This document shows positions 1 through 64,000 of a stretch of 64,000 nt of DNA, one piece after another. A program made the position numbers and the translations under genes. The DNA lies in NCBI RefSeq assembly GCF_000002425.4, contig NC_037266.1, positions 7,071,180-7,135,179 of the forward strand, in the 5' to 3' direction. Under the pieces are notes generated by a model, which was not told where the DNA came from, did not search any database, and saw only the letters and a list, made by a program, of their open reading frames with translations. The DNA comes from Physcomitrium patens. Lineage: Eukaryota > Streptophyta > Bryopsida > Funariales > Funariaceae. Numbering within the stretch: the first letter of the stretch is position 1; every line of letters starts with the position of its first letter.

Positions 1-678
1 TACTAATAAAAGATACAAGTTTAATAAGCACTAAATAAGATTAAAAAGATATCAACTCATGATTGTTGTATGTAATTTGTTTTTAGGTTATGAAAAAAAT
101 ATATATACAATAAGGATTTATGATTTTTAGAATTAAAAAAATAAAACTAATTATAGAACTAATGAGATGGTGCAAACAAGACTTAGTTTTACTTTATCTT
201 ATATAGGAAAAAATTAGTAAATTTAAACACAATCAAATACCATTATTTTTATATTGAATGTATATTCTATAGATTTGGAAGACAATGTTTAAAACACTTT
301 GGAAGAATTCTTTTTAAGTAATAAATTGCCTCTTTTTATAAGAAAATTAACAAAAGATAAATCACCAAATCTAAATAGGATTTAAATTGAGTTTTTGAGG
401 CCTTTTCAAAATTTATTAAAGATATTTATGTTTGACATAATAAGAATTTTTTGATGAAACAAGATTTTTTATAGTCTATAGGAAAATAGCTTGCTATTTA
501 TTTCTTTATTTATTTTAAAGTAATATATATATATATATATATATTGGTAATTATAAGCTAATTAGTCTTTTGAGCTATATATACAAAATTTATTTAAAGA
601 TCTTCTAAATAAGAATCCAACCAATTTTGTTATCATAAATTGGCTGGATCTTAATATTCGTAGATTTAGGATGAAATA

Positions 679-728
<50 letters not shown>

Positions 729-2030
729 TGAAACTAAGATTATCATGTTGGTTTTAACAAATGCTATATATGCCAAGGCATAGAAAAGAGTCTAAGAGCA
801 TAGAAATAAATATTAAAGAAACTAAAACATAAGCTTCTAAATAATTATTATTCAATCTTTAAGACCCCTCTATAGACAAATATTTGTAGACTCCTATTCA
901 AATAACCAAGTAGTGCCAAATCTTCAATTCTAAGTTCAACATGAATTAGACTTTATATTTAGAAAAAAATTCAGCCACAAATTACTATAAAATTCACATA
1001 GCTTATCTAACATAAAGAAATTAAATGCTTTTGAAATTAAAAAAATAAATAAACTATAGAATGAAAATATATTGTATTTAATATATTCTAGTCTTATCTA
1101 AGTTAATTCTCTCCATATTTTGGACTTGGCTAGCATCTCAAAGGATGTGGAAATGGGAAACAAATATCATATATTATCTCAATGAAAAAATTCCAACAAC
1201 ACTCTTTGGCATGTTGTACAAATCCAATAAATTATTTTTGATGAATCCTTAGGTAATATCAATAATATGAAAGTGCTTTAGCTAATGATAGTAGAAGTTT
1301 ATTTTTAGACCATTTTGTAATAACACCATGATTTTATCTCTAGACAAGAAGCTTTACAAAATGAAAAAATTGCCTAATTAATTTGGTTTGGACTTATAAA
1401 CTAAAGTAGAGCTTTTGAAAATTAAACTCTAATCTTGATACATAGAAGGCTTGAAAAGAAAATAAGATAATTTAAAATGTATTAAAAGACTTAATTATGC
1501 TTTAGAAATAAAGACATAGTAAAAATTGGAACCATATTCTACTATCCAAGGTAGATACATTTATTTTTATGGGGATGCTTACCAAGATTCTAAAATATGT
1601 TTTGGATTCAATTCAGTAGAAAAGAAATATACTCCAATATAATTTAGTAAGGAAAAAGGAGAAAATTAAGCTATTCTAATAAATAATCTTTTATATAAAA
1701 TATTTATAAAATAATGAAGTATAGTATTATTTTATAAAATAAAATAAAATAAAATAATTAATTCATAAAATAAGTTTTTGTAAAGAATTATTAAAAAAAA
1801 TATAAGTAATTCTCTTAAAAAAATAAGATTTTGACATTGAAGATGTAAATAGTATTATTTAATTTAGCCTTGGCAGGTGGCAAATTATTTTTGAAAGTTG
1901 CTAGAGAAATTTCGACAAACACCTCCAACCTTTTATGATAAAACCCACAATTATCAAATTCCAAAGGACACATACTAATAGATATAATTCTACATGAAGA
2001 CAAATGGTTATTCCAAAAAGCAATTCCCAC
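1..2030. other. AT-rich intergenic DNA, no gene recognised
   Basis: The stretch is very AT-rich with stops in every frame. I could not assign any part of it to a copia or gypsy domain. It contains two (AT)n microsatellites, at about 523-544 and 685-722. It ends sharply where the GC-rich island begins near 2030. Degenerate retroelement DNA is the likeliest content, but I cannot show it. Confidence 0.6.
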
Positions 2031-2084
2031 CCCGCCCCCCCTCCCTCCCTCTTCCACCTTAACGCTCGCACCACTAGAACGAGG

Positions 2085-2311
2085 ATGGGAACAGAAAGTC
2101 GCCATTGGGAACACGCACGAAGGGGTCCGCGAAACCCCCCATCAAGCGGCAATACAGAGACAGACAGCCCCGCACCGATGAGGAAGGCGCATCGCACTCA
2201 TCGGAAAGCATGTGGCAGCAATCCACGGAAAAAAGCATCGACCAATCGATCCAGGCCCTGCTCGCCGAAGCACCGGGGGGGGGGGGGGGGGGGGATCATC
2301 ACAAGGTCCCC
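2085..2311 (+). CDS. Candidate first exon of a host gene split by the retroelement nest
   Basis: A sudden GC- and CpG-rich stretch in AT-rich surroundings looks like the start of a plant gene. An ATG at 2085 has a purine at -3 and G at +4, and its frame is open to a strong donor, CCCC|GTGAGT, at 2311/2312. An upstream in-frame ATG lies at 2004. The frame encodes a basic, Ser/Pro-rich segment with a glycine run from the G tract. Joined in phase to candidate exons 2868-2908, 35359-35395 and 35468-35552 it gives 390 nt, that is 129 residues plus stop. A second frame (open from 2078, no early ATG) also runs to the donor, so the frame is not certain. I do not recognise the protein. It could also be a non-coding 5' exon. 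Confidence 0.35.
2275..2294 (+). repeat. Poly-G tract of about 20 G
   Basis: An uninterrupted G run lies inside the candidate first exon. It would encode six or seven glycines in any frame. Such tracts are length-unstable and error-prone in sequencing, so the reading frame across it should be treated with caution. Confidence 0.95.
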
Positions 2312-2867
2312 GTGAGTCTTGCGTGCTACAGAGCTCTCTCCCACTGTCTCCGTCATGGCTAGATGTGTCTTCGAGATCCGCCGCTGCATATTCTACAGTA
2401 ACACCGCCGATTCGCTACCAGTCACGCCCTCCCACCCCCCTCGATTCCTCGTAGTGTCTTGCCTCACTTGTAACTGTTCTCCTCGCATGTCATCGATTCG
2501 CGTACTGAGTTGTACCAATACTGCCGCCGAAACCAGGAATATTTTTCAACTTTTGAAGTTTATGACTGTTCACTTTCGGCAGTGGTTTCTTGCTGTTGAT
2601 TGCAATGAATGTCTAGTTCTTTGGGCTCGGTTAGATATGAGCTGATCCATCAGTCTGTAAAATGTCGGAGTTTCGAATTACACGTGTGTTGGGTGACAGT
2701 CAATCTTTCGTCTTTGCTTGGCAATGTGAAGTTCCTTTTTTCTCTCTTCGATTTGATCGTCTAGCCATTGTTGACATAGTATTAAATGCGCTTTGGCTCT
2801 AACGTTTCGGTAAGAATCTCTGCACTTGTTCTGATTCCGGTGATGGAGTTGGTGTCTGGTGTTGCAG
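2312..2867 (+). other. Candidate intron 1 of the split host gene
   Basis: This stretch starts GTGAGT and ends GTGTTGCAG, with T-rich normal-composition DNA between. It has stops in all frames. It is followed by a short open segment at 2868-2908. The boundaries are inferred from splice consensus only. Confidence 0.3.
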
Positions 2868-2908
2868 AACCAATGCAGGGGCTTTTACTTGCGGAATCCT
2901 GTGTCCTG
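2868..2908 (+). CDS. Candidate exon 2 of the split host gene
   Basis: The segment follows the acceptor TTGCAG and ends at a weak donor, CTG|GTTAAG. It is 41 nt long and open in two frames that match the two possible frames of the first exon. The donor lies only 11 bases before the copia-1 LTR at 2920. Without the insertion, the following intron would have been only about 100 bases long (2909-2919 plus 35272-35358). Confidence 0.25.
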
Positions 2909-2919
2909 GTTAAGATATC

Positions 2920-3040
2920 TATTGGAGTTACTAATGTAAGTTAGGATTTGTAACTCTGGGGTTTAGTAACTTTATTCATAATACTTGAACAGTGTATTAC
3001 ATTCTTATCAAGGAAGGGGCACCTAGGAGGGTTGCGACCA
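2920..3040 (-). repeat. Copia-1 3' LTR (left copy)
   Basis: The sequence begins TATTGGAGTTACTAATG and matches 35138-35271 over most of its length. Shared landmarks include GTAAGTTAGGATTTG, TTATTCATAATACTT and GGGGCAC. The right edge is uncertain because the two copies stop aligning after GTTGC. The shared GTAAGT is a good plant splice donor on the plus strand. Confidence 0.65.
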
Positions 3041-3548
3041 AGCTTATATCCAGCTATTAATATAGTAAGGATATAAATAAGCTATGTTTGAGGATGGATT
3101 CAAAGTTTGAACATATTTGTAAAAATAGAGTACATATAAACTTTCTTGAATGCATTGTGTTCAAAATATATAAATATTTACATCAATATGAATAAAAATA
3201 GCTCTTTCTTATTGCATAGTAAATTTTTACATGATATTAGGGTGAGGCTTAGAAAATTCATAAGTAATGCATTTTTTTGTTTTGCTAGTATATAAATCTT
3301 GTATACATTTCATTTGTTAAAGCAAACATTTGACAAATTTTTGTGATATGTTGAATTCTTATAATTTTTTGGAGGTTGGCAAGGCCAATAAGTTGGTTGG
3401 TGAAGACAACTTCCATGTGTGGAGCTTGAAGATGATGAATTTTCTTTGAGCATAAAACTTGTGAGATGTCACCATGGAAAAATTCTCACCACCAACATAT
3501 CTATGTTCATATAATAGATGTATATTGTGAGAAATCCAAGTATAAGAA

Positions 3549-4061
3549 ATGAAGGCAAAAACATTGAAGATAGTAACTTTTGTTATAAAAGATTATTTAA
3601 TTGATATGGTGACAAAACATGAAAACTTTAGAAATACATGGAAGATACTGATAAAAAAATATGAAAGTAGAGATCCTACTTTAGTACTTAATTTCAACTA
3701 TAAACTATCAACTTTGAAAATTTGGAATTCTATCTCTTTGGAAGAATTCTTGAAGATGGCTTGTAAAATAAAAAATCAACTTATTGTACTTGGTAAGAAA
3801 GTTCCAATAAAGAATCTTATACAAACTATTTTGAATGGCTTGTCTCTCTCTTTTGGTACCTTGGTATATAGTTTTATATCAACAAATCAATGTTCAAGCT
3901 TCAAAAAAAGATTATCAAGACTTATAATAAAAGTCCATAGATTACAATTAAGAGCTAATACCAATAAAAATTCTAAAAGTGATGCACTATTGATACAAAT
4001 TTCAGGAGTTGATTTCAATACAATATTTACAAGAGGCAAAGAAAATTACTTATCTTGCTAA
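3549..4061 (+). pseudogene. Copia-2 gag fragment
   Basis: The 170-codon open stretch resembles the copia gag core (UBN2 family): a WKILIKKYE-type helix, then a region like LEEFLKMACKIKNQL and NLIQTILNGL. The gag start lies further upstream near 3390, where GEDNFHVWSLKMMNFL is readable before a stop, so this is a piece of a longer gag. In an intact element gag forms the particle shell and binds the RNA. I see no intact zinc knuckle after it. Confidence 0.75.
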
Positions 4062-4679
4062 AAAGCTATTTTTTCTTAAGAAGATAAGATATTATAGGAA
4101 GTTTTTATTATGAAGAAAATACTCATGTAATCTACTACTATATTTATAAAAAGTAAAATCATATGAATTGATTGTAAATTCAAAAATTTACCACCAAATG
4201 TTAATAAACCTATAGTATGCATTATTGAAGTTGAACACAATTCATCTAATTATGAATAAGCAGAAATATTTTAGGAATTAGAAGTTGATCTTATCAAAAC
4301 TTCAAAAAAATAAAATAAAGACTTCAATTGGTATCTTGATAGTGGAGCTTTGGTACACATAATAAGTCAATATTAAGTTATCTCAAATCAATAAGTCAAT
4401 TTCACATAATAAGAGCTATTGATAATAAACTACATATTATATTTTGATAAGGAGAAATTTATATAAAAATAAACAAAAGAAAATCAAAGAAAATAAATAA
4501 TATTTTATTTTTACTCTTTTAAAAAAAACTTATTATTAGTTGGTTCTTTTGCAAACAAAGGAAATATTGTCATCTTTTCAATTGGCAAGTGCTGAATTAT
4601 TGATGAAAAAAGAAAAAAAAGTTTGTTACTTTTGGATCTTGAGAGCCAAAGAATAGCACATATTGTATAAACCAAGCCA

Positions 4680-5400
4680 TATTAGAAGTTAACTCAACTA
4701 TTGCAAAATAATCTAGATTGTGGTATAATAGATTTATACATCTTGCTTATTTAAGTTTAAGGCAAAGTTACATAAATAAAAGAATTAAAGACTTACCTTT
4801 TATTGATATTATGTCTCTAGAGATTTGCAAGGCTTATAATTTGGATAATTAATATAAGAAAAAAATCTAAATATAATCTCAATAGATCAAAGAGATTTCT
4901 ATCATTAATAAATATTGATCTAATTGGATCTATTTTTAAATCTTTGTTTAATGGCACCAAGTATTTTGTGATGTTTATTAAAAATTAATCTCAAAGTATT
5001 TCGATTTACTTTGTTAAAACCAAAAGTGGAGCCTTTTCCAAATTCTGCATGTTTAAAACATAAGTAAAAAAATGAGATTAGAAAAAAATTGTTAATATTA
5101 AGAAGAAACAAAGGAAATAATTTTTTATTTCATAAATTCTAAGATTATTGTCAAAAACATAGAATAGTAAGATAATTGACTCATGCATTGATTTCTTAGC
5201 AAAATGGAATTACTGAGATACAAAACATAATAGTATTTAAAAAAAAAAAAGATATATGCATTATAAAAGTAAATTAGTTTCTATCTTATGGCTTAAAATT
5301 ATCAATACAACAAATTATTTGATAAATTTATGTCCAACAAATGTCAACAATGGAAAGACATCTATAAAATTATTCTGTAAAAGAAAACCTGAAGTATATC
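4680..5400 (+). pseudogene. Copia-2 GAG-pre-integrase and integrase remnant
   Basis: In the forward frame one can read HLAYLSLRQ followed by a region like the integrase core (IDLIGSIF, then GTKYFVMFIKN, then KTKSGAFSKFCMF). The normal copia pattern here is DLCGP, GSKYFVTFID and KTKSEAFEKF. Stops interrupt all parts. A 32-nt-scale set of poly-A runs (about 5239 and 5550) adds frame breaks. Confidence 0.7.
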
Positions 5401-6890
5401 ATTTGAATTTTTTTGAATGAATAATTCATTTGTATGTGCCAAAAGAACAACACTCAAAACTTGATAGTTCAAAATTTGATAGTAAAATAACAAAGTGCAT
5501 TTTATTGAATATAACTCTAACAACAAAGCATATAAAGTTTATAATCCTACAAAAAAAAAAAAATCATTAATCAGGACATTATCTTGATGAATCAATTGTA
5601 GGTTACCAAAGTCTTAAAGATAAAAATAATGATGGAAACTTTGAAGATATATTCTCCATACTAACAAACAAAAAAAGAAGTGAAGAAGAATTTGAATATG
5701 ATAAAAATCAATATATAAAACCAAAGTCTTATCTTTTTAGTGATAAACTCAAATGAAAAAAGTACAATCTTTTCTATCATATATTTATTAATATTTTTTA
5801 ATTCATTTATTCAAGCAAGTTAATTTTTTATTACGAAGATAATGAATAGGTATAGAAAATCTTTTTGAACTTCATATGAAAGAATTGATAAATATCTACA
5901 AAAAATTGGACTAAATAAGTTACTTATAAATTCCAATTTTTAAATTTGATATCATAAAGATAAATATATATTTATATTATTATATATAGATAATTTTATA
6001 ATTATAAGAAATAACACATAAGAAATTCTAAAAGTTAAAAAGAGATTATTATTTGGATTCAAAATGACAAATAAGAAAAATTTTCAAAATTACCTTGAAG
6101 CCAAATTTAAGCACTTCAAAAGTGGTATAATTCTCCATCAAAAAAATTATGTTAATGTTGCGATAAAAAAATTTAGAATGATGGATTAAAATCGTAGCAC
6201 AACTTCTATGAATAAAAGAACCAAACTATAGAAGGATATGGATAAAAAGCTTCTTGACAATACTAAATATTTAATGCTTTTTAAAAGTCTTTTGTACTTA
6301 TTAATCATTAAAAAACCAAATATTAGTTTTGCAGTAAGCAATATAAGTAGATTTTACAAAGCGCCACAAAAATTACATTGAAAAGTTGAAATGCATATCA
6401 TATATTATTTAAAAGACTCTATGAACTTTAGAATTTATTATTCAAAAAAAATAAAATAGGTGAGTTAGTAGCTTATATTGATGCAAATTGAGATTGGGAT
6501 GTAGACTTGTAAAGATCTATCTCAAAGCTTCTATATATAACAGGAAATTCTCTACTCAATTTGAGTTTAAAATTATAAAGTATAGTTGCTCTGTCTATTA
6601 CTAAGATAAAGTACAAAGTGTTGTTTGAAGTTGCAAAAGATATTATATAGCTTCAAAGACTATTCAAGGATTTACACATTTAAATTGAAAAAAAAAACTA
6701 ATCATGAATAATAATCAAGGATATATGAAATTGGTAGCTAATCCAATTCTATATATAAGAACAAATTATATTGAAATGTACTTTCATTTTATTGAGAAAA
6801 TATTCAATTCAAAGAAGTTGAAGTTTTATATATTCACATAGAAGAATAACTTTTCAATATACTAACTAAATTAATTAGTTATATATAATA
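5400..6890 (+). pseudogene. Copia-2 reverse transcriptase and RNase H remnant
   Basis: The C-terminal part is the clearest. Around 6240-6420 it reads like KLLDNTKYLMLFKSLLYL, then KKPNISFAVSNISRFY, the segment joining reverse transcriptase to RNase H in copia. Around 6470-6700 the RNase H block can be followed with frame changes. The HIDVRYHF-type end motif appears as IEMYFHFIE near 6770. No frame is intact. Confidence 0.65.
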
Positions 6891-7139
6891 TTTTAAATTT
6901 AGGAAAAAAATAAAAATAATTCATCTTTATTCTTAAAATCTATACTAGTTGAATATTAAAACTTTGACTTTCATTTGAAAGCAAATATTTATATAGTAAA
7001 TTCTTCTACATTTTTTTTATATACTATTATAAAAAATCTATATTCATCTTTGTATCTATGTAATAAATATTTAGATCTAATATCTTTGGCTATGACATTT
7101 TATCAATAAATATGCATATTAATCTTTATAAACTTCAAA

Positions 7140-7795
7140 ATACTCTAATACTTAGTTGATTTCATTTTTTTCCTTCAATCTTAGTTCAAACCTTGTAGCC
7201 TAATAAGAAAAAATAGATTATTTATTTTTAATAGCTTATTTAGTAATTTTCTTCTTAAAAAATCTGTATGAAGTAGTAATTGAAGAAGTAGTATATTTGA
7301 AGACCTAAAGCAAATAGAACTTATATTGTTTAGAATACAATTTTCAAAACCTATACTACAATTTGTATTTTGCTCAGTCTTAAGTAAAAGATCCTCAAAT
7401 TATCTAAAGGACTTATATAACAATTAATAAGTACATATAATTATAATATTACAATTCTTCTTTATTATCATGACCAATACAAGTTGAAAGATAAAATGAT
7501 AGTAAATATCAATGTCTTTGGTTTAAAAGTGAAACTTTATTTATTAGCCTAAGTAAAGATCAATTAATTATTATAATAGATTAGAATTGTAGTTTTAAAA
7601 TTTATGATTTGTTAGAAGTCATGTAATAAGTGGCAAAGCCAAATAGCTTCAAAGGTGGTAATAGACATAGCTATGTACTTTGCCTTTTTATTGAGTAGTG
7701 TTATAAAGTATTATCAAGTGGATTTTTAATTGATCTCATCATGTAACAAAAGGAGACAATACTTAGATGTAGAGTATTTTTTATAAGCATTATCA
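7140..7795 (-). pseudogene. Copia-1 RNase H and C-terminus
   Basis: On the minus strand 7560-7790 reads like the copia RNase H block: a KST core, then LLNKKAKYIAMSI, then TFEAIWLCHLL (canonical form STEAEYIA... EAIWL). It runs straight into the gypsy A target duplication at 7796-7800. The remainder of copia-1 pol resumes at 28214, so gypsy A cut the pol gene between reverse transcriptase and RNase H. A decayed IDIYYHFI near 7470 is the usual end motif. Confidence 0.75.
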
Positions 7796-7800
7796 TCCCA
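7796..7800. repeat. Left target-site duplication of gypsy A (TCCCA)
   Basis: TCCCA here and TCCCA at 28209-28213 flank gypsy A exactly at its TG...CA ends. This is the 5-bp duplication expected for Ty3/gypsy integration. Confidence 0.85.
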
Positions 7801-8233
7801 TGCCACAGACATACAACTGACAAAGGTTCTAAGAAGATTGTTGTAGATCCTAGAAGATTTTAGAAGGTTCCAATAGATTCTAAGAAGATTCTAAAAGGTT
7901 CCAATAGATTCTAAAAAGATTCCAATAGATTTTAAGAAAATTCTAAAAAGTCATAGGAGATTTTGGAAGGTTCTATGAGGCTTTAGATGATTTAGGAAGT
8001 TGCCAAAGAAGGATCTAAGGCTTTCTTTGTTTCTAAGCCTTATGGAAACTTTTTGAGAAGCTTCTTAGGATCTAGTATATATAGGAGTCAAGGCTAAGAG
8101 GATCTTTACTCTTGATAACTCACTTCTTATAGTCTAGCTAAGACCTTCTTGCCTTGTATCCAATTATTGTGCTAATGTCAATTTTTCTCTATTTCTTGTA
8201 CTTAAATTCTTATCTAATATGTGGTTCCTAATA
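7801..8233 (+). repeat. Gypsy A 5' LTR
   Basis: It starts TGCCACAGACATACAAC and ends CTAATA (originally CTAACA). It contains a run of GGTTCTAAGAAGATT-like short repeats near 7827-7960 and a TATATATA box at 8076-8083, the probable promoter. The matching 3' LTR shows many transitions, so A is older than B. Confidence 0.9.
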
Positions 8234-8370
8234 GTTTGTCGAGATTGGTATAAAACAATAGTAGAGGCTTGGTCTTTCTTAACAAAGAGTTGATTATCTT
8301 TCTTCTTGGAAGTACTATAATATTTTAAAGGTTGCAGATTACCTTCTTTTAGACTAATATAGTTTTTTTC

Positions 8371-8411
<41 letters not shown>

Positions 8412-8559
8412 TTTGAATGTATATATTTCTTTGATTTTTTATGACAAAAGATAGAAAAGTTAACATGACATTCTCCAAAGAGATCAAGTTAGATTCTATT
8501 ATTAATGTTCTTGAAGTATTGAGGATAAAGACAAAGACTTTGTCAAAGCAAAATAAAAA

Positions 8560-9527
8560 ACTATATGTATATACATAATGGTCAAGGAGCCGGAGTGCTT
8601 CAACTACCACATCAAATGGCAATAGAGGTTCCAAATTCTCAAAAAACTATATCTCCTCTAACAAATATGAGAGGTGCATCCATTGAAGGCAATGATTTGA
8701 CAAAAATAATAACAAAAGAATTAAGGATCATCCTTCTGAAAAAGTTTGATGATACTCGCTTAAAATTTTGTAGCTTTGTAAACTAAGTACAATTAATTAT
8801 CTTCAACTTCAATGATACTCCACTGAAGCATCTCATGTTGGTTTAGTTGGAACCTTATTCTCAAGTCAAACTTTATCTTGATTTGCTCTATTATTTGAAA
8901 AAAATTCTCTTATATTACATAATTTTGAAACATTTTTGGCAGCATTTATAGAAGCATTTGGTGAACATAATAAGGTTTATTCTTCAAAAATTAAAATTTA
9001 AAGCCTTTGACAAAGAATGCGTTCTGCATCAACATATGCCTCAAATTTTTGACAATTAAGATGTGATATAAATTGAAGAGAAGATGCATTGATGAGCCAA
9101 TTTCTTTGAGGATTTTGAGACGATGTCAAAGACATATTGTTGTCTATGCTAGATCATTAAACACTCAATGAAGCCATTAGTTAAGTTATGAAGTGCAATA
9201 ACGGTTTATTTCAATGATGACAAGATAAATGTTCTTCAATTATGCCACATGTATACATCAATTATTCTGTAGCTTCTTCACTATCTAATTCTAATGAACA
9301 TTTGGAAGCAAAAGATATATAGATTGATACAATTTGCTTCAAACTTCTCTCTAAATAAGAAAAAAAACATCGAAGGAAACTTGACCTATGCTTGTATTAT
9401 AAAAAACTTGGCCATTAGGCTGATAATTGTTCAGAGAAACGCCAATGTACATATCAAATGAGGAGTGAGGCCACATCATCAAAAGCTTTGCAAGAAAACA
9501 AAGGCGTTCAGCCATAGTAGGGACCAT
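8560..9527 (+). pseudogene. Gypsy A gag remnant
   Basis: The open stretch 8565-8786 contains the start of the gag core (FDDTRLKFCSFVN, compare FDGTRSKFRGFINQV in gypsy B). It continues with stops to a CCHC-type knuckle remnant near 9400-9450. Solo LTR S1 interrupts the gene after 9527. An (AT)n run at 8374-8409 lies just upstream in the leader. Confidence 0.75.
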
Positions 9528-10746
9528 TGTTGTATTATGGTTTGACTACCATATGAAAATAATATGTTTATATATTTAATGTATAATTTATTTAGCAACA
9601 TGGTGAGAGCCATGTTACTAGATTTTAGTTGGTTGTAGAATGTGATTAAATTACTACTTTAAAAGGAGATTATTTAAAAGAATTATTATTAGAATTTTTA
9701 TAACTTTATTTTTTTTTGATAATAAATTTGAAGTTGGTTTTATTGGCAGTAACTTTATACATTTAGAATCACCTTTGTTAAATATTAGTGATCCTTAAAG
9801 TTTTATTTTAGTTCTTTAACTTGATGTTTAAGGTATATAATATATAAATCTTATATGAAAAAGAATTAAAGAAGGGTTTTGATAGCAAAAAAGATAGTTA
9901 GGATATCCATATGAATAAATGGAAATAGATGATATAAATCTCCATTCCTATTAGTCGAAAATCATGACCATGGGCTTCAAAGAGGCTATTCGAGGCTATA
10001 TTAGGAATTAGGATTAATCTTTTGGAGGAATTTGAACATTAGAGGCTTAGGCTAACAAGTTCAAGTTTTTGGCTATGGTTTTGGTGAAAATTTTGAATCA
10101 TTTGGAGTTTTTATAATAGAGATATAGGCATTCAAAGTCAAGGTATTGGTTTTGAACATACTGTCACTCTTTTGGATGTAATGCGCATATACAAAAAATA
10201 ATTAAAGATTGTCAACTGGATTTGGAAAGAACATTTTTTTGGCTATATTTTATGCATATTTCTCTATGAATTCTAAGCTGGGATAAAAGAGATATTAGCA
10301 GTTGAGATTAGCACTTGGAATCTTAGGAGTAGTAAGTGACCCAAATTGCTAGTGGTTGTATTTTGAACTATATCTTGCGCAATTTGAAAAGATTTTGGCT
10401 AAAAATTTCTAAAAATGTGTATTTTTATGTTACTAAACTTTATATATAAGTTTTGTGATATTTGGATTTTGGATTTGTAAAATATAATGAAAATAATACT
10501 CAAGTACTTGTAAATTAGGATTTTAGAGCACTTGTTAGGAATTTTAAGATGCCAAATGAATAGTAGCAAATTTACAATTGAATATTTTTGAGGTAAAGAT
10601 TAAGATTAAATTTTATAAAATCTGTGAATTTGACAAAAATTGAATAGTTAGATCAAGATATATGAATTTTAAGGAATATTATGTTTTAAAGGGATTTTAT
10701 TATAATTTAAAAATTTTATACAAAATAAAAGAATTTTTAGAAGTCA

Positions 10747-10779
<33 letters not shown>

Positions 10780-11139
10780 CTATTGAAGATGGATATATAG
10801 AGCTATGACTCAATTTTGATATAAAGGCGAGCTTTTAAAAGAGATTATGGATTTTCTTTGAAATTATTTAAAATCTAACTTATTAGCAAATGATTAATTA
10901 TGATTTGGTATAGCTAAGAATATTAGAAAATTTCTAGATATTTTAAAAAGCCTAATGTACAAACTTTCTTAAATATAAATGGTTTTAATAGTACAATATC
11001 TTTTAAATATTGTAGTATTTATTTGTCTTCTACTTCAAAAGTTAAATAACTTATTGGAGCTTGGTCAATAAATTAAAACTAAACTCTCTACAACTAGCTA
11101 TCCAATGTATTCCCTGATAGTATACCACACAATTTGACA
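9528..11139 (+). repeat. S1: solo LTR, plus orientation
   Basis: It starts TGTTGTATTATGG and ends TTTGACA. It is flanked by CCAT (9524-9527) and TCAT (11140-11143). It is an inverted copy of S2: both share AACATGGTGAGAGCCAT, TAGATTTTAGTTGGTTGTAG, CTCCATTCCTATT and CTAGTGGTTGT. No internal retroelement domain is present, so it is read as a solo LTR of about 1.6 kb. It holds an (AT)n run at 10753-10779. It sits between gag and protease of gypsy A. Confidence 0.85.
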
Positions 11140-12010
11140 TCATATAGTTAGATTCTTTACTATCACAAATCAAAAACAATCTTGTATTCTCTATGAGCTC
11201 TTTCTCTTGTTTTACTATACCTATACAATTAGGAGTCACAAAATTAGAGTGTCATGCATTACTTGACTAAGGAGCCTATGCAAGTTTTATTGATGAAGAA
11301 TTTTCTAGATCATATAAAATTTGTATGGTCAAAAAATTCAAAACCGTACATGTAGAAGTAATAGATGGTTGACCTCAATCCTCCGAAGACGTCACTTATG
11401 AGATGATTCTATTAAAAATAACCTTGAACAACCATAGCAACTAAGTAATATTCAACATCATTAGATCATTATCAAGTCTAGTTATTTTTAGGACTTTCAT
11501 GGCTTGAAAAATATAATCTATGGATAGATTAGATATTCCAAAAGTTAGAATTTCTTCTAGTAGATTATTTCTTCTATGAAAAAGCTTCTAAGACTCGTCA
11601 AGCCAAAACTTAAACATCATTTATTTATTGGAACTAAAATATTTGTTAGGGCGACCAAATAGGGCACTATATTTGTTGTCTATGCAAATCCATAATTGGA
11701 ACCTGTGGTTGCTACAACAACAATTTTAGAGGCATATAAGGAATTTATAGATGTATTTGAAAAAAAAAATTTGGACATCTTGTCGAAGTATTGTCCTTAT
11801 AATTGTGCGATTGACCTTCAAGAAGTTGCTCAACTATTATTTGGATCCATCTATAATTTATCTCAAAATTAGCTTGTAAATTTAAAAGGGTATATTGATA
11901 AAATTTTAGCTAAGAATTTAATTTGATATTCCAAGTCCCTGGTTGGTGCTCCAATATTATTTGTAAAGAAGAAAGATGGATCTTTATGGATGTGTGTTGA
12001 TTATTGCCGT
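11140..12010 (+). pseudogene. Gypsy A protease and start of reverse transcriptase
   Basis: Around 11250-11510 one reads a decayed aspartic protease: ALLD at the catalytic site followed by a stop, then SFIDEEF, VHVEVIDG and SLVIF, colinear with gypsy B. From about 11790 the reverse transcriptase leader follows, including [20 protein letters not shown] (11946-12005). The gene is cut directly after this motif by S2, and resumes with LNKI at 13329. Confidence 0.85.
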
Positions 12011-13324
12011 TGTTATATAACGTGATTTGCTATTTGAGAATACACTGGATATCTAGCTATTGAGATTTTAGCTTAAACCTTTATATGAATCTTTTCTTAG
12101 CTTCCAAAACTCCTTTAGTTTGCATAAAACTCAAGATATAACTAAATCCCTTCAAAATATATTTTTTCCGCAAAGGATTTTCTCTTCTTGAGCTTTAGAA
12201 TTTCATAACTCTTGATCTAGCCGTTCAATTTGTCTCAAATTTATAGGATAGGTAGAAATAACCTTTAAATTTTATCAAAAAATAATCAACCGCAAATTCA
12301 TTCCCGATCTTTTGACATCTAAGAAATCCTAGCAGATGCTCTAAACCCTTATTTACAAGCACCCGAATACTATTTTCTTAATATCTCAAGAACCCAATAT
12401 TCAAATGTCATCAAACTTATGTATAAAGTTTATTAACATTAAATTACACATTTCCTGAAATTTTGAGCAAAAACCTTATCAAATTTCTCAAGATATAGCT
12501 CAAGACACAACCACTAGTAAATCGGGTAACTTACTACCTTTAGATTGCATGTACCGACTTCAAAATCTAATAACTTCTTTACTTTAACTTGGAATCTAGT
12601 AAGTAGTATATAAAAAGTGTAGCCGCAAAAGTGCTCTATCTAGTTGTATTCACCGATCTTCAATTGCCATCCGTACTTGTGCGTTATGTCAAAAAGAGTG
12701 ACAGTAGCTTTCAAATCAACATCTTAACTTTGAGCGCCTATATCTTCTTCATACAAAATTTGTACCAAAACCATAGCCAAAAATTGACACTTACTAAATC
12801 TAGCCTTCAAAGCTCAAATAGGTCTGAAAAACTAACCCTAATCTCTAATATGGCCTCGAACAGCCTCCTCAAAGCCTATGGGTCATGATTTTTGACCAAT
12901 AGGAATGGAGATTTTCATCATTCATCTCCATTCATCTATGTTGGTGCCCTAATTACTTCCTTTGCTACCAAAACCCTTCTTCAATCCTTTTCCTTATAAA
13001 ATTTACATAATTTATGCTCCCAACACCAAATAAAAGAATCAAAATAAATTTTTCAAGGTCAATAATGTCTAACAAAGGTGACTCTAAATGTTTAGAAGTT
13101 ACTATCAACCAAAACCAATCTTAAAAGCCACTATCAAAAGAAATGAAAGTTATACAAATTCTATAGTAATCTTTTTAAATAACCTCTTCTCAAGGTAATA
13201 ATCAAATTATATTCTACAACCAACTAAAATCTACTAATATGGCTCTCACCATGTTACTTAGTAAATTATATATTAAGTACATAATTATATTATTTTCATA
13301 TAGTAGTTGAACCACAACACAACA
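12011..13324 (-). repeat. S2: solo LTR, minus orientation
   Basis: In plus orientation it reads TGTTATATAACG ... CACAACACAACA, flanked by CCGT (12007-12010) and TCGT (13325-13328). Excising it with one duplication restores DYCRLNKI in the gypsy A reverse transcriptase frame, where the family normally has DYRxLNKI. Its sequence is the reverse complement of S1. The open stretch at 12631-12888 lies wholly in the LTR and has no recognisable product. Confidence 0.9.
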
Positions 13325-14152
13325 TCGTCTTAATAAAATCATGATAAAGAATCAATATCTATTGCCATTGATATCCGAACTTCTTGATCAACTTAGTTAA
13401 GTAAAGATCTTTACAGAGATTGATCTACAAGGCACGTATAACTTACTTGAATTAAGGAGGGAGGTGAATAGAAGCTAATATTTTGTACTAGGTATGGACA
13501 TTTTGATTATAATGTCATGCTTTTTGGACTTAGTAATGTACCATCTATATTTCAATATTTAATGAATGATATATTTTACAAGCATCTTGATGACTTTGTT
13601 ATGATCTATTTGAATGACATTCTAATCTTTTCTAAGAATGTGAAAGACCACAAAAAACATATCCACCTTGTGTTGAAAAAGCTACAAAGTGTTGGGTTAT
13701 ATGTAAAATTAGAAAAGTGTATATTTTTTGCACCTGAAGTCAAATCTGTTGGATATATTATTTTCAACAAATGCCTTTTTATGGAACTAAAGAAGGTACA
13801 AGCAATCATTAATTGGATAAAGCCAAAAACTATACATGATGTCCAATTACTTTCTTGAATTTAAAAACTTCCATAGGATTTTTGTTAGGAATTATTCTAA
13901 GATTGTTGCTCTACTTTACATGGTTGATATGCAAGGACAAGCTGAATTAGAGCCCCGAAGCTATAAAAACTATTCAAAGCTTAAAAGATGCTTTCACAAT
14001 AGTTCTAATTTTGATACATTTAGATTTCAACAAGTCCTATTTTATGGAAACCAATACCTCAAACTTTGCATTGAAAATAGTCTTATCGCAATATAGAGAA
14101 GATGACAAACTTCACCCACTTACATTCAATTCTAGAAAATTCTCAGTAGTGG
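13325..14152 (+). pseudogene. Gypsy A reverse transcriptase, central and C-terminal part
   Basis: After S2 the frame continues with decayed ITIKNRYPLPLI-like and FTEIDLQG segments. The best part, 13517-13858, holds FGLSNVPSIFQYLMNDIF, then YLNDILIFSKN. The catalytic YLDD is changed to YLND by a single G to A change, which should kill polymerase activity. A frame break follows near 13840, then the thumb and connection region with NSRKFS at about 14130. S3 interrupts at 14153. Confidence 0.9.
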
Positions 14153-15476
14153 TGTTGTCTTGTGATACAATTATAAGATAAAAATATGACTAAAAATAAT
14201 TTTTTAATTAATACTCTATGATATTAGTCAATAAGAATTTAAAATATTTTAATATGGCTATTAAAAAAGCATCATAGCCTATTTTCTTGTCTTAATAGTA
14301 AGTAGATAAAAGTTAGTTAGTATTTTTACCTTGTAGGATATAGAAATTTTTTTACTGCCTTAGAAAAACCATAAATTATTAAAATCAAAGTAGAAGAGGT
14401 AAATGGTTGGCATGATTGATACTAGGATCAAGTTGAAGATAGGATTGGACTAAAAAATCCTTATGATAGATTAGATTGATATCTGGGGGTCGACCATTTG
14501 TGAGGCAAGATCAAAATCAGACCTCTAGTCACTAAAACGATTGCCTAGGACAAATTAAAGAGACATTTGAAGATCAAGGATTAGATTTTGAGAGCTAGCT
14601 TCAAGTTCTTTCTAAAGGTATAAGAGTGGTTTTTGTAGGATTTTTGAAGATGAGTCAATTATTGTTCAAAGTCAAGGTTTGTATTGGTGATTTGGGTTTT
14701 ATATAATATAACTAGGACTAGCAATTTTGGCTAATTCGGGAAATTGGTGTAACATCTATAGTTCAAAATTTGATACTGTTTGGATTATTGAGTGTGCTAA
14801 GTGTATACAAAATTTTGTGATAATCTTACAATGTGGTTTAGAGATATCTAGTTTTTACCACAAGAGGGCTTTGGAAGTTGGCAGTTTGGAGTTGAATAGG
14901 ATTTCTATGATATCTAGAGATCTATTAGTCGGATCAAGGTGAAATTTGGCATGGTATTGAAAGACTTGAAGATCAAGCTGCATACCAATTTTGAATCAAA
15001 GTTCATAGTTGAAAAAAGAGAAAACACTGCTGGGATTTTTGTTTCACTTTTCAAGTTGGCAGCTAAGTGACATCAGTGCAATTTTTGGAGGTTTTCTCAC
15101 AATCTGTATATTGGATTGGGCTGAAAATTCTTGAACATATAGAAGACTTACATTGACAATTGCATGCAAAATTTTACATCAAGTCGATAGTCAAATTAGA
15201 AGTTACAACTTGTTAAAGCTCACTAATTAGAATTAGGGCTTATAAGAAAAATCTAAATTGCTTAAATATGAAAGTAATAAGGTAATTGAGGTTTATGTGT
15301 GATTGAGGCTACTAAGAAGAGTGTTTTTTAATACTTTTGATTTAGAATTTGAATTATATTCTTCTCATATGGATGAAACCTATTAGGATTTTTTTTTGAT
15401 GTTTGTGAAACACAACCTCGCCTTCTACAGCTAGATGCTTGGTACATTTCTAAGTAAGACAACACGTAATATGACA
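14153..15476 (+). repeat. S3: solo LTR, plus orientation
   Basis: It starts TGTTGTCTTGTGATAC and ends ACGTAATATGACA. It is flanked by GTGG (14149-14152) and GCGG (15477-15480). Excision restores RKFSVVEINYKI, the junction normally seen between reverse transcriptase and RNase H. Ends resemble S1 and S2, but the middle is diverged. A decayed relative in the opposite orientation lies at about 49.15-50.13 kb. Confidence 0.85.
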
Positions 15477-15660
15477 GCGGAAATCAATTACAAAATCCAC
15501 AATAAAGAACTGCTTACTATCATAGATTCTTTCCAAGAATGGCACCACTTTCTTGAAATCACCTCTCATCAAGAGATTGTATATATAAATCACAAGAATC
15601 TTAAATATTTCATGCTAGCTTGAGTCTTGAACCGTCGCCAAGCGCATTAGAATATATCTT
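15477..15660 (+). pseudogene. Gypsy A RNase H fragment
   Basis: The open stretch from 15471 to 15623 reads like EINYKIHNKELLTI, then SFQEWHHFLE, then YINHKNLKYFM. It is the RNase H block that follows the NSRKFS motif, and it is colinear with 20917-21300 in gypsy B. A TGA ends it before the RRQAxW motif, which is recognisable just after as NRRQAH. Confidence 0.85.
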
Positions 15661-16911
15661 TATTATGATTGACTTTTGTATCATATATTAATCTCAAAGC
15701 CAATCAAGATTATCAAATACATTATCAAGATGTTCCTACCTTGAATCAAAAGAAGGCAAGATAACATATGATCAACAACACGCAACCTTGCTAAAGCTTG
15801 AATAATTTCATCTTTAAGCAACCAATGTATCAATACCTATGGATTTATCATTACTTCATTAGGTACATAAAGCCTCAACTACAAACTTTCTTGTTCTTAA
15901 TATTAAGCATCTTGCCAACAACCTTCCTAAAGAGTCTTCTAAATTCAAGATTGAAGATAACCTCTTGTTCTTTGAAGACCGTTTGTTCATTCCTCAAGGA
16001 CCAACTCGTTTGTCTATTCTTCAAATATGCCATGACTTCCCTACAGCTGGACATTTCAAATTCAATAAGACATTGGAAATTTTGTCTAAAGAGCTTTGGT
16101 AGCCTAAAATGTGAAAGGATGTTAAGAAATTTATACTATCATGTGATACTTGTTCAAGGTCAAAGAACCCTCAACATCAAGCATATGGACTTCTTCAACT
16201 CCTTCCTATTCCAAGACAACTATGGTCATTTATTTCCATGGATTTTATTATAGATCTTCTACCATCAAGCTCATTTGACATTATCTTTGTAGTTGTTGAC
16301 CAATTGATGAAGATGGTACATTTTATACCTTGCAAGAAGTTAATTATTGGTGAAGAGACGAGAAGACTCTTTATTGATAATGTCTATTGTTACCACGGAT
16401 TACGAGATAATATTGTCTCAGTTTATTGGCCACAATTTGTATCAAGGTTTTGGAAGGCACTCTTCAAGATTCTTAAGATTGACACCAACCTAGCTTCTAT
16501 CATTTATCCTCAAACTCATGGCCAAACAAAGTAAGTCAACTAAATTCTTGACCAATATTTGAAGTGTACCATCAACTATCAAAAAGACGATTAGACTTCC
16601 TACTTGTTGGCAAAGTTTGCATATAACAATACAATCCATGCATCTATGCAATTAATGCCATTCTACTCAAACTACAATTATCATCCAAAGTTGGATATGA
16701 TAAAGCCTTCAAAGTTGGCAAATCCAGTAGCAGAGGAGTTTGCTACAAAGATGGCTAAACTTCAAGCAACTATGAAGATTCATCTAGAGAGGACTCAATA
16801 ACATTACAAGCTTGTAGCAGATGAATTGAAGAAGGAACATCCTCTATTCTAAGTTAATGACAAAGTGTGGCTTCTTTGGTACAATATAAAAACCAACAAG
16901 CCATGTGATAA
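15660..16911 (+). pseudogene. Gypsy A integrase (zinc-binding and core domains)
   Basis: Near 15980-16160 the H2C2 zinc-binding module can be read (CHDFPTAGHF, then SCDTCSRSK). The core begins near 16205 with SMDFIIDLL (first catalytic Asp), VVVDQLMKMVHFIPC and CYHGLRDNIV. The second catalytic site, normally SDRGPQF, is SVYWPQF, so the Asp is lost. THGQTK near 16520 marks the third region, where the Glu is replaced by Lys. The last part reads FAYNNTIHASM and WLLWYNIKTNKPCD, and gypsy B then interrupts at 16912. Confidence 0.9.
16907..16911. repeat. Left target-site duplication of gypsy B (GATAA)
   Basis: GATAA here and AATAA at 24637-24641 flank gypsy B at its TG...CA ends. The one difference is G to A. 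Excision joins PCD to KLDYQRLGPF in one frame. Confidence 0.9.
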
Positions 16912-16990
16912 TGTCAAGGATAAGAACATAATAAAGACAAATAAACAAGTGAGACTTCTCTCATAGAAAGATGAGAAAATAGAAATAACT

Positions 16991-17052
<62 letters not shown>

Positions 17053-17518
17053 AGAAAGAAATTGGAATGGCTATTGCCAAAAGCCAAGTAAATTAGAGAC
17101 CCTTGAAACTAGACTAGAAACAAGAAAGGAGTTGACAAGAGTGAAGAAGGCTTCACTCTTGTCTCTATATATACTATCTAACTAGGAGCTACGTGGTGAT
17201 ATTCTATAGGACCTCCAATATATGTTGACTTTGTAGGACACATGCCTTGACTTATAAGGCAAGTTTTTCTACGTTTGGGCCACATAGTTAGTTTGGTCTT
17301 CAAGCTAACAACATGTGTGGCACATGGCCAACTTATTGACCACGTTTCTAATCCTAAAAAGTCAATTAAAGACACTTATAAAGTCAAAGCAACGTCTATG
17401 AAGCTTTTAAGAAGCTTCTATATTAAATACTATAGAATTAACTTACTTTTATCTACTTTTACTTACTTCTACCTATTTATACATGTTATTATTAGCTTAT
17501 ATGCATATGTCCATGACA
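16912..17518 (-). repeat. Gypsy B 3' LTR
   Basis: Plus-strand ends are TGTCAAGGATAAG and CATGACA. It holds a long (AT)n run at about 16992-17050. A TATA-like box, complement of 17165-17173 (CTATATATA), is the probable promoter on the minus strand. Similar LTRs occur at 24064, 43370, 52101 and 52390. Confidence 0.95.
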
Positions 17519-17535
17519 TTACCCCCCTCCTTCTA
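17519..17535 (-). promoter_or_regulatory. Gypsy B polypurine tract
   Basis: Read on the minus strand, AGAAGGAGGGGGGTAA abuts the start of the 3' LTR. A polypurine tract in this place primes plus-strand DNA synthesis during reverse transcription. Confidence 0.8.
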
Positions 17536-17561
17536 GACACAAGTTCCATGAGGAGTGATAA

Positions 17562-17984
17562 TCATATATTGAGGAAATCTATGATGTGACGAATTATATT
17601 CGCCACATACTCTGATCTTTGTTCTCTTCCAAGATGATTGATAGGTCTTCTCAACCATCGGTAGTGTCCCATATCAGGGCGGAAAGACCATCCAATTATT
17701 TGATCATTGTTGAGGCTTTCATAACTTCCTTCGAATAAAACATTTGGAACACCATCAGAACTTGTTCCTACTTCTAGTAAAATCACCTAACATCGGGAGT
17801 CCCTTCCAAGGTCGTGATACCAAACTTGTTGTATCTCGCCATCTATTCGAGGAAGAACATGTTGTTCTTGAAGATCTTCATCTTGATTACATCGTCTTGA
17901 AGGTTGTGACAATCGTAATGTCTCGTCCGGCAAGTCAACAAATGAAGGCTCTTGAGTCGAATCCATTAGTTGTTGGTTCTCCAT
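17562..17984 (-). pseudogene. Extra reading frame downstream of pol in gypsy B
   Basis: A 141-codon frame lies between the chromodomain and the 3' LTR, on the coding strand but in a different frame from the chromodomain. It begins with an ATG at 17984 in a good context (AAAATGG). One internal TAG at 17787-17789 separates segments of 65 and 74 residues. The first part is acidic and polar (begins MENQQLMDSTQEPSF, includes a DEDLQEQHVL stretch). The second has WSFRPDMGHYRWLRRPINHL. I recognise no domain, signal peptide or membrane segment. The same segment can be followed in gypsy D (51648-52070) and gypsy E (about 52870-53330). Its conserved position and start suggest it was a real gene of this family. 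An alternative is a conserved non-coding leader of the 3' LTR. Confidence 0.55.
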
Positions 17985-18156
17985 TTTCTGAGCGTCACAA
18001 CTACAAAAAAGTTATAAACAAGGATTGAAAGTAGAATGTTATATTGCCTAGATTTTGTTTCTTTTATAAGGAAGATTTTTATCTTGATTTTGATGAATGT
18101 CGTCAATGTAAAGCCTCCACCACCTTTGCTATATTTACAAGATTCTTTACTGGCTC

Positions 18157-18555
18157 CTATGTGCATTCACTAATATCATATCTATGCCAATGGACAAGAT
18201 ATTCTAATTTATTTTGGCACCGCCTTGAATCTAAAACTTCTTTCACTTCAAACTCTTCATTATTATCCACTTCTATAGGAGGAGGTGGAGCTTGTCTTCT
18301 TCTTAATATGTCCACTGTCTTGTATGGTTCAAGAAGAGATATGTGAAATACTAGATGGATTTTCATTGACTCCGATTGATGTAAACGATATGCAACTGGA
18401 TTGATTTGTGCAGAAATAGAAAATGGTCCAAGCCTTCGATAGTCCAACTTGTCACAAGGATGAGTGGTCTTGATATTGTGACAAAGTAACCATATCTTAT
18501 CACCCATGTAGAATGGTGGTTGTTCCTTTCGATAGACATTTGCATTGACCTTTTG
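18157..18555 (-). pseudogene. Gypsy B integrase C-terminus and chromodomain
   Basis: The minus-strand frame 18157-18507 reads GDKIWLLCHNIKT, then KLDYRRLGPF (the GPF module of chromovirus integrases), then IHLVFHISLLEPY. It ends in a chromodomain: FEVKEVLDSRR, then LEYLVHWHRYDISECT. The family normally has YLVKWKGY and W at the end of this block. Chromodomains direct integration toward particular chromatin. A short linker with a stop separates it from the integrase core upstream. Confidence 0.92.
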
Positions 18556-19353
18556 TTATTCTTGAGCTTCTTTTAACTGTACCTTCATCGTTGCATGTAG
18601 CAGTGACAAATGAATTGCCAAATCTTTTGCAGCAGGATTATCAACTTTTGAAGAGTTAAAAGTATCAAGTCGTAGATGATAACCATAATTGGCAAAGAAA
18701 GGTGTTTGTTTTGTAGAAGTATGTACTATGTTAATATAAGCAAACTCTATCAATGATAAAAGAATTGTTCAATCATCTTGTTGGTAATTGATGGTACATC
18801 TTAAATACTGCTCCAAAACTTTATAAACATGCTCCGTTTGTCCATCAGTTTGACAATGGAATATTGAAGATAGTTTTATATCCACTTTTAGAATCTTAAA
18901 AAGACTCTGCCAAAATCTTGATACAAATTGAGTTCCTCTATTTGATATAATATCCTTGGATAATCCATGATAGCAATAGATATTTTCAAGAAAGAGCTTA
19001 GCTGTTTCTTCACCTATGATAGATTTTGTACATGGTATAAAATATACCATCTTGATAAAACGATCCACTATTACGAGTATAGAGTCATAAGAACCTGAGA
19101 TTAGAAGATCCATGATGAAATCCATAGAAATAGAAAACCATGGTTGTTCTAGAATGAATAATGGCTAAAGAAGTCCGTAAGGTTGATGACAAGGAGTTTT
19201 TGATCTTGAGCAAACATCACAAGATTGTACAAAATCTTTGATTGCTTTCCACATTTGTGACTACGAAAAGTCTTTGGATATTAGTTCCAAAGTTTTATTA
19301 TATCCAAAATGTCTTGCTGCTAGAAAGTCATGACGAGCTTGAAGACCACGTTA
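18556..19353 (-). pseudogene. Gypsy B integrase core and part of zinc-binding domain
   Basis: Starting at the insertion C boundary, the frame reads LQARHDFLAARHFGYNKTL, then SCDVCSRSK (zinc ligands present). The core follows with SMDFIMDLL (first Asp), VIVDRFIKMVYFIPC, CYHGLSKDIISNRGTQF and DGQTEHVYKVLEQYL. The second catalytic Asp of SDRGTQF is Asn here through G to A, so strand transfer is probably dead. The Glu is kept. The remaining part has LIEFAYINIVHTSTKQTPFF. A few stops are present. Confidence 0.92.
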
Positions 19354-19362
19354 TCGTATTAC
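19354..19362. repeat. Left 9-bp target duplication of insertion C
   Basis: TCGTATTAC is repeated exactly at 20593-20601. Removing 19363-20592 plus one copy restores gypsy B integrase in frame (LHCRIVIR, a stop, then RGLQARHDF). Confidence 0.9.
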
Positions 19363-20592
19363 GTGCTTTCCTGCTCGAGAACGCGCCGGGCGTCTGGCTG
19401 TAGAAGGTAATATGGAGATTTACCAATATTCAAGCAGTTTATCGAGTTTTGACTGTTGGAATACAAACAACTGCAAGAATACACTGTAAATCTATACAGA
19501 TGCCCTTCGATTGCTCACCAAAGTCCTTTTTGCCCCAGCCGGTAGGTCTCCAGATGTTACAGAGAACCCCGAAAAACCCATCTGCTAATCTCCGATACCG
19601 CTTTATACTCACGATCTTGTATCCACTGACTGTCTTGTTAGATTAACCCAATAAATTTCATTCACTCCGCATACTCAATCCTATAGACACCCTTTTAATT
19701 CTTCAATCACAGACGTAACTCGATTTTACAAAATAGTCAAGAGTAATCAAACCCACTTCATTAAAAATCCCGATTCACCATTACAACACTGACTTCAGCA
19801 ACGATTGCCTCAGTCTTCCCAAAACCCTATGAAGAAAAAAAACCCAATTCTCTGTCTTTTTTTTCCACCCGAAGCATGAAGTTAACTCTCCCCCTTTCTT
19901 CAAAACCTCTCCAAAAACTTATTCTCTCTCCTAACCTTATCCTATGAATTTCTTCAATCTTCCGTCTTGGATCCGGAATTGGCTTCCATCGTCAGAGCTT
20001 GGATCCGAAATTAGCTCTCGCCGTCAGAGCTTTCTCCCCCGTTTTTACCTTTAAGAGATCCTTTTACCGAAAACAATGTTCCCTGAAACGGCACAGAGAA
20101 CAGGACAGCCTGAAACATAATCGAAACCCCGTAATCGGGACCACATTGAGTCACCCGACCAATTCAGGTCTCATATTGGCTAAGAGTCTATTAATAAGAC
20201 CCGGATGTCCCCGTAATTGGATCAAATTGGTCCTTTGCATCAGATTGGCTGAGGCCCGTAGTAAGACTTGGATTTTCTCGTAATTAGACTGCATTGGGTT
20301 GCCCGGCTAATTCAGGTCTCATATTGGGTAAGAGGACCCGGATTGGATTCTTGAAATTGGATCCAATTGGCTCTTCGAACCAGGCTCACCCGTCATGTGA
20401 ATTGGTCCTTTTTCTTCCTGTTGACTTCCGTTATTGGAATCGAATGGAGCATTTCAATATACCCCGGCTGACTGTAACGGGGTGACTGAACTTGGCCACT
20501 CAGTATTTACACTGGAGTTGGTCGTTGCTCCCAATATTCGAGGTAACTGAACATTAATAAAAGTCCCCTTTCTTTATATTTTCACGATATAC
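19363..20592. mobile_element. Insertion C: 1230-bp gene-like insertion with 9-bp duplication
   Basis: The block has clearly higher GC than the retroelements and splits the gypsy B integrase between perfect 9-bp duplications. A 9-bp duplication is typical of Mutator-like DNA transposons. I see no convincing terminal inverted repeat (ends GTGCTTTCCTGC, and GTATATCGTGAAA as complement). The interior looks like plant promoter and 5' leader DNA: an AAACCCTA telo-box-like motif near 19821, C/T-rich leader, and a short ATG frame at 19877 (MKLTLPLSSKPLQKLILSPN). There are internal direct repeats (GGATCCGAAATT / GTCAGAGCTT near 19968-20032, and AATTCAGGTCTCATATTGG at about 20161 and 20309). A non-autonomous element carrying a captured gene piece fits best. 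Confidence 0.7.
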
Positions 20593-20601
20593 TCGTATTA
20601 C

Positions 20602-22165
20602 AATACGACAATGTAATCGAGCTTCACCTTCTGGATCATATAGGCCTCCTTCTAAATATAGTAGATTCTTCTTGAATTCAAACTTGGAAGTATCATGAAA
20701 CTTTGAAGGATTTTTCTTCATATCACGAATAAAGAGATCAGAAGACATACTTGACTGAACTTGCTTAATGAAAGTTGAATCAATAGTTAGTGTTTATTTC
20801 ATTGATCGAAGATGAAGATGCTCTGGCTTCAAGAGAATTGTTTGTTGTTGATGGAAAGTAGCATCTCCTTGCTTTGGTGAAAGATAAGATTTTCTAAAGA
20901 ATGCATCTGACAAACCTTATTTTTTTTTTGGTCGATAAGTGATCTTGAGTTCGAATCTTGACAAGGACATACTCCAATGGGCTTGGCGACGATTCAAAAT
21001 ACGTGTTGACATAAAATATTTAAGGATCTTGTGATCTATATATACTGTGACTTGGCTAGAAGCACCTTCTAGATAATGGCACCATTCTTGAAACGAATCC
21101 ACGATTACAAGAAGTTCTTTGTTGTAGATCTTGTAGTTTATCTCGTAGTTGATCTCCGTTGTTGAAAATTTTCTGGAATGAAAAGCTATTGGATGAAGTT
21201 TATCATCTGTTCTCATTTGTAACAATACAACATCCAAAATAAAGTTAGATGCGTTTGTTTCTATAAAAAATGGCTTAGAAAAATCAATGCAATACAAGAT
21301 TGGTGCAAAAACAAAAGCTATCTTCAAAGCTTCAAATACTACTTCTATTTCTTGATTCCATTGAAGTTTGTCTTTACAAGTCAAACATGTAAGTGGAGTT
21401 GCAACTTGAGAGAAGTCTTTGATGAAGATCCGATAGTAGTTGGTAAATCCTAAAAAGCATTTGACATCTCTTACCGTTTTTAGAATCTTCCAATCCATAA
21501 TAGTTTGAACTTTCTTAGGATCCATCATAAGTCCATCATTTGAAATGATGTATCTTAAGAAATCGACTTGAGTAGTGTGAAATATATACTTTTCTATCTT
21601 GGCATAAAGTCCTACATCTCTTAGTTTTTGTAATACTTGGCGAACATGAAGTTCATATTCTTTTGGATTTTTAGAATAGATTAAAATGTCGTCTAGGTAA
21701 CAAACAACAAAATCATCTAAAAACTCCTAAAAGACATCATTCATTAGATGTTGAATGCTGTTGATGCATGTGTAAGTCCAAAAGGCATGACGTTGTATTC
21801 AAAATATCCATACCTTATTCGAAACGCAGTCTTCCATTCATTTCCTTCTTTGATGCGTACCAAATTGTATGCTCCTAGTAGATCTATTTTTATATAGATC
21901 TTAGCTTGATTCAACTAATCAAGAAGTCCAAATATCAAAGGTAGCGAGTACCTATTTTGATAGTAATTTTGTTGAATCCTTAATAATCAACACACATCTG
22001 CAATGATCTATCTTTTTTCTTCACAAATAAAATTGGAGCTCCTATTGGAGATTTACAATGGCGTATGAAGTTCTTGGCCAAATTCTCTTCAATATAGTCC
22101 TTGAGTTCAACTAATTTATTTTGAGACAAATTATAGATTGGTCCAAATGGCGGTTGTGCTCCTTC
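20602..22165 (-). pseudogene. Gypsy B reverse transcriptase, RNase H and linker
   Basis: On the minus strand the polymerase starts near 22160 and includes [16 protein letters not shown] and a Q-rich palm region with stops. The C-terminal part 20917-21528 is the best preserved: FLGFTNYYRIFIKDFSQVATPL, then the RNase H block with HPIAFHSRKFSTTEINYEI, YNKELLVIVDSFQEW and RRQAHWSMSLSRFELKITYR. The linker to the zinc-binding domain runs to the 20593-20601 duplication (YLEGGLYDPEGEARLHC). The catalytic YxDD region is broken by stops. Confidence 0.9.
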
Positions 22166-22399
22166 TTGAAGGTCAATTGAACAATCATAGGAACAATGTT
22201 CTGGAAGAGTATTCGCATTCTTTTTCTCAAATACATCTTGAAAATCTTGATATTAGCTTGGAATGTCACTTGAAGTCTTTCCACCAATAGAAATAAGTGT
22301 GGCATAAATGACATAAGGTGATTCTTCTTTTGCAGCATGCAAGAAAGTACTTGAACCTACAAATATAGGTTTAATTATACTAGACTTATGACTTTCTAC

Positions 22400-22840
22400 T
22401 TAATTAACTACTCTTTTAGTTATACTTTCAAAAAATTCAAAACTACGAGAAGTCCAATCTATTTTAGGGTTATATTTTTCTAGCCATGATAAACCAAAAA
22501 TGACTAAATTAGAAGGAGATATAATGATATTAAATATTATAAAGCTAGTATGACCATTAGTTGTTATATTTATAGGAAAGATTTCATGAGTAACATCTCC
22601 TGAAGACAACGGATGACCATCTATAACTTCTACATGAATAGGTTTAGTTTTCTTTACTAAAAATATGCTATGTCTTTTAGCAAATTTTTCATCTAAAAAA
22701 CATGTTGAGGCTCTTGAATCTAGCAAGGCAAAGGCTTTGAGATGTTTAAGTCCTAAAATAATATTTATCATAAAACATAGAGAGGGTTTTGAGGAGAGGA
22801 TAAGACCTTCACTAGGCGTCGTACAAGGTTTCAGTCGCAC
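22400..22840 (-). pseudogene. Gypsy B aspartic protease
   Basis: The 146-codon open frame contains ALLDSRASTCFLDEKFAKRH, where the catalytic triad DSG has become DSR. It continues with HVEVIDGHPLSSGDVTHE and SNLVIFGLSWLEKYNPKIDW, the typical end of plant gypsy proteases. The protease cuts the Gag-Pol polyprotein in the particle. Gag lies directly upstream and reverse transcriptase downstream, in the usual order. Confidence 0.92.
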
Positions 22841-23853
22841 GGTCCCTATTGTAGTTGGACAAATTCGTTTTCTGACATGCTATCTTCTTTCATAGCCGTA
22901 CTCCTCATTTTATGGTTATGTTACTTCTTTGGACAATGTTAAGCATTGTGCTTAGGTTCTCTACTATATAAGCACAATCCTTCTTAACGATGATGAGTCT
23001 TTTCTTGCTCAATAAGAGGTTTAAAACGTACTGCATTAATTTGCATATCCTCTACTTTTGAATGTATGTATTGAAGAGCTATTGGTGTTGCCATTGAATT
23101 ATAGTAATGTTGAGGTCCACTTGTACGATTCTCAGATCAAAATTCAAAAAGGTAATTGTCACACTTCATAGCAAAGTCAATTTCTTGACTCAATGTTTGA
23201 TGATCATGTGAGTTGAGCATTAATTTTTTTACCTCATATTGTAATCCATAGAAAAATTGGTTAATAAGTGCAACATTATCCCACTTGATATCAATTGCAA
23301 GTTGTCAAAATTATGAAGCATACAACGTTACTAATCGATTACCTTGTCGTATAATATGGATCTTATTGATTGCAACACAAATTGCATCATGTTCTCCATA
23401 CATGGATCAAAACTCCACCAAAAAAGCCTCTAAATTATCCAATATTGGATCTTGTCATTCAAGAAAAGATGAAAACCACAATAATGCTGAACTTGAAAGA
23501 AGCATACCAATGAATCTAACTTGATATCCTGGAATTGGATAGCTTAGGGGTTGAAGTTCAATCACAAGTTACACTTGATTGATAAATCCTCGAAACTTGG
23601 ATCTAGTACCATCAAACTTCTCAGATAAGGCAATTCTTGGTTCTCTAACACTGGAAGGACATTTGACCATAGGAGAAGGAACATGATTTGGTACAGATGT
23701 TGAAGCAACTCCAATCATTTCTATATCTTCACTTCTTGCCAATCTTGTTGCTCCTTATGGTAGTAAATTGAGTTGATGCATCGCAAGCATTAACTTCGTC
23801 AATTGCTCTTGTATTTGTGCCATTGCACTCTTCATTTCACCAAGTTCTGCCAT
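22841..23853 (-). pseudogene. Gypsy B gag
   Basis: An ATG at about 23853 starts MAELGEMKSAMAQIQEQL, a coiled-coil-like leader. The retrotrans_gag core follows (SEKFDGTRSKFRGFINQV, then PGYQVRFIGMLLSSSALLWF, then LEAFLVEF). A decayed zinc knuckle (about 22930-22990, HHR, then CLYSREPKHNA-HCPKK) precedes the protease. There are about a dozen in-frame stops, most explained by C to T or G to A. Confidence 0.88.
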
Positions 23854-24063
23854 GATAATACTTAAAAAAGAGAAGATGTCTAATATCGCTCAAGACAAAT
23901 AGAAGAGAGGACTTGAAAATAAAGAAAATACTAAGGACAATATCGATTTAGAAGAGGGTAATCCACAACTTCTAATATGCTTGTCTTATCAAAAAAAAGG
24001 AGTAATCCACTCTTAATCAAGATTAGACAAAGCTCTGATATTGTAGGTGTACTCTTGTCAATC

Positions 24064-24636
24064 TGTCAAAGACAAGAACATGATAAAGACAAATAAATAA
24101 GTGAGACTTCTCTCATAGAAAGATGATAAAATAGAAATAACTTGATATATATATATATATATATATATTAAGAAAGAAATTGGAATGGCTATTGCCAAAA
24201 GCCAAGAAAACTAGAGATCCTTGAAACTAGACTGGAAGCAAGAAAGGAGTTGACAAGAGTGAAGAAGGCTTCACTCTTGTCTCTATATATACTATCTAAC
24301 TAGGGGCTACGTGGTGACATACTATAGGACCTCCAATATGTGTTGACTTTGTAGGACACATACCTTGACTTACAAGGTAAGTTTTTCTACGTGTGGGCTA
24401 CATAGTTAGCTTGGTCTTCAAACTAACAACATGTGTGGCACATGGCCAATGTATTGACCACGTTTCTAATCCTAAAAAGTCAATTAAAGATACCTATAAA
24501 GTCAAAGCAACGTCTATGAAGCTTCTAAGAAGCTTCTATATCAAATACTATAGAATTAATTTACTTTTATCTATTTTTATTTACTTCTACCTATTTATAC
24601 ATATAATTATTGGCATACATGCATATGTCTGTAACA
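24064..24636 (-). repeat. Gypsy B 5' LTR
   Basis: Plus-strand ends are TGTCAAAGACAAG and CTGTAACA. The (AT)n run at 24144-24168 is shorter than in the other LTR. The TATA-like complement lies at 24283-24291. In the leader just inside, the minus strand reads TATCAGAGCTTTGTC about 22 bases from the LTR edge. Confidence 0.95.
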
Positions 24637-24804
24637 AATAAGTTGGACTACCAAAGATTGGGACCATTTATGATTAAAAAAAAAATCAATAACGTAACTT
24701 GTCGCTTAGAATTACCTTCATCCATGAAGATTCATCCTGTCTTTCATGTTTCACTTTTAGAAAGGTATAAAGAATCAAACATATCAGATCAAAGACAACC
24801 ACCA
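24637..24804 (+). pseudogene. Gypsy A integrase C-terminus, resumed after gypsy B
   Basis: The frame continues exactly where gypsy B cut it: KLDYQRLGPFMIKKKINNV, then SSMKIHPVFHVSLLERYKES. This is the GPF module upstream of the chromodomain. Block H interrupts after the RQPP motif. Confidence 0.9.
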
Positions 24805-27000
24805 TGTGACCTAAAATAAACCTCAACTAATTGGAAGTTTATTCTAACTCACAATAAGTAAATTAACTATGTGAATTTAAAATAAAGCTATTATTTAAAT
24901 TCTAATTCATTTATTACTTGTTCTTCTTAAAACACCAAGTTATTAATCAAATCTTTTAACATTATTCACATTCATAATGATAATTCATTCCTTAACTTTA
25001 TGTAAAATAATTCTTTTTTCTACTTCTAATTAAATAATTTGATTTGATTTTTTTAATTTTCTTTTATTATTATTATTATTATTTTACTAGGTCTTTTTTA
25101 TTATGTATTATTATTTTATTATTTTATTATTTTTAAAAATATATAAAATTTTACTTCTTAAATAATTAATGGTGAAAGTAATTAATTAAGTTATTATCCT
25201 TAATCCATAGTAATTTTTAATTTTTTAAAGGTCGGATTAAAAATTAAAAGTTAAAAGTAAAAATTTTAAAAATAGAAGTAAAATAAAAGTAAAAAAATTA
25301 AAAGTTAAAAAATAAAAGTAAAAAGGAGAAAATTAAAAGTTAACAATTAAAGCCAAAAGTGAAATATAGAAGTTACAAATTAATAGAAAAAAATACAAAA
25401 CAAAACAAAAAATAAAACAAAAAATAAATTAAAGAGAGGTATCAATGGAATTACCTTGACAACGCCCAAGGATTGAGGGAAGCACCCTCATTTTACTCCG
25501 AAATTTGCCAAAAATCCAAATTAGCTCCAAATCTAAAGATTCTTATTGTGTTGGAAATTTAACTTCAAGACACTCTTGCTCTAAAATTTTCGTAGCAACC
25601 TAGTCTTTGAGCTGCGAGCAATACTTCTTCAAAGTTGGATCGTTTGTTGGGTCTACGATTGCAACCGACCCCCTTCACTCAAAAAATTTTAAAAATTCGA
25701 AATTTCTTCAAATTCAATGAAATTTGTACCAGTTGAAGCGCAACTTTAAGGTTATTTTATTTTTAAAAATTCAAAATGATCCCATGAATTGTCACTGAGA
25801 AATGCCTTCTCAAAATTGGGTTAATGAAATTGGGAAGGCAGCCCTCTTTTTGCACTCAAAAATTCACCAAAAATTCGGTTCAACTCCAAATCAAGAAGGC
25901 CTTAGTTCATTGGAAAACTAATAACAAGGGTTGGGTGATGAAAAATATCCACTAAAAAATCATAGAAAACCTTAGACTGATTGAGGAAAATCCGAGGCCC
26001 CTCAAACCCTTTTGATTATGGAAATGGTTGGTGACTACTATTTGCAAAGGCACCTTCTAAACCACAACAAGTACCATCCACGATACAAAACCAATACTTA
26101 TATGTTCTTAAAGTCCAAAATAAAATCTAAGATCAAGAAAGAATTAAAAAAATAAGATTGGGGTTAAGGTTGAGACCACACTTTAGCATAGCTTTGCCTT
26201 CATCAAAAGAAAGAGATAGAGAGAGGCTTAAAAAACCAAACCTCTCTTATACAATTGAGTGGTGGCTTGTGGAAGGGCGGCCACATCTCCACCCTTGACC
26301 TCTAAGATCCCTTATGTAGATCTACAGCCTTCCCTCATCCAAGAGCTAATTTCGTGACTAAGACTCATGGCTCTTATAAGTGAAAAAAAAATACTTTTTG
26401 ATAAATCTAAATTAAGTATTATATTTAAAAAATCTTTTTATACTAAGATTAATTATTCACATGCATCAATCTATGCTCTTTTGTAAATTTTATGAAGGTT
26501 TTTTTTACTTATAAGGATTTAGGTAATATTTGTAAAATTCTTCAAAAAATGAGAATTTCATTTGTCTACTTGTACTTTGAAGGAAAGGGTGCTGATCTTG
26601 TTTTCTTCACTCCACATGGTGCATTTGATGCCTCCATTGTATTTGAAAGGCTTCCACAAATTAGAAGAATCACTTTGCCGCTTGGATTTATTGAATTTGG
26701 AAAAAAATCTTCAAATCCATCATAATTAAATCTCACTAGATTTTTTTTTTTTTTTTTTTTTTTTTTGACACCAAGACTACTTCCTTTATAATTCCTCTAC
26801 TACTAGCTAATTAGAAAAATATAGTCTTTATAATTTCTTCTTACTAATCTCTATCCTAGATTGCATGTCTGCTATTAACAATCTATTTTCTATTTTTTCC
26901 TAAAATTCTAATATTAATTCATAAAATTTATGTTTTAAGCACAATAAGTGTATTTTTTATACTAAATATTAAAATGAGTCAATTCAATGGCTCACAAACA
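24805..27000. repeat. Block H: 2.2-kb insertion, probable solo LTR
   Basis: It lies between RQPP and PMIEIIAHVEFEVEEV of gypsy A, so it is an insertion into the chromodomain linker. Probable ends are TGTGACCTAAAAT and GGCTCACAAACA. It contains a purine-rich AAAAGTTAAAAGTAAA tract (about 25230-25440), a moderately GC part (25440-26350) and a poly-T run at about 26740-26766. An ATG frame at 26492-26725 (77 residues, with GADLVFFTPHGAFDASIVF) has no recognised family. Flanking bases (ACCA, ACTT) do not make a convincing duplication, so the edges are approximate. Confidence 0.55.
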
Positions 27001-27240
27001 ACTTCCTATGATTGAAATCATTGCTCATGTTGAATTTGAAGTGGAAGAAGTATGATATTCAAGGATAACATATAGAAGGCTTGAATATCTTGTCTATTGG
27101 CACGGATATGATATCAATAATTGCATGTAAAAATTAGCTGGCAACCTTGTAAATACACAAATGAAGATTCAAAAGTTCCATCAACGACATCCATTTAAAC
27201 CAAAAGTAGCAAAATGAGGAATAGTAGCTTGATAAGATGG
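27001..27240 (+). pseudogene. Gypsy A chromodomain
   Basis: The frame reads IAHVEFEVEEV, a stop, then RRLEYLVYWHGYDINNCM, matching the chromodomain of gypsy B. It ends near HQRHPFKPK. The following 560 bases to the 3' LTR hold no frame like the extra ORF of gypsy B. Confidence 0.85.
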
Positions 27241-27805
27241 CTTTACTATGAAGATTCTTAGTTCTTGGCCTTATAAAAAAAGAAAGGATGCAACCTTTGA
27301 AGAGGTAGTTTTTTCAAATATTTAAAATAGTATTAATCAGTAGTTTAAATTTATGACTACAGTCTGTTTATATTCTTTTGGTCTTGTTTAATTTATATGA
27401 TATAGATAGTCAAGAGATAGACATCATGCCGTTCATACCATGTCAACCAAGTAGATTGTAGAGATGACTCCGAGATGAATAGTCACCTGAATCATAAAGA
27501 TATCAAAGGATATTCAATAATAGGTTGCTGATAATTGTCTTTGAGGTAGAACCTATCTATGAAAGATGCCCAAAAGGAGTGTTTTCAAGACAATTTCATA
27601 ACAAAGTTATTGAAGTTTATGCTTAGTCATAAGTAGAAGGCTTCGAGCACTATTGATGGCTATGGGGGCCTATAAACCATTTGCCTTGCAAAAAATAAGT
27701 AAAATATATAGTACATATCATGCGAGAGATCTTCAATTTCTTATGCATATATTGACTTATAGTAATATTACTTGTCAGAGACCTTGAAGCTAGAGGAAGA
27801 AATGA

Positions 27806-28208
27806 TGTCATGGATATACAACTAAGCATGATTTTAAGAAGGTTCTTGTAGATCCTAGAAGGTTTCATTAGGTTCTAAGAAGATTCTAAAAGGTTCTAAT
27901 AGATTCTTAAAAAGTTCTAAAAAGTCATAGGAGATTTGGGAGGTTCTAAGAGACTTTAGATGATTTTGGAAGTTGCCAAAGAAGGATCTTAGCCTTGCTT
28001 TGTTTTCAAGCTACATGGAAGCTTTTTAAGAAGCTTCTAAGGACTTGATATATATATAGGAGTTGAAGTTGAGGGGATCCTTAGTCTCGACAATTCACTT
28101 CTTGTAGTCTAGCTAGCACCTTCTTACCTTGTATGTAGTTATTGTTCTAATGTCTAGCTAACTCTATTTCTTGGTCTTAAATCCTTATCTTGTATATGGT
28201 GCCTAACA
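27806..28208 (+). repeat. Gypsy A 3' LTR
   Basis: It starts TGTCATGGATATACAACT and ends GTGCCTAACA, followed by the duplication TCCCA at 28209-28213. A TATATATATA box lies near 28051. It aligns along its length with 7801-8233. Confidence 0.9.
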
Positions 28209-28213
28209 TCCCA

Positions 28214-29420
28214 ATCAACATCATTAAATCCAAAAAAAGATTGTGGAGGTAAAGGGATGCAATAATATTTGATGTAGTCTTTAAAATAATTATGTATATA
28301 TCAAAAATTATATTTATAAACTTGGATGTATTTAAGTTATGCATTGTATGCATATTAAGCTAAGATTCTAATTATAAAGATAATATTAAGGCAGGTATAG
28401 ATATTTTTCTAATTAAGAAAGTTCATTATATTAGAATACAAAAAAAGAGCTATTAAAGATAGAAGAAGAAGGATATAAGGATAATTTGCCATAGATACTT
28501 TTTTTTATAAAAAACAAATAATATAGATATAGATTGGGCCTTAAAGAAGCCAAACTTCAAGAGTTTTTGCTTAATGTACAAGGTTTGAGTGATTTGGAGC
28601 TAGTTGCTATGGAGGCCACTAATGACTTATAAATTAAAAATATGATGGATATCTTTTTAATCCAAGAATAGAAATTAGAAGTGAAGTTAATTCTTGATGG
28701 TCTAAAGAAGTAAGAAGCTATTATTAACCATGAATATATCATCAACATTCAACGTTGACATGACAAAGTTTAGATTGTAATACAAATAGTATACATTTCA
28801 ATTGGCCATTGACTTATCAAAGTTGAAAGTAGTAAGGTAAAAATTGATTAGTTTAAATTATTCTTCAAAGAATTATTTGAGTCTATAGAAGATCATTTGA
28901 AGGCAATATACTAGTCCAAGGTGAGAAAAGGTCATGCCTTTATACTTTTATGTAAATTTCTCTTTAAAAAAGGCCATTAAAGAAGGCCATTTTGACATCT
29001 ATTTGGTAGATATGTAGGTTGAGTTAGATGGCAAGGAAAAGAATTAAACAAATTGTTTGAATACAAATCACAAGTGAGAATATCTTATTGTTACCTAATC
29101 TCAAAAATGATTAAAATTGTAAGCAAATAAGTGAGCTTTAAAGTCATTTATTAAGCCAAAGCTTTTGAATTTGATTTTAATAATCTACTTACAAGTGATA
29201 AGTTAGCAATTAGATGGTAAGGTTGTAAAATTCGATGTATTATTTTCTACATATGAATTCAATTCATCTTTGATAGTTTATTGCTATTGAGAAGCTTTAG
29301 GAGAATTAATAGCTTAAGCATATTTAGTGGATTCCAAAAAAATATTAGAGATAGTAAATAATGTGCATTTGGAGTAAAAAGAATTGCAGCCTTATATACA
29401 AGGATGTAGAATAATAAGGT
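28214..29420 (-). pseudogene. Copia-1 reverse transcriptase remnant
   Basis: The region is antisense to plus and full of stops. The 63-codon frame 28557-28748 and neighbouring frames resemble the copia polymerase C-terminal half, judged mainly by order: it lies between the integrase at 30.3-30.5 kb and the RNase H at 7.6-7.8 kb. No intact YVDD motif can be read. Assignment of individual blocks is tentative. Confidence 0.5.
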
Positions 29421-30165
29421 CTTAATTTTTTTGCTAAATCATGAGGTAGAAGATACCTTTTGTAATATGAAAAGATTGTCAAATAGGCATTGGTGGCAAC
29501 ATAGATGCACATAGGAGCTTGTCAAAGTTATTGCTAGTCAATGATTATTGGTATAATGTATAGATAGAATGAATATAGTGATCCACATAAGACATTACTT
29601 GCATCTTTGATTAGAGAGGAATTCACTTGCTATATTAAAAGCAAAAATATATAGTTACTTGGTGTGGAGATAAAGCAAGTAATGAAGTCATAGTAGCAAG
29701 GTTCTTTGCTATAAGAATTGAGAGAAGATGAGAAAAACAACTACTTAGTTGATAAAATTGTAGATCCAATTAAAAGTTGGCATCCATGTAACCCTCATTA
29801 GTAGAAAGAAGTAAAGGAGGAAATGTGAGTTTTTTTCAAACCCAACATTGAAAGAGACAATTATTTTATCATTTTAAATTTTTTAGAGCATATATTTTTT
29901 ACTTAATAAGCTGTATTCTAACAAAATATAGTTTTATAACTTATTATTAAGCTTGATTCAAAATACATTTAAATTTTGGCTAAGAATTTTTTGCCAAATA
30001 TTTAGAAATAAGAGAGATTGAGCTTTTGATTTTCCCAAAGTTTTAATAGAATTGTTATTGAAAAAATTACTTTAATAGGATACCAATTTTAAAAGTAGAA
30101 GTGAAAACCTCCTTTTAATATAATTTTGCTAATTTTTATTCATACTACATATAGTGGGTGGTATT

Positions 30166-30207
<42 letters not shown>

Positions 30208-30273
30208 ACTTTGCTGCTTTGTTTTGTTTTAGTGTATAGACAGTAATTAATTGTTATTGGATGCCATATGTTA

Positions 30274-30516
30274 TTAGAGAGTGGTCAAAATTAGATGAGA
30301 AATATTCTCTTTTTTGATTACATTGAAAAATGTAGAGCTTAAATTGATTTGAATTTTAGTTCCTAAGTAAAAAATCTTAAAAAACTTAAAGTATTCACTC
30401 TTTTTTTGAAAGCTACAAAAGATTATGTAGCAAAAGTAGTCGTCTATAAAGATAATATAATACTTGAAATTGAAGAATGTAGATGTGGCAATGAAGCCAT
30501 TAAAATTAAAATACAT
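30274..30516 (-). pseudogene. Copia-1 integrase core fragment
   Basis: The 80-codon frame includes YYIIFIDDYFCYIIFCSFQ, then KKSEYFKFFKIF. The copia consensus at this place is YFLTFIDDxSRxxWVYxLKxKSEVFxxFKxF, so the second aspartate region and helix are recognisable. An (AT)n run at 30169-30204 lies just downstream on this strand. Confidence 0.8.
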
Positions 30517-31072
30517 AATTTCAAGTAGATATGTAGTCTAAAAAATTGTTGTTTTTAAAATTTTAGTTGTAGTTTGCTTGCTATGGATGCAAATTAAGCA
30601 CAAGTATAGGAGAACTTATTTGAGAGGCCATTCAATAATAGTGGTGTATTGAATAAGTTGCTTTAGCTAGTTGTTGCTGAGATAGCTTAATCTACTATGC
30701 CAAAGTTGGGTGGTCTTTTTGAAGGGAGTGAAGTTGGTATGAATAAGGAGCATTATGGAGAGATGAAGAATAAGAAAGAGGGATTGGATTTTCTTCTTTG
30801 ATTGGTAATTAGAGATAATTTTTTTGCAATAGAGGTCCAATAAAAGTGGTAATGTGGGCTATTTATTAGTTAAATGGTAGGCATTTATATTTATTTTATC
30901 TGTCTTAAATATACAATTAGATTAATTTTAGTGATTTTTTATTTTAGTTCATATATTTATTTTATTTTATATACTTATTTGTTATTTTAGTTCATATACT
31001 TTTTTATTTGTTATGAAAAGATCGGCTATAAGATTAATAATCAAGAAAATTAAAAGATGATGATAAAGATAA

Positions 31073-31270
31073 GATAAACCGCATGTGGTGGATTTTCATT
31101 ATATAGTTCTCTTAGAGACTTTTTGGATAAATATAAGGTAGACCACAAGTGATGGATTCTCATCTTAAAGTCTTTTTGGTGATTTTTTGGATAAGAATAA
31201 GAATAAGGATAGAAAAGACCATATATGATGGATTCTCATCTTAGAGATACTCTGGGATATTTTGGAAAAT
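31073..31270. repeat. Three tandem copies of a roughly 70-base unit
   Basis: Copies start near 31079, 31143 and 31220. Each has a CA-ATG--GGATT(C/T)TCATCTTA-like core followed by TTTTTGGATAA or similar. It sits in an undefined insertion between copia-1 integrase and the upstream gag region. Confidence 0.6.
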
Positions 31271-32248
31271 CAAGGGGACCTAAGAGAAGTGAGTTGAAGC
31301 TCAATGTTATGTTTTTGATGGTTATTGTACCTTTGGTTTTGGATTAATAAAGAGGGCAGATTTTGAGTCTTGGAAAAAATTCTATTGTGATTGATTGGAG
31401 TCTTTAATTAGATCAAACTTTTGAAATATTATTTAAGATAATTATATCTACTTATATGTAAATTTTGAAGGCAAAATCTAACTAAGTCAAGGAGAAAAAA
31501 AGTGCCAAAGCAAAGAGGGTCCATCAAGCTTGCAAATCAAGGGTAGCAACTTTGAGGGGTCATAACTTTATGTTTATAAAATTTAATTTTTATAAACATA
31601 ATATACTTTTTTAAACCAACGACAATCTTCTTGATAGTAAACCAAATACTATTGATATACAATACTTGAAAGTATGAGGGTATTATTGATGTGACAATAA
31701 AACTCCTAAGTCTAGTAGTTGATTAATGGTTTGTTGGAAGATTTCAAGGTGCTAAAGTAGAGTTGTTGAATTGAGTGGCTCAAAAAGTACAATTTGAATG
31801 GTACGCATAATATTAGAGGTAAGAAGTCCATTTTTTTTAAAGACAAGTTGGACAAAAATTAGAATCTTGATTTAGGTGGATAATTTTAGTCTTTTGGTTA
31901 CATTATTGAAGCAATTATAATGTAGAGGTGGTTTTTAAGAAAGAATATTGAAGTAGCTACAATTAAGTATGTTGTTATTAATATTTAAAGATAGTATTGG
32001 AATAGAAGTGCTATAAAAATATGTAAGAATAATGGTTTTAAAAAATGGTATGTATTATATTGTAGTTGGCCAAAAAGAGACTAAGAGTGGTACAAAATGG
32101 AATAATTGATTATTGTCTTTGGCTTTGGTGATGAAGTAGGTAGTAATAGTAGTAGGAAATATTTTTGTTTTACCATGTCATTGTCATATTACGTAAAGTT
32201 TTACTTGAAAATATACTAGGCATTTGGCTATGAAAGATTAAAGAAACT

Positions 32249-33746
32249 TATAACAACAAGTTTTAATAGCTCTAATAGAATGATATATAAATTGTAATTA
32301 AAGCTTAACAAATATGATCAAACATTGATGAAGATCAATTAAATTTTATAATAAATAATAAAAAAATAGAAAGAAATCCTAAAGAATTTTCAATGAAATC
32401 ATAAAATAATAATAATAAAATCCTTAAAGAAATCCAAAAGAAATACTAAAAAAATCTAAAAAAAATCCACAAGAATCTTTTAAAAAATCTTTATGAAATC
32501 CTAAAATAATACAAATGAAATAAAAAAATAAAAAATAAAATCTTTAAAGAAATCCTAAAGAAATCCTAAAGAAATATTAAATCTTAAATTAACCTTAATC
32601 AAATTTTAAACCCTAAACTAAATCCTAATCAAATCCTAAATCTTAAATTAAATCTTAATCAACTCCTAAATAAATCCTAACTAAATTCTAATCAATTCAA
32701 ACTAATGCTAGGGCTATTTTAGAACTTCAATATCTATTGACTAAACTATTGATCTTACTTAAAATTTTACACATCTATAAATTTTTTAATTAAAAATAAG
32801 CATAATAAATCTAAAGAAAATTAAACTTAAAAAATAGAAGAAAACCGTTATAATCCACTTTGGTGTTGGCTGGCCTCCATCTTTGACTTTAAAGTTGATT
32901 TTCTGGTAGTAATAACTCTTGATTGAATTGTTAACTTACTCTCAAATATTACATAAGTATCAAAAGTCAAGTCAACTATTAGCTCTAATAAAAATCTTTG
33001 CAATTCTATTAGCAAATTGTTGCATATCTTAGATAATCTTATTAGACCTATAACTCCAATTTTTGAGATTTTAATCCACTTTAACTTCAATAACCTCCAA
33101 TTGAACCATTTAATTAAGCTCAAATTTACAAAATATGTTTAGCACAACTATACTCACAATTCTATAATATTTCACTTGTGGATTTGCTATAAACCTCATA
33201 AAATTTCCCAAATTATAAATCCTATTTTATTTCACAAAACTTAGAGTTGCCCAAAACAACCTTATCTTCACCAAGTTCTTACAAAGTCAATATAAATTCA
33301 AATAGCTTAAAACTAATGCTCTAAAAAATCCTATAAATTCTTCTTTCAAATTCCACTCTCTAATTTGCAAAAGAACCTTAGAGTTGCTGAAAGTGTGTAG
33401 TTTTGTGCTTTGAGATTTGATTTTGATCCAGGTTGACAACCAGTCCTCTCTGGATACCAATTTTTATCTTCTTAAGATAATTTTTACTAAAATCAATTCC
33501 TAATTCTCTCTTATATATGCTTATATTTTTATTTTTAGAATCTACCTTGTTTTGCCTTATTTATGGTTCTACAAAATAAATAGAAGCCTACTTTGTAAAA
33601 AAGCAGCATTTGCATTTTTAGTTTACTATCCTTTGAATATTATCTATATTTCTTAGATATTTTTTTATAATATTTTGAAATAAGATCTTCTAAAATATAA
33701 TATATTTTTTCATTCTTTTACCTATTAGCTTTGTTACATCACAATA
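32249..33746 (+). repeat. T1: solo LTR-like repeat
   Basis: It begins TATAACAACAAGTTTTAATAG and ends TACATCACAATA. It matches T2 (59381-60975) in the same order: leader, an array of AAATCCTAA(T/C)C-like short repeats, and a shared end with GATTTTGA-CC--GTT-ACAA, AATCTACCTT-TTTTGC and TAAGTAGAAG-like landmarks. No target duplication is clear. It interrupts copia-1 between integrase and gag. The 91-codon minus frame at 32848-33123 falls inside and has no recognised family. Confidence 0.65.
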
Positions 33747-35125
33747 ATGTATATGTTGTTCCAAAAAAGATATTTTGTGAGAATAGTGTTGTCTTGACTT
33801 AAAAAGTAGTATGTTTGGTTTTTAATGAAGAGATCACTACTTTTTTCATCATACACAAAAACTAAAAATAAATTCTTTTATATGTCAAGAACATACAAGA
33901 TATTGGTGAGGCACAAGATGTGTCCATTAATAAAGAAAATTTTAACTTTTCTTTGACTACAAATAAAGAATATAGTATCATGACCAAGATGGACTTTGTG
34001 TTTACCAAGCTAGAGTGGTTCAAAATTAATGAATTAGTATTTACTATGTGCTAAGTAATGAATAGCTCATGTATGAATAAATCAATATATATTTTTTGTC
34101 TTATAGAATTTAGAGGATTTTTTTAAAGTTGAAGGCTTATATAAGATATGCATGGGCTTACAATGGAGAATGTATTTTTTCCACATTCTCTAGCTTTCAT
34201 GTAAATTTTGCCTTTTTAGTTTTATAAGAGGTTGCTATTATATTTGCAGCAATTTTGGACTTATTTTTAAAAGCAATTTGATCTTCGATGTGCCATCTTT
34301 TTACAGTAAGATCATGAAGTGGTTAGTTTTATTTTTCTTTTTGAATATTTGTAGTCTTGTGTCGATTGTTTTGAAGTTGTTTTTATTTGCCACTTATCCT
34401 TACCTTTACGTAATATAAAGAAGGCTTGGAGCTTTGAAAACAAGCCTTTCATTGTGGACTCTTTCTAAAAGAAGATTGCAATCAACTTTTGTAGTACTAT
34501 GGTCCCAATTGTACTCAATGTTTGAATCATTGTGCAATATTATAATGGCATGGACCTCATAAGAGTGAGGATTTTTATTTGTGGTAGAATAATCACTTCT
34601 ACAAAGTAATATTATATTTTAAATTCTTTTGCTTTCATTTTTAGTATTATGAACTTTACTTGAAGATATGCTTGAGTAACAGCATTGCTAGCAAAGTATA
34701 TGTTCTCTAAAATGAAACATGCTTCATTAGCTATTTTGCATGCTCTTATATGTGAAAAGATGGAGTTTTTTTAATATAATCTTAGATTGATGTAAAGACA
34801 TCATGATCATTTTTTTAAAAGTAAGAATTGAAACTTAATTTGTTGGTGGTGATGGTGTTGCATTGGGTTTTTTGATTGGTATTAACTATTTCTTTTTGCC
34901 AAAAACTAATTCTTGCATATCTTTTATTTTAAATTTTATTTTGATCTTTTGTCTCTAGACTATATATTAAGAGCCATTAAATTTTGGCATTTCTTAGTGG
35001 TGAGGCTGTTTGAAGCTAAGCTTGTGAGGTATGATCTATTGGTGCCCTAGTTTCTATTCTAAACATCTTCAACATAGTCTTTCTTTTTGTGAGCTTTCTT
35101 TTCTAGTTTTTTATATATCTTATTT
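33747..35125 (-). pseudogene. Copia-1 gag and zinc-knuckle remnant
   Basis: The minus strand reads toward lower coordinates from the primer-binding site. A start-like MPKFNGS is readable near 35000. A decayed CCHC knuckle (LYCKKMAHRRSNC) can be read near 34300, after two frame breaks. There are many stops and I cannot delimit the gene. Confidence 0.45.
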
Positions 35126-35137
35126 GCTCTGATATCA
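35126..35137 (-). promoter_or_regulatory. Copia-1 primer-binding site
   Basis: On the minus strand TGATATCAGAGC abuts the LTR end. It differs from the common plant copia site TGGTATCAGAGC (complementary to initiator methionine tRNA) by one G to A change. Confidence 0.85.
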
Positions 35138-35271
35138 TATTAAAATTACTAAGGTAAGTTAGGATTTGTAGCTCCAGAATTTAATAACATTATTCATAAT
35201 ACTTAAACAAAGTTTTACATTATTTTTATCTTATTGAGGGGCACACCCAAGAGAGTTGCAATTCCTTGACA
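35138..35271 (-). repeat. Copia-1 5' LTR (right copy)
   Basis: On the minus strand it starts TGTCAAGGAATTGC and ends AATTTTAATA, just before the primer-binding site. At 134 bases it is a short LTR. It resembles the left copy at 2920-3040. Confidence 0.75.
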
Positions 35272-35358
35272 GAATGCAATGTATTCCTATTTGTTTTTAC
35301 TTACTATAGATTGATTAATTGGATTTTATTTATTTATGATTTCTAATAATATCGTTAG

Positions 35359-35395
35359 TGGGTGTACAAATGGTAGTAAGAATGGTGAATTTAAG
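35359..35395 (+). CDS. Candidate exon 3 of the split host gene
   Basis: The 37-nt segment lies between an acceptor ATCGTTAG and donor AAG|GTATG. It is in phase with candidate exons 2868-2908 and 35468-35552. Such a short segment is weak evidence by itself. Confidence 0.25.
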
Positions 35396-35467
35396 GTATG
35401 TGACTTAATTTCATTTGTACATTATTGCTAAATGCTGTAAGTGTTTTTACTATCAAACTTCACCTAG

Positions 35468-35552
35468 GAGATGGTACCATGGCAATTATTACAACGCCAT
35501 TGATGATGCTCAATTAATTGCTGGTGTAGTGAGCAAATCTACATGCAACTAG
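35468..35552 (+). CDS. Candidate last exon of the split host gene
   Basis: After the acceptor ACTTCACCTAG the frame reads RRWYHGNYYNAIDDAQLIAG and ends VVSKSTCN with TAG at 35550-35552. The segment looks protein-like and its base composition is higher in GC than the retroelements on the left. In the other phase-compatible frame the product ends earlier, at WQLLQRH. I do not recognise the family. Confidence 0.3.
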
Positions 35553-37296
35553 ACCGTACACAAGGCTTTTATTACCTTTATTACGATTAGTACCTTTATT
35601 TGTTGCTGTATATGAAATAAAAACATTTTTTTAAAAATCCTATTTCTATAATATCAAAATATTTTTAATTTTTTATAATTGTATCATATTTTGATAAAAA
35701 CACTGGATTGGTTTTGGATAGAGTATAAATATATACATTTATTTTAAAAGAAAATTAACTCATAATAATTTGTTTAAAATGTTACAAGATATCCGTCTAA
35801 ATACAGCTTATACATCATTCATAAGAATATAAAACATGAAATAAACTTGGTTGCATCGATATTAGACTTGCAAAAAACAGCATGATTTTTTTTAGTACCA
35901 TTATTGTTTGTTGAATACTTTTACCACTTACTAAAACTATCCAGAAAAAACAAGGTCCAAACAAACTTTCGGATGGATGAAAATACAACTCATGGAAGTG
36001 AATGGAGAACCTCTATTCTGTACATCCGCTTCCTGCAGCTGATGCTCCACAGCGGCATTTCCCGTCGGAGGAGAGCACCGAAAGAAAAACGGTGTCTGTG
36101 CTCCAGTCTGCTCGACCCACCGTAGAGAGTGGGTTGAAGCATCCATTTGTGGCTACAATCCAAACCTTAGTCTCAAAATTTATTTTATTTTATTTTATTT
36201 TAATCGAGGATCCGACTCATGCACTGTGAAAAGTGGTGAAAGTTTGAAATTCTGAGCAGGAGAAGCAGAAGATTGTGTCTGATTGACAACCATTTTTTTC
36301 TTTTTCTCTATGTACCATGAAGGAATAGGTGAATGGCAAGTAAAGATTATGAAGCACGTGTAACTGGATGTTTCTAAGAACGAGTAGGGAATTGGTGCGG
36401 GTTAAGTTAACAAGTTTATTGTTACCGTGTTTAGAGTTTGGCAGAGCTGTTGCAGACCAATCAGCGGGGATTGATGAACAACATTCTGAATCCTGTCAAA
36501 CATTCAAAACCATTTTAAGGTGCAAAAGATTGGTCGACTACTTTTAATGTCTTGTTAGAAATCATGGTTTGTATGAGTCAGCATCTATTTTATTCAACAG
36601 ATGAATCAAGCTGCTCATACCAAGTAAGATACTTACAACTCGGGTTGTTCAAATATAGTGGCATCGAGTAGGTTTAAAACCACTTGTGGAGGATGACAAT
36701 CTCAAGATTATGCGAGAGAGTTGTGTGTGGGCGAGTCATGGAAAGGAGCGTGCCTCATCACTTGTAACAGGAATGAATATCTGCACTAGTTACGTCAGTC
36801 AATGTGTGAGCAGGTTCTTGAGCGTATGATATCTTTTTTTAATGTATGGTCAGACAGTTACCAATCATCTGGTTTCGAGTTACCCTCAATCGGAGGAGTG
36901 GCATGTTTTTTTGTAGTTTTGGCACATCCCCAAAACTTTCATGGAAAAATTTTGAAAGGCCACGTTATCTAGTCCTGGTTAGGTCTTTGATCCTCTGAAC
37001 GTCCTGTCGCTGCGAAATAAGAACTCCCGTCAGTTCGTGCAAGAGCCCTGCAATCCCAATCCGGATCTTCAAGTGCATGCTCTTTAACTTCAATCCAGTT
37101 TCCATGATGCTTCCCTTGCCCCGTACTCACCATATTATACATATCTACGTAACCACCAATGGGTGCTTGAGTTTAAGAAGGGCGCCTCAGCGACTGTTTG
37201 AAGGACCACGTAGAATTCACAGTTGTCCAATATGTTCAGGATCGTTACACAAGTCGTTCAAGAATGTCCTTAGTTGTAAAAATGGCAATGTTTGGT
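35553..37296. other. Intergenic DNA between the two host genes
   Basis: AT-rich to 35900, then mixed composition. The piece 36000-36140 is GC-rich with several overlapping open frames on both strands, none recognised. It probably includes the 3' ends of both flanking transcripts. I see no clear polyadenylation signal or second gene. Confidence 0.45.
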
Positions 37297-37957
37297 TTAA
37301 TTGGGATCTGCAGTGGACAAGGTCGAAGCGTCCATATTAATCTCCGGCCACAGCAAAGACTCCTGTTGAAATGAGTATGATGATTGCTGGTGTTGGTAAC
37401 TATGCTGGAGATAGGTGCCCTCCTCGTGATCGTGATCCTCAGGCACTGGATCAGTCTCATTGGAATCGTTTGGTTCAACAGAATTATTGTCGAGCAACAT
37501 CTGCTTGCTTGACCTGGATGACCAGCTCTTGCTATCTTTACTCACTTGATCATCCTCAGGGCTACCCTTATTATTCGACCTTGCTGTCAGGCTGTTTGCT
37601 TTAACTGCTTCGATCACACCGTTTCCGCCGTGATTCTTGAGCAACCTTGCAATCTTGGTTTGCACACGAACATCGCTGGATCCATTTACTGAGGGTTTTG
37701 ACGTGTAGAGAGCACCACTGGATCCTGCTTTCTCATCGGCTGAGGATTGCCTCTCTCCATCCAGGACGTCGATCCCTTCAATAGTCGGAGGGGGATGGGG
37801 AGGGGGAGCGACTGTCCGAGACCTGTGCCGTCTTCGTGATGATCCAGAGCAGGTGTGTTTCCCGACGTACGTGACCTCGAAAATGGAAGGGTCCTGGACT
37901 GTTGGTTGCACCATCTTCTTTGCACGGCAATCCACCATGCCACATTTGTAGTATCCT
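37297..37957 (-). CDS. WRKY exon 4: zinc finger half and C-terminal tail
   Basis: The exon starts after GATATCAG with AGGATACTAC, completing the split arginine codon. It encodes GYYKCGMVDC, the rest of the zinc finger ending GKHTC, and a tail rich in Ser, His and Gln with a PPPHPPP run near the start. It ends at TAA with the sequence STADPN. Codon use and GC are normal for a functional gene. Confidence 0.88.
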
Positions 37958-39621
37958 CTGATATCCAAATCCATCACATCATGTGAGCATTCAGATGTAG
38001 GGCCAGATATCGCGACAAACACGAACGTCCTTGTTTCTTCCCATAAGTTTCTAAACGATCAACATCATAATCTAAACGTTTTATCGCGATTTATCAGCGG
38101 TGGCACCCTCAAATTGTCCTGGACTGAATAAGGGACATGATCTACCATTGACGACTCGATGTGTAGGATTCGTTTACGTCGATATCAACGACACCACAGT
38201 TACACCAAGTGGGTGTCAAATTTGATTGGTTACTGCACGACCTTTACCTGCAAAAGTTGGAATTCTGAATTGTTTTGTTGCCATATTTCTTCCAGCCGCG
38301 ATGGTCGTCATCGGGAATGGCCTTTTTCTTGTCCCGGCCAGGCTTCATTTTCTGGAACACCACTGTTACGGTGGTCTCCCCCTCCGAGAACTCCTCTCTG
38401 AATTGCCACCCTCCAGAACCCACTCTTAGTTTAAGTTCGTGAGGCGCTTAATCTCCGTGCTTCGAACGCAACTGAGGACGACTTGCAATCAAGCGCTTGC
38501 TACTCAAAAACTAGTTCAAAGAATTGGTGATGATAATGCACGGAGATGACAATGTAAGGTACCTGTCTCGTTTTAAGCTGGATTGACGAAGGCCACTGCG
38601 ACCGTTGAATTTACTTCCAATGTTTCGGTCATCATGTTCCGAGAACCCTCTTCCATCTTTGTCAGCGTCTGGCAATTTAAGTTGACAGGTTGATGAACTT
38701 TGGTGCGGCGCTTCGACTGGAACAAGGGAATCTTCCAGGTTGGTAACTTGGGCTTCTGATAGCATGCTCCAAGTGTTGTCCAACATGGGACTGGGTAATT
38801 CTGCGAAATCCTGCCCCTGTTGATGCTCCTCGTTAGAGCTCAACAACCCCATGGACTGCTGCAGCTGTTTTTCATCATCTGCGGATCACTTCGATATGGT
38901 TTGAGTACTAGAACCAGAAAGACCTGAAAAAACCTTGGAATCACCGAAACCACCAATGGAGAAACTTGCCATTTTAATGGACACTACGGCAGTGAGAGTA
39001 CGGCAAAGGGCTGGCAAAAACAAGGCCATGAACTTACCTGCTTGAGCAATGGAAGTCGGTAACTGTCCGATCTGCGAAGTCTTGTTCATGTATAAGTTCC
39101 CAATGCTCCATGCGTCACACAACCTTGGAGCGTATGTTGAGGAGTCGGTAAAGGGATTAGATAAATCAAGATGCTCCTTGATCAGCGATACAGGCAGAGG
39201 GCTTGCGGGAGAAGACATTCATCTTGGTTGAGGAATTAGGATTTGAGGAAGGATTTTCGGGGAATAAATTGTCTACCAAGTCAGTATCTGGTGATGGAAG
39301 AGAACCGGTGTGCGAAATGATCTCCTTGAGTCGGGTGAGCGCAAGGTGACACCAATCCATTGAATTTTCCAGCCTCGATTTCAAGATCTTCAGGAGTCGA
39401 GGAGATATCTCATCGTTGGATTTCTGCTCCGCAATCGATGGATGCTCGTCCGAAGTTTCGCCCTCAGCGGCATAGACTACGAGCATATCCCACAGAGCTT
39501 CCTGGTGAATTATGGCCCTGCTCAACATCTCCTTCACCTTGTGCACGCACTGCGCAGAGGCCCATTGGCTTCCTGCTCTCATCCACGGCAGGTCCTGCCG
39601 AGGGTTCCCTGCATTCTCCAT
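37297..39621 (-). CDS. WRKY transcription factor with variant WKKYGNK domain (four exons)
   Basis: Proposed exons on the minus strand are 39621-39277, 38858-38563, 38424-38248 and 37957-37297. They total 1479 nt, giving 492 residues, and every junction is GT-AG and in phase. The domain lies at about residues 258-309: WKKYGNK instead of WRKYGQK, then C-X4-C-X23-H-X-C zinc ligands (C278, C283, H307, C309). A phase-2 intron splits the arginine codon before GYYKC, the classic WRKY-domain intron position. The HXC ending is the group III form, but the C-X4-C spacing is that of other groups. Residues 1-115 are helical-looking with HKVKEML and no known motif. The C-terminal tail (310-492) starts with a basic RRRHRSR stretch (possible nuclear signal) and is Ser/His/Gln-rich. 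WRKY proteins bind W-boxes (TTGAC) in the nucleus. The two heptapeptide changes could alter that binding. The first exon boundary is the least certain. Confidence 0.85.
38248..38424 (-). CDS. WRKY exon 3: WKKYGNK half of the domain
   Basis: The 177-nt exon runs from acceptor AACTAAG to donor TGCAG|GTAAAGG. It encodes a lysine-rich segment (QKMKPGRDKKK), DDDHRGWKKYGNK and IQNSNFC. Intron lengths on its two sides are 138 and 290 bases. Confidence 0.85.
38563..38858 (-). CDS. WRKY exon 2
   Basis: The 296-nt exon starts after CTGCAG (a second acceptor three bases further on is possible) and ends GACAG|GTACCT. It encodes an acidic, Ser/Gln-rich linker with no recognised motif. Confidence 0.75.
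39277..39621 (-). CDS. WRKY exon 1
   Basis: The ATG at 39621 begins MENAGNPRQDLPWM. The frame stays open to TGA at 39166. To join exon 2 in frame I use the donor TTG|GTAGAC at 39277/39276. A much stronger donor, CAG|GTAAGTT at 39035/39034, lies beyond the in-frame stop, so its use would truncate the protein. Confidence 0.6.
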
Positions 39622-40387
39622 GCCACCGTCAAGTTGCCCGAACTGCCACGAAGAATCAAATCAAACTTGCTCTGCCTTGCACAGACTATAAGAGATTGTG
39701 TGTCAGGATGAAAGGGCTGAACACCTTGCGATTTCACCAGTGCAAACAGTCTTCAAGTTCTGTTGGGCCATGAAACGACAGATCAATGGTCTTTGGCGAC
39801 AAAGTCTTTCCCAATGATTTCGTCATTCTAGCAGCTACCTAGAGTCAAACTCTACCGACTGTGGCTTTTCGGCTGATTTACGTAAAGCTTACGAGGTGCA
39901 ACATGTTGTACGCGTCTTAGACATTACTGGGCACCTGAAGCGCTGGATGACTGGGCCAATTCGATGAGCCTCCCCACTTCTCACTGCTGTGACTGGTTTT
40001 AGAATAGTCGCAAACGGAGTAGGCGTATCAAACAATAATAGGTTGCTATAGCTTAATGCTGCTGTACCTAGAAGTTAACTTGCGAACAGCATGACTAACT
40101 ACGTCTCTCTCGAAAGCTCAGTAGCAACTCCGTCAGAAGTCAGCTCCTTTTTTAATTCCTCGTCCTGATTCTGGACCGTCAGCTAACTTCCAACCGCCAA
40201 TGCCCTACTGCTAACGATTCAAATTGTCTTGCTTATCTCACAAGCAGCAACTTGGTGCTGCGAATGTCATCGGCAACTTAGTCGCATCAAAACGTACATT
40301 GTCACGAGCGACTTTTTTCAGGACCCACAGCGCTCCAATCCGGAGGCCGCATGGCGCTCTCTTCATAGCCGAAACAGTCTGATTTTC

Positions 40388-40393
40388 TTGACC
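40388..40393 (+). promoter_or_regulatory. W-box TTGACC upstream of the WRKY gene
   Basis: TTGACC is the core WRKY-binding element. It lies about 770 bases upstream of the start codon and could mediate self-regulation, which is common in this family. A single hexamer may also occur by chance. Confidence 0.4.
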
Positions 40394-40530
40394 ACGGAAA
40401 TTTCCGACCTATGTGCTGGCATGCAACTGCGGGCTGGTACTGTCTAAAAAACCTAACTTTATCTATCCTCCGGCACAAAGTGTGGCAAATTGGCCGGAAT
40501 GAGTGCGGGCTCATTTTCAACTCCTTTTCA

Positions 40531-40726
40531 CGTGATGGTCCCTGTCAACTCATACACAGCTACAACAGGGAAAACAGTGGATGCTCCCCTGTGTATATTC
40601 TCACGTGATGGTCCCTGTCAACTCATACACAGCTACAACACGGAAAACAAAGGTTGCTCCCCTGTGTATATTCTCACGCGATGGTCCCTGTCAACTCATA
40701 CACAGCTCCCCTGTGTATATTCTCAC
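40531..40726 (+). repeat. Tandem 73-bp repeats with G-box motifs, upstream of WRKY
   Basis: Units are 40531-40603, 40604-40676 and 40677-40726. The first two are 73 bases and nearly identical. The third has lost about 23 internal bases. Each unit starts at GATGGTCCCTGTCAACTC and contains GTCAA (complement of the W-box core TTGAC). CACGTG G-boxes lie at the start of units one (40529-40534) and two (40602-40607); the third is CACGCG. Confidence 0.85.
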
Positions 40727-40785
40727 TACACACACCGTAATCATAAATCCCACTTTTAACCTTCAACTACCCCTTGGGATGCTTC

Positions 40786-40838
40786 GAATATACACAGGGG
40801 AGCATAGACCCATAACAAGCGCACATCCACTGTTTTCC
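40786..40838 (-). repeat. Inverted partial copy of the 73-bp unit
   Basis: GAATATACACAGGGGAGCAT (40786-40805) and ATCCACTGTTTTCC (40825-40838) are reverse complements of two adjacent parts of the tandem unit, separated by 19 extra bases. The pair could form a large stem with the tandem array. Confidence 0.85.
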
Positions 40839-40839
40839 A

Positions 40840-43369
40840 GGTTGCTATCTTCCAGTAAACAGCATGAATGAAAAGCTAGATCGAAATCAAGAAGTCATAG
40901 CTCAGCTTCGATAACTCCAGAAGCGAAAAACCAGTCAAGCCTTTGGCGACGATTTGGGAGAGACATGGTAGGGCAGTCTCGTCGATGCTGCTAGAAAAGG
41001 CTGCACGAGCAATGAGGGTGTTGACCACAGGCCCCGAAGTTGTTGGCATATGTGCGGCCGGTTGTCAGTCTCGTCAGGAGCATCCACGAGGTAGGATCCA
41101 TTTGGTCAGAGCCAATAGCCAGGAGCCATAGGCATAGCCAGATCCAGGTGCTTCTCCTCATTAACTCAAAACTTCCCTCGTGTAATCCGTTTCCGCCATT
41201 TCCTCCTAGTTTTCCACACTGGAATTTTCATCAAAACCCTGAAGTCACTGCTCTACTAAAGTCCTTAACGCCATGCTCACTTCATACCAGCCAGTCTTGC
41301 TGTGTGGGCAGCACTAGATTTTTTTACTCTCACATCCTTTTAGCATGCACCACTAGTTTATGTTTATATACATGTACACATATACACAGGTATACACAAA
41401 CATATACAGATAGCTTCACAAGCAAAGAACCACGAAGGAATTGTTGGATGCCGAGTGACTGTGGAGAAAGGGATTGGAGCCTCAAAATTCTCACTTGCTG
41501 GGTTGCTTAGTTCAGACGTGAGTTGAGCTCCTTCATCGTCTTTCTTCCTTTGTGTTTCTTTTTCGTTACTTTACTTCATCTTTGTTTCTTTTTTTCTTCT
41601 CGTTGGATGTGGTGTGGCAGTTGACCAACTCAAAGCCTCAACTTCCTAGTCCTCAATGAGATATTAAAAAGTTAAATAGACAAATAGTCATGCAGATGCA
41701 TTGTTTTGTCAAAGAGTTGATTGTTGGGCTCCACGTGGCAACACAAGTATTAAATGACTGGACTCCTTGTAAACATTCTAGATGGAGAGACACTGGTGGT
41801 ATGTGTGGACTCTCAATTGAAAGAACTGGAGAATTATAGGATATATAACAAATAAAAGAAAAAAAGAATCATTTTCCCTCCAGGAGGTCTTAGTACAGAG
41901 GTTCCTTCCTAGAGGTTGAGTTCCTAGCTACATCAAATGGTCAAGCCTTCCATTTTGGACCCAATCAAACAACTCCATACCAGGACAAAACTTGTCAATG
42001 AAGAAGTAATGTCCAGAGCTTTTTATTCATTTAGCTGTGCATCTTATTAACCATCATTCTAGAGTGCTCCGCCACAGTTACATCCAGTAAAAAATTAAAA
42101 GAAAAATGAAGCCCAAGGAAAGTGAACAAATGGGATCCACAACTTTGATTCTGCTCTAAGAAATGTGGCTCCCATCTTTGAAGGGAGTATATTCCTAATC
42201 TAACTAGAAAATGCCAAACATGTGGGATCCCAGCACTCGACACAATGCTGCTTGGTCCATCAAACAGGGAGAAAGAGACAAAAAAAACAAAACAAAATCT
42301 GTTGCACAAATTTAGCAATTCAATGTTTGAAGTAGGTTATTTTCATAGGTTATTTTATTATTTTGTGATGCTGAGATGCTATACTATAAATACTACATGT
42401 TTGCTGATGTCATCCAAATGTAGGATTCATATTCATGAAGACCAAGCAAGTTATCCAATGTTAGGACAGAGCATAATACAAGAATATGTTGTGCATTTTC
42501 TGTTGCATTCGATTGGATTCAATTTCTCATAACTCCATTCTGTCCAAACTATTTTTTTTGTGAACCTCGATCAAAAAGTGCAGTGGTCACATGAATTACA
42601 ATTTTTTTAATCTTTAAATCATTGCTTTTTATGATTCATGATGTCACAAAAAGATTTCTGTAGATTATATTCATTTGGAATACTTTTTATATTTTACATG
42701 AACAGATTTTTGCTATTGGGTGATCATTGATTATTGCTTGAATGAGTTTTCTAATTTTTGATATTTTTTCAAAATGAATCGACATTGATATTTTTTTATC
42801 ATTTTCTGTTGCTTTTTATTTGAAATTAGATTTAATTTAAAATAAATAAGAAAATCATGCAATTTATTACATCATTCAATTTGCATAAGTTGCACATGTA
42901 TGCATAATATCTTCATTATGTGATCCTTTATGTATATAATTTTATTTTTTTAAAAAAAATATAAATAAAAAAATCTAAATGACATGTAAACAATGATTAT
43001 TTTTTCAATTATATTTATTTTTTATTTAGAATATAAAAGTAAGAATCATTATTATGATCTAATAATAACTTCATAAAGTAAGTGTATTGTCAATTCTTAT
43101 ATTCTACATCAACTAGAATATGAAAGATATAAAAAACAAACCTGTGAACTGTTCTCTATGTTGACATTTTGCAAATGCCTTGAAATTGTATATACCAATA
43201 TATATAATATAAATTATTCAAATACTTTTATATTTCATTTTAAGTCATTTTATAAAATAATAAGGTAATTTGTTATTTCTTTTCTTAATTTTAATATATA
43301 CATGAAATTTGAAGAAATTGATTTGTTAAAATTTTATAATTTTATAATTTTATGATTTTAAAAACTAAG
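40840..43369. other. Intergenic DNA without recognised gene
   Basis: Composition is mixed to about 42.3 kb and then AT-rich. The open frames here (for example 41040-41510 plus, 42031-42318 minus) show no motif. A pyrimidine-rich TTTCTTTTTTTCTTCTC tract lies near 41585. I see no retroelement domain until the gypsy D LTR. Confidence 0.5.
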
Positions 43370-44551
43370 TATCAGGGACATAAATATTTACATACATTAA
43401 GAAGAGTTATGTAGAAATAAGTAAAAGTAAGCAAATTTGATAATATCTTGTGAAGTAGCTTCTTAAAAACTTTATACATGTAGATTTGGCTTTATCCATG
43501 TTTATGAATGATTGATAGATTAAAAGCTTAGCAAACAAGTTGGCCACTTATAGTAGAAGTTTGCTATGTGGCACACATATGAAATTTGTCTTACAAGTTG
43601 GACACATGTTGGAGGTCCTATAGAACATCATTACATAGCTTCTAGTTAGATAATATATATAGAAATAAAAGTAAAGCCTTCTTCTCTCTTGTCAACACTT
43701 TTCTTGTTCTTAGTCTTGTTTCAAGAGTTTCTAGTCTTCTTCACTTTAGCAATACCTATTCTAATTCTAATATAATATTAGCTTTGAATAATTATCTATT
43801 CTTTTCTAGTAACACAAGAATGTATTGATATTTTTATTCTTTGTAATTCATAACCTTGAAAATTAAACAAGAATTTTGATTCACCATTCTTATTATTTTT
43901 TTGAAATAAGTCAATTATTTCACTTCTTTTGTTGTATTTTAAAGGCAACAAACTACTTATCTTTAAATTAATACATTTTTATTTTCTAACATTGATTCTT
44001 TTATTAAAAAGAGTAAACTATCTTTATTTATAGAATTTTTTATTTAATACTAGAAGTTACAAATTATATTTTTCTAACTTGATTTGTAGATTTGTTAGAG
44101 TTATTTGTTATAGAAATAAAAGAAAAAATTATAGATGCTATACTTGGCAGAAATAAGAATTGATTGCAACTATTGTGGATCTTCACAAGCTTGTCAATAT
44201 TTTTAAGGTGGAAATTTCATATATTATTAATATCAATTATGATGGTAGTTTTTCTATATCTATTGAAGAAGTTAACAATGAGATCCAATGTTTATACTAA
44301 AAAGTTGTGGAATTAAGAAAAGCAAGTAGAACAACCTGACAATTGAACTAAACAAGTCTTATTATTACATGTACAATAGAAACAAAGATTAATATGCCAT
44401 AGAAGTTTAATAAAGCTAGATTAAAATTTTGAGGAATTTTACATGAATATAAGGTTATATCCTTCTCAATATCTTGATGGATTAACTCATTAAGCCCTAT
44501 ATAAGGTTAGATCCTTCTCAAAAGCTTTTAGTAATAGCCATGCTAATTTTC

Positions 44552-44592
<41 letters not shown>

Positions 44593-44651
44593 TGCTTCTT
44601 CGAAAAAGTGTCACTTATTCATTCGCTTTCATTGAATTCTTGTCTTTGATA
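43370..44651 (+). repeat. Gypsy D 5' LTR with internal insertion
   Basis: It starts TATCAGGGACATAAATA and ends TCTTTGATA. It is colinear with the complement of the gypsy B LTR, including GTTGGAGGTCCTATAGAACAT and the (AT)n run at 44557-44590. About 700 extra bases (roughly 43790-44510) of unrecognised AT-rich DNA are inserted. A TATATATAGAAATAAAAG box lies near 43655. Confidence 0.8.
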
Positions 44652-44899
44652 GATTGACAAAAATATACTTATAATATTAGAGCTTTGTCTTTTTTTGATT
44701 AAGAATAGATTACTCATTTTTTTAATAAGACATAAGTATATCAGAAACTAATATTATTTTTACTATTTCTTGTGTTTTTAAATTCTTTCTTTTATTTGTT
44801 TTAAAAAAAATTAGATATTTTTTCTTCTAAATATTATTATAATAGAGCTTCTTAAAATGAAGAGAATAATAGTACAAATACAAGAATAATTAAAGAAAT

Positions 44900-45820
44900 T
44901 AATACTTATGATGCATCAACTCAATTTACTACAATAAAGAGGAATAAGAATTACAAAAAGTAGAGATATAGATATAATTGGAGCTCCTTCAATATCTACA
45001 CCAAATCATATTCCCTCTTCCATGGTGGAATACCATTCAAGTATTAGAAAATCAAGAATTATCTTACTTGAGAAATTTGATGGTGCAAGCCCAAAATTTC
45101 AATGATTTATTAATCAAGTATAATTACTAATTGAACTTCAATATCAAAGCTATCTAATTCCAGCATCACAAGTTAAGTTTATTGAAACACTACTTTTTGA
45201 TTCTATATTATCATGGTTTTTATCTTTTTTTCAACAATGTGATTCAATATTAAAAAATTTAAAATCTTTTTTGGTAAACTTTTGATGTATATATAGAGAA
45301 TATGATGCAATACATGTTACAACAAATAAGATCCATATTTTGTGACAAAAAAATCAATCTATAATATTATATGTTTTATAATTTCAACAACTTATGATTG
45401 ATATCAAGTAGGATGACACTATACTTATTTGCCAATTTCTTTATAGATTACAATATGAGATAAAGAAATTGATGCTTAGTTTACATAATCTTCAAACATT
45501 GAGTTAAGCAATTGATTTTGTTATAAAGTTTGTCAATTGAATTTTTGAATTTTAGTCTAGAAATTAGATAAGTAGACCTCAACATTATAATTTAATGGCA
45601 ATACCAACATCTTGTGAGTACATACCTTTGAAAGTAGAGGATATGCAAATTGATGCCATATATTTTAAATTACTTATTAAAAAAGAAAAGACTTATCATT
45701 ATTAAGAAGAATTGTGTTTATAATTTGAAGAACCAAAGCATACTAGTCAAATTTGTCTAAAGAAATGATGCAATTATAAAATAAAAAGTACAACTATCAA
45801 AGAAGACAATATGTCAAAAA
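44900..45820 (+). pseudogene. Gypsy D gag remnant
   Basis: Reads like gypsy B gag: RKSRIILLEKFDGASPKFQ, a stop, FINQV, then IPASQVKFIETLLFDSILSWF and LKSFLVNF. A degraded knuckle and SENEFVQLQ-like end (NMSKNEFVQLQ) are visible near 45810. Many stops. Confidence 0.8.
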
Positions 45821-45999
45821 ATGAGTTTGTCCAACTACAATAGGAACCATATGGTTGAAACCTTGCAAATACCTAATGATGGTCCTATTCTCTTTTCAAA
45901 ATTTTCTCCTTATTTTATAATAGATGTTAATTTAGGATCTAAAAATTACAATACCTCTATCTTATTAAATTCAAGAGCCTTAGTAAAACGAAATTAGAT

Positions 46000-47690
46000 T
46001 ATTTTCTAAAATCAAAGATCCCTCTAATCCATAGCAATATAAATCATATTACAATATAAGATAACATAGATCAAAATAAAATTGAATAAAAGTAAATAAA
46101 ATAGAATATAAAAGGCAAAACAGAAGAAAAGAGAATTAAAATAGAATTGAATAAAAAAATATAAAATCAGACTTTACTAAGAAAAAGAGGCTGAAGCCAT
46201 ACTTGACTAAATATCCAAATAGCCCTAATTAGTCCTATTTATATTTTATACAACTATCTTGGAATTTTTTAGAATATTCTTAATAATAGGCCCTACTTAG
46301 ATAATCGCCCTAAGCTCTTTCTAGAATGTTCCATAGTAGGTCCTATATAAACCACCAATCTATTCCCAATTCTAGAAACTGATAAAAACTTCTATAAACT
46401 TTTTAAACATGGCTCCAACTATCTATTTTTATGTGTCAATAATATAATTATTTTGTTCATACTCCATTACAATTAATTCCCCTCCACTAATAAAAAAATG
46501 TCTTTATTTTGCTTTTGATGGTATCTCTAAATTGTTTCTTAATAATAAGTGAGGTTTTGTGTAGGATTTTATATTGCATCATGGATGGAATAACCTTTCT
46601 AAAAGACTTTGTATTAAAGTTGTAGACGTCCATTGCTATGGCAAAGATAGCAAGGCTCTAAAATATTATCTACTTCATACTTTTGTTGATCATCAATTAC
46701 AACTGGTGGTGGTGATTGGTGTCAGTTCAAAAAATGCCTTGTCTTAGTATAAAATTCTTTGAGTTGCAATATATAGGAGACAAGATAGATCCAAATATGT
46801 GGTAAAAGCTTGGGATGATATGCAACATCAAAAATTACTATAGAAATATAAAAAAATCTAAGCCATTGAAGTACAAACTTACAAATTTGGATTGATGTAG
46901 CAAGTAGAAAGTTGGTGTTGGAGAATAATAGCTGATCACCCTTTTAGAAGTTTTTATATTACTGGTGATTATCTGCATATTACTTTTGTTAATTCTAAGT
47001 AGTAATGAGGTAGTGTTATGTCTCTTGCAAGGTCATTGTAAGTCATTATATAAACTCTTCTATTATTAAATTATTGGTATCAATAGGACAATGAAAAGTT
47101 GTTAATATAATTGGATATTGATTGGTATTAAAGAAGAATGGTGAATGATCAGTACTTTCTTAAATACTATCATTATAAGCAAACTCTAAAGGCATCAAAT
47201 ATTCATCTCAATCATTATGATGAACCACCATAAATGCTCACAACATATCTTCTAAAATCTAATTTATATGCTTTGTTTGTCTATCTATTTGAGGATGGAA
47301 GGCCATAGACTTGACAAGTCATATATCCAATAGCTTAAACAAAGCCTACTAGAAACTTCTTATGAAGTATGGATTTTAATCTGAAATAATGATACTAAAT
47401 AATCCATGGTAACAACAGATAATATCAAAGAAGATTCATACGAGTATTGAAGCATCAAGATTAGAGTACATTGCAACTAAGTGGAGTTGTTTTAAAAGTC
47501 GATCTATAAAGATTGCAATTGTGGTATGATTGTAAGGCATCTGAGTAAATATATTATATAATCCATAATCATCTACTTTCCTTAGATGTCTAGATATTAG
47601 AATGTCATGTATCTCTTGAAATACGTGCATCCAAAGTAAAGCATCATTATTAGAGTAGAGAGAATTTACCTTAAGAAAGTATTATACTTT
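46000..47690 (-). mobile_element. Minus-strand gypsy fragment inserted in gypsy D protease
   Basis: Gypsy D protease stops near 45990. An LTR-like block to about 46470 is followed by AATTAATTCCCCTCCACT, the complement of a polypurine tract. On the minus strand an integrase remnant lies at about 47280-47630 (FIDRLLKQLHLVAMYSNLDA). This is a different gypsy lineage from B. Its upstream part is interrupted near 47.7 kb. Confidence 0.65.
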
Positions 47691-47699
47691 TAGTTCTTA

Positions 47700-50130
47700 C
47701 TAATTGCTCAATCAAATCACAAAATAGAAAAGTACCAAGTTTATATATAAAAGTATTCTTATAAGGGAAATTACATCAATACATAAGTCTTAAATATTAA
47801 AGATCATCCAAAATATGACAAAAATATTATAAAACCTTACATATCCTTAAGTTGGTTTTTTTCTCAAATTTCAATAGTTCATATCTAACAACTGGACCAT
47901 TAAAAAAAAACAAAATTTTAGATGAAGTACTTATGTATTTTTAACAATTACCATAAAAAATTTCAACTAAAAATTTATTATGGATCTTGAGATATTGCCA
48001 AAATCTTAATAGTAGCTTTAAATCCTTGCTTATGTATACCTATGTGCAATTTTCTTTATATCTAACAAACTAAATACTTAAATATTATAAAATTTTGATG
48101 TATAGTTTTTTAATTTAATAGCATACACTTTTAGAAATTTTTAGCCAAAAATTCATCTAGAAACTCAAGATATGGATCCAACTATTACTATCAACAAAAC
48201 AACTTATTCACTGCCTTTGAATTACATGTACTATCTTCAATGTTCTATAACTCCTTCATACAAACTCCAAATATAAAAATTTTTTTACTAAAGATATAGG
48301 TCTTAAAGTTACTCTTATAGATAGATTATCTAGATTCTATATAATTTAAATACTATAATCAAAATAGATAAACCTCAAAATAAATTTTCTTACATCAACT
48401 CTCTTTAAATTAACCTATTAACTATTCTTATGTACATCAACACTTATAATTATATTATATATTTTATTTAATTTTTATATATTATAAATAATTAAAATAT
48501 AACATTTTTAAAAATATAAAAATTTACTTTTTAAAATAAAGCAAGCTATCACTAAGACAATAATTTTAATAATGCACATCATCTATGTTCAGTCAATTCA
48601 TAATCATTTTTAAATATGCATTCTAATGCATAGCTTCCTTCTATTTTATTCTTATAATTTTATTTGAAATGGTATTACTAATAATAGAAACTTTTGTCTT
48701 ATCTTTTAATTCAAGCTTTAAATTTGGTCTATGTGATAAGGTATTTAGCACAGTGTATTGTTGCCCTTATTTGTATTCAAGCTAAATATCAAAGAACTAC
48801 AATTCTTTTTCCAACAATGATGTTGTGATTTCATATTTTTTAGATGTAAATTATATAGTAGGGACCAATGGTCAGTTCAAACGGTCACTAAATTTCTCAT
48901 TAGATAGTGTAGCTACACTTTTTTGGCATGTACTATTGCTAATTACTCTCCATTACATACAGAGTAATTATTCTTTGCCGTTCTAAGCTTGCATGATTTA
49001 TATGCTACAAGTTGAATGCCCATATCAAAGTCGTATTAAAGGATTTCTCTTATAATATATATTGTCTTGTTTGGAAATGCACCTAACACCTAGCTATAGA
49101 AAGTGAAGTTGTTTTGAAGAAACTTTAATATGCTTCACCCAAATAAGAAAAATACAATTTAAATTTTAATTCAAAAGTTCTTAAAGCCAATACAAAGTAC
49201 TTAAAAATATTCTTCTTAGTAATTTTAATTATATATAAAATCAAATTGCCTTATTACTTTTATAATTAAATAATTTTGATTTTTCTTTGCAAGCCCTAAT
49301 TCTAGTCAATAAGCTTTAATAAGTTGTAACTCCTAATTTGACCATCTATTTAATGTAAAATTTTGCATACAAATGCCAATATAAGTCTTTTATATGACTT
49401 GAAAAGTTCAATCTAATCCAACTTATAGATTGTGAAAAAAAGTCCAAAAAATTGTACTAATAATACTTGGCTACCAACTTGAAAGTTGATGTAGATATTC
49501 TAGTAGTGATTTTTAAAAAAAAAAAAAAAAAAAAAACTTTAGTTAAAATTAATATATAGCTTAATTTTAAAGTCTTCTAATACTATGATAAATTTTACCT
49601 TGATCCAATAAGTAGAATTGTAGATATCATAGAAGTCCTATCTAATTTCAAACTACCAACTTCTAATATCTTCTTGTATTAAAACTTAGATATCTCTCAA
49701 TTGTATTATTAAATTAATATAAAATTTTATACACATTTAGCACACCTAATCAATCAATTATTATTAAATTTTAAATCATAGATGTATCACCAATTGCATG
49801 AACTAATTAAAAGTGCTAGCCCTAATTGTATTGCTTAAATTCCAACTCATCAATACAAATCCTAATTTTGAATAAAAATTGAAAAGTTATTTTAAATCCT
49901 ACAAAAACAAACCTTATATTTTTGGAATTAGCTTAAAGCTAGCTCATGAATCCTAATTGCCGATCTTTGAATGCCTCTCTACTTTTTCCTAAGCAATCAT
50001 TTTAGTAGCTAAAGATCTAATTTTGACCCTATTCCAAAAATGGCCAAAATTATTTATACTAATTTATGGTCTTTCTATTAAAAAAATCCTATAGTTTAGA
50101 AGGTAAAATTACTAACCAACTTTTAATCTA
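47700..50130 (-). repeat. S-family-like LTR copies in minus orientation and unknown DNA
   Basis: 47.8-48.4 kb resembles the complement of S1/S2 (CTGCCTTTGAATTACATG, then ACTCCTTCATACAAAC). 49.15-50.13 kb resembles the complement of S3 (AAGCTTTAATAAGTTGTAAC, TTTATATGACTTGAAAAG, GGCTACCAACTTGAAAGTT). Between them 48.55-49.12 kb holds an unassigned piece of higher complexity. A poly-A run lies at about 49510-49533. Edges are approximate. Confidence 0.55.
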
Positions 50131-50499
50131 TTAGCTATTAAGACAAGAAAATAAACTAAGAGACTTTTATAAAAGCCATTTTCAAATATATTGAATTATT
50201 ATGAAATAGAGATGATAAAATATCAATTAAATATTTATTTTTTATTATATTTTTATTATATAATTGTATTACAATGCAACATCTATCCTCTCTAATTCTG
50301 CACATCTTCTGATATATACCAAGTGAACTATATTTTATAATTAGCATTACATCATTCCTTTATTTTTTGCATCATTTCTTTATTTTTTGCATCAATTCTT
50401 TTATTATTATTTTCATCATTCATTCCAATATAACTATCTTCTTCAAAAATATTATTATCTTTAGTATAATCCTCCACATTGATTTCTCTATCTTATCTT

Positions 50500-50760
50500 T
50501 TGAAAATCTTCACTCACTTTTTAGCAATAAATATCTTTAACCTTGTACCATCCAACTCCTTCAATGAATATGTGGCATTATCATGGAGTATTACTACTAC
50601 ATATGGTCCAAACTACCATTTTGAAAACTTTTGTAAAATACTATGCTAGTTACTCAAATTTTTATTATAAACAAGTACTTAATCACCTTCTTCAATTTCT
50701 CTAGGCTTCAATGATAAACTTCTCTTAGTAGCTTTTTATTTTAAAAACATTTCAGCTCCA
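50500..50760 (-). pseudogene. Gypsy integrase C-terminal (GPY/F) fragment
   Basis: On the minus strand it reads GDLVLVYNKNLSN, then LQKFSKW, then FGPYVVVILHDNATYSLKEL and DGTRLKI. This is the GPY/F module of a gypsy integrase, related to gypsy G. It is adjacent to gypsy D RNase H in the opposite orientation. Confidence 0.8.
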
Positions 50761-50764
50761 AAGA

Positions 50765-51560
50765 TCAATTATAAGATCTACAACAAAAAAAACTTCTTGC
50801 AATTGTAGATTTATTTAAAGAATGGTGTCATTATTTAAAAGTCACTTTTAATCTATTGACTATTTATACAAATTATAAGAACTTCAAGTATTTTGTGTAA
50901 GTACATACTTTAAATCCTCATAAATCTTGTTAAAAATATATTTGTCAAAATTTAATAATTTTTACTTTGCAAAAGTTTATAATTTTATCACAAAAGATTT
51001 AATATTTTTTTTTTCAAAGTAACATACAAAAATAAAGGAACAATTATTAAAAGATCAAGAATGATAAAAGATCAATAAAAATATCTATGACAAAGAATAA
51101 TTTTAATTCTACATTAACAACAAAATATAGTAACTTTGTCGTAATATTAAGATTATTTATCATTATTATAAGTTGGATTATAGTAGATTGGAACTATTTA
51201 TTATTTTTGAATAGATTAATTTGATTCTTTATTGATTATATCTACTAATTCTATGAAGATCCATCTTGTGTATTATGTTTTTTTTTAAGCCATACAATAC
51301 ATTGAATATACCAAAAATAAGACCAATATTATCATTTTTTATTAAAATTGATAGTAATCAAGAATTTGAGATTGTAGGAGTCTTAGATTCAAAATAGCAT
51401 TAAAATAGGTTAAAATATTTTATACATTGGTACAAATATGAAATTAGTGAATGCTTATTGAAACCATCTAAGAATCTTATAAAAACTATAAAGGTAGTTA
51501 ATGTTTTATTACCAACAACATCCATGAAAACTAGGATTTATTAAAAAACTAAGTAATTTT
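50765..51560 (+). pseudogene. Gypsy D RNase H fragment, integrase end and chromodomain
   Basis: INYKIYNKKNFLQL at about 50767 is RNase H. After a gap without readable integrase core, KLDYSRLELFIIFE (GPF module) begins near 51172. The chromodomain follows: QEFEIVGVLDSK, then LKYFIHWYKYEISECLLKP. The integrase core is missing or unreadable between 50.95 and 51.15 kb. Confidence 0.8.
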
Positions 51561-51647
51561 TTACTATGAAGTAAATTAGATTCAATAAAGATTGCATTCT
51601 ATTCCTTTTTTTTTTTATAGTAATTGTATATTTGTGACTTTAAAGAA

Positions 51648-52070
51648 ATGGAAAACCTACGATTATTAAAGCCAATCCAAAAACTATTATTTACTAAGCT
51701 ATTCGATGAGGCATTAAAATTGTTACAATCTTTAAGATGAGGTAATAGAAATAAAGATTTTTAAGAACAACTTATTCTTTCCAAAATAAATGGCAAAATA
51801 TAATACATTTGATATTATAACTTTACAAGAAACTTTCAATATTAAATAAAAGAACTACTTTTATTGGTGTTTTAAATATCATATTTTTAAAAACTTATAA
51901 AAGCCTCAATAATAATCAAATTTCATATTATTCTTTTTACTATGATATAAAATATTATGAGTAACTAAAAAAACCTATTAATTAACTTCAAATAAAATAA
52001 AGATTAAAATATGTAACAAATATAATTTATTGTATTTTAGACTTTCTCTACATATAATCACTATTCTTCA
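51648..52070 (+). pseudogene. Extra reading frame of gypsy D, homologous to that of gypsy B
   Basis: It starts at an ATG with MENLRLLKPIQKLLF, matching the gypsy B start MENQQLMDSTQEPSF, and continues with EALKLLQSLR. The end of the block still aligns with gypsy B at DNA level (AAATATGTAACAAATATAAT, then CATGGAACTTATCC). Many stops prevent expression. It lies between chromodomain and 3' LTR, as in B. Confidence 0.6.
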
Positions 52071-52100
52071 TGGAACTTATCCTTAAAAAAAGAATTAACA

Positions 52101-52389
52101 ATATAGACATATATATTAACTTTTATTTAAAAGAATTATATAAAAATAAGTAGAAATAAGAAAATTTGATAATATCTTGAGAAGTAGCTTCTTAAAAGCT
52201 TAATAAATATAGATTTGGCTTTATATATGTCTATAGATGATTAGTAGGTTAAAAACCTGGCAAAAAAAATCGTCACTTGTAGTAGAGGTTTGCCATGTGG
52301 CACATATGTAAAACTTGTCTTACAAATTAAATACATGTTGGAGGTCCTATAGAACATTTTCATATAGCTTCTAATTAGATAGTACATAT
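52101..52389 (+). repeat. Gypsy D 3' LTR, truncated
   Basis: It is similar to 43370-43660 (GATAATATCTTGAGAAGTAGCTTCTTAAAAGCTT-like block, GTTGGAGGTCCTATAGAACAT). It stops where element E starts at 52390. Confidence 0.8.
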
Positions 52390-54331
52390 TATCAAAGATG
52401 AAAATACAATAAATACAAATAAAGAAGTAAGAGATTTTTTAATATATATATATACTCAAAAAAAATATCTATTTTCAGAAATAAAAAATAGAGATCCTTA
52501 AAACTAGATTAGAAGTAAAAAAAGAATTGACAAGTATGGAAAAAAACTCACTATTGTCTCTACATATATATTATCTAACCAGGAGCTACATAACAATGTT
52601 CTATAGGATCTCCAATACATATCCAACATGTATCACAAGTCATCAAAATGAGCAATATGTGGCCAATTTATTGGCCAAGTTTTCAACCTACCAATCATCT
52701 ATAGACATATATAAAAATGAAATTACATCTATAAAAATTCTAAAAAGCTTGTCTATAAGATATTATCAAATTAATCTATTTTATCTACTTCTATTTATTC
52801 ATATTATTTAGATAATTATTAGTATAAATATAAATTTTTGTGATATTATTTCTTTTTAAAAAATAAGTTCTATGAAGAGCAATGATTACATGTTGAGGAA
52901 GTCTAAAATACAAAAAATTATATTTATAACATACTCTAATATTTGTTCTCTTTAAAGATAGTTGATAGGTCCTCTTAGTCATTGATAGTATCATATATCA
53001 AGGCAAAAAGTTCACCTTTATATTTAATCATTATTAATATTTTGTAACTTTCTTTGAGTAAAATATTTATAATATCATTACAATTCATTTTTACTTCCAA
53101 TAATAGTATCAAATATCTAGAGTCTCTTCAAAATTTTTCATATCAAATATATTATATCTTACCATTATTTTGAAGAAAAACATATCATTTTTGAAGAACT
53201 TCAATTCTATTACCTTGTCCTTAAGATTGTGACAATCATAGTATCTTATTTGGTAATTTAGCAAATATTAGCTCTTTAATTAAATTTTTAGATTATTGAT
53301 TTTTTATTTTATTAATGCTATAAATACAAAAAAATTAATCAAGAATAAAAGATAGAGTAAAATCTTCATTAAACCTCATTTTCTTTTTAGCAAAAAATTA
53401 CTTAATTCTTCATCTTGATTTTGATAAATGTTATTGATAAAAAGCTTTAATTTTTTCTTTTTTATTTGAAATATTCTTAATTGGCTTTCATAAATATTCA
53501 CTAATATCATATTTTTACTAATAAATAAGATATTTTAACATAAAACAACATTACCTTCAATCTAACACATCTTCTACCTTAAATTCTTGATTATTATCTA
53601 TTTCTATAGAAAAAAATGATATTTGTATTCTTTTCAAGATATTCACTATTTTATATGGCTCAAAAAGAGATATATGAAATATAGAATAGATTTTCATAGA
53701 ATTCAATAGGTATAATTAAAATACAATTAGATTAATTTATTCACAAATAGAAAATGGTCTAAGTCTATATTGAATAGAAGAATATATTTTATTCTTATAA
53801 AAAAACTCTATCAATGGCAAAAGAATTGTTCAATCACTTTAATGGTATTTAATGGTCTATTGCAAATACTATTCCAAAACTTAATTCATCCATTTTTTTT
53901 GTCTATTAATTGAAGAATAAAAAGCCAAAGATAATTTTATATCTATAATATTTTTAAAATCATTTTCCAAAACCATGATACAAATTGGACTCTTCTACTA
54001 AGTATAATATCCTTTTGCAATCCATGATAGTAATGGATATTATCAAAGAAAAGTTTAGTTTTTTCTATACATGTCATATATTTTATACATAGTATAAAGT
54101 ATGTCATTTTAGTGAAACAATCTAATATCACAAATATAGAGTCATATAAATTTGAGGTTAGAAGATCTATAATAAAATCCATAAAAGTAAAAAACCATAG
54201 TTGTTTAAACATGTGTAGTGGTTGTAGAAGTTTGTAAGGTTGACGACAAGGAATTTTTGAGCTTGAATAAGAATCACATGTTTGTACAAAGTCTTTGATT
54301 TTTTTCTACATTTTAGGTGTCATATACATAC
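52390..54331 (-). mobile_element. Gypsy E: truncated same-family element, minus strand
   Basis: Its 3' LTR (52390-52845, plus ends TATCAAAGATG and TTTGTGATA) is inserted in the LTR of gypsy D in the opposite orientation. The interior repeats the order of gypsy B: the extra-frame region (52870-53330), chromodomain region (about 53530-53770) and integrase core (53943-54212). The alignment with B ends near 54315, so the rest is missing. Confidence 0.8.
53943..54212 (-). pseudogene. Gypsy E integrase core fragment
   Basis: The 89-codon frame reads FMDFIIDLLTSNLYDSIFV, LDCFTKMTYFILC, then HYYHGLQKDIILSRRVQFVS. The second catalytic Asp (SDRGTQF) is lost. It is colinear with 18900-19130 of gypsy B. 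Confidence 0.88.
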
Positions 54332-55360
54332 ATATTTATTAAGATAAGAAGTGCTAAGTAAAATATAAATATAAGAAGATTTGATACTATCTTGTAATAA
54401 ATCTTCTCAAAAGTTTATAGATGAGTTGTCAAGAAGGCAATCTTCCTTAAGAAAATACAAATTCCTTGATTACAAATAGGTTATAAAAAGGCACAATGTT
54501 ATTCCAATTAAAATCAAATATAAATGGTAGGTCAAAGGCTAGATACAATTTATAGATTTATTTCTTTCTAATACTAGGATGTATCTAACTCCTAATTCTA
54601 ATCTCAAATCCTAATTCTTTTTCACAAAAATATCTATAACTTACTTATTACTAACTCAATCTAAGCAAATATTAGTTCATTGAGAATTAAGAAAAAAAAG
54701 AAAAAATCCAAATAATGGCATAAAAAATTCCAAACCAATCTTGAAATTTATTGCCCAAAAATTCCAACAATATCCTTTCTAAACTTTTTTTTGGATCTTT
54801 CTTCTCACAATTCCATTTCTTGCATTCTATAGCTTATTGAAAAGCTTAAAATTAGATCCAACTATTCTCTAAATATCAACACAAAAAATAAAAATGCAAG
54901 AAGTGGCATAAAAAAAATTGAATTAGTGTTGAATCTCTTTTCTTGAAAATAATATATATATATATATAATCTATTTAATTTCAAAATCCTTGCCCTAATC
55001 TTCTTCCAATACCCACCTTAAACTACTATATAGTTGGGTACCTATCCTAAAAAATAATACCTTTGACCTCAAAAAATCCATTTAAGCTAATTATCTTTTA
55101 TTCTAAATTCTATTCAAATTTATAAATATATTAGCATTATGCTCCTTTCTTCCTAAAAGTGAAATTAATTACACTCCAAATAACTTTGATACACTTAAAT
55201 TAAGTGCATTACAATACTCATCCCTTCCAAACTTCCACATATTTTGATATGTTCCAAAGAATTAGGCTATAATACTACTATCATCAAAATCAAAGTTATT
55301 ATGATTTGTATAACTTTTAAACCATTGATCAAAATGTTGAGGCTCAAAAGCCTCTAAATC
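54332..55360 (+). repeat. LTR-like fragment F and unassigned AT-rich DNA
   Basis: From 54332 TGTCATATACATAC and GATTTGATACTATCTTG resemble the start of the gypsy D LTR, but similarity fades after about 100 bases. The remaining DNA to 55.36 kb is AT-rich with a short (AT)n at about 54953 and no recognised domain. Confidence 0.45.
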
Positions 55361-55364
55361 TTCT

Positions 55365-55965
55365 ATATTTTCATCTCATTTTGCTACTTCAAGACTTTAA
55401 TTTGTTTTTTTGTAATCCTAGTTTTTTATGGTGTCCCATCTAACTTTCAAAGTAAATAAGTTACATTATTATGTATTTCAACTATAATATAGGATCTAAA
55501 CCGATGTTATACAAACTTACAAAAAATAGAATATTGGTATATCAAATTACTATAATAAATCAAAATCCAATCATTCACTTTAATTGACTTAAGTTTGAAT
55601 TAATGAGTTTTATCAAACCTCTTTTTGTTGTTCAACTTTGGTGCTTTAATCTTCTCCATAGTAACTTGATGATCCTTGGAAAATCTCTCTTATTTATAAA
55701 TTTGAAGTTCTAATAATTTTTCTTTATCAATGCTATCTTTTCAAAACAAAAACAATCAAGAAAGAATAGATTCTTCTACAGGCATTAAAGACTTTTGTCT
55801 CAACATCAATTCTACTAGCATATAGCTAATAATTATATTATGTATAGTCCTATCTATCCATAAAGTTAATGACAAAAGCCTCCGCTACAATCTTATTTGA
55901 TTCTTATATGTCTTGACCAAAGTTTAAATAGTTGGAAGGTGCCCTCTTTCACTCTTTGTAAGTGT
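55365..55965 (-). pseudogene. Gypsy G integrase C-terminal part
   Basis: It reads LMLRQKSLMPVEESI, then DSIDKEKLLELQIYK, then MEKIKAPKLNNKKRFDKTH. After that comes a decayed GPY/F module (IVEIHNNVTYLL, a stop, KLDGTP). This block follows the integrase core in non-chromodomain plant gypsy elements. Confidence 0.75.
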
Positions 55966-55969
55966 AAAA

Positions 55970-57065
55970 TTTACTTTTAAATCTCAGTTACAAGATGGCC
56001 TCAATTAAGAGTTGCTTGTAATTGGTAGTATAAAGTGAAAAAAGAAAATAATAAGAATAAAAGAAGAAAAAATATTAAAAAATTGAAATAAATGAAATCA
56101 AGCAATTATACAATCTAAAACTTGGTTTAATCTATTCATTGAGTTTTTACTCATTAAAAAGTAAAATTGAAAATATTTTATGTCAAGGATAACTTGCTTA
56201 TAGATCAAAGGTTCAAACCTCACCAAGCCTCACACATAGTATATAAGGATGTCTAAAAAAGGCCGCAAGGCCTTAGTCTTATCTTCTTGACTACTTTCAA
56301 GGTGCTACAACCCATATGGGACTTCTACACCTCTTTTCTATCAATGACTACATTAGATACTAGTCTTCCTATTTTCTACTAATAAATCCAATACTTATGG
56401 AATTTTAACTTTGCTATGGTGTTCAAAAATATCCAATTAGCCTAGTAACCTTCTGTGGCCTTCAAATCTTGCTCCATTTCTTCATAATGGTTTCCAAAGT
56501 AGTAAAACTCATTTTTATCAAAGTCTTAAAAATTGCTCTAAAACTTCTAAATAAATTCTAAATAAATTTTGAATAAAATTTTAAAATTCCTAAAATAGTT
56601 TCTTAATGTCAATATAAATTTAATACTATAATTTTTTATCTTGATTATTTTTTATATTGATTAAATTTATTTAAATCTACTATAAATATTATTTTTTATA
56701 TGAATAAATAAAAAGATATGAAATTCTTTTTTATGCTTTTTTAGTTAATAACTAAAATTTATAGTTTTTTTTATAAATAATATATATAAATAAAAGACTA
56801 ATATAAATATTAAACTAAATAAATAATCCTTAATATTCAATAATAAATAAAAAATACTAAATAAAATAAAATAATTACCTCCAAGATTTACTAAGACTTC
56901 ATTTTTACAACTAAATTCTACTTTTTTATTTGTCAAAAGATTTCTATACTATTCACTATATATTATAATTTTAAGTACTTTAAATATATCTTTTTGTACT
57001 AAAATAATTAGTGGATTAATTTAGTGATTCAAGTTCTTATCATTGACTTTAGAGTTATAAGAAGT
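55970..57065. repeat. Unassigned AT-rich insertion in gypsy G integrase
   Basis: It separates two parts of gypsy G integrase. It is AT-rich with a moderately complex part at 56200-56480 and no coding motif. A solo LTR is the likeliest content, but ends and duplication are not visible. Confidence 0.4.
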
Positions 57066-57069
57066 GATC

Positions 57070-58250
57070 AATTTTAATTACACCTCAAACCTTCTGAAGA
57101 AATCACATGCCTTTGCCTTGTCAAGCTCATTCTAATTTATTCTCATTCTCCGAATGCTCCCATAGCGACATATAATATCCTTCAAAATAAACCAATATAC
57201 CACCTCTATAGACTTTGACCTTAATATCCTCCCTTCTACATAATTGGAGATTTTTTCTTTTGCCAAAATTAAATATTTCATGCCTCAAAGTTGTATTAGC
57301 ATACCAACCAAATCAATTATTCATTGAAAATAAATAGAAAGTAGATAAATAGGACATAAACCATCTGTATACTTCACCTTGAATTGCAATTGGTATTATT
57401 TATAAGAACTCAAAAACTCCTCCACATTCTTGTATATGCCTTTTTATCTATAGTGCTCCTTGATCTTAGTCTAGATAGCTCAAACTTTCCTATACTCAAT
57501 CTATAATATATCATAAAACTTACCTAATATCTTGTGTTTGATATCCAAATCATTCACCACTCTCAATGGTATACCATCTCTTCTCTATGGCTTCTTCTAT
57601 AAGAATCCATCATATAAAAGATAGTTGTAAGATTGGTCCCTAATATCCTTAAAGGTCTTATCCAACCAACCCTCTTGCCTCTCCATTGTGGTCAAATACA
57701 AGCCAATGTCTCTCAACCTCTCTTTATATAAATAAATTTTGAACGATAGAACCTCATCACCTTAATTTCTAGTTGTAGCAAATACAAAGCCTTGGACTAA
57801 GTCTCTATTTTCTTCTTATGCAAGCATTTCTTTCTCTCTTAAATACTTAGCCCTAGATAATATATCTGCTATTGAGTTTTTTTTGCCTATGATGTATATT
57901 AAAATAGAATTTAAAAACTTAATGAAAGTAATCTATCTAAGAATATTAATATCTAATGTAGTATAATTAAAAATCATTCCAAGCAAAGAGAAGCAATCAA
58001 TCTCCAATACCACATGAGTACCTATTAAATAACTATTCTTAATTTTTAATATGTTAAGTGCACCTAAAAGCTCTATTTTCACTTATAGATGAGCTCTTTT
58101 GCTCATAGTAAAAATCCTTACACTAAACCTAATTGCAAACTAGATACCCTCTTTATCATCTTGTCTAATAGCTCATCCAATGGTTATGGATTTATATCGA
58201 TTGTTACTATCATTAGTCTTTTACAATTATAGTCTACTTGCTTTAAAATT
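57070..58250 (-). pseudogene. Gypsy G RNase H and integrase N-terminal part
   Basis: The minus frame around 57600-57780 reads FATTRNEGDEVLSFKIYLYK, then LYLTTMERQEGWLDKTFKDI. The following part has GIPLRVVNDLDIKHKIL and a zinc-binding remnant. The RNase H block with stops lies at 57850-58250. Confidence 0.75.
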
Positions 58251-59280
58251 GGTAGTGATTTAAAATCCACTTTTAAACCATCTATGGTCAATTCTTGCTC
58301 TTCATTCCATGTAAACTTCTTTCTTTTTTTTAATAATCAATATAAGGGCTCTATAATATAAGCATAATGGAAAATCCATATATGATAAAATACACAAGCA
58401 TCCAAAAATATTTTTATCTTAGCAATGCTCTTACATGCCTTTATCCTTGCAATAAAATCTATCTTATTTGGATTTAATTTTCTTCCATAGCTTCTACATA
58501 AATGTCCAACAATCATAATATCTTTTAATCCAAATATAGATTTTTTAAAGAATAAAGTGAAATTTACTCCTTCAAGTCTTTTTAAAATGTTCTTCATATC
58601 TGTAATATATTTCTTTACAAATGTATAGCATTCATTTTTTTTCAAAGTCAAATCCTTCATAGTGGTTTTATTCCTATTCTCCTTTGAAAATTAAAATTGA
58701 TCATAATCCAAGTATAAATTTCTATTAGAATAAATGGCATATCCCACAAAAACTTCTATTACTTCATCTACCACTAGTCCAAATTCAATATTCCTAATAA
58801 TCACCTTATTAGGTGGTTGCATGTCTTAAATGAATCTAAGTATTCCGAACTTCTTTAACATGGCAAATCATTGATTAGAATAAGCTGAAATAGATGGTTT
58901 AAGGATGCATATCTTGATCTTTTTCTTCAACAAATCTACCAATTAAAAAAGAAAAGCCTTTGGCATTGAAATAGACTTCAAGTCTTAAGGCACATGTGAA
59001 ACAATAAAAATAACCATAGGTACTACTATGCTAGAATCTACACAATCAATTTCTTTAGGTTCAAGACAAAAGCCTTACCATGTTTGAAAAACATATGTAG
59101 AAACTTCTCCTTCTCTACCTCAATCAAAAAATCACCCCCTCCAATCTTCAACTTACTCAAAGACTCCTTAGTAAACTTGTGATCAATCTTTCTCAACTCC
59201 CTCAACCTCAGGTCCATAATAGCTTGTTTAATGTATTTTTTGGTATCTTGAGGCAATCGAGTTGCCACGGCCTTCACCTT
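58200..59280 (-). pseudogene. Gypsy G reverse transcriptase and upstream linker
   Basis: The frame 58337-58660 has ILKRLEGVNFTLFFKKSIFG, then IVGHLCRSYGRKLNPNKIDF and KIFLDACVFYHIWIFHYA, the palm-to-connection part of a gypsy polymerase. The frame 59038-59277 (AVATRLPQDTKKYIKQA, LKIGGGDFLIEVEKEKFLHM) is the linker between protease and polymerase. The catalytic motif between them is not readable. Confidence 0.85.
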
Positions 59281-59346
59281 CTTGGTGACGGTATTTTATT
59301 ATGTGAAGTTTGGCTTAAGAATGCACCAGGCACCAGGTTGTAGAAG

Positions 59347-59348
<2 letters not shown>

Positions 59349-59380
<32 letters not shown>
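59349..59380 (+). repeat. Poly-A run of about 32 bases
   Basis: The run lies directly at the left edge of solo LTR T2. It may be an expanded A-rich target duplication, and it hides the real duplication if there was one. Confidence 0.9.
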
Positions 59381-59382
<2 letters not shown>

Positions 59383-60975
59383 TAACAACAAGTCCTAACA
59401 ACTCTAATAGATTCTTAATCAAATTATAATTAAAGATTAGTAAATATAATAAAATATTGATTAAATTCAATCAAGATTTTAAAGAAATTATATAACAAAT
59501 ATAAAGTATTCTTAGAGACCCTTTAAAGAAATCATAAAGAAATAATATAGAAATTCAAAAATATATTAAAATAGAAATATTAATAAAATATTAAAATAAA
59601 AACCTTAATTAAATCTTAATTATAACCTAATCAAATTCTAATCAAATCTTAATCAAATCCTAAATAATTTTTAGTCAAATCTTAAAAAATCCTAATCAAA
59701 ATCTAATCAAATCCTAAAAAAATCTTAACCAAATTCTAAATAAATCGTAGTCAAATCCTAACAAATCCTAACCAAATCTTAAACAAATCCTAAACTAATC
59801 CTAAACAAATCTTAATCAAGTCTTAAATAAATCGGAATCAAATCCTAACTAAATCCTAACTAAACCTTAAATAAATCCTAAACAAACTTTAACCAAATCC
59901 TAATCAAACTCTAACAAAATCCTAAATAATTCCAAGTAATTTCTATAGTAGATTTAAACCTCAATAACTAATGAATGAACCATTGATTTTAAGTCAAATT
60001 TTGCATACTTCTTTATAATAAAATTAACAACAAGCATACAATTTTTGAAGAAGATCGAACTCACCAAAAATAAGATCAACCCTAATATTTGCTCAGATAT
60101 TGGCTGGCCTCCTTTTTCAATCTAAATGTTGAATTTCCAGTACCAATATCTCCTTATCAAACCATTCAATTGATCTCAAATTTCTTATATACATAGAAAA
60201 ATAATTCTTCTAACCATACACAAAATTTTCACTTCAATTCAATTCATAGATTACAAGAATTCTTAGAAACTCTCATTAGACCTAAAACTCTACTTTCTGA
60301 GACCTTGACCCACTTAAACCTCAATAATCCTTGATCCAACCCTTCAATCAATCTCAAACTCAGAACATATATTAAACACATATAAATCCACAAATCTTCA
60401 AAATTTCACATGTGGATCTATTACTAAACTTACAAAACTCTCCAAAAAGTATATCTTTTTTTCTTTTACAAATCTAGAGTCATCCAAAACAAACCCTAAC
60501 TTTGCAAAGCTCTTACAAAGTCAATAAAAATTTAAATCACCTCAAAAAAATATTAATTTAAACTCTATTAAGTCTGCTCTTTAATCCATTCTCTAATCTG
60601 CCAAAAAACCCTAGAATCATCATCGGAGCTTGGTTTTGTGACTTGGGGTCTGATTTTGACCCTAGTTTACAATTGGCCCTCTTTAGGTATCAATATCAAG
60701 TTTTTTTAGATAATTTTTGCTAAAAAATACTCTTAACTTCTTTTCAAAGGTGCTTATAATGTTTATTTTTTTAATCTACCTTATTTTGCTCTATTTGTGG
60801 TCCTACAAAGTAAGTAGAAGTCTCTTTTCTTAAAAGGCAACATTACTACTAAAAGTTTTACTACCTTCTTATCTTTTATCCATATTTTTTTATTTTATCG
60901 TTTAACTTGGCTCTTCTATAATAAGATCTATATTATCATATTTCACCATATAGTCATGTTATAACACAACAACAG
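59381..60975 (+). repeat. T2: solo LTR-like repeat
   Basis: It starts TGTAACAACAAGTCCTAAC and ends near TTATAACACAACAACA. It interrupts gypsy G between protease and the polymerase linker. Positions 59600-59940 are an array of short AAATCCTAA-C-like repeats. T1 (32249-33746) is the same family in the same orientation. Confidence 0.7.
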
Positions 60976-61599
60976 TTTTATACTTAGTCTGTATTATAGT
61001 CTCTTATAATATTACATGATTATCAATTATTCCAAGCCTCCTAGAAAATTCTAAAATTCCCTTATATATTTGCCTTGAATGAAGCTCTATAACAATATTA
61101 AGTCTACTTCTATTTATATAAAAAGTTAATTCCTCTAAAATCTTTACATAATCATTTTCAAATCCTTCTTCTTAAATATTACCTAAAATACACTTATTAC
61201 TTCAAATCACATCCAATCTTTTTTTAAAAAATTCATATTTCTTCACCCAATCAATTTAAATTTTTTCATATTTTTTCATCCAACCCTTATTTATATGACC
61301 TAAATCTCTAATCTTTTAAAATTTTAAAATCTCAAAATTATCAAATCCAAAAATCCACACTCAAAATTATCTATATTGATGAGTATATAGATAAAAGACT
61401 CGCTTGCATCTTTATACCTCTGTGCTACAAGGATGCTCTTTAGAAATCCAAAAACTCTTCATTTGTCCTTTAAAGAGTTTCTTTCAATTGATCTCTATTT
61501 TTTTCATGATCCAATCTTACTATAAAAAATTACATTGATTTTTTCTATCATAGTCTATAATCCTTATATAATAAAAGCCATCATTTAAAACCGTGGTCT

Positions 61600-61800
61600 C
61601 CATCTTCGTAGCCATGATATAAAGTTATCCTAAAATTACAAGATGATTTGTTGGTGACTTTCAACACCCATCCATGATTAATATCAATGCCTTACATATT
61701 TCATAAATCCTCTTTGATATCATAATAATATCTGATCTATGATCAATTAGTGCCACAATGTGTTCTTTGAAGTTTCTTAGTCTTACTTGAGCTTCTATAG
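61600..61800 (-). pseudogene. Gypsy G protease remnant
   Basis: The minus strand reads HIVALIDHRSDIIMISKRIY. The normal motif is ALIDxGSE(I/V)NxMS, so the catalytic Asp is present but the following Gly is changed to Arg. A hydrophobic block with LVILG follows, then stops. Confidence 0.7.
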
Positions 61801-64000
61801 TAGCTCTAGTCTAAAAAAGATGCATAAATTGAGCATTCATCCTTTCACCCTCAAACCTCTCATGAAAATTACCATTAAACATATTTACCTCACTTATGTC
61901 TATTCCATGTTCCATCTCTTTGCCACCTCTTGCTTCTCCTTGATTTTTGCTTCTACCATGGCCTTCAATAATCACCTCCTTCCTTTTAAGTGGCATCTCT
62001 TCAAATATAGATGCATAAAGTTGGGAGAAGACTTGCTCTATCTCTTCCTCCTCTTCCTCTGTCAAATAGAAATCTAATGCCTTTACTATAATAGCCTCCA
62101 CTATCATTTGTTTCTTTTTCTTCATGACATTAATGATAAGCTCATAGAAGTTCCATTTTGTAATGCCAAGTGCCTCTCTCAAGGTGAATTCAATTTTTAC
62201 ATCAAGATTCTTTTTTTCTAATATCTCCTTCATATCAAAAGAGCTTTTGATGTCCAATTGAAGCTTATAGGAAGAACCTTTATCTTTAAGCTTATTTGAG
62301 TCTTTATTTTCCTTTCCTATTACTCTACTCTTTTAAGATTTAATTTTCTTCTTTGCTTGAAATGAAGGCATTGCTTGAGCTTTTGAATAAGAAGGCTCTT
62401 TTCTTCTCTGAATAGACTTTCTAATCTTTGGTGGCTTTCTCTTTTTGGAGATTTCTATCACATCTTCTTGAAAGGATCTAATCTTCTTCTCTTCCACAAT
62501 GGCATCTTAGTCCTTGAAATCTTTATTACCACTTAAAAAGACCTTGATGCTAATAACATCAATTGGATCATTCCAACTTGTTGATCTCCTCATAGCTTCT
62601 ACACTTCTAACAAATGCATCATTTGGTAGCCTCGAGATAGCCACCATGCCTCAAGTCTCTACCTCAATGAGATAAGATTCGGCCTCTCTTATATACAATC
62701 TACTTGATCTTCCAAAAAAATCCTCTATAAGCTTCTTCATACCTCTTCTTCCAAAATTAAGCTTCAAAGATTGTCCTATAGCAATGAACCTAACTCTATT
62801 TTTTTTGAAAGAAGATAACTTATTTTTTCAAGTCTTTATCATAATAGAAGCAATTTTTTCTTTCATTCTCTAGACTATCACAATATATGTACCTCTTAAT
62901 AAATCCCTTTTATTCTTTTAATGCATGCAAAGAAGTGGTTTTTTAGCTCTTCTTCAATTCATTCATTTTTATTTTTAATTCTTTCATGCCTTTAATTAAT
63001 TCCACTAGGATATCTTTAAAAAGAATCTTTTATGTTTCTTAGATTGGAGTAGATATCATTAGACTTGATGGAGTGATTGGCATCATAGGTGGTAGAGCTT
63101 CATGCCTTAAAGTCCTATTTCTTGCTTTTATTTGTCATTGCTTGGTTACCAAAAGCATTGCATCCTCTACTCCCCTCCAATCATTAATTAAACCTCCCTC
63201 AGTGGACTTATCAACCAAAAAGATAAAAAAAAAATATATCCCTTAATGCTTCATCTATTGCTTGTAAGAAGAACTCGGTTTTCTTCATAGACAATAAAAG
63301 TCTCTTTCAAGATGCGAGTTGAAAGAATTTTCTTTCAAACTTCCTAAGAAACTTATTGGAGGCCATAGACCTTCTCAATTATTATCCAACTCAATCAAAA
63401 AACGACCTCTTCGTGACTCTATCTAAATTCTCATCAAAAAAATTATCTCTTAATTTCCTTTCTAAGTCACTTCAGGCCTCTAAATTATCTCCATGCAAAT
63501 CCTTCACCTTCTTTTTTATTTAAAAAATACATGCCAATTCAAAATTAGGAATATAGCAAGACTTTGAGACTTGATATACTTCCATCTCTTTGATATATGC
63601 TTGGAAAAACTTAGTGATGTTCCTTCCATCAAACCTCCTATGTTTGTTGATTATGCCTTGCAATGCCTTAATTACTTCCTTTTTATTTGGTTACATTTTT
63701 TTTTTCTCTCTATAAATATACTCAAAGCTAAAAAAAAATTATTGATACTTGCTCCTTCAATGCTACTTACACCAGCTCTTCCAAAATCACCTATCATTTT
63801 CAAATATCAAAAATCTCTCACTTCTCTTTTTTTAATTCTTAGACTTCTCTTCATATTCTAAACTTATACTTTAGCTCTATGATTCCATTGTACTCCCAAT
63901 TTCTATAAGGATACTTTCAATAGACATACCAAATTTGTATCAAGACGGCAAGCCTCATGAAGAAAATATAAAATCTTTAATAATAAGTATGTTATAAGAA
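61800..64000 (-). pseudogene. Gypsy G gag region, partial
   Basis: The frame 61811-62257 (148 codons) contains EFTLREALGITKWNFYELI and an acidic EEEEEEIEQVF stretch, a polar linker like that before the protease in this lineage. Lysine-rich and serine-rich pieces continue to the window end with several stops. The N-terminus lies outside the window. Confidence 0.65.

What the first reader, a model, noticed from the sequence alone, without database searches (positions are those of the whole stretch)
17562..17984. Possible undescribed third gene between chromodomain and 3' LTR in a chromovirus family
Gypsy B has a 141-codon frame (one internal stop) downstream of pol on the coding strand, in a different frame from the chromodomain. 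It has a good ATG context and no recognised domain. Gypsy D has the same start (MENLRLL versus MENQQLM) at the same place, and gypsy E keeps the block in decayed form. Chromoviruses normally end with the chromodomain, so a conserved extra frame here would be unusual.
Basis: partly seen in the sequence, partly recalled or inferred. Interest (0 to 1): 0.75.

Follow-up and report, generated by a model that had tools for sequence, protein, structure and literature searches.

The report
Extra gene in moss retrotransposons
An abundant kind of jumping gene in this moss-like genome carries a small third gene whose protein sequence has been kept by natural selection in two separate element families, so it probably does something useful for the element, although what it does is not yet known.

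Summary
Window 17984-17562 (-) is a 140-codon frame with one stop, 94 nt after the integrase-chromodomain stop and just before the polypurine tract and 3' LTR. The host genome (470 Mb, unnamed, probably Physcomitrium patens) has many copies: of 73 full-length copies read, 33 are stop-free in this frame and none in the other two forward frames. A second chromovirus family (different LTR, integrase 63% identical) carries a homologous frame at the same place (39% identical). In an ungapped 41-codon block between families pN is 0.33 and pS 0.98; shifted frames give ratios 1.0 and 1.6. Within family 1, N/S falls from 3.1 for single-copy variants to 0.9 for widely shared ones, as in integrase; family 2 shows no such fall, on few sites. 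Four of five integrase-bearing elements in the window carry it. It is a real accessory gene under purifying selection. Pfam, NCBIfam, PDB and viral contigs gave no convincing relative; no membrane segment; not a second chromodomain. Function unknown; a soluble, perhaps nuclear, helper is my guess. A published survey counted extra ORFs only from 250 codons, so would miss it.

The parts
17562..17984 (-). third frame (ORF3) of element B, family 1; 140 codons, one internal stop in this copy
   Evidence: selection tests
18079..19164 (-). end of pol of element B: integrase, SH3-like and chromodomain (decayed), pol stop at 18079-18081
   Evidence: Pfam Chromo and SH3_Tf2-1 on the homologous stretch of L002
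17522..17534 (-). polypurine tract, 3 nt before the 3' LTR
   Evidence: read from the output
16912..17518 (-). 3' LTR of element B
   Evidence: 39 differences in 573 aligned columns to the 5' LTR (34 further gap columns), K2P 0.072
24064..24636 (-). 5' LTR of element B
24051..24061 (-). putative self-primer site: 11 nt complementary to the LTR at 24250-24260, starting 2 nt past the 5' LTR
   Evidence: 5 of 2000 shuffled LTRs give such a run; coordinates derived from it
20920..21528 (-). RNase H part of element B pol
   Evidence: RT_RNaseH E 2.8e-29
22403..22840 (-). protease part of element B
   Evidence: RVP_2 E 4.2e-06
27398..27818 (+). decayed family-2 type ORF3 of element A, downstream of its chromodomain (27005-27205)
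51648..52058 (+). decayed ORF3 of element D, downstream of its integrase-chromodomain (50939-51535)
52889..53307 (-). decayed ORF3 of element E, downstream of its integrase-chromodomain (54182-53413)

Best explanation
Core claim (the confidence given is for this): the frame is a real protein-coding accessory gene, in sense, between pol and the 3' LTR of Tcn1-type chromoviruses, kept by purifying selection in the lineages that multiply and lost by mutation once a copy has inserted. Shown: position, openness in many copies, protein-level conservation between two families, and in family 1 a selection signal like that of integrase. Inferred (about 0.35): it is made from a spliced or otherwise separate message and works as a soluble, perhaps nuclear, helper of the element. 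A conserved basic motif (RLSQP..SRRR.RDE) would serve as localisation or docking signal, and the C-terminal part (GHYRWL.GP.NHL.REQ) would bind a host or element partner, for example to counter silencing or to help integration in heterochromatin.
For: Second family with a homologous frame at the same place: in-frame blastp E 2.6e-20, nucleotide search only short scraps; ungapped 41-codon block, codon-position identity 0.61/0.70/0.28, pN/pS 0.34 against 1.04 and 1.55 in shifted frames. Within family 1 N/S 44/14 for single-copy variants against 11/12 for shared ones, no significant drop in wrong frames or LTR; integrase shows the same drop. Stops per 100 codons: ORF3 0.98, integrase stretches 1.05 and 1.14, wrong frames of ORF3 4.6 and 5.9, LTR 6.0 to 11.0. 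Four of five integrase-bearing elements found in the window carry it. Soluble: highest 19-residue Kyte-Doolittle mean 1.30 in family 1 and 0.65 in family 2, 10 open copies.
Against: Within family 2 (19 of 21 held copies passed the full-length filter) N/S does not fall for shared variants (41/14 single, 13.8/6.2 in 3-5, 4.9/1.1 in 6 or more); only 3 of 19 are stop-free and one of these lacks the ATG. Within-family-1 p values are modest (0.016, 0.028), and in the SH3-chromodomain control wrong frame 1 came close to the true frame (p 0.059 against 0.032), so single p values of this test should not be pressed. No transcript, ribosome or protein evidence was available. Structure models are poor (mean pLDDT 47 and 43), so every functional step is a guess. 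An ATG overlapping the pol stop in 9 of 10 family-1 copies printed would have to be bypassed.
Confidence: 0.9

Rival explanations
1. The frame is a chance open stretch or a relic of a longer pol tail, conserved only because copies are young.
For: Plain pN/pS among 30 young copies is 0.50, between the wrong-frame values 0.43 and 0.72. Family 2 within-family variants show no drop.
Against: Homology in frame between two families whose DNA is hardly alignable; 33 of 73 copies stop-free against 0 of 73 in both other forward frames.
Confidence: 0.03
2. The conserved stretch works as DNA or RNA (for example a packaging or priming signal near the polypurine tract) and the open frame is incidental.
For: It ends about 30 nt before the polypurine tract.
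Against: Between families the third codon position is the least conserved (0.28) and the first and second the most, not what a nucleic-acid signal would give; no Rfam match at gathering score in the window.
Confidence: 0.03
3. It is an env-like or fusogen-like protein for movement between cells, like plant env-like ORFs or insect sORF2.
For: Same position and sense as env-like ORFs (PMC7264820); a small accessory protein like sORF2 (PMC11952523).
Against: No membrane-spanning stretch by hydropathy in 10 of 10 open copies tested.
Confidence: 0.04
4. It is a duplicated, diverged chromodomain or chromoshadow domain that reads or joins heterochromatin.
For: Both poor models end in strands followed by a helix, and a short stretch looks alike by eye.
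Against: Profile comparison with nine of the elements' own chromodomains: probability 0.2 percent over 9 columns; no Chromo match in Pfam for 10 of 10 proteins.
Confidence: 0.05

Closest known systems
Sense additional ORFs between pol and 3' LTR (aORF-3S / eORF-3'F) of plant LTR retrotransposons
   Same: Position, sense, presence in many copies, often no known domain (PMC7264820, parts 1 and 2 of 3 read; PMC6317226, passages)
   Different: Those described are mostly in OTA (Athila, Tat) and SIRE elements and some are env-like with membrane segments; the survey took only 250 codons or more. This one has 140 (family 1) or 117 (family 2) codons, no membrane segment, sits in chromoviruses, and is homologous between two families
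Tcn1-clade chromovirus SM-Tcn1 of Selaginella
   Same: Chromodomain at the end of pol; same clade as published moss elements (PMC2864245, passages and section 5)
   Different: Two ORFs only; by the published lengths about 141 nt remain outside LTRs, gag and pol, too little for this gene
SM1-Galahad of Selaginella
   Same: Short extra ORFs downstream of pol (PMC3350952, passages)
   Different: There the 309-bp ORF3 encodes the chromodomain itself; here the chromodomain is in pol and ORF3 is something else
sORF2 of Drosophila MDG1-group retrotransposons
   Same: Small accessory protein of an LTR retrotransposon (PMC11952523, abstract and outline)
   Different: sORF2 is a transmembrane fusogen-like protein; no membrane segment here

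Membership tests
Ty3/gypsy chromovirus | Chromodomain at the C-terminus of integrase | tested here: met
   Pfam Chromo 8.7e-12 and SH3_Tf2-1 4.3e-19 on L002 (the integrase core itself, 28.7 bits, lies under its cut-off of 32.6); family-2 chromodomain read in L062 and L064
Tcn1 clade (Tf1/Sushi-related) | Self-priming instead of a tRNA primer site | tested here: met
   11 nt, starting 2 nt past the 5' LTR of element B, complementary to the LTR; criterion (10 bp or more, 0-5 bp downstream) from PMC6317226. Only element B tested; no tRNA primer search was run
Tcn1 clade (Tf1/Sushi-related) | RT-integrase phylogeny | not tested
   No reference elements were at hand in the tools
RLG1 of Physcomitrium patens | Sequence identity with the annotated family | not testable with these tools
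Plant aORF-3S (sense ORF between pol and 3' LTR) | Sense, between pol and 3' LTR, conserved across copies | tested here: met
   the fraction of all element copies that carry it was not measured
env-like ORF | Transmembrane segment | tested here: not met
   highest 19-residue Kyte-Doolittle mean 1.30 in 10 open copies (the usual threshold of about 1.6 is recalled)
sORF2/FAST-like fusogens | Short transmembrane protein | tested here: not met
Chromodomain (second copy) | Profile similarity to chromodomains | tested here: not met

The most novel reading that the evidence does not exclude
A new family of retrotransposon accessory proteins, seen so far only in Tcn1-type chromoviruses of this moss-like genome, that lets the element multiply inside silenced heterochromatin (counter-silencing or integration helper) and so helps explain how one kind of chromovirus came to fill much of the genome.
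Probability: 0.25. Interest if true: 0.8.

Novelty: new variant of a known kind. Interest (0 to 1): 0.55.

Why it matters
If the genome is Physcomitrium patens and family 1 is RLG1 (both likely, neither tested), the dominant and still transcribed retrotransposon of a leading model plant has a third gene that the papers I saw do not mention. A large survey of plant LTR elements counted extra ORFs only from 250 codons up (PMC6317226), so short selected genes of this kind may be missing from other lineages too. The moss allows direct tests of where the protein goes and what it binds.

Tried and rejected
Averaged pN/pS among young copies does not separate the true frame from wrong ones, since most differences arose after insertion; replaced by single-copy against shared variants and by the between-family test.

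Relatives outside the genome: a first viral scan found none; with the alignment, two viral-contig hits (the same 33 residues) and one Polaribacter hit of 25 residues came up, which I judge to be chance. Pfam gave one match for one of 10 proteins, HCV_capsid at E 0.23, and PHROGs one 19-residue match at E 0.035, both disregarded. PDB sequences gave nothing and Foldseek nothing at E 0.001 or better, on a poor model. A second chromodomain was rejected. Replacement of a missing Gag zinc knuckle was considered: the strict pattern scan found no CCHC in the window, but a degenerate CCHC-like motif is readable by eye in the Gag region of element B, so I see no sign of need. A third family: element C (28.8 and 29.9% integrase identity) and five relatives' downstream stretches give no better than E 0.71 to the ORF3 profile, but they look decayed, so absence there is weak. 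A search with the ORF3 of element A never got through, nor one with that of element E.

Reinitiation at the ATG overlapping the pol stop would lead into another frame (L002) and that ATG is not at the pol stop of the two family-2 copies read there. In 10 of 10 family-1 copies printed an AG stands directly before the ORF3 ATG behind a moderately T-rich stretch, but in the window copy the AG is three bases further up; splicing is a lean, untested.

Full report
What was claimed.

What is there. Window 17562-17984 (-) reads as 140 codons plus terminal stop, with one internal stop at codon 66. Element B spans 5' LTR 24636-24064, protease (22840-22403), RNase H (21528-20920), integrase and chromodomain ending at 18079, 94 nt of spacer, the frame, a polypurine tract and 3' LTR 17518-16912. 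The LTRs differ at 39 of 573 aligned columns (34 more columns are gaps), K2P 0.072, 32 of the differences being transitions. B sits inside the integrase of another element (A): integrase homology stops at residue 227 at 16915 and resumes at 225 at 24637, with GATAA on one side and AATAA on the other as likely 5-bp target duplication (read). Two integrase queries find five integrase-bearing elements in the window at E 1e-5 (A to E; that the pieces of A belong together is inference). Four (A, B, D, E) have an ORF3 homologue downstream; the fifth, C, is a distant relative (28.8 and 29.9% identity) and has none detected.

The genome. The window lies in an assembly of 470.4 Mb in 101 contigs. Contigs C1 to C27 appear in my results, with lengths of 5.3 to 30.2 Mb for the 25 whose length was shown. 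With a WRKY domain in the window and Tcn1-type chromoviruses this fits Physcomitrium patens (about 480 Mb and 26 chromosomes in PMC13120521, passages; 27 in older assemblies is recalled). In P. patens one chromodomain-bearing gypsy family, RLG1, makes up 47% of the space of class I elements and is transcribed in protonema (PMC7466625, passages); the word 'ORF' does not occur in that text. That family 1 here is RLG1 is likely from abundance (8406 first-look candidates, 40 scored) but was not tested against an annotated sequence.

Open frames. Searches list 76 distinct places for family 1. I read 73 of them (30 loci, 43 fetched); three were left out beforehand because they are partial or one base longer. 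Copies under 85% identity (the loci, and a second copy in L008) are not in this set; the old copies printed carry stops. Of the 73, 33 are free of stops in this frame and 0 in either other forward frame; stops number 61 against 559 and 426. In the 34 copies fetched from the list that matched one open copy at 97-98%, 24 are open; that set is biased towards little decay. 52 of the 61 stops are single C-to-T or G-to-A changes against the commonest codon, as expected for methylated decaying copies. Stops per 100 codons in 30 copies: ORF3 0.98, integrase stretches 1.05 and 1.14 (0.57 over a longer stretch in only 9 copies), wrong frames of ORF3 4.6 and 5.9, LTR 6.0 to 11.0.

Selection within families. 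Plain averaged pN/pS among 30 copies is 0.50, with 0.43 and 0.72 in the wrong frames: uninformative by itself. Splitting variants by how many copies share them, N/S is 44/14 for single-copy variants and 11/12 for those in 5 or more of 30 copies (p 0.016); wrong frames p 0.85 and 0.50; LTR read as codons p 0.35 to 0.96. The same loci give 52/16 to 23.6/36.4 for an integrase stretch (p 2.6e-5) and 48/15 to 16.9/14.1 for the SH3-chromodomain stretch (p 0.032; its wrong frame 1 gave p 0.059). With 73 ORF3 copies: 49/15 to 22/17, p 0.028; wrong frames 0.54 and 0.66. So family-1 ORF3 behaves like pol: selected in multiplying lineages, neutral after insertion. Within family 2 (19 of 21 held copies passed the full-length filter) there is no drop: 41/14 single, 13.8/6.2 in 3-5 and 4.9/1.1 in 6 or more copies; 3 of 19 are stop-free, one of them without the ATG.

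Selection between families. By luck the flank of one locus (L053) held a second element with another LTR, and 20 more copies were fetched. It too has a chromodomain, then a spacer of about 130 nt (counted by eye), then a 117-codon frame ending before its polypurine tract. Integrase identity between families is 62.6%, one copy of each. ORF3 identity is 39% over 114 codons (7 by 3 copies); with one copy of each, in-frame blastp gives E 2.6e-20, blastn finds only pieces of up to 25 nt, no other pairing of forward frames is better than E 0.4, and two reverse-strand pairings at E 7e-5 and 3e-4 are what conserved sense codons would cast. In an ungapped 41-codon block, over 99 pairs of open copies (33 by 3), codon positions agree at 0.61, 0.70 and 0.28; pN 0.33, pS 0.98 (saturated), ratio 0.34; shifted by one or two bases the ratio is 1.04 or 1.55. 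This is the decisive evidence for a protein.

What the protein is. Conserved between families are an N-terminal basic motif (RLSQP..SRRR.RDE) and a C-terminal stretch (WS.....G.Y.WL.G..NHL.REQ). Pfam, NCBIfam (two proteins), PDB by sequence, and IMG/VR and GTDB contigs give no convincing relative; the weak matches are named under Tried and rejected. No other eukaryote genomes were at hand. AlphaFold models from ten sequences are poor (mean pLDDT 47 and 43), though both give strands and then a long helix; Foldseek found nothing at E 0.001. No membrane segment by hydropathy. It is not a recognisable copy of the elements' chromodomain.

How it may be expressed and work (inference). It is in another frame than pol and downstream of it. 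An ATG overlapping the pol stop in 9 of 10 family-1 copies printed leads, in L002, into a third frame, which argues against simple reinitiation. In 10 of 10 family-1 copies printed an AG stands directly before the ORF3 ATG behind a moderately T-rich stretch, and family 2 has T-runs and AGs shortly upstream; in the window copy the AG is three bases further up. A spliced message is therefore my first guess, untested. Function: accessory protein, soluble, possibly nuclear.

Relation to the literature. [quoted passage not shown] The large survey of plant elements counted extra ORFs only from 250 codons (PMC6317226, passages), so this one would be missed. SM-Tcn1 of Selaginella has two ORFs and little spare room (PMC2864245, passages and section 5); the legend of its figure 3 mentions an 'add. 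ORF' of unknown function for some of the elements drawn, which I could not see, and its supplements were not read. My searches (each lists only the top 15 or 20) showed no paper on a third gene in moss chromoviruses. The 2008 moss chromovirus paper and the 2018 chromosome-scale moss genome paper (both recalled) were not among the papers listed, so priority cannot be excluded.

Verdict. Real, selected, new to me as a gene family, known as a kind of feature: a new variant of a known kind.

Noticed in passing
window 16907-16911 and 24637-24641: Element B is inserted in the integrase gene of element A, with a probable 5-bp target duplication (GATAA/AATAA).
   Followed up: partly
window 37300-38022 (-): WRKY DNA-binding domain (E 5.5e-11) in a GC-richer island (36-42 kb), probably a host gene among the decayed elements.
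   Followed up: no
window 3549-4058 (+): Copia-type gag (Retrotran_gag_2, E 2.8e-08).
   Followed up: no
window 19000-21000 (-): Between RNase H and integrase of element B lies a stretch of higher GC that does not read as pol, perhaps a nested insertion.
   Followed up: no
L002 1403-1642 (+) and other family-1 copies: An ATG overlapping the pol stop opens a further frame running into ORF3; over the spacer it is stop-free in 19 of 22 ungapped copies but pN/pS is 0.80 there, and it is absent from the two family-2 copies read there.
   Followed up: partly
window about 22960-22900 (-), Gag region of element B: CCHC-like zinc knuckle, degenerate in this copy (by eye; the strict pattern was not found).
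   Followed up: no
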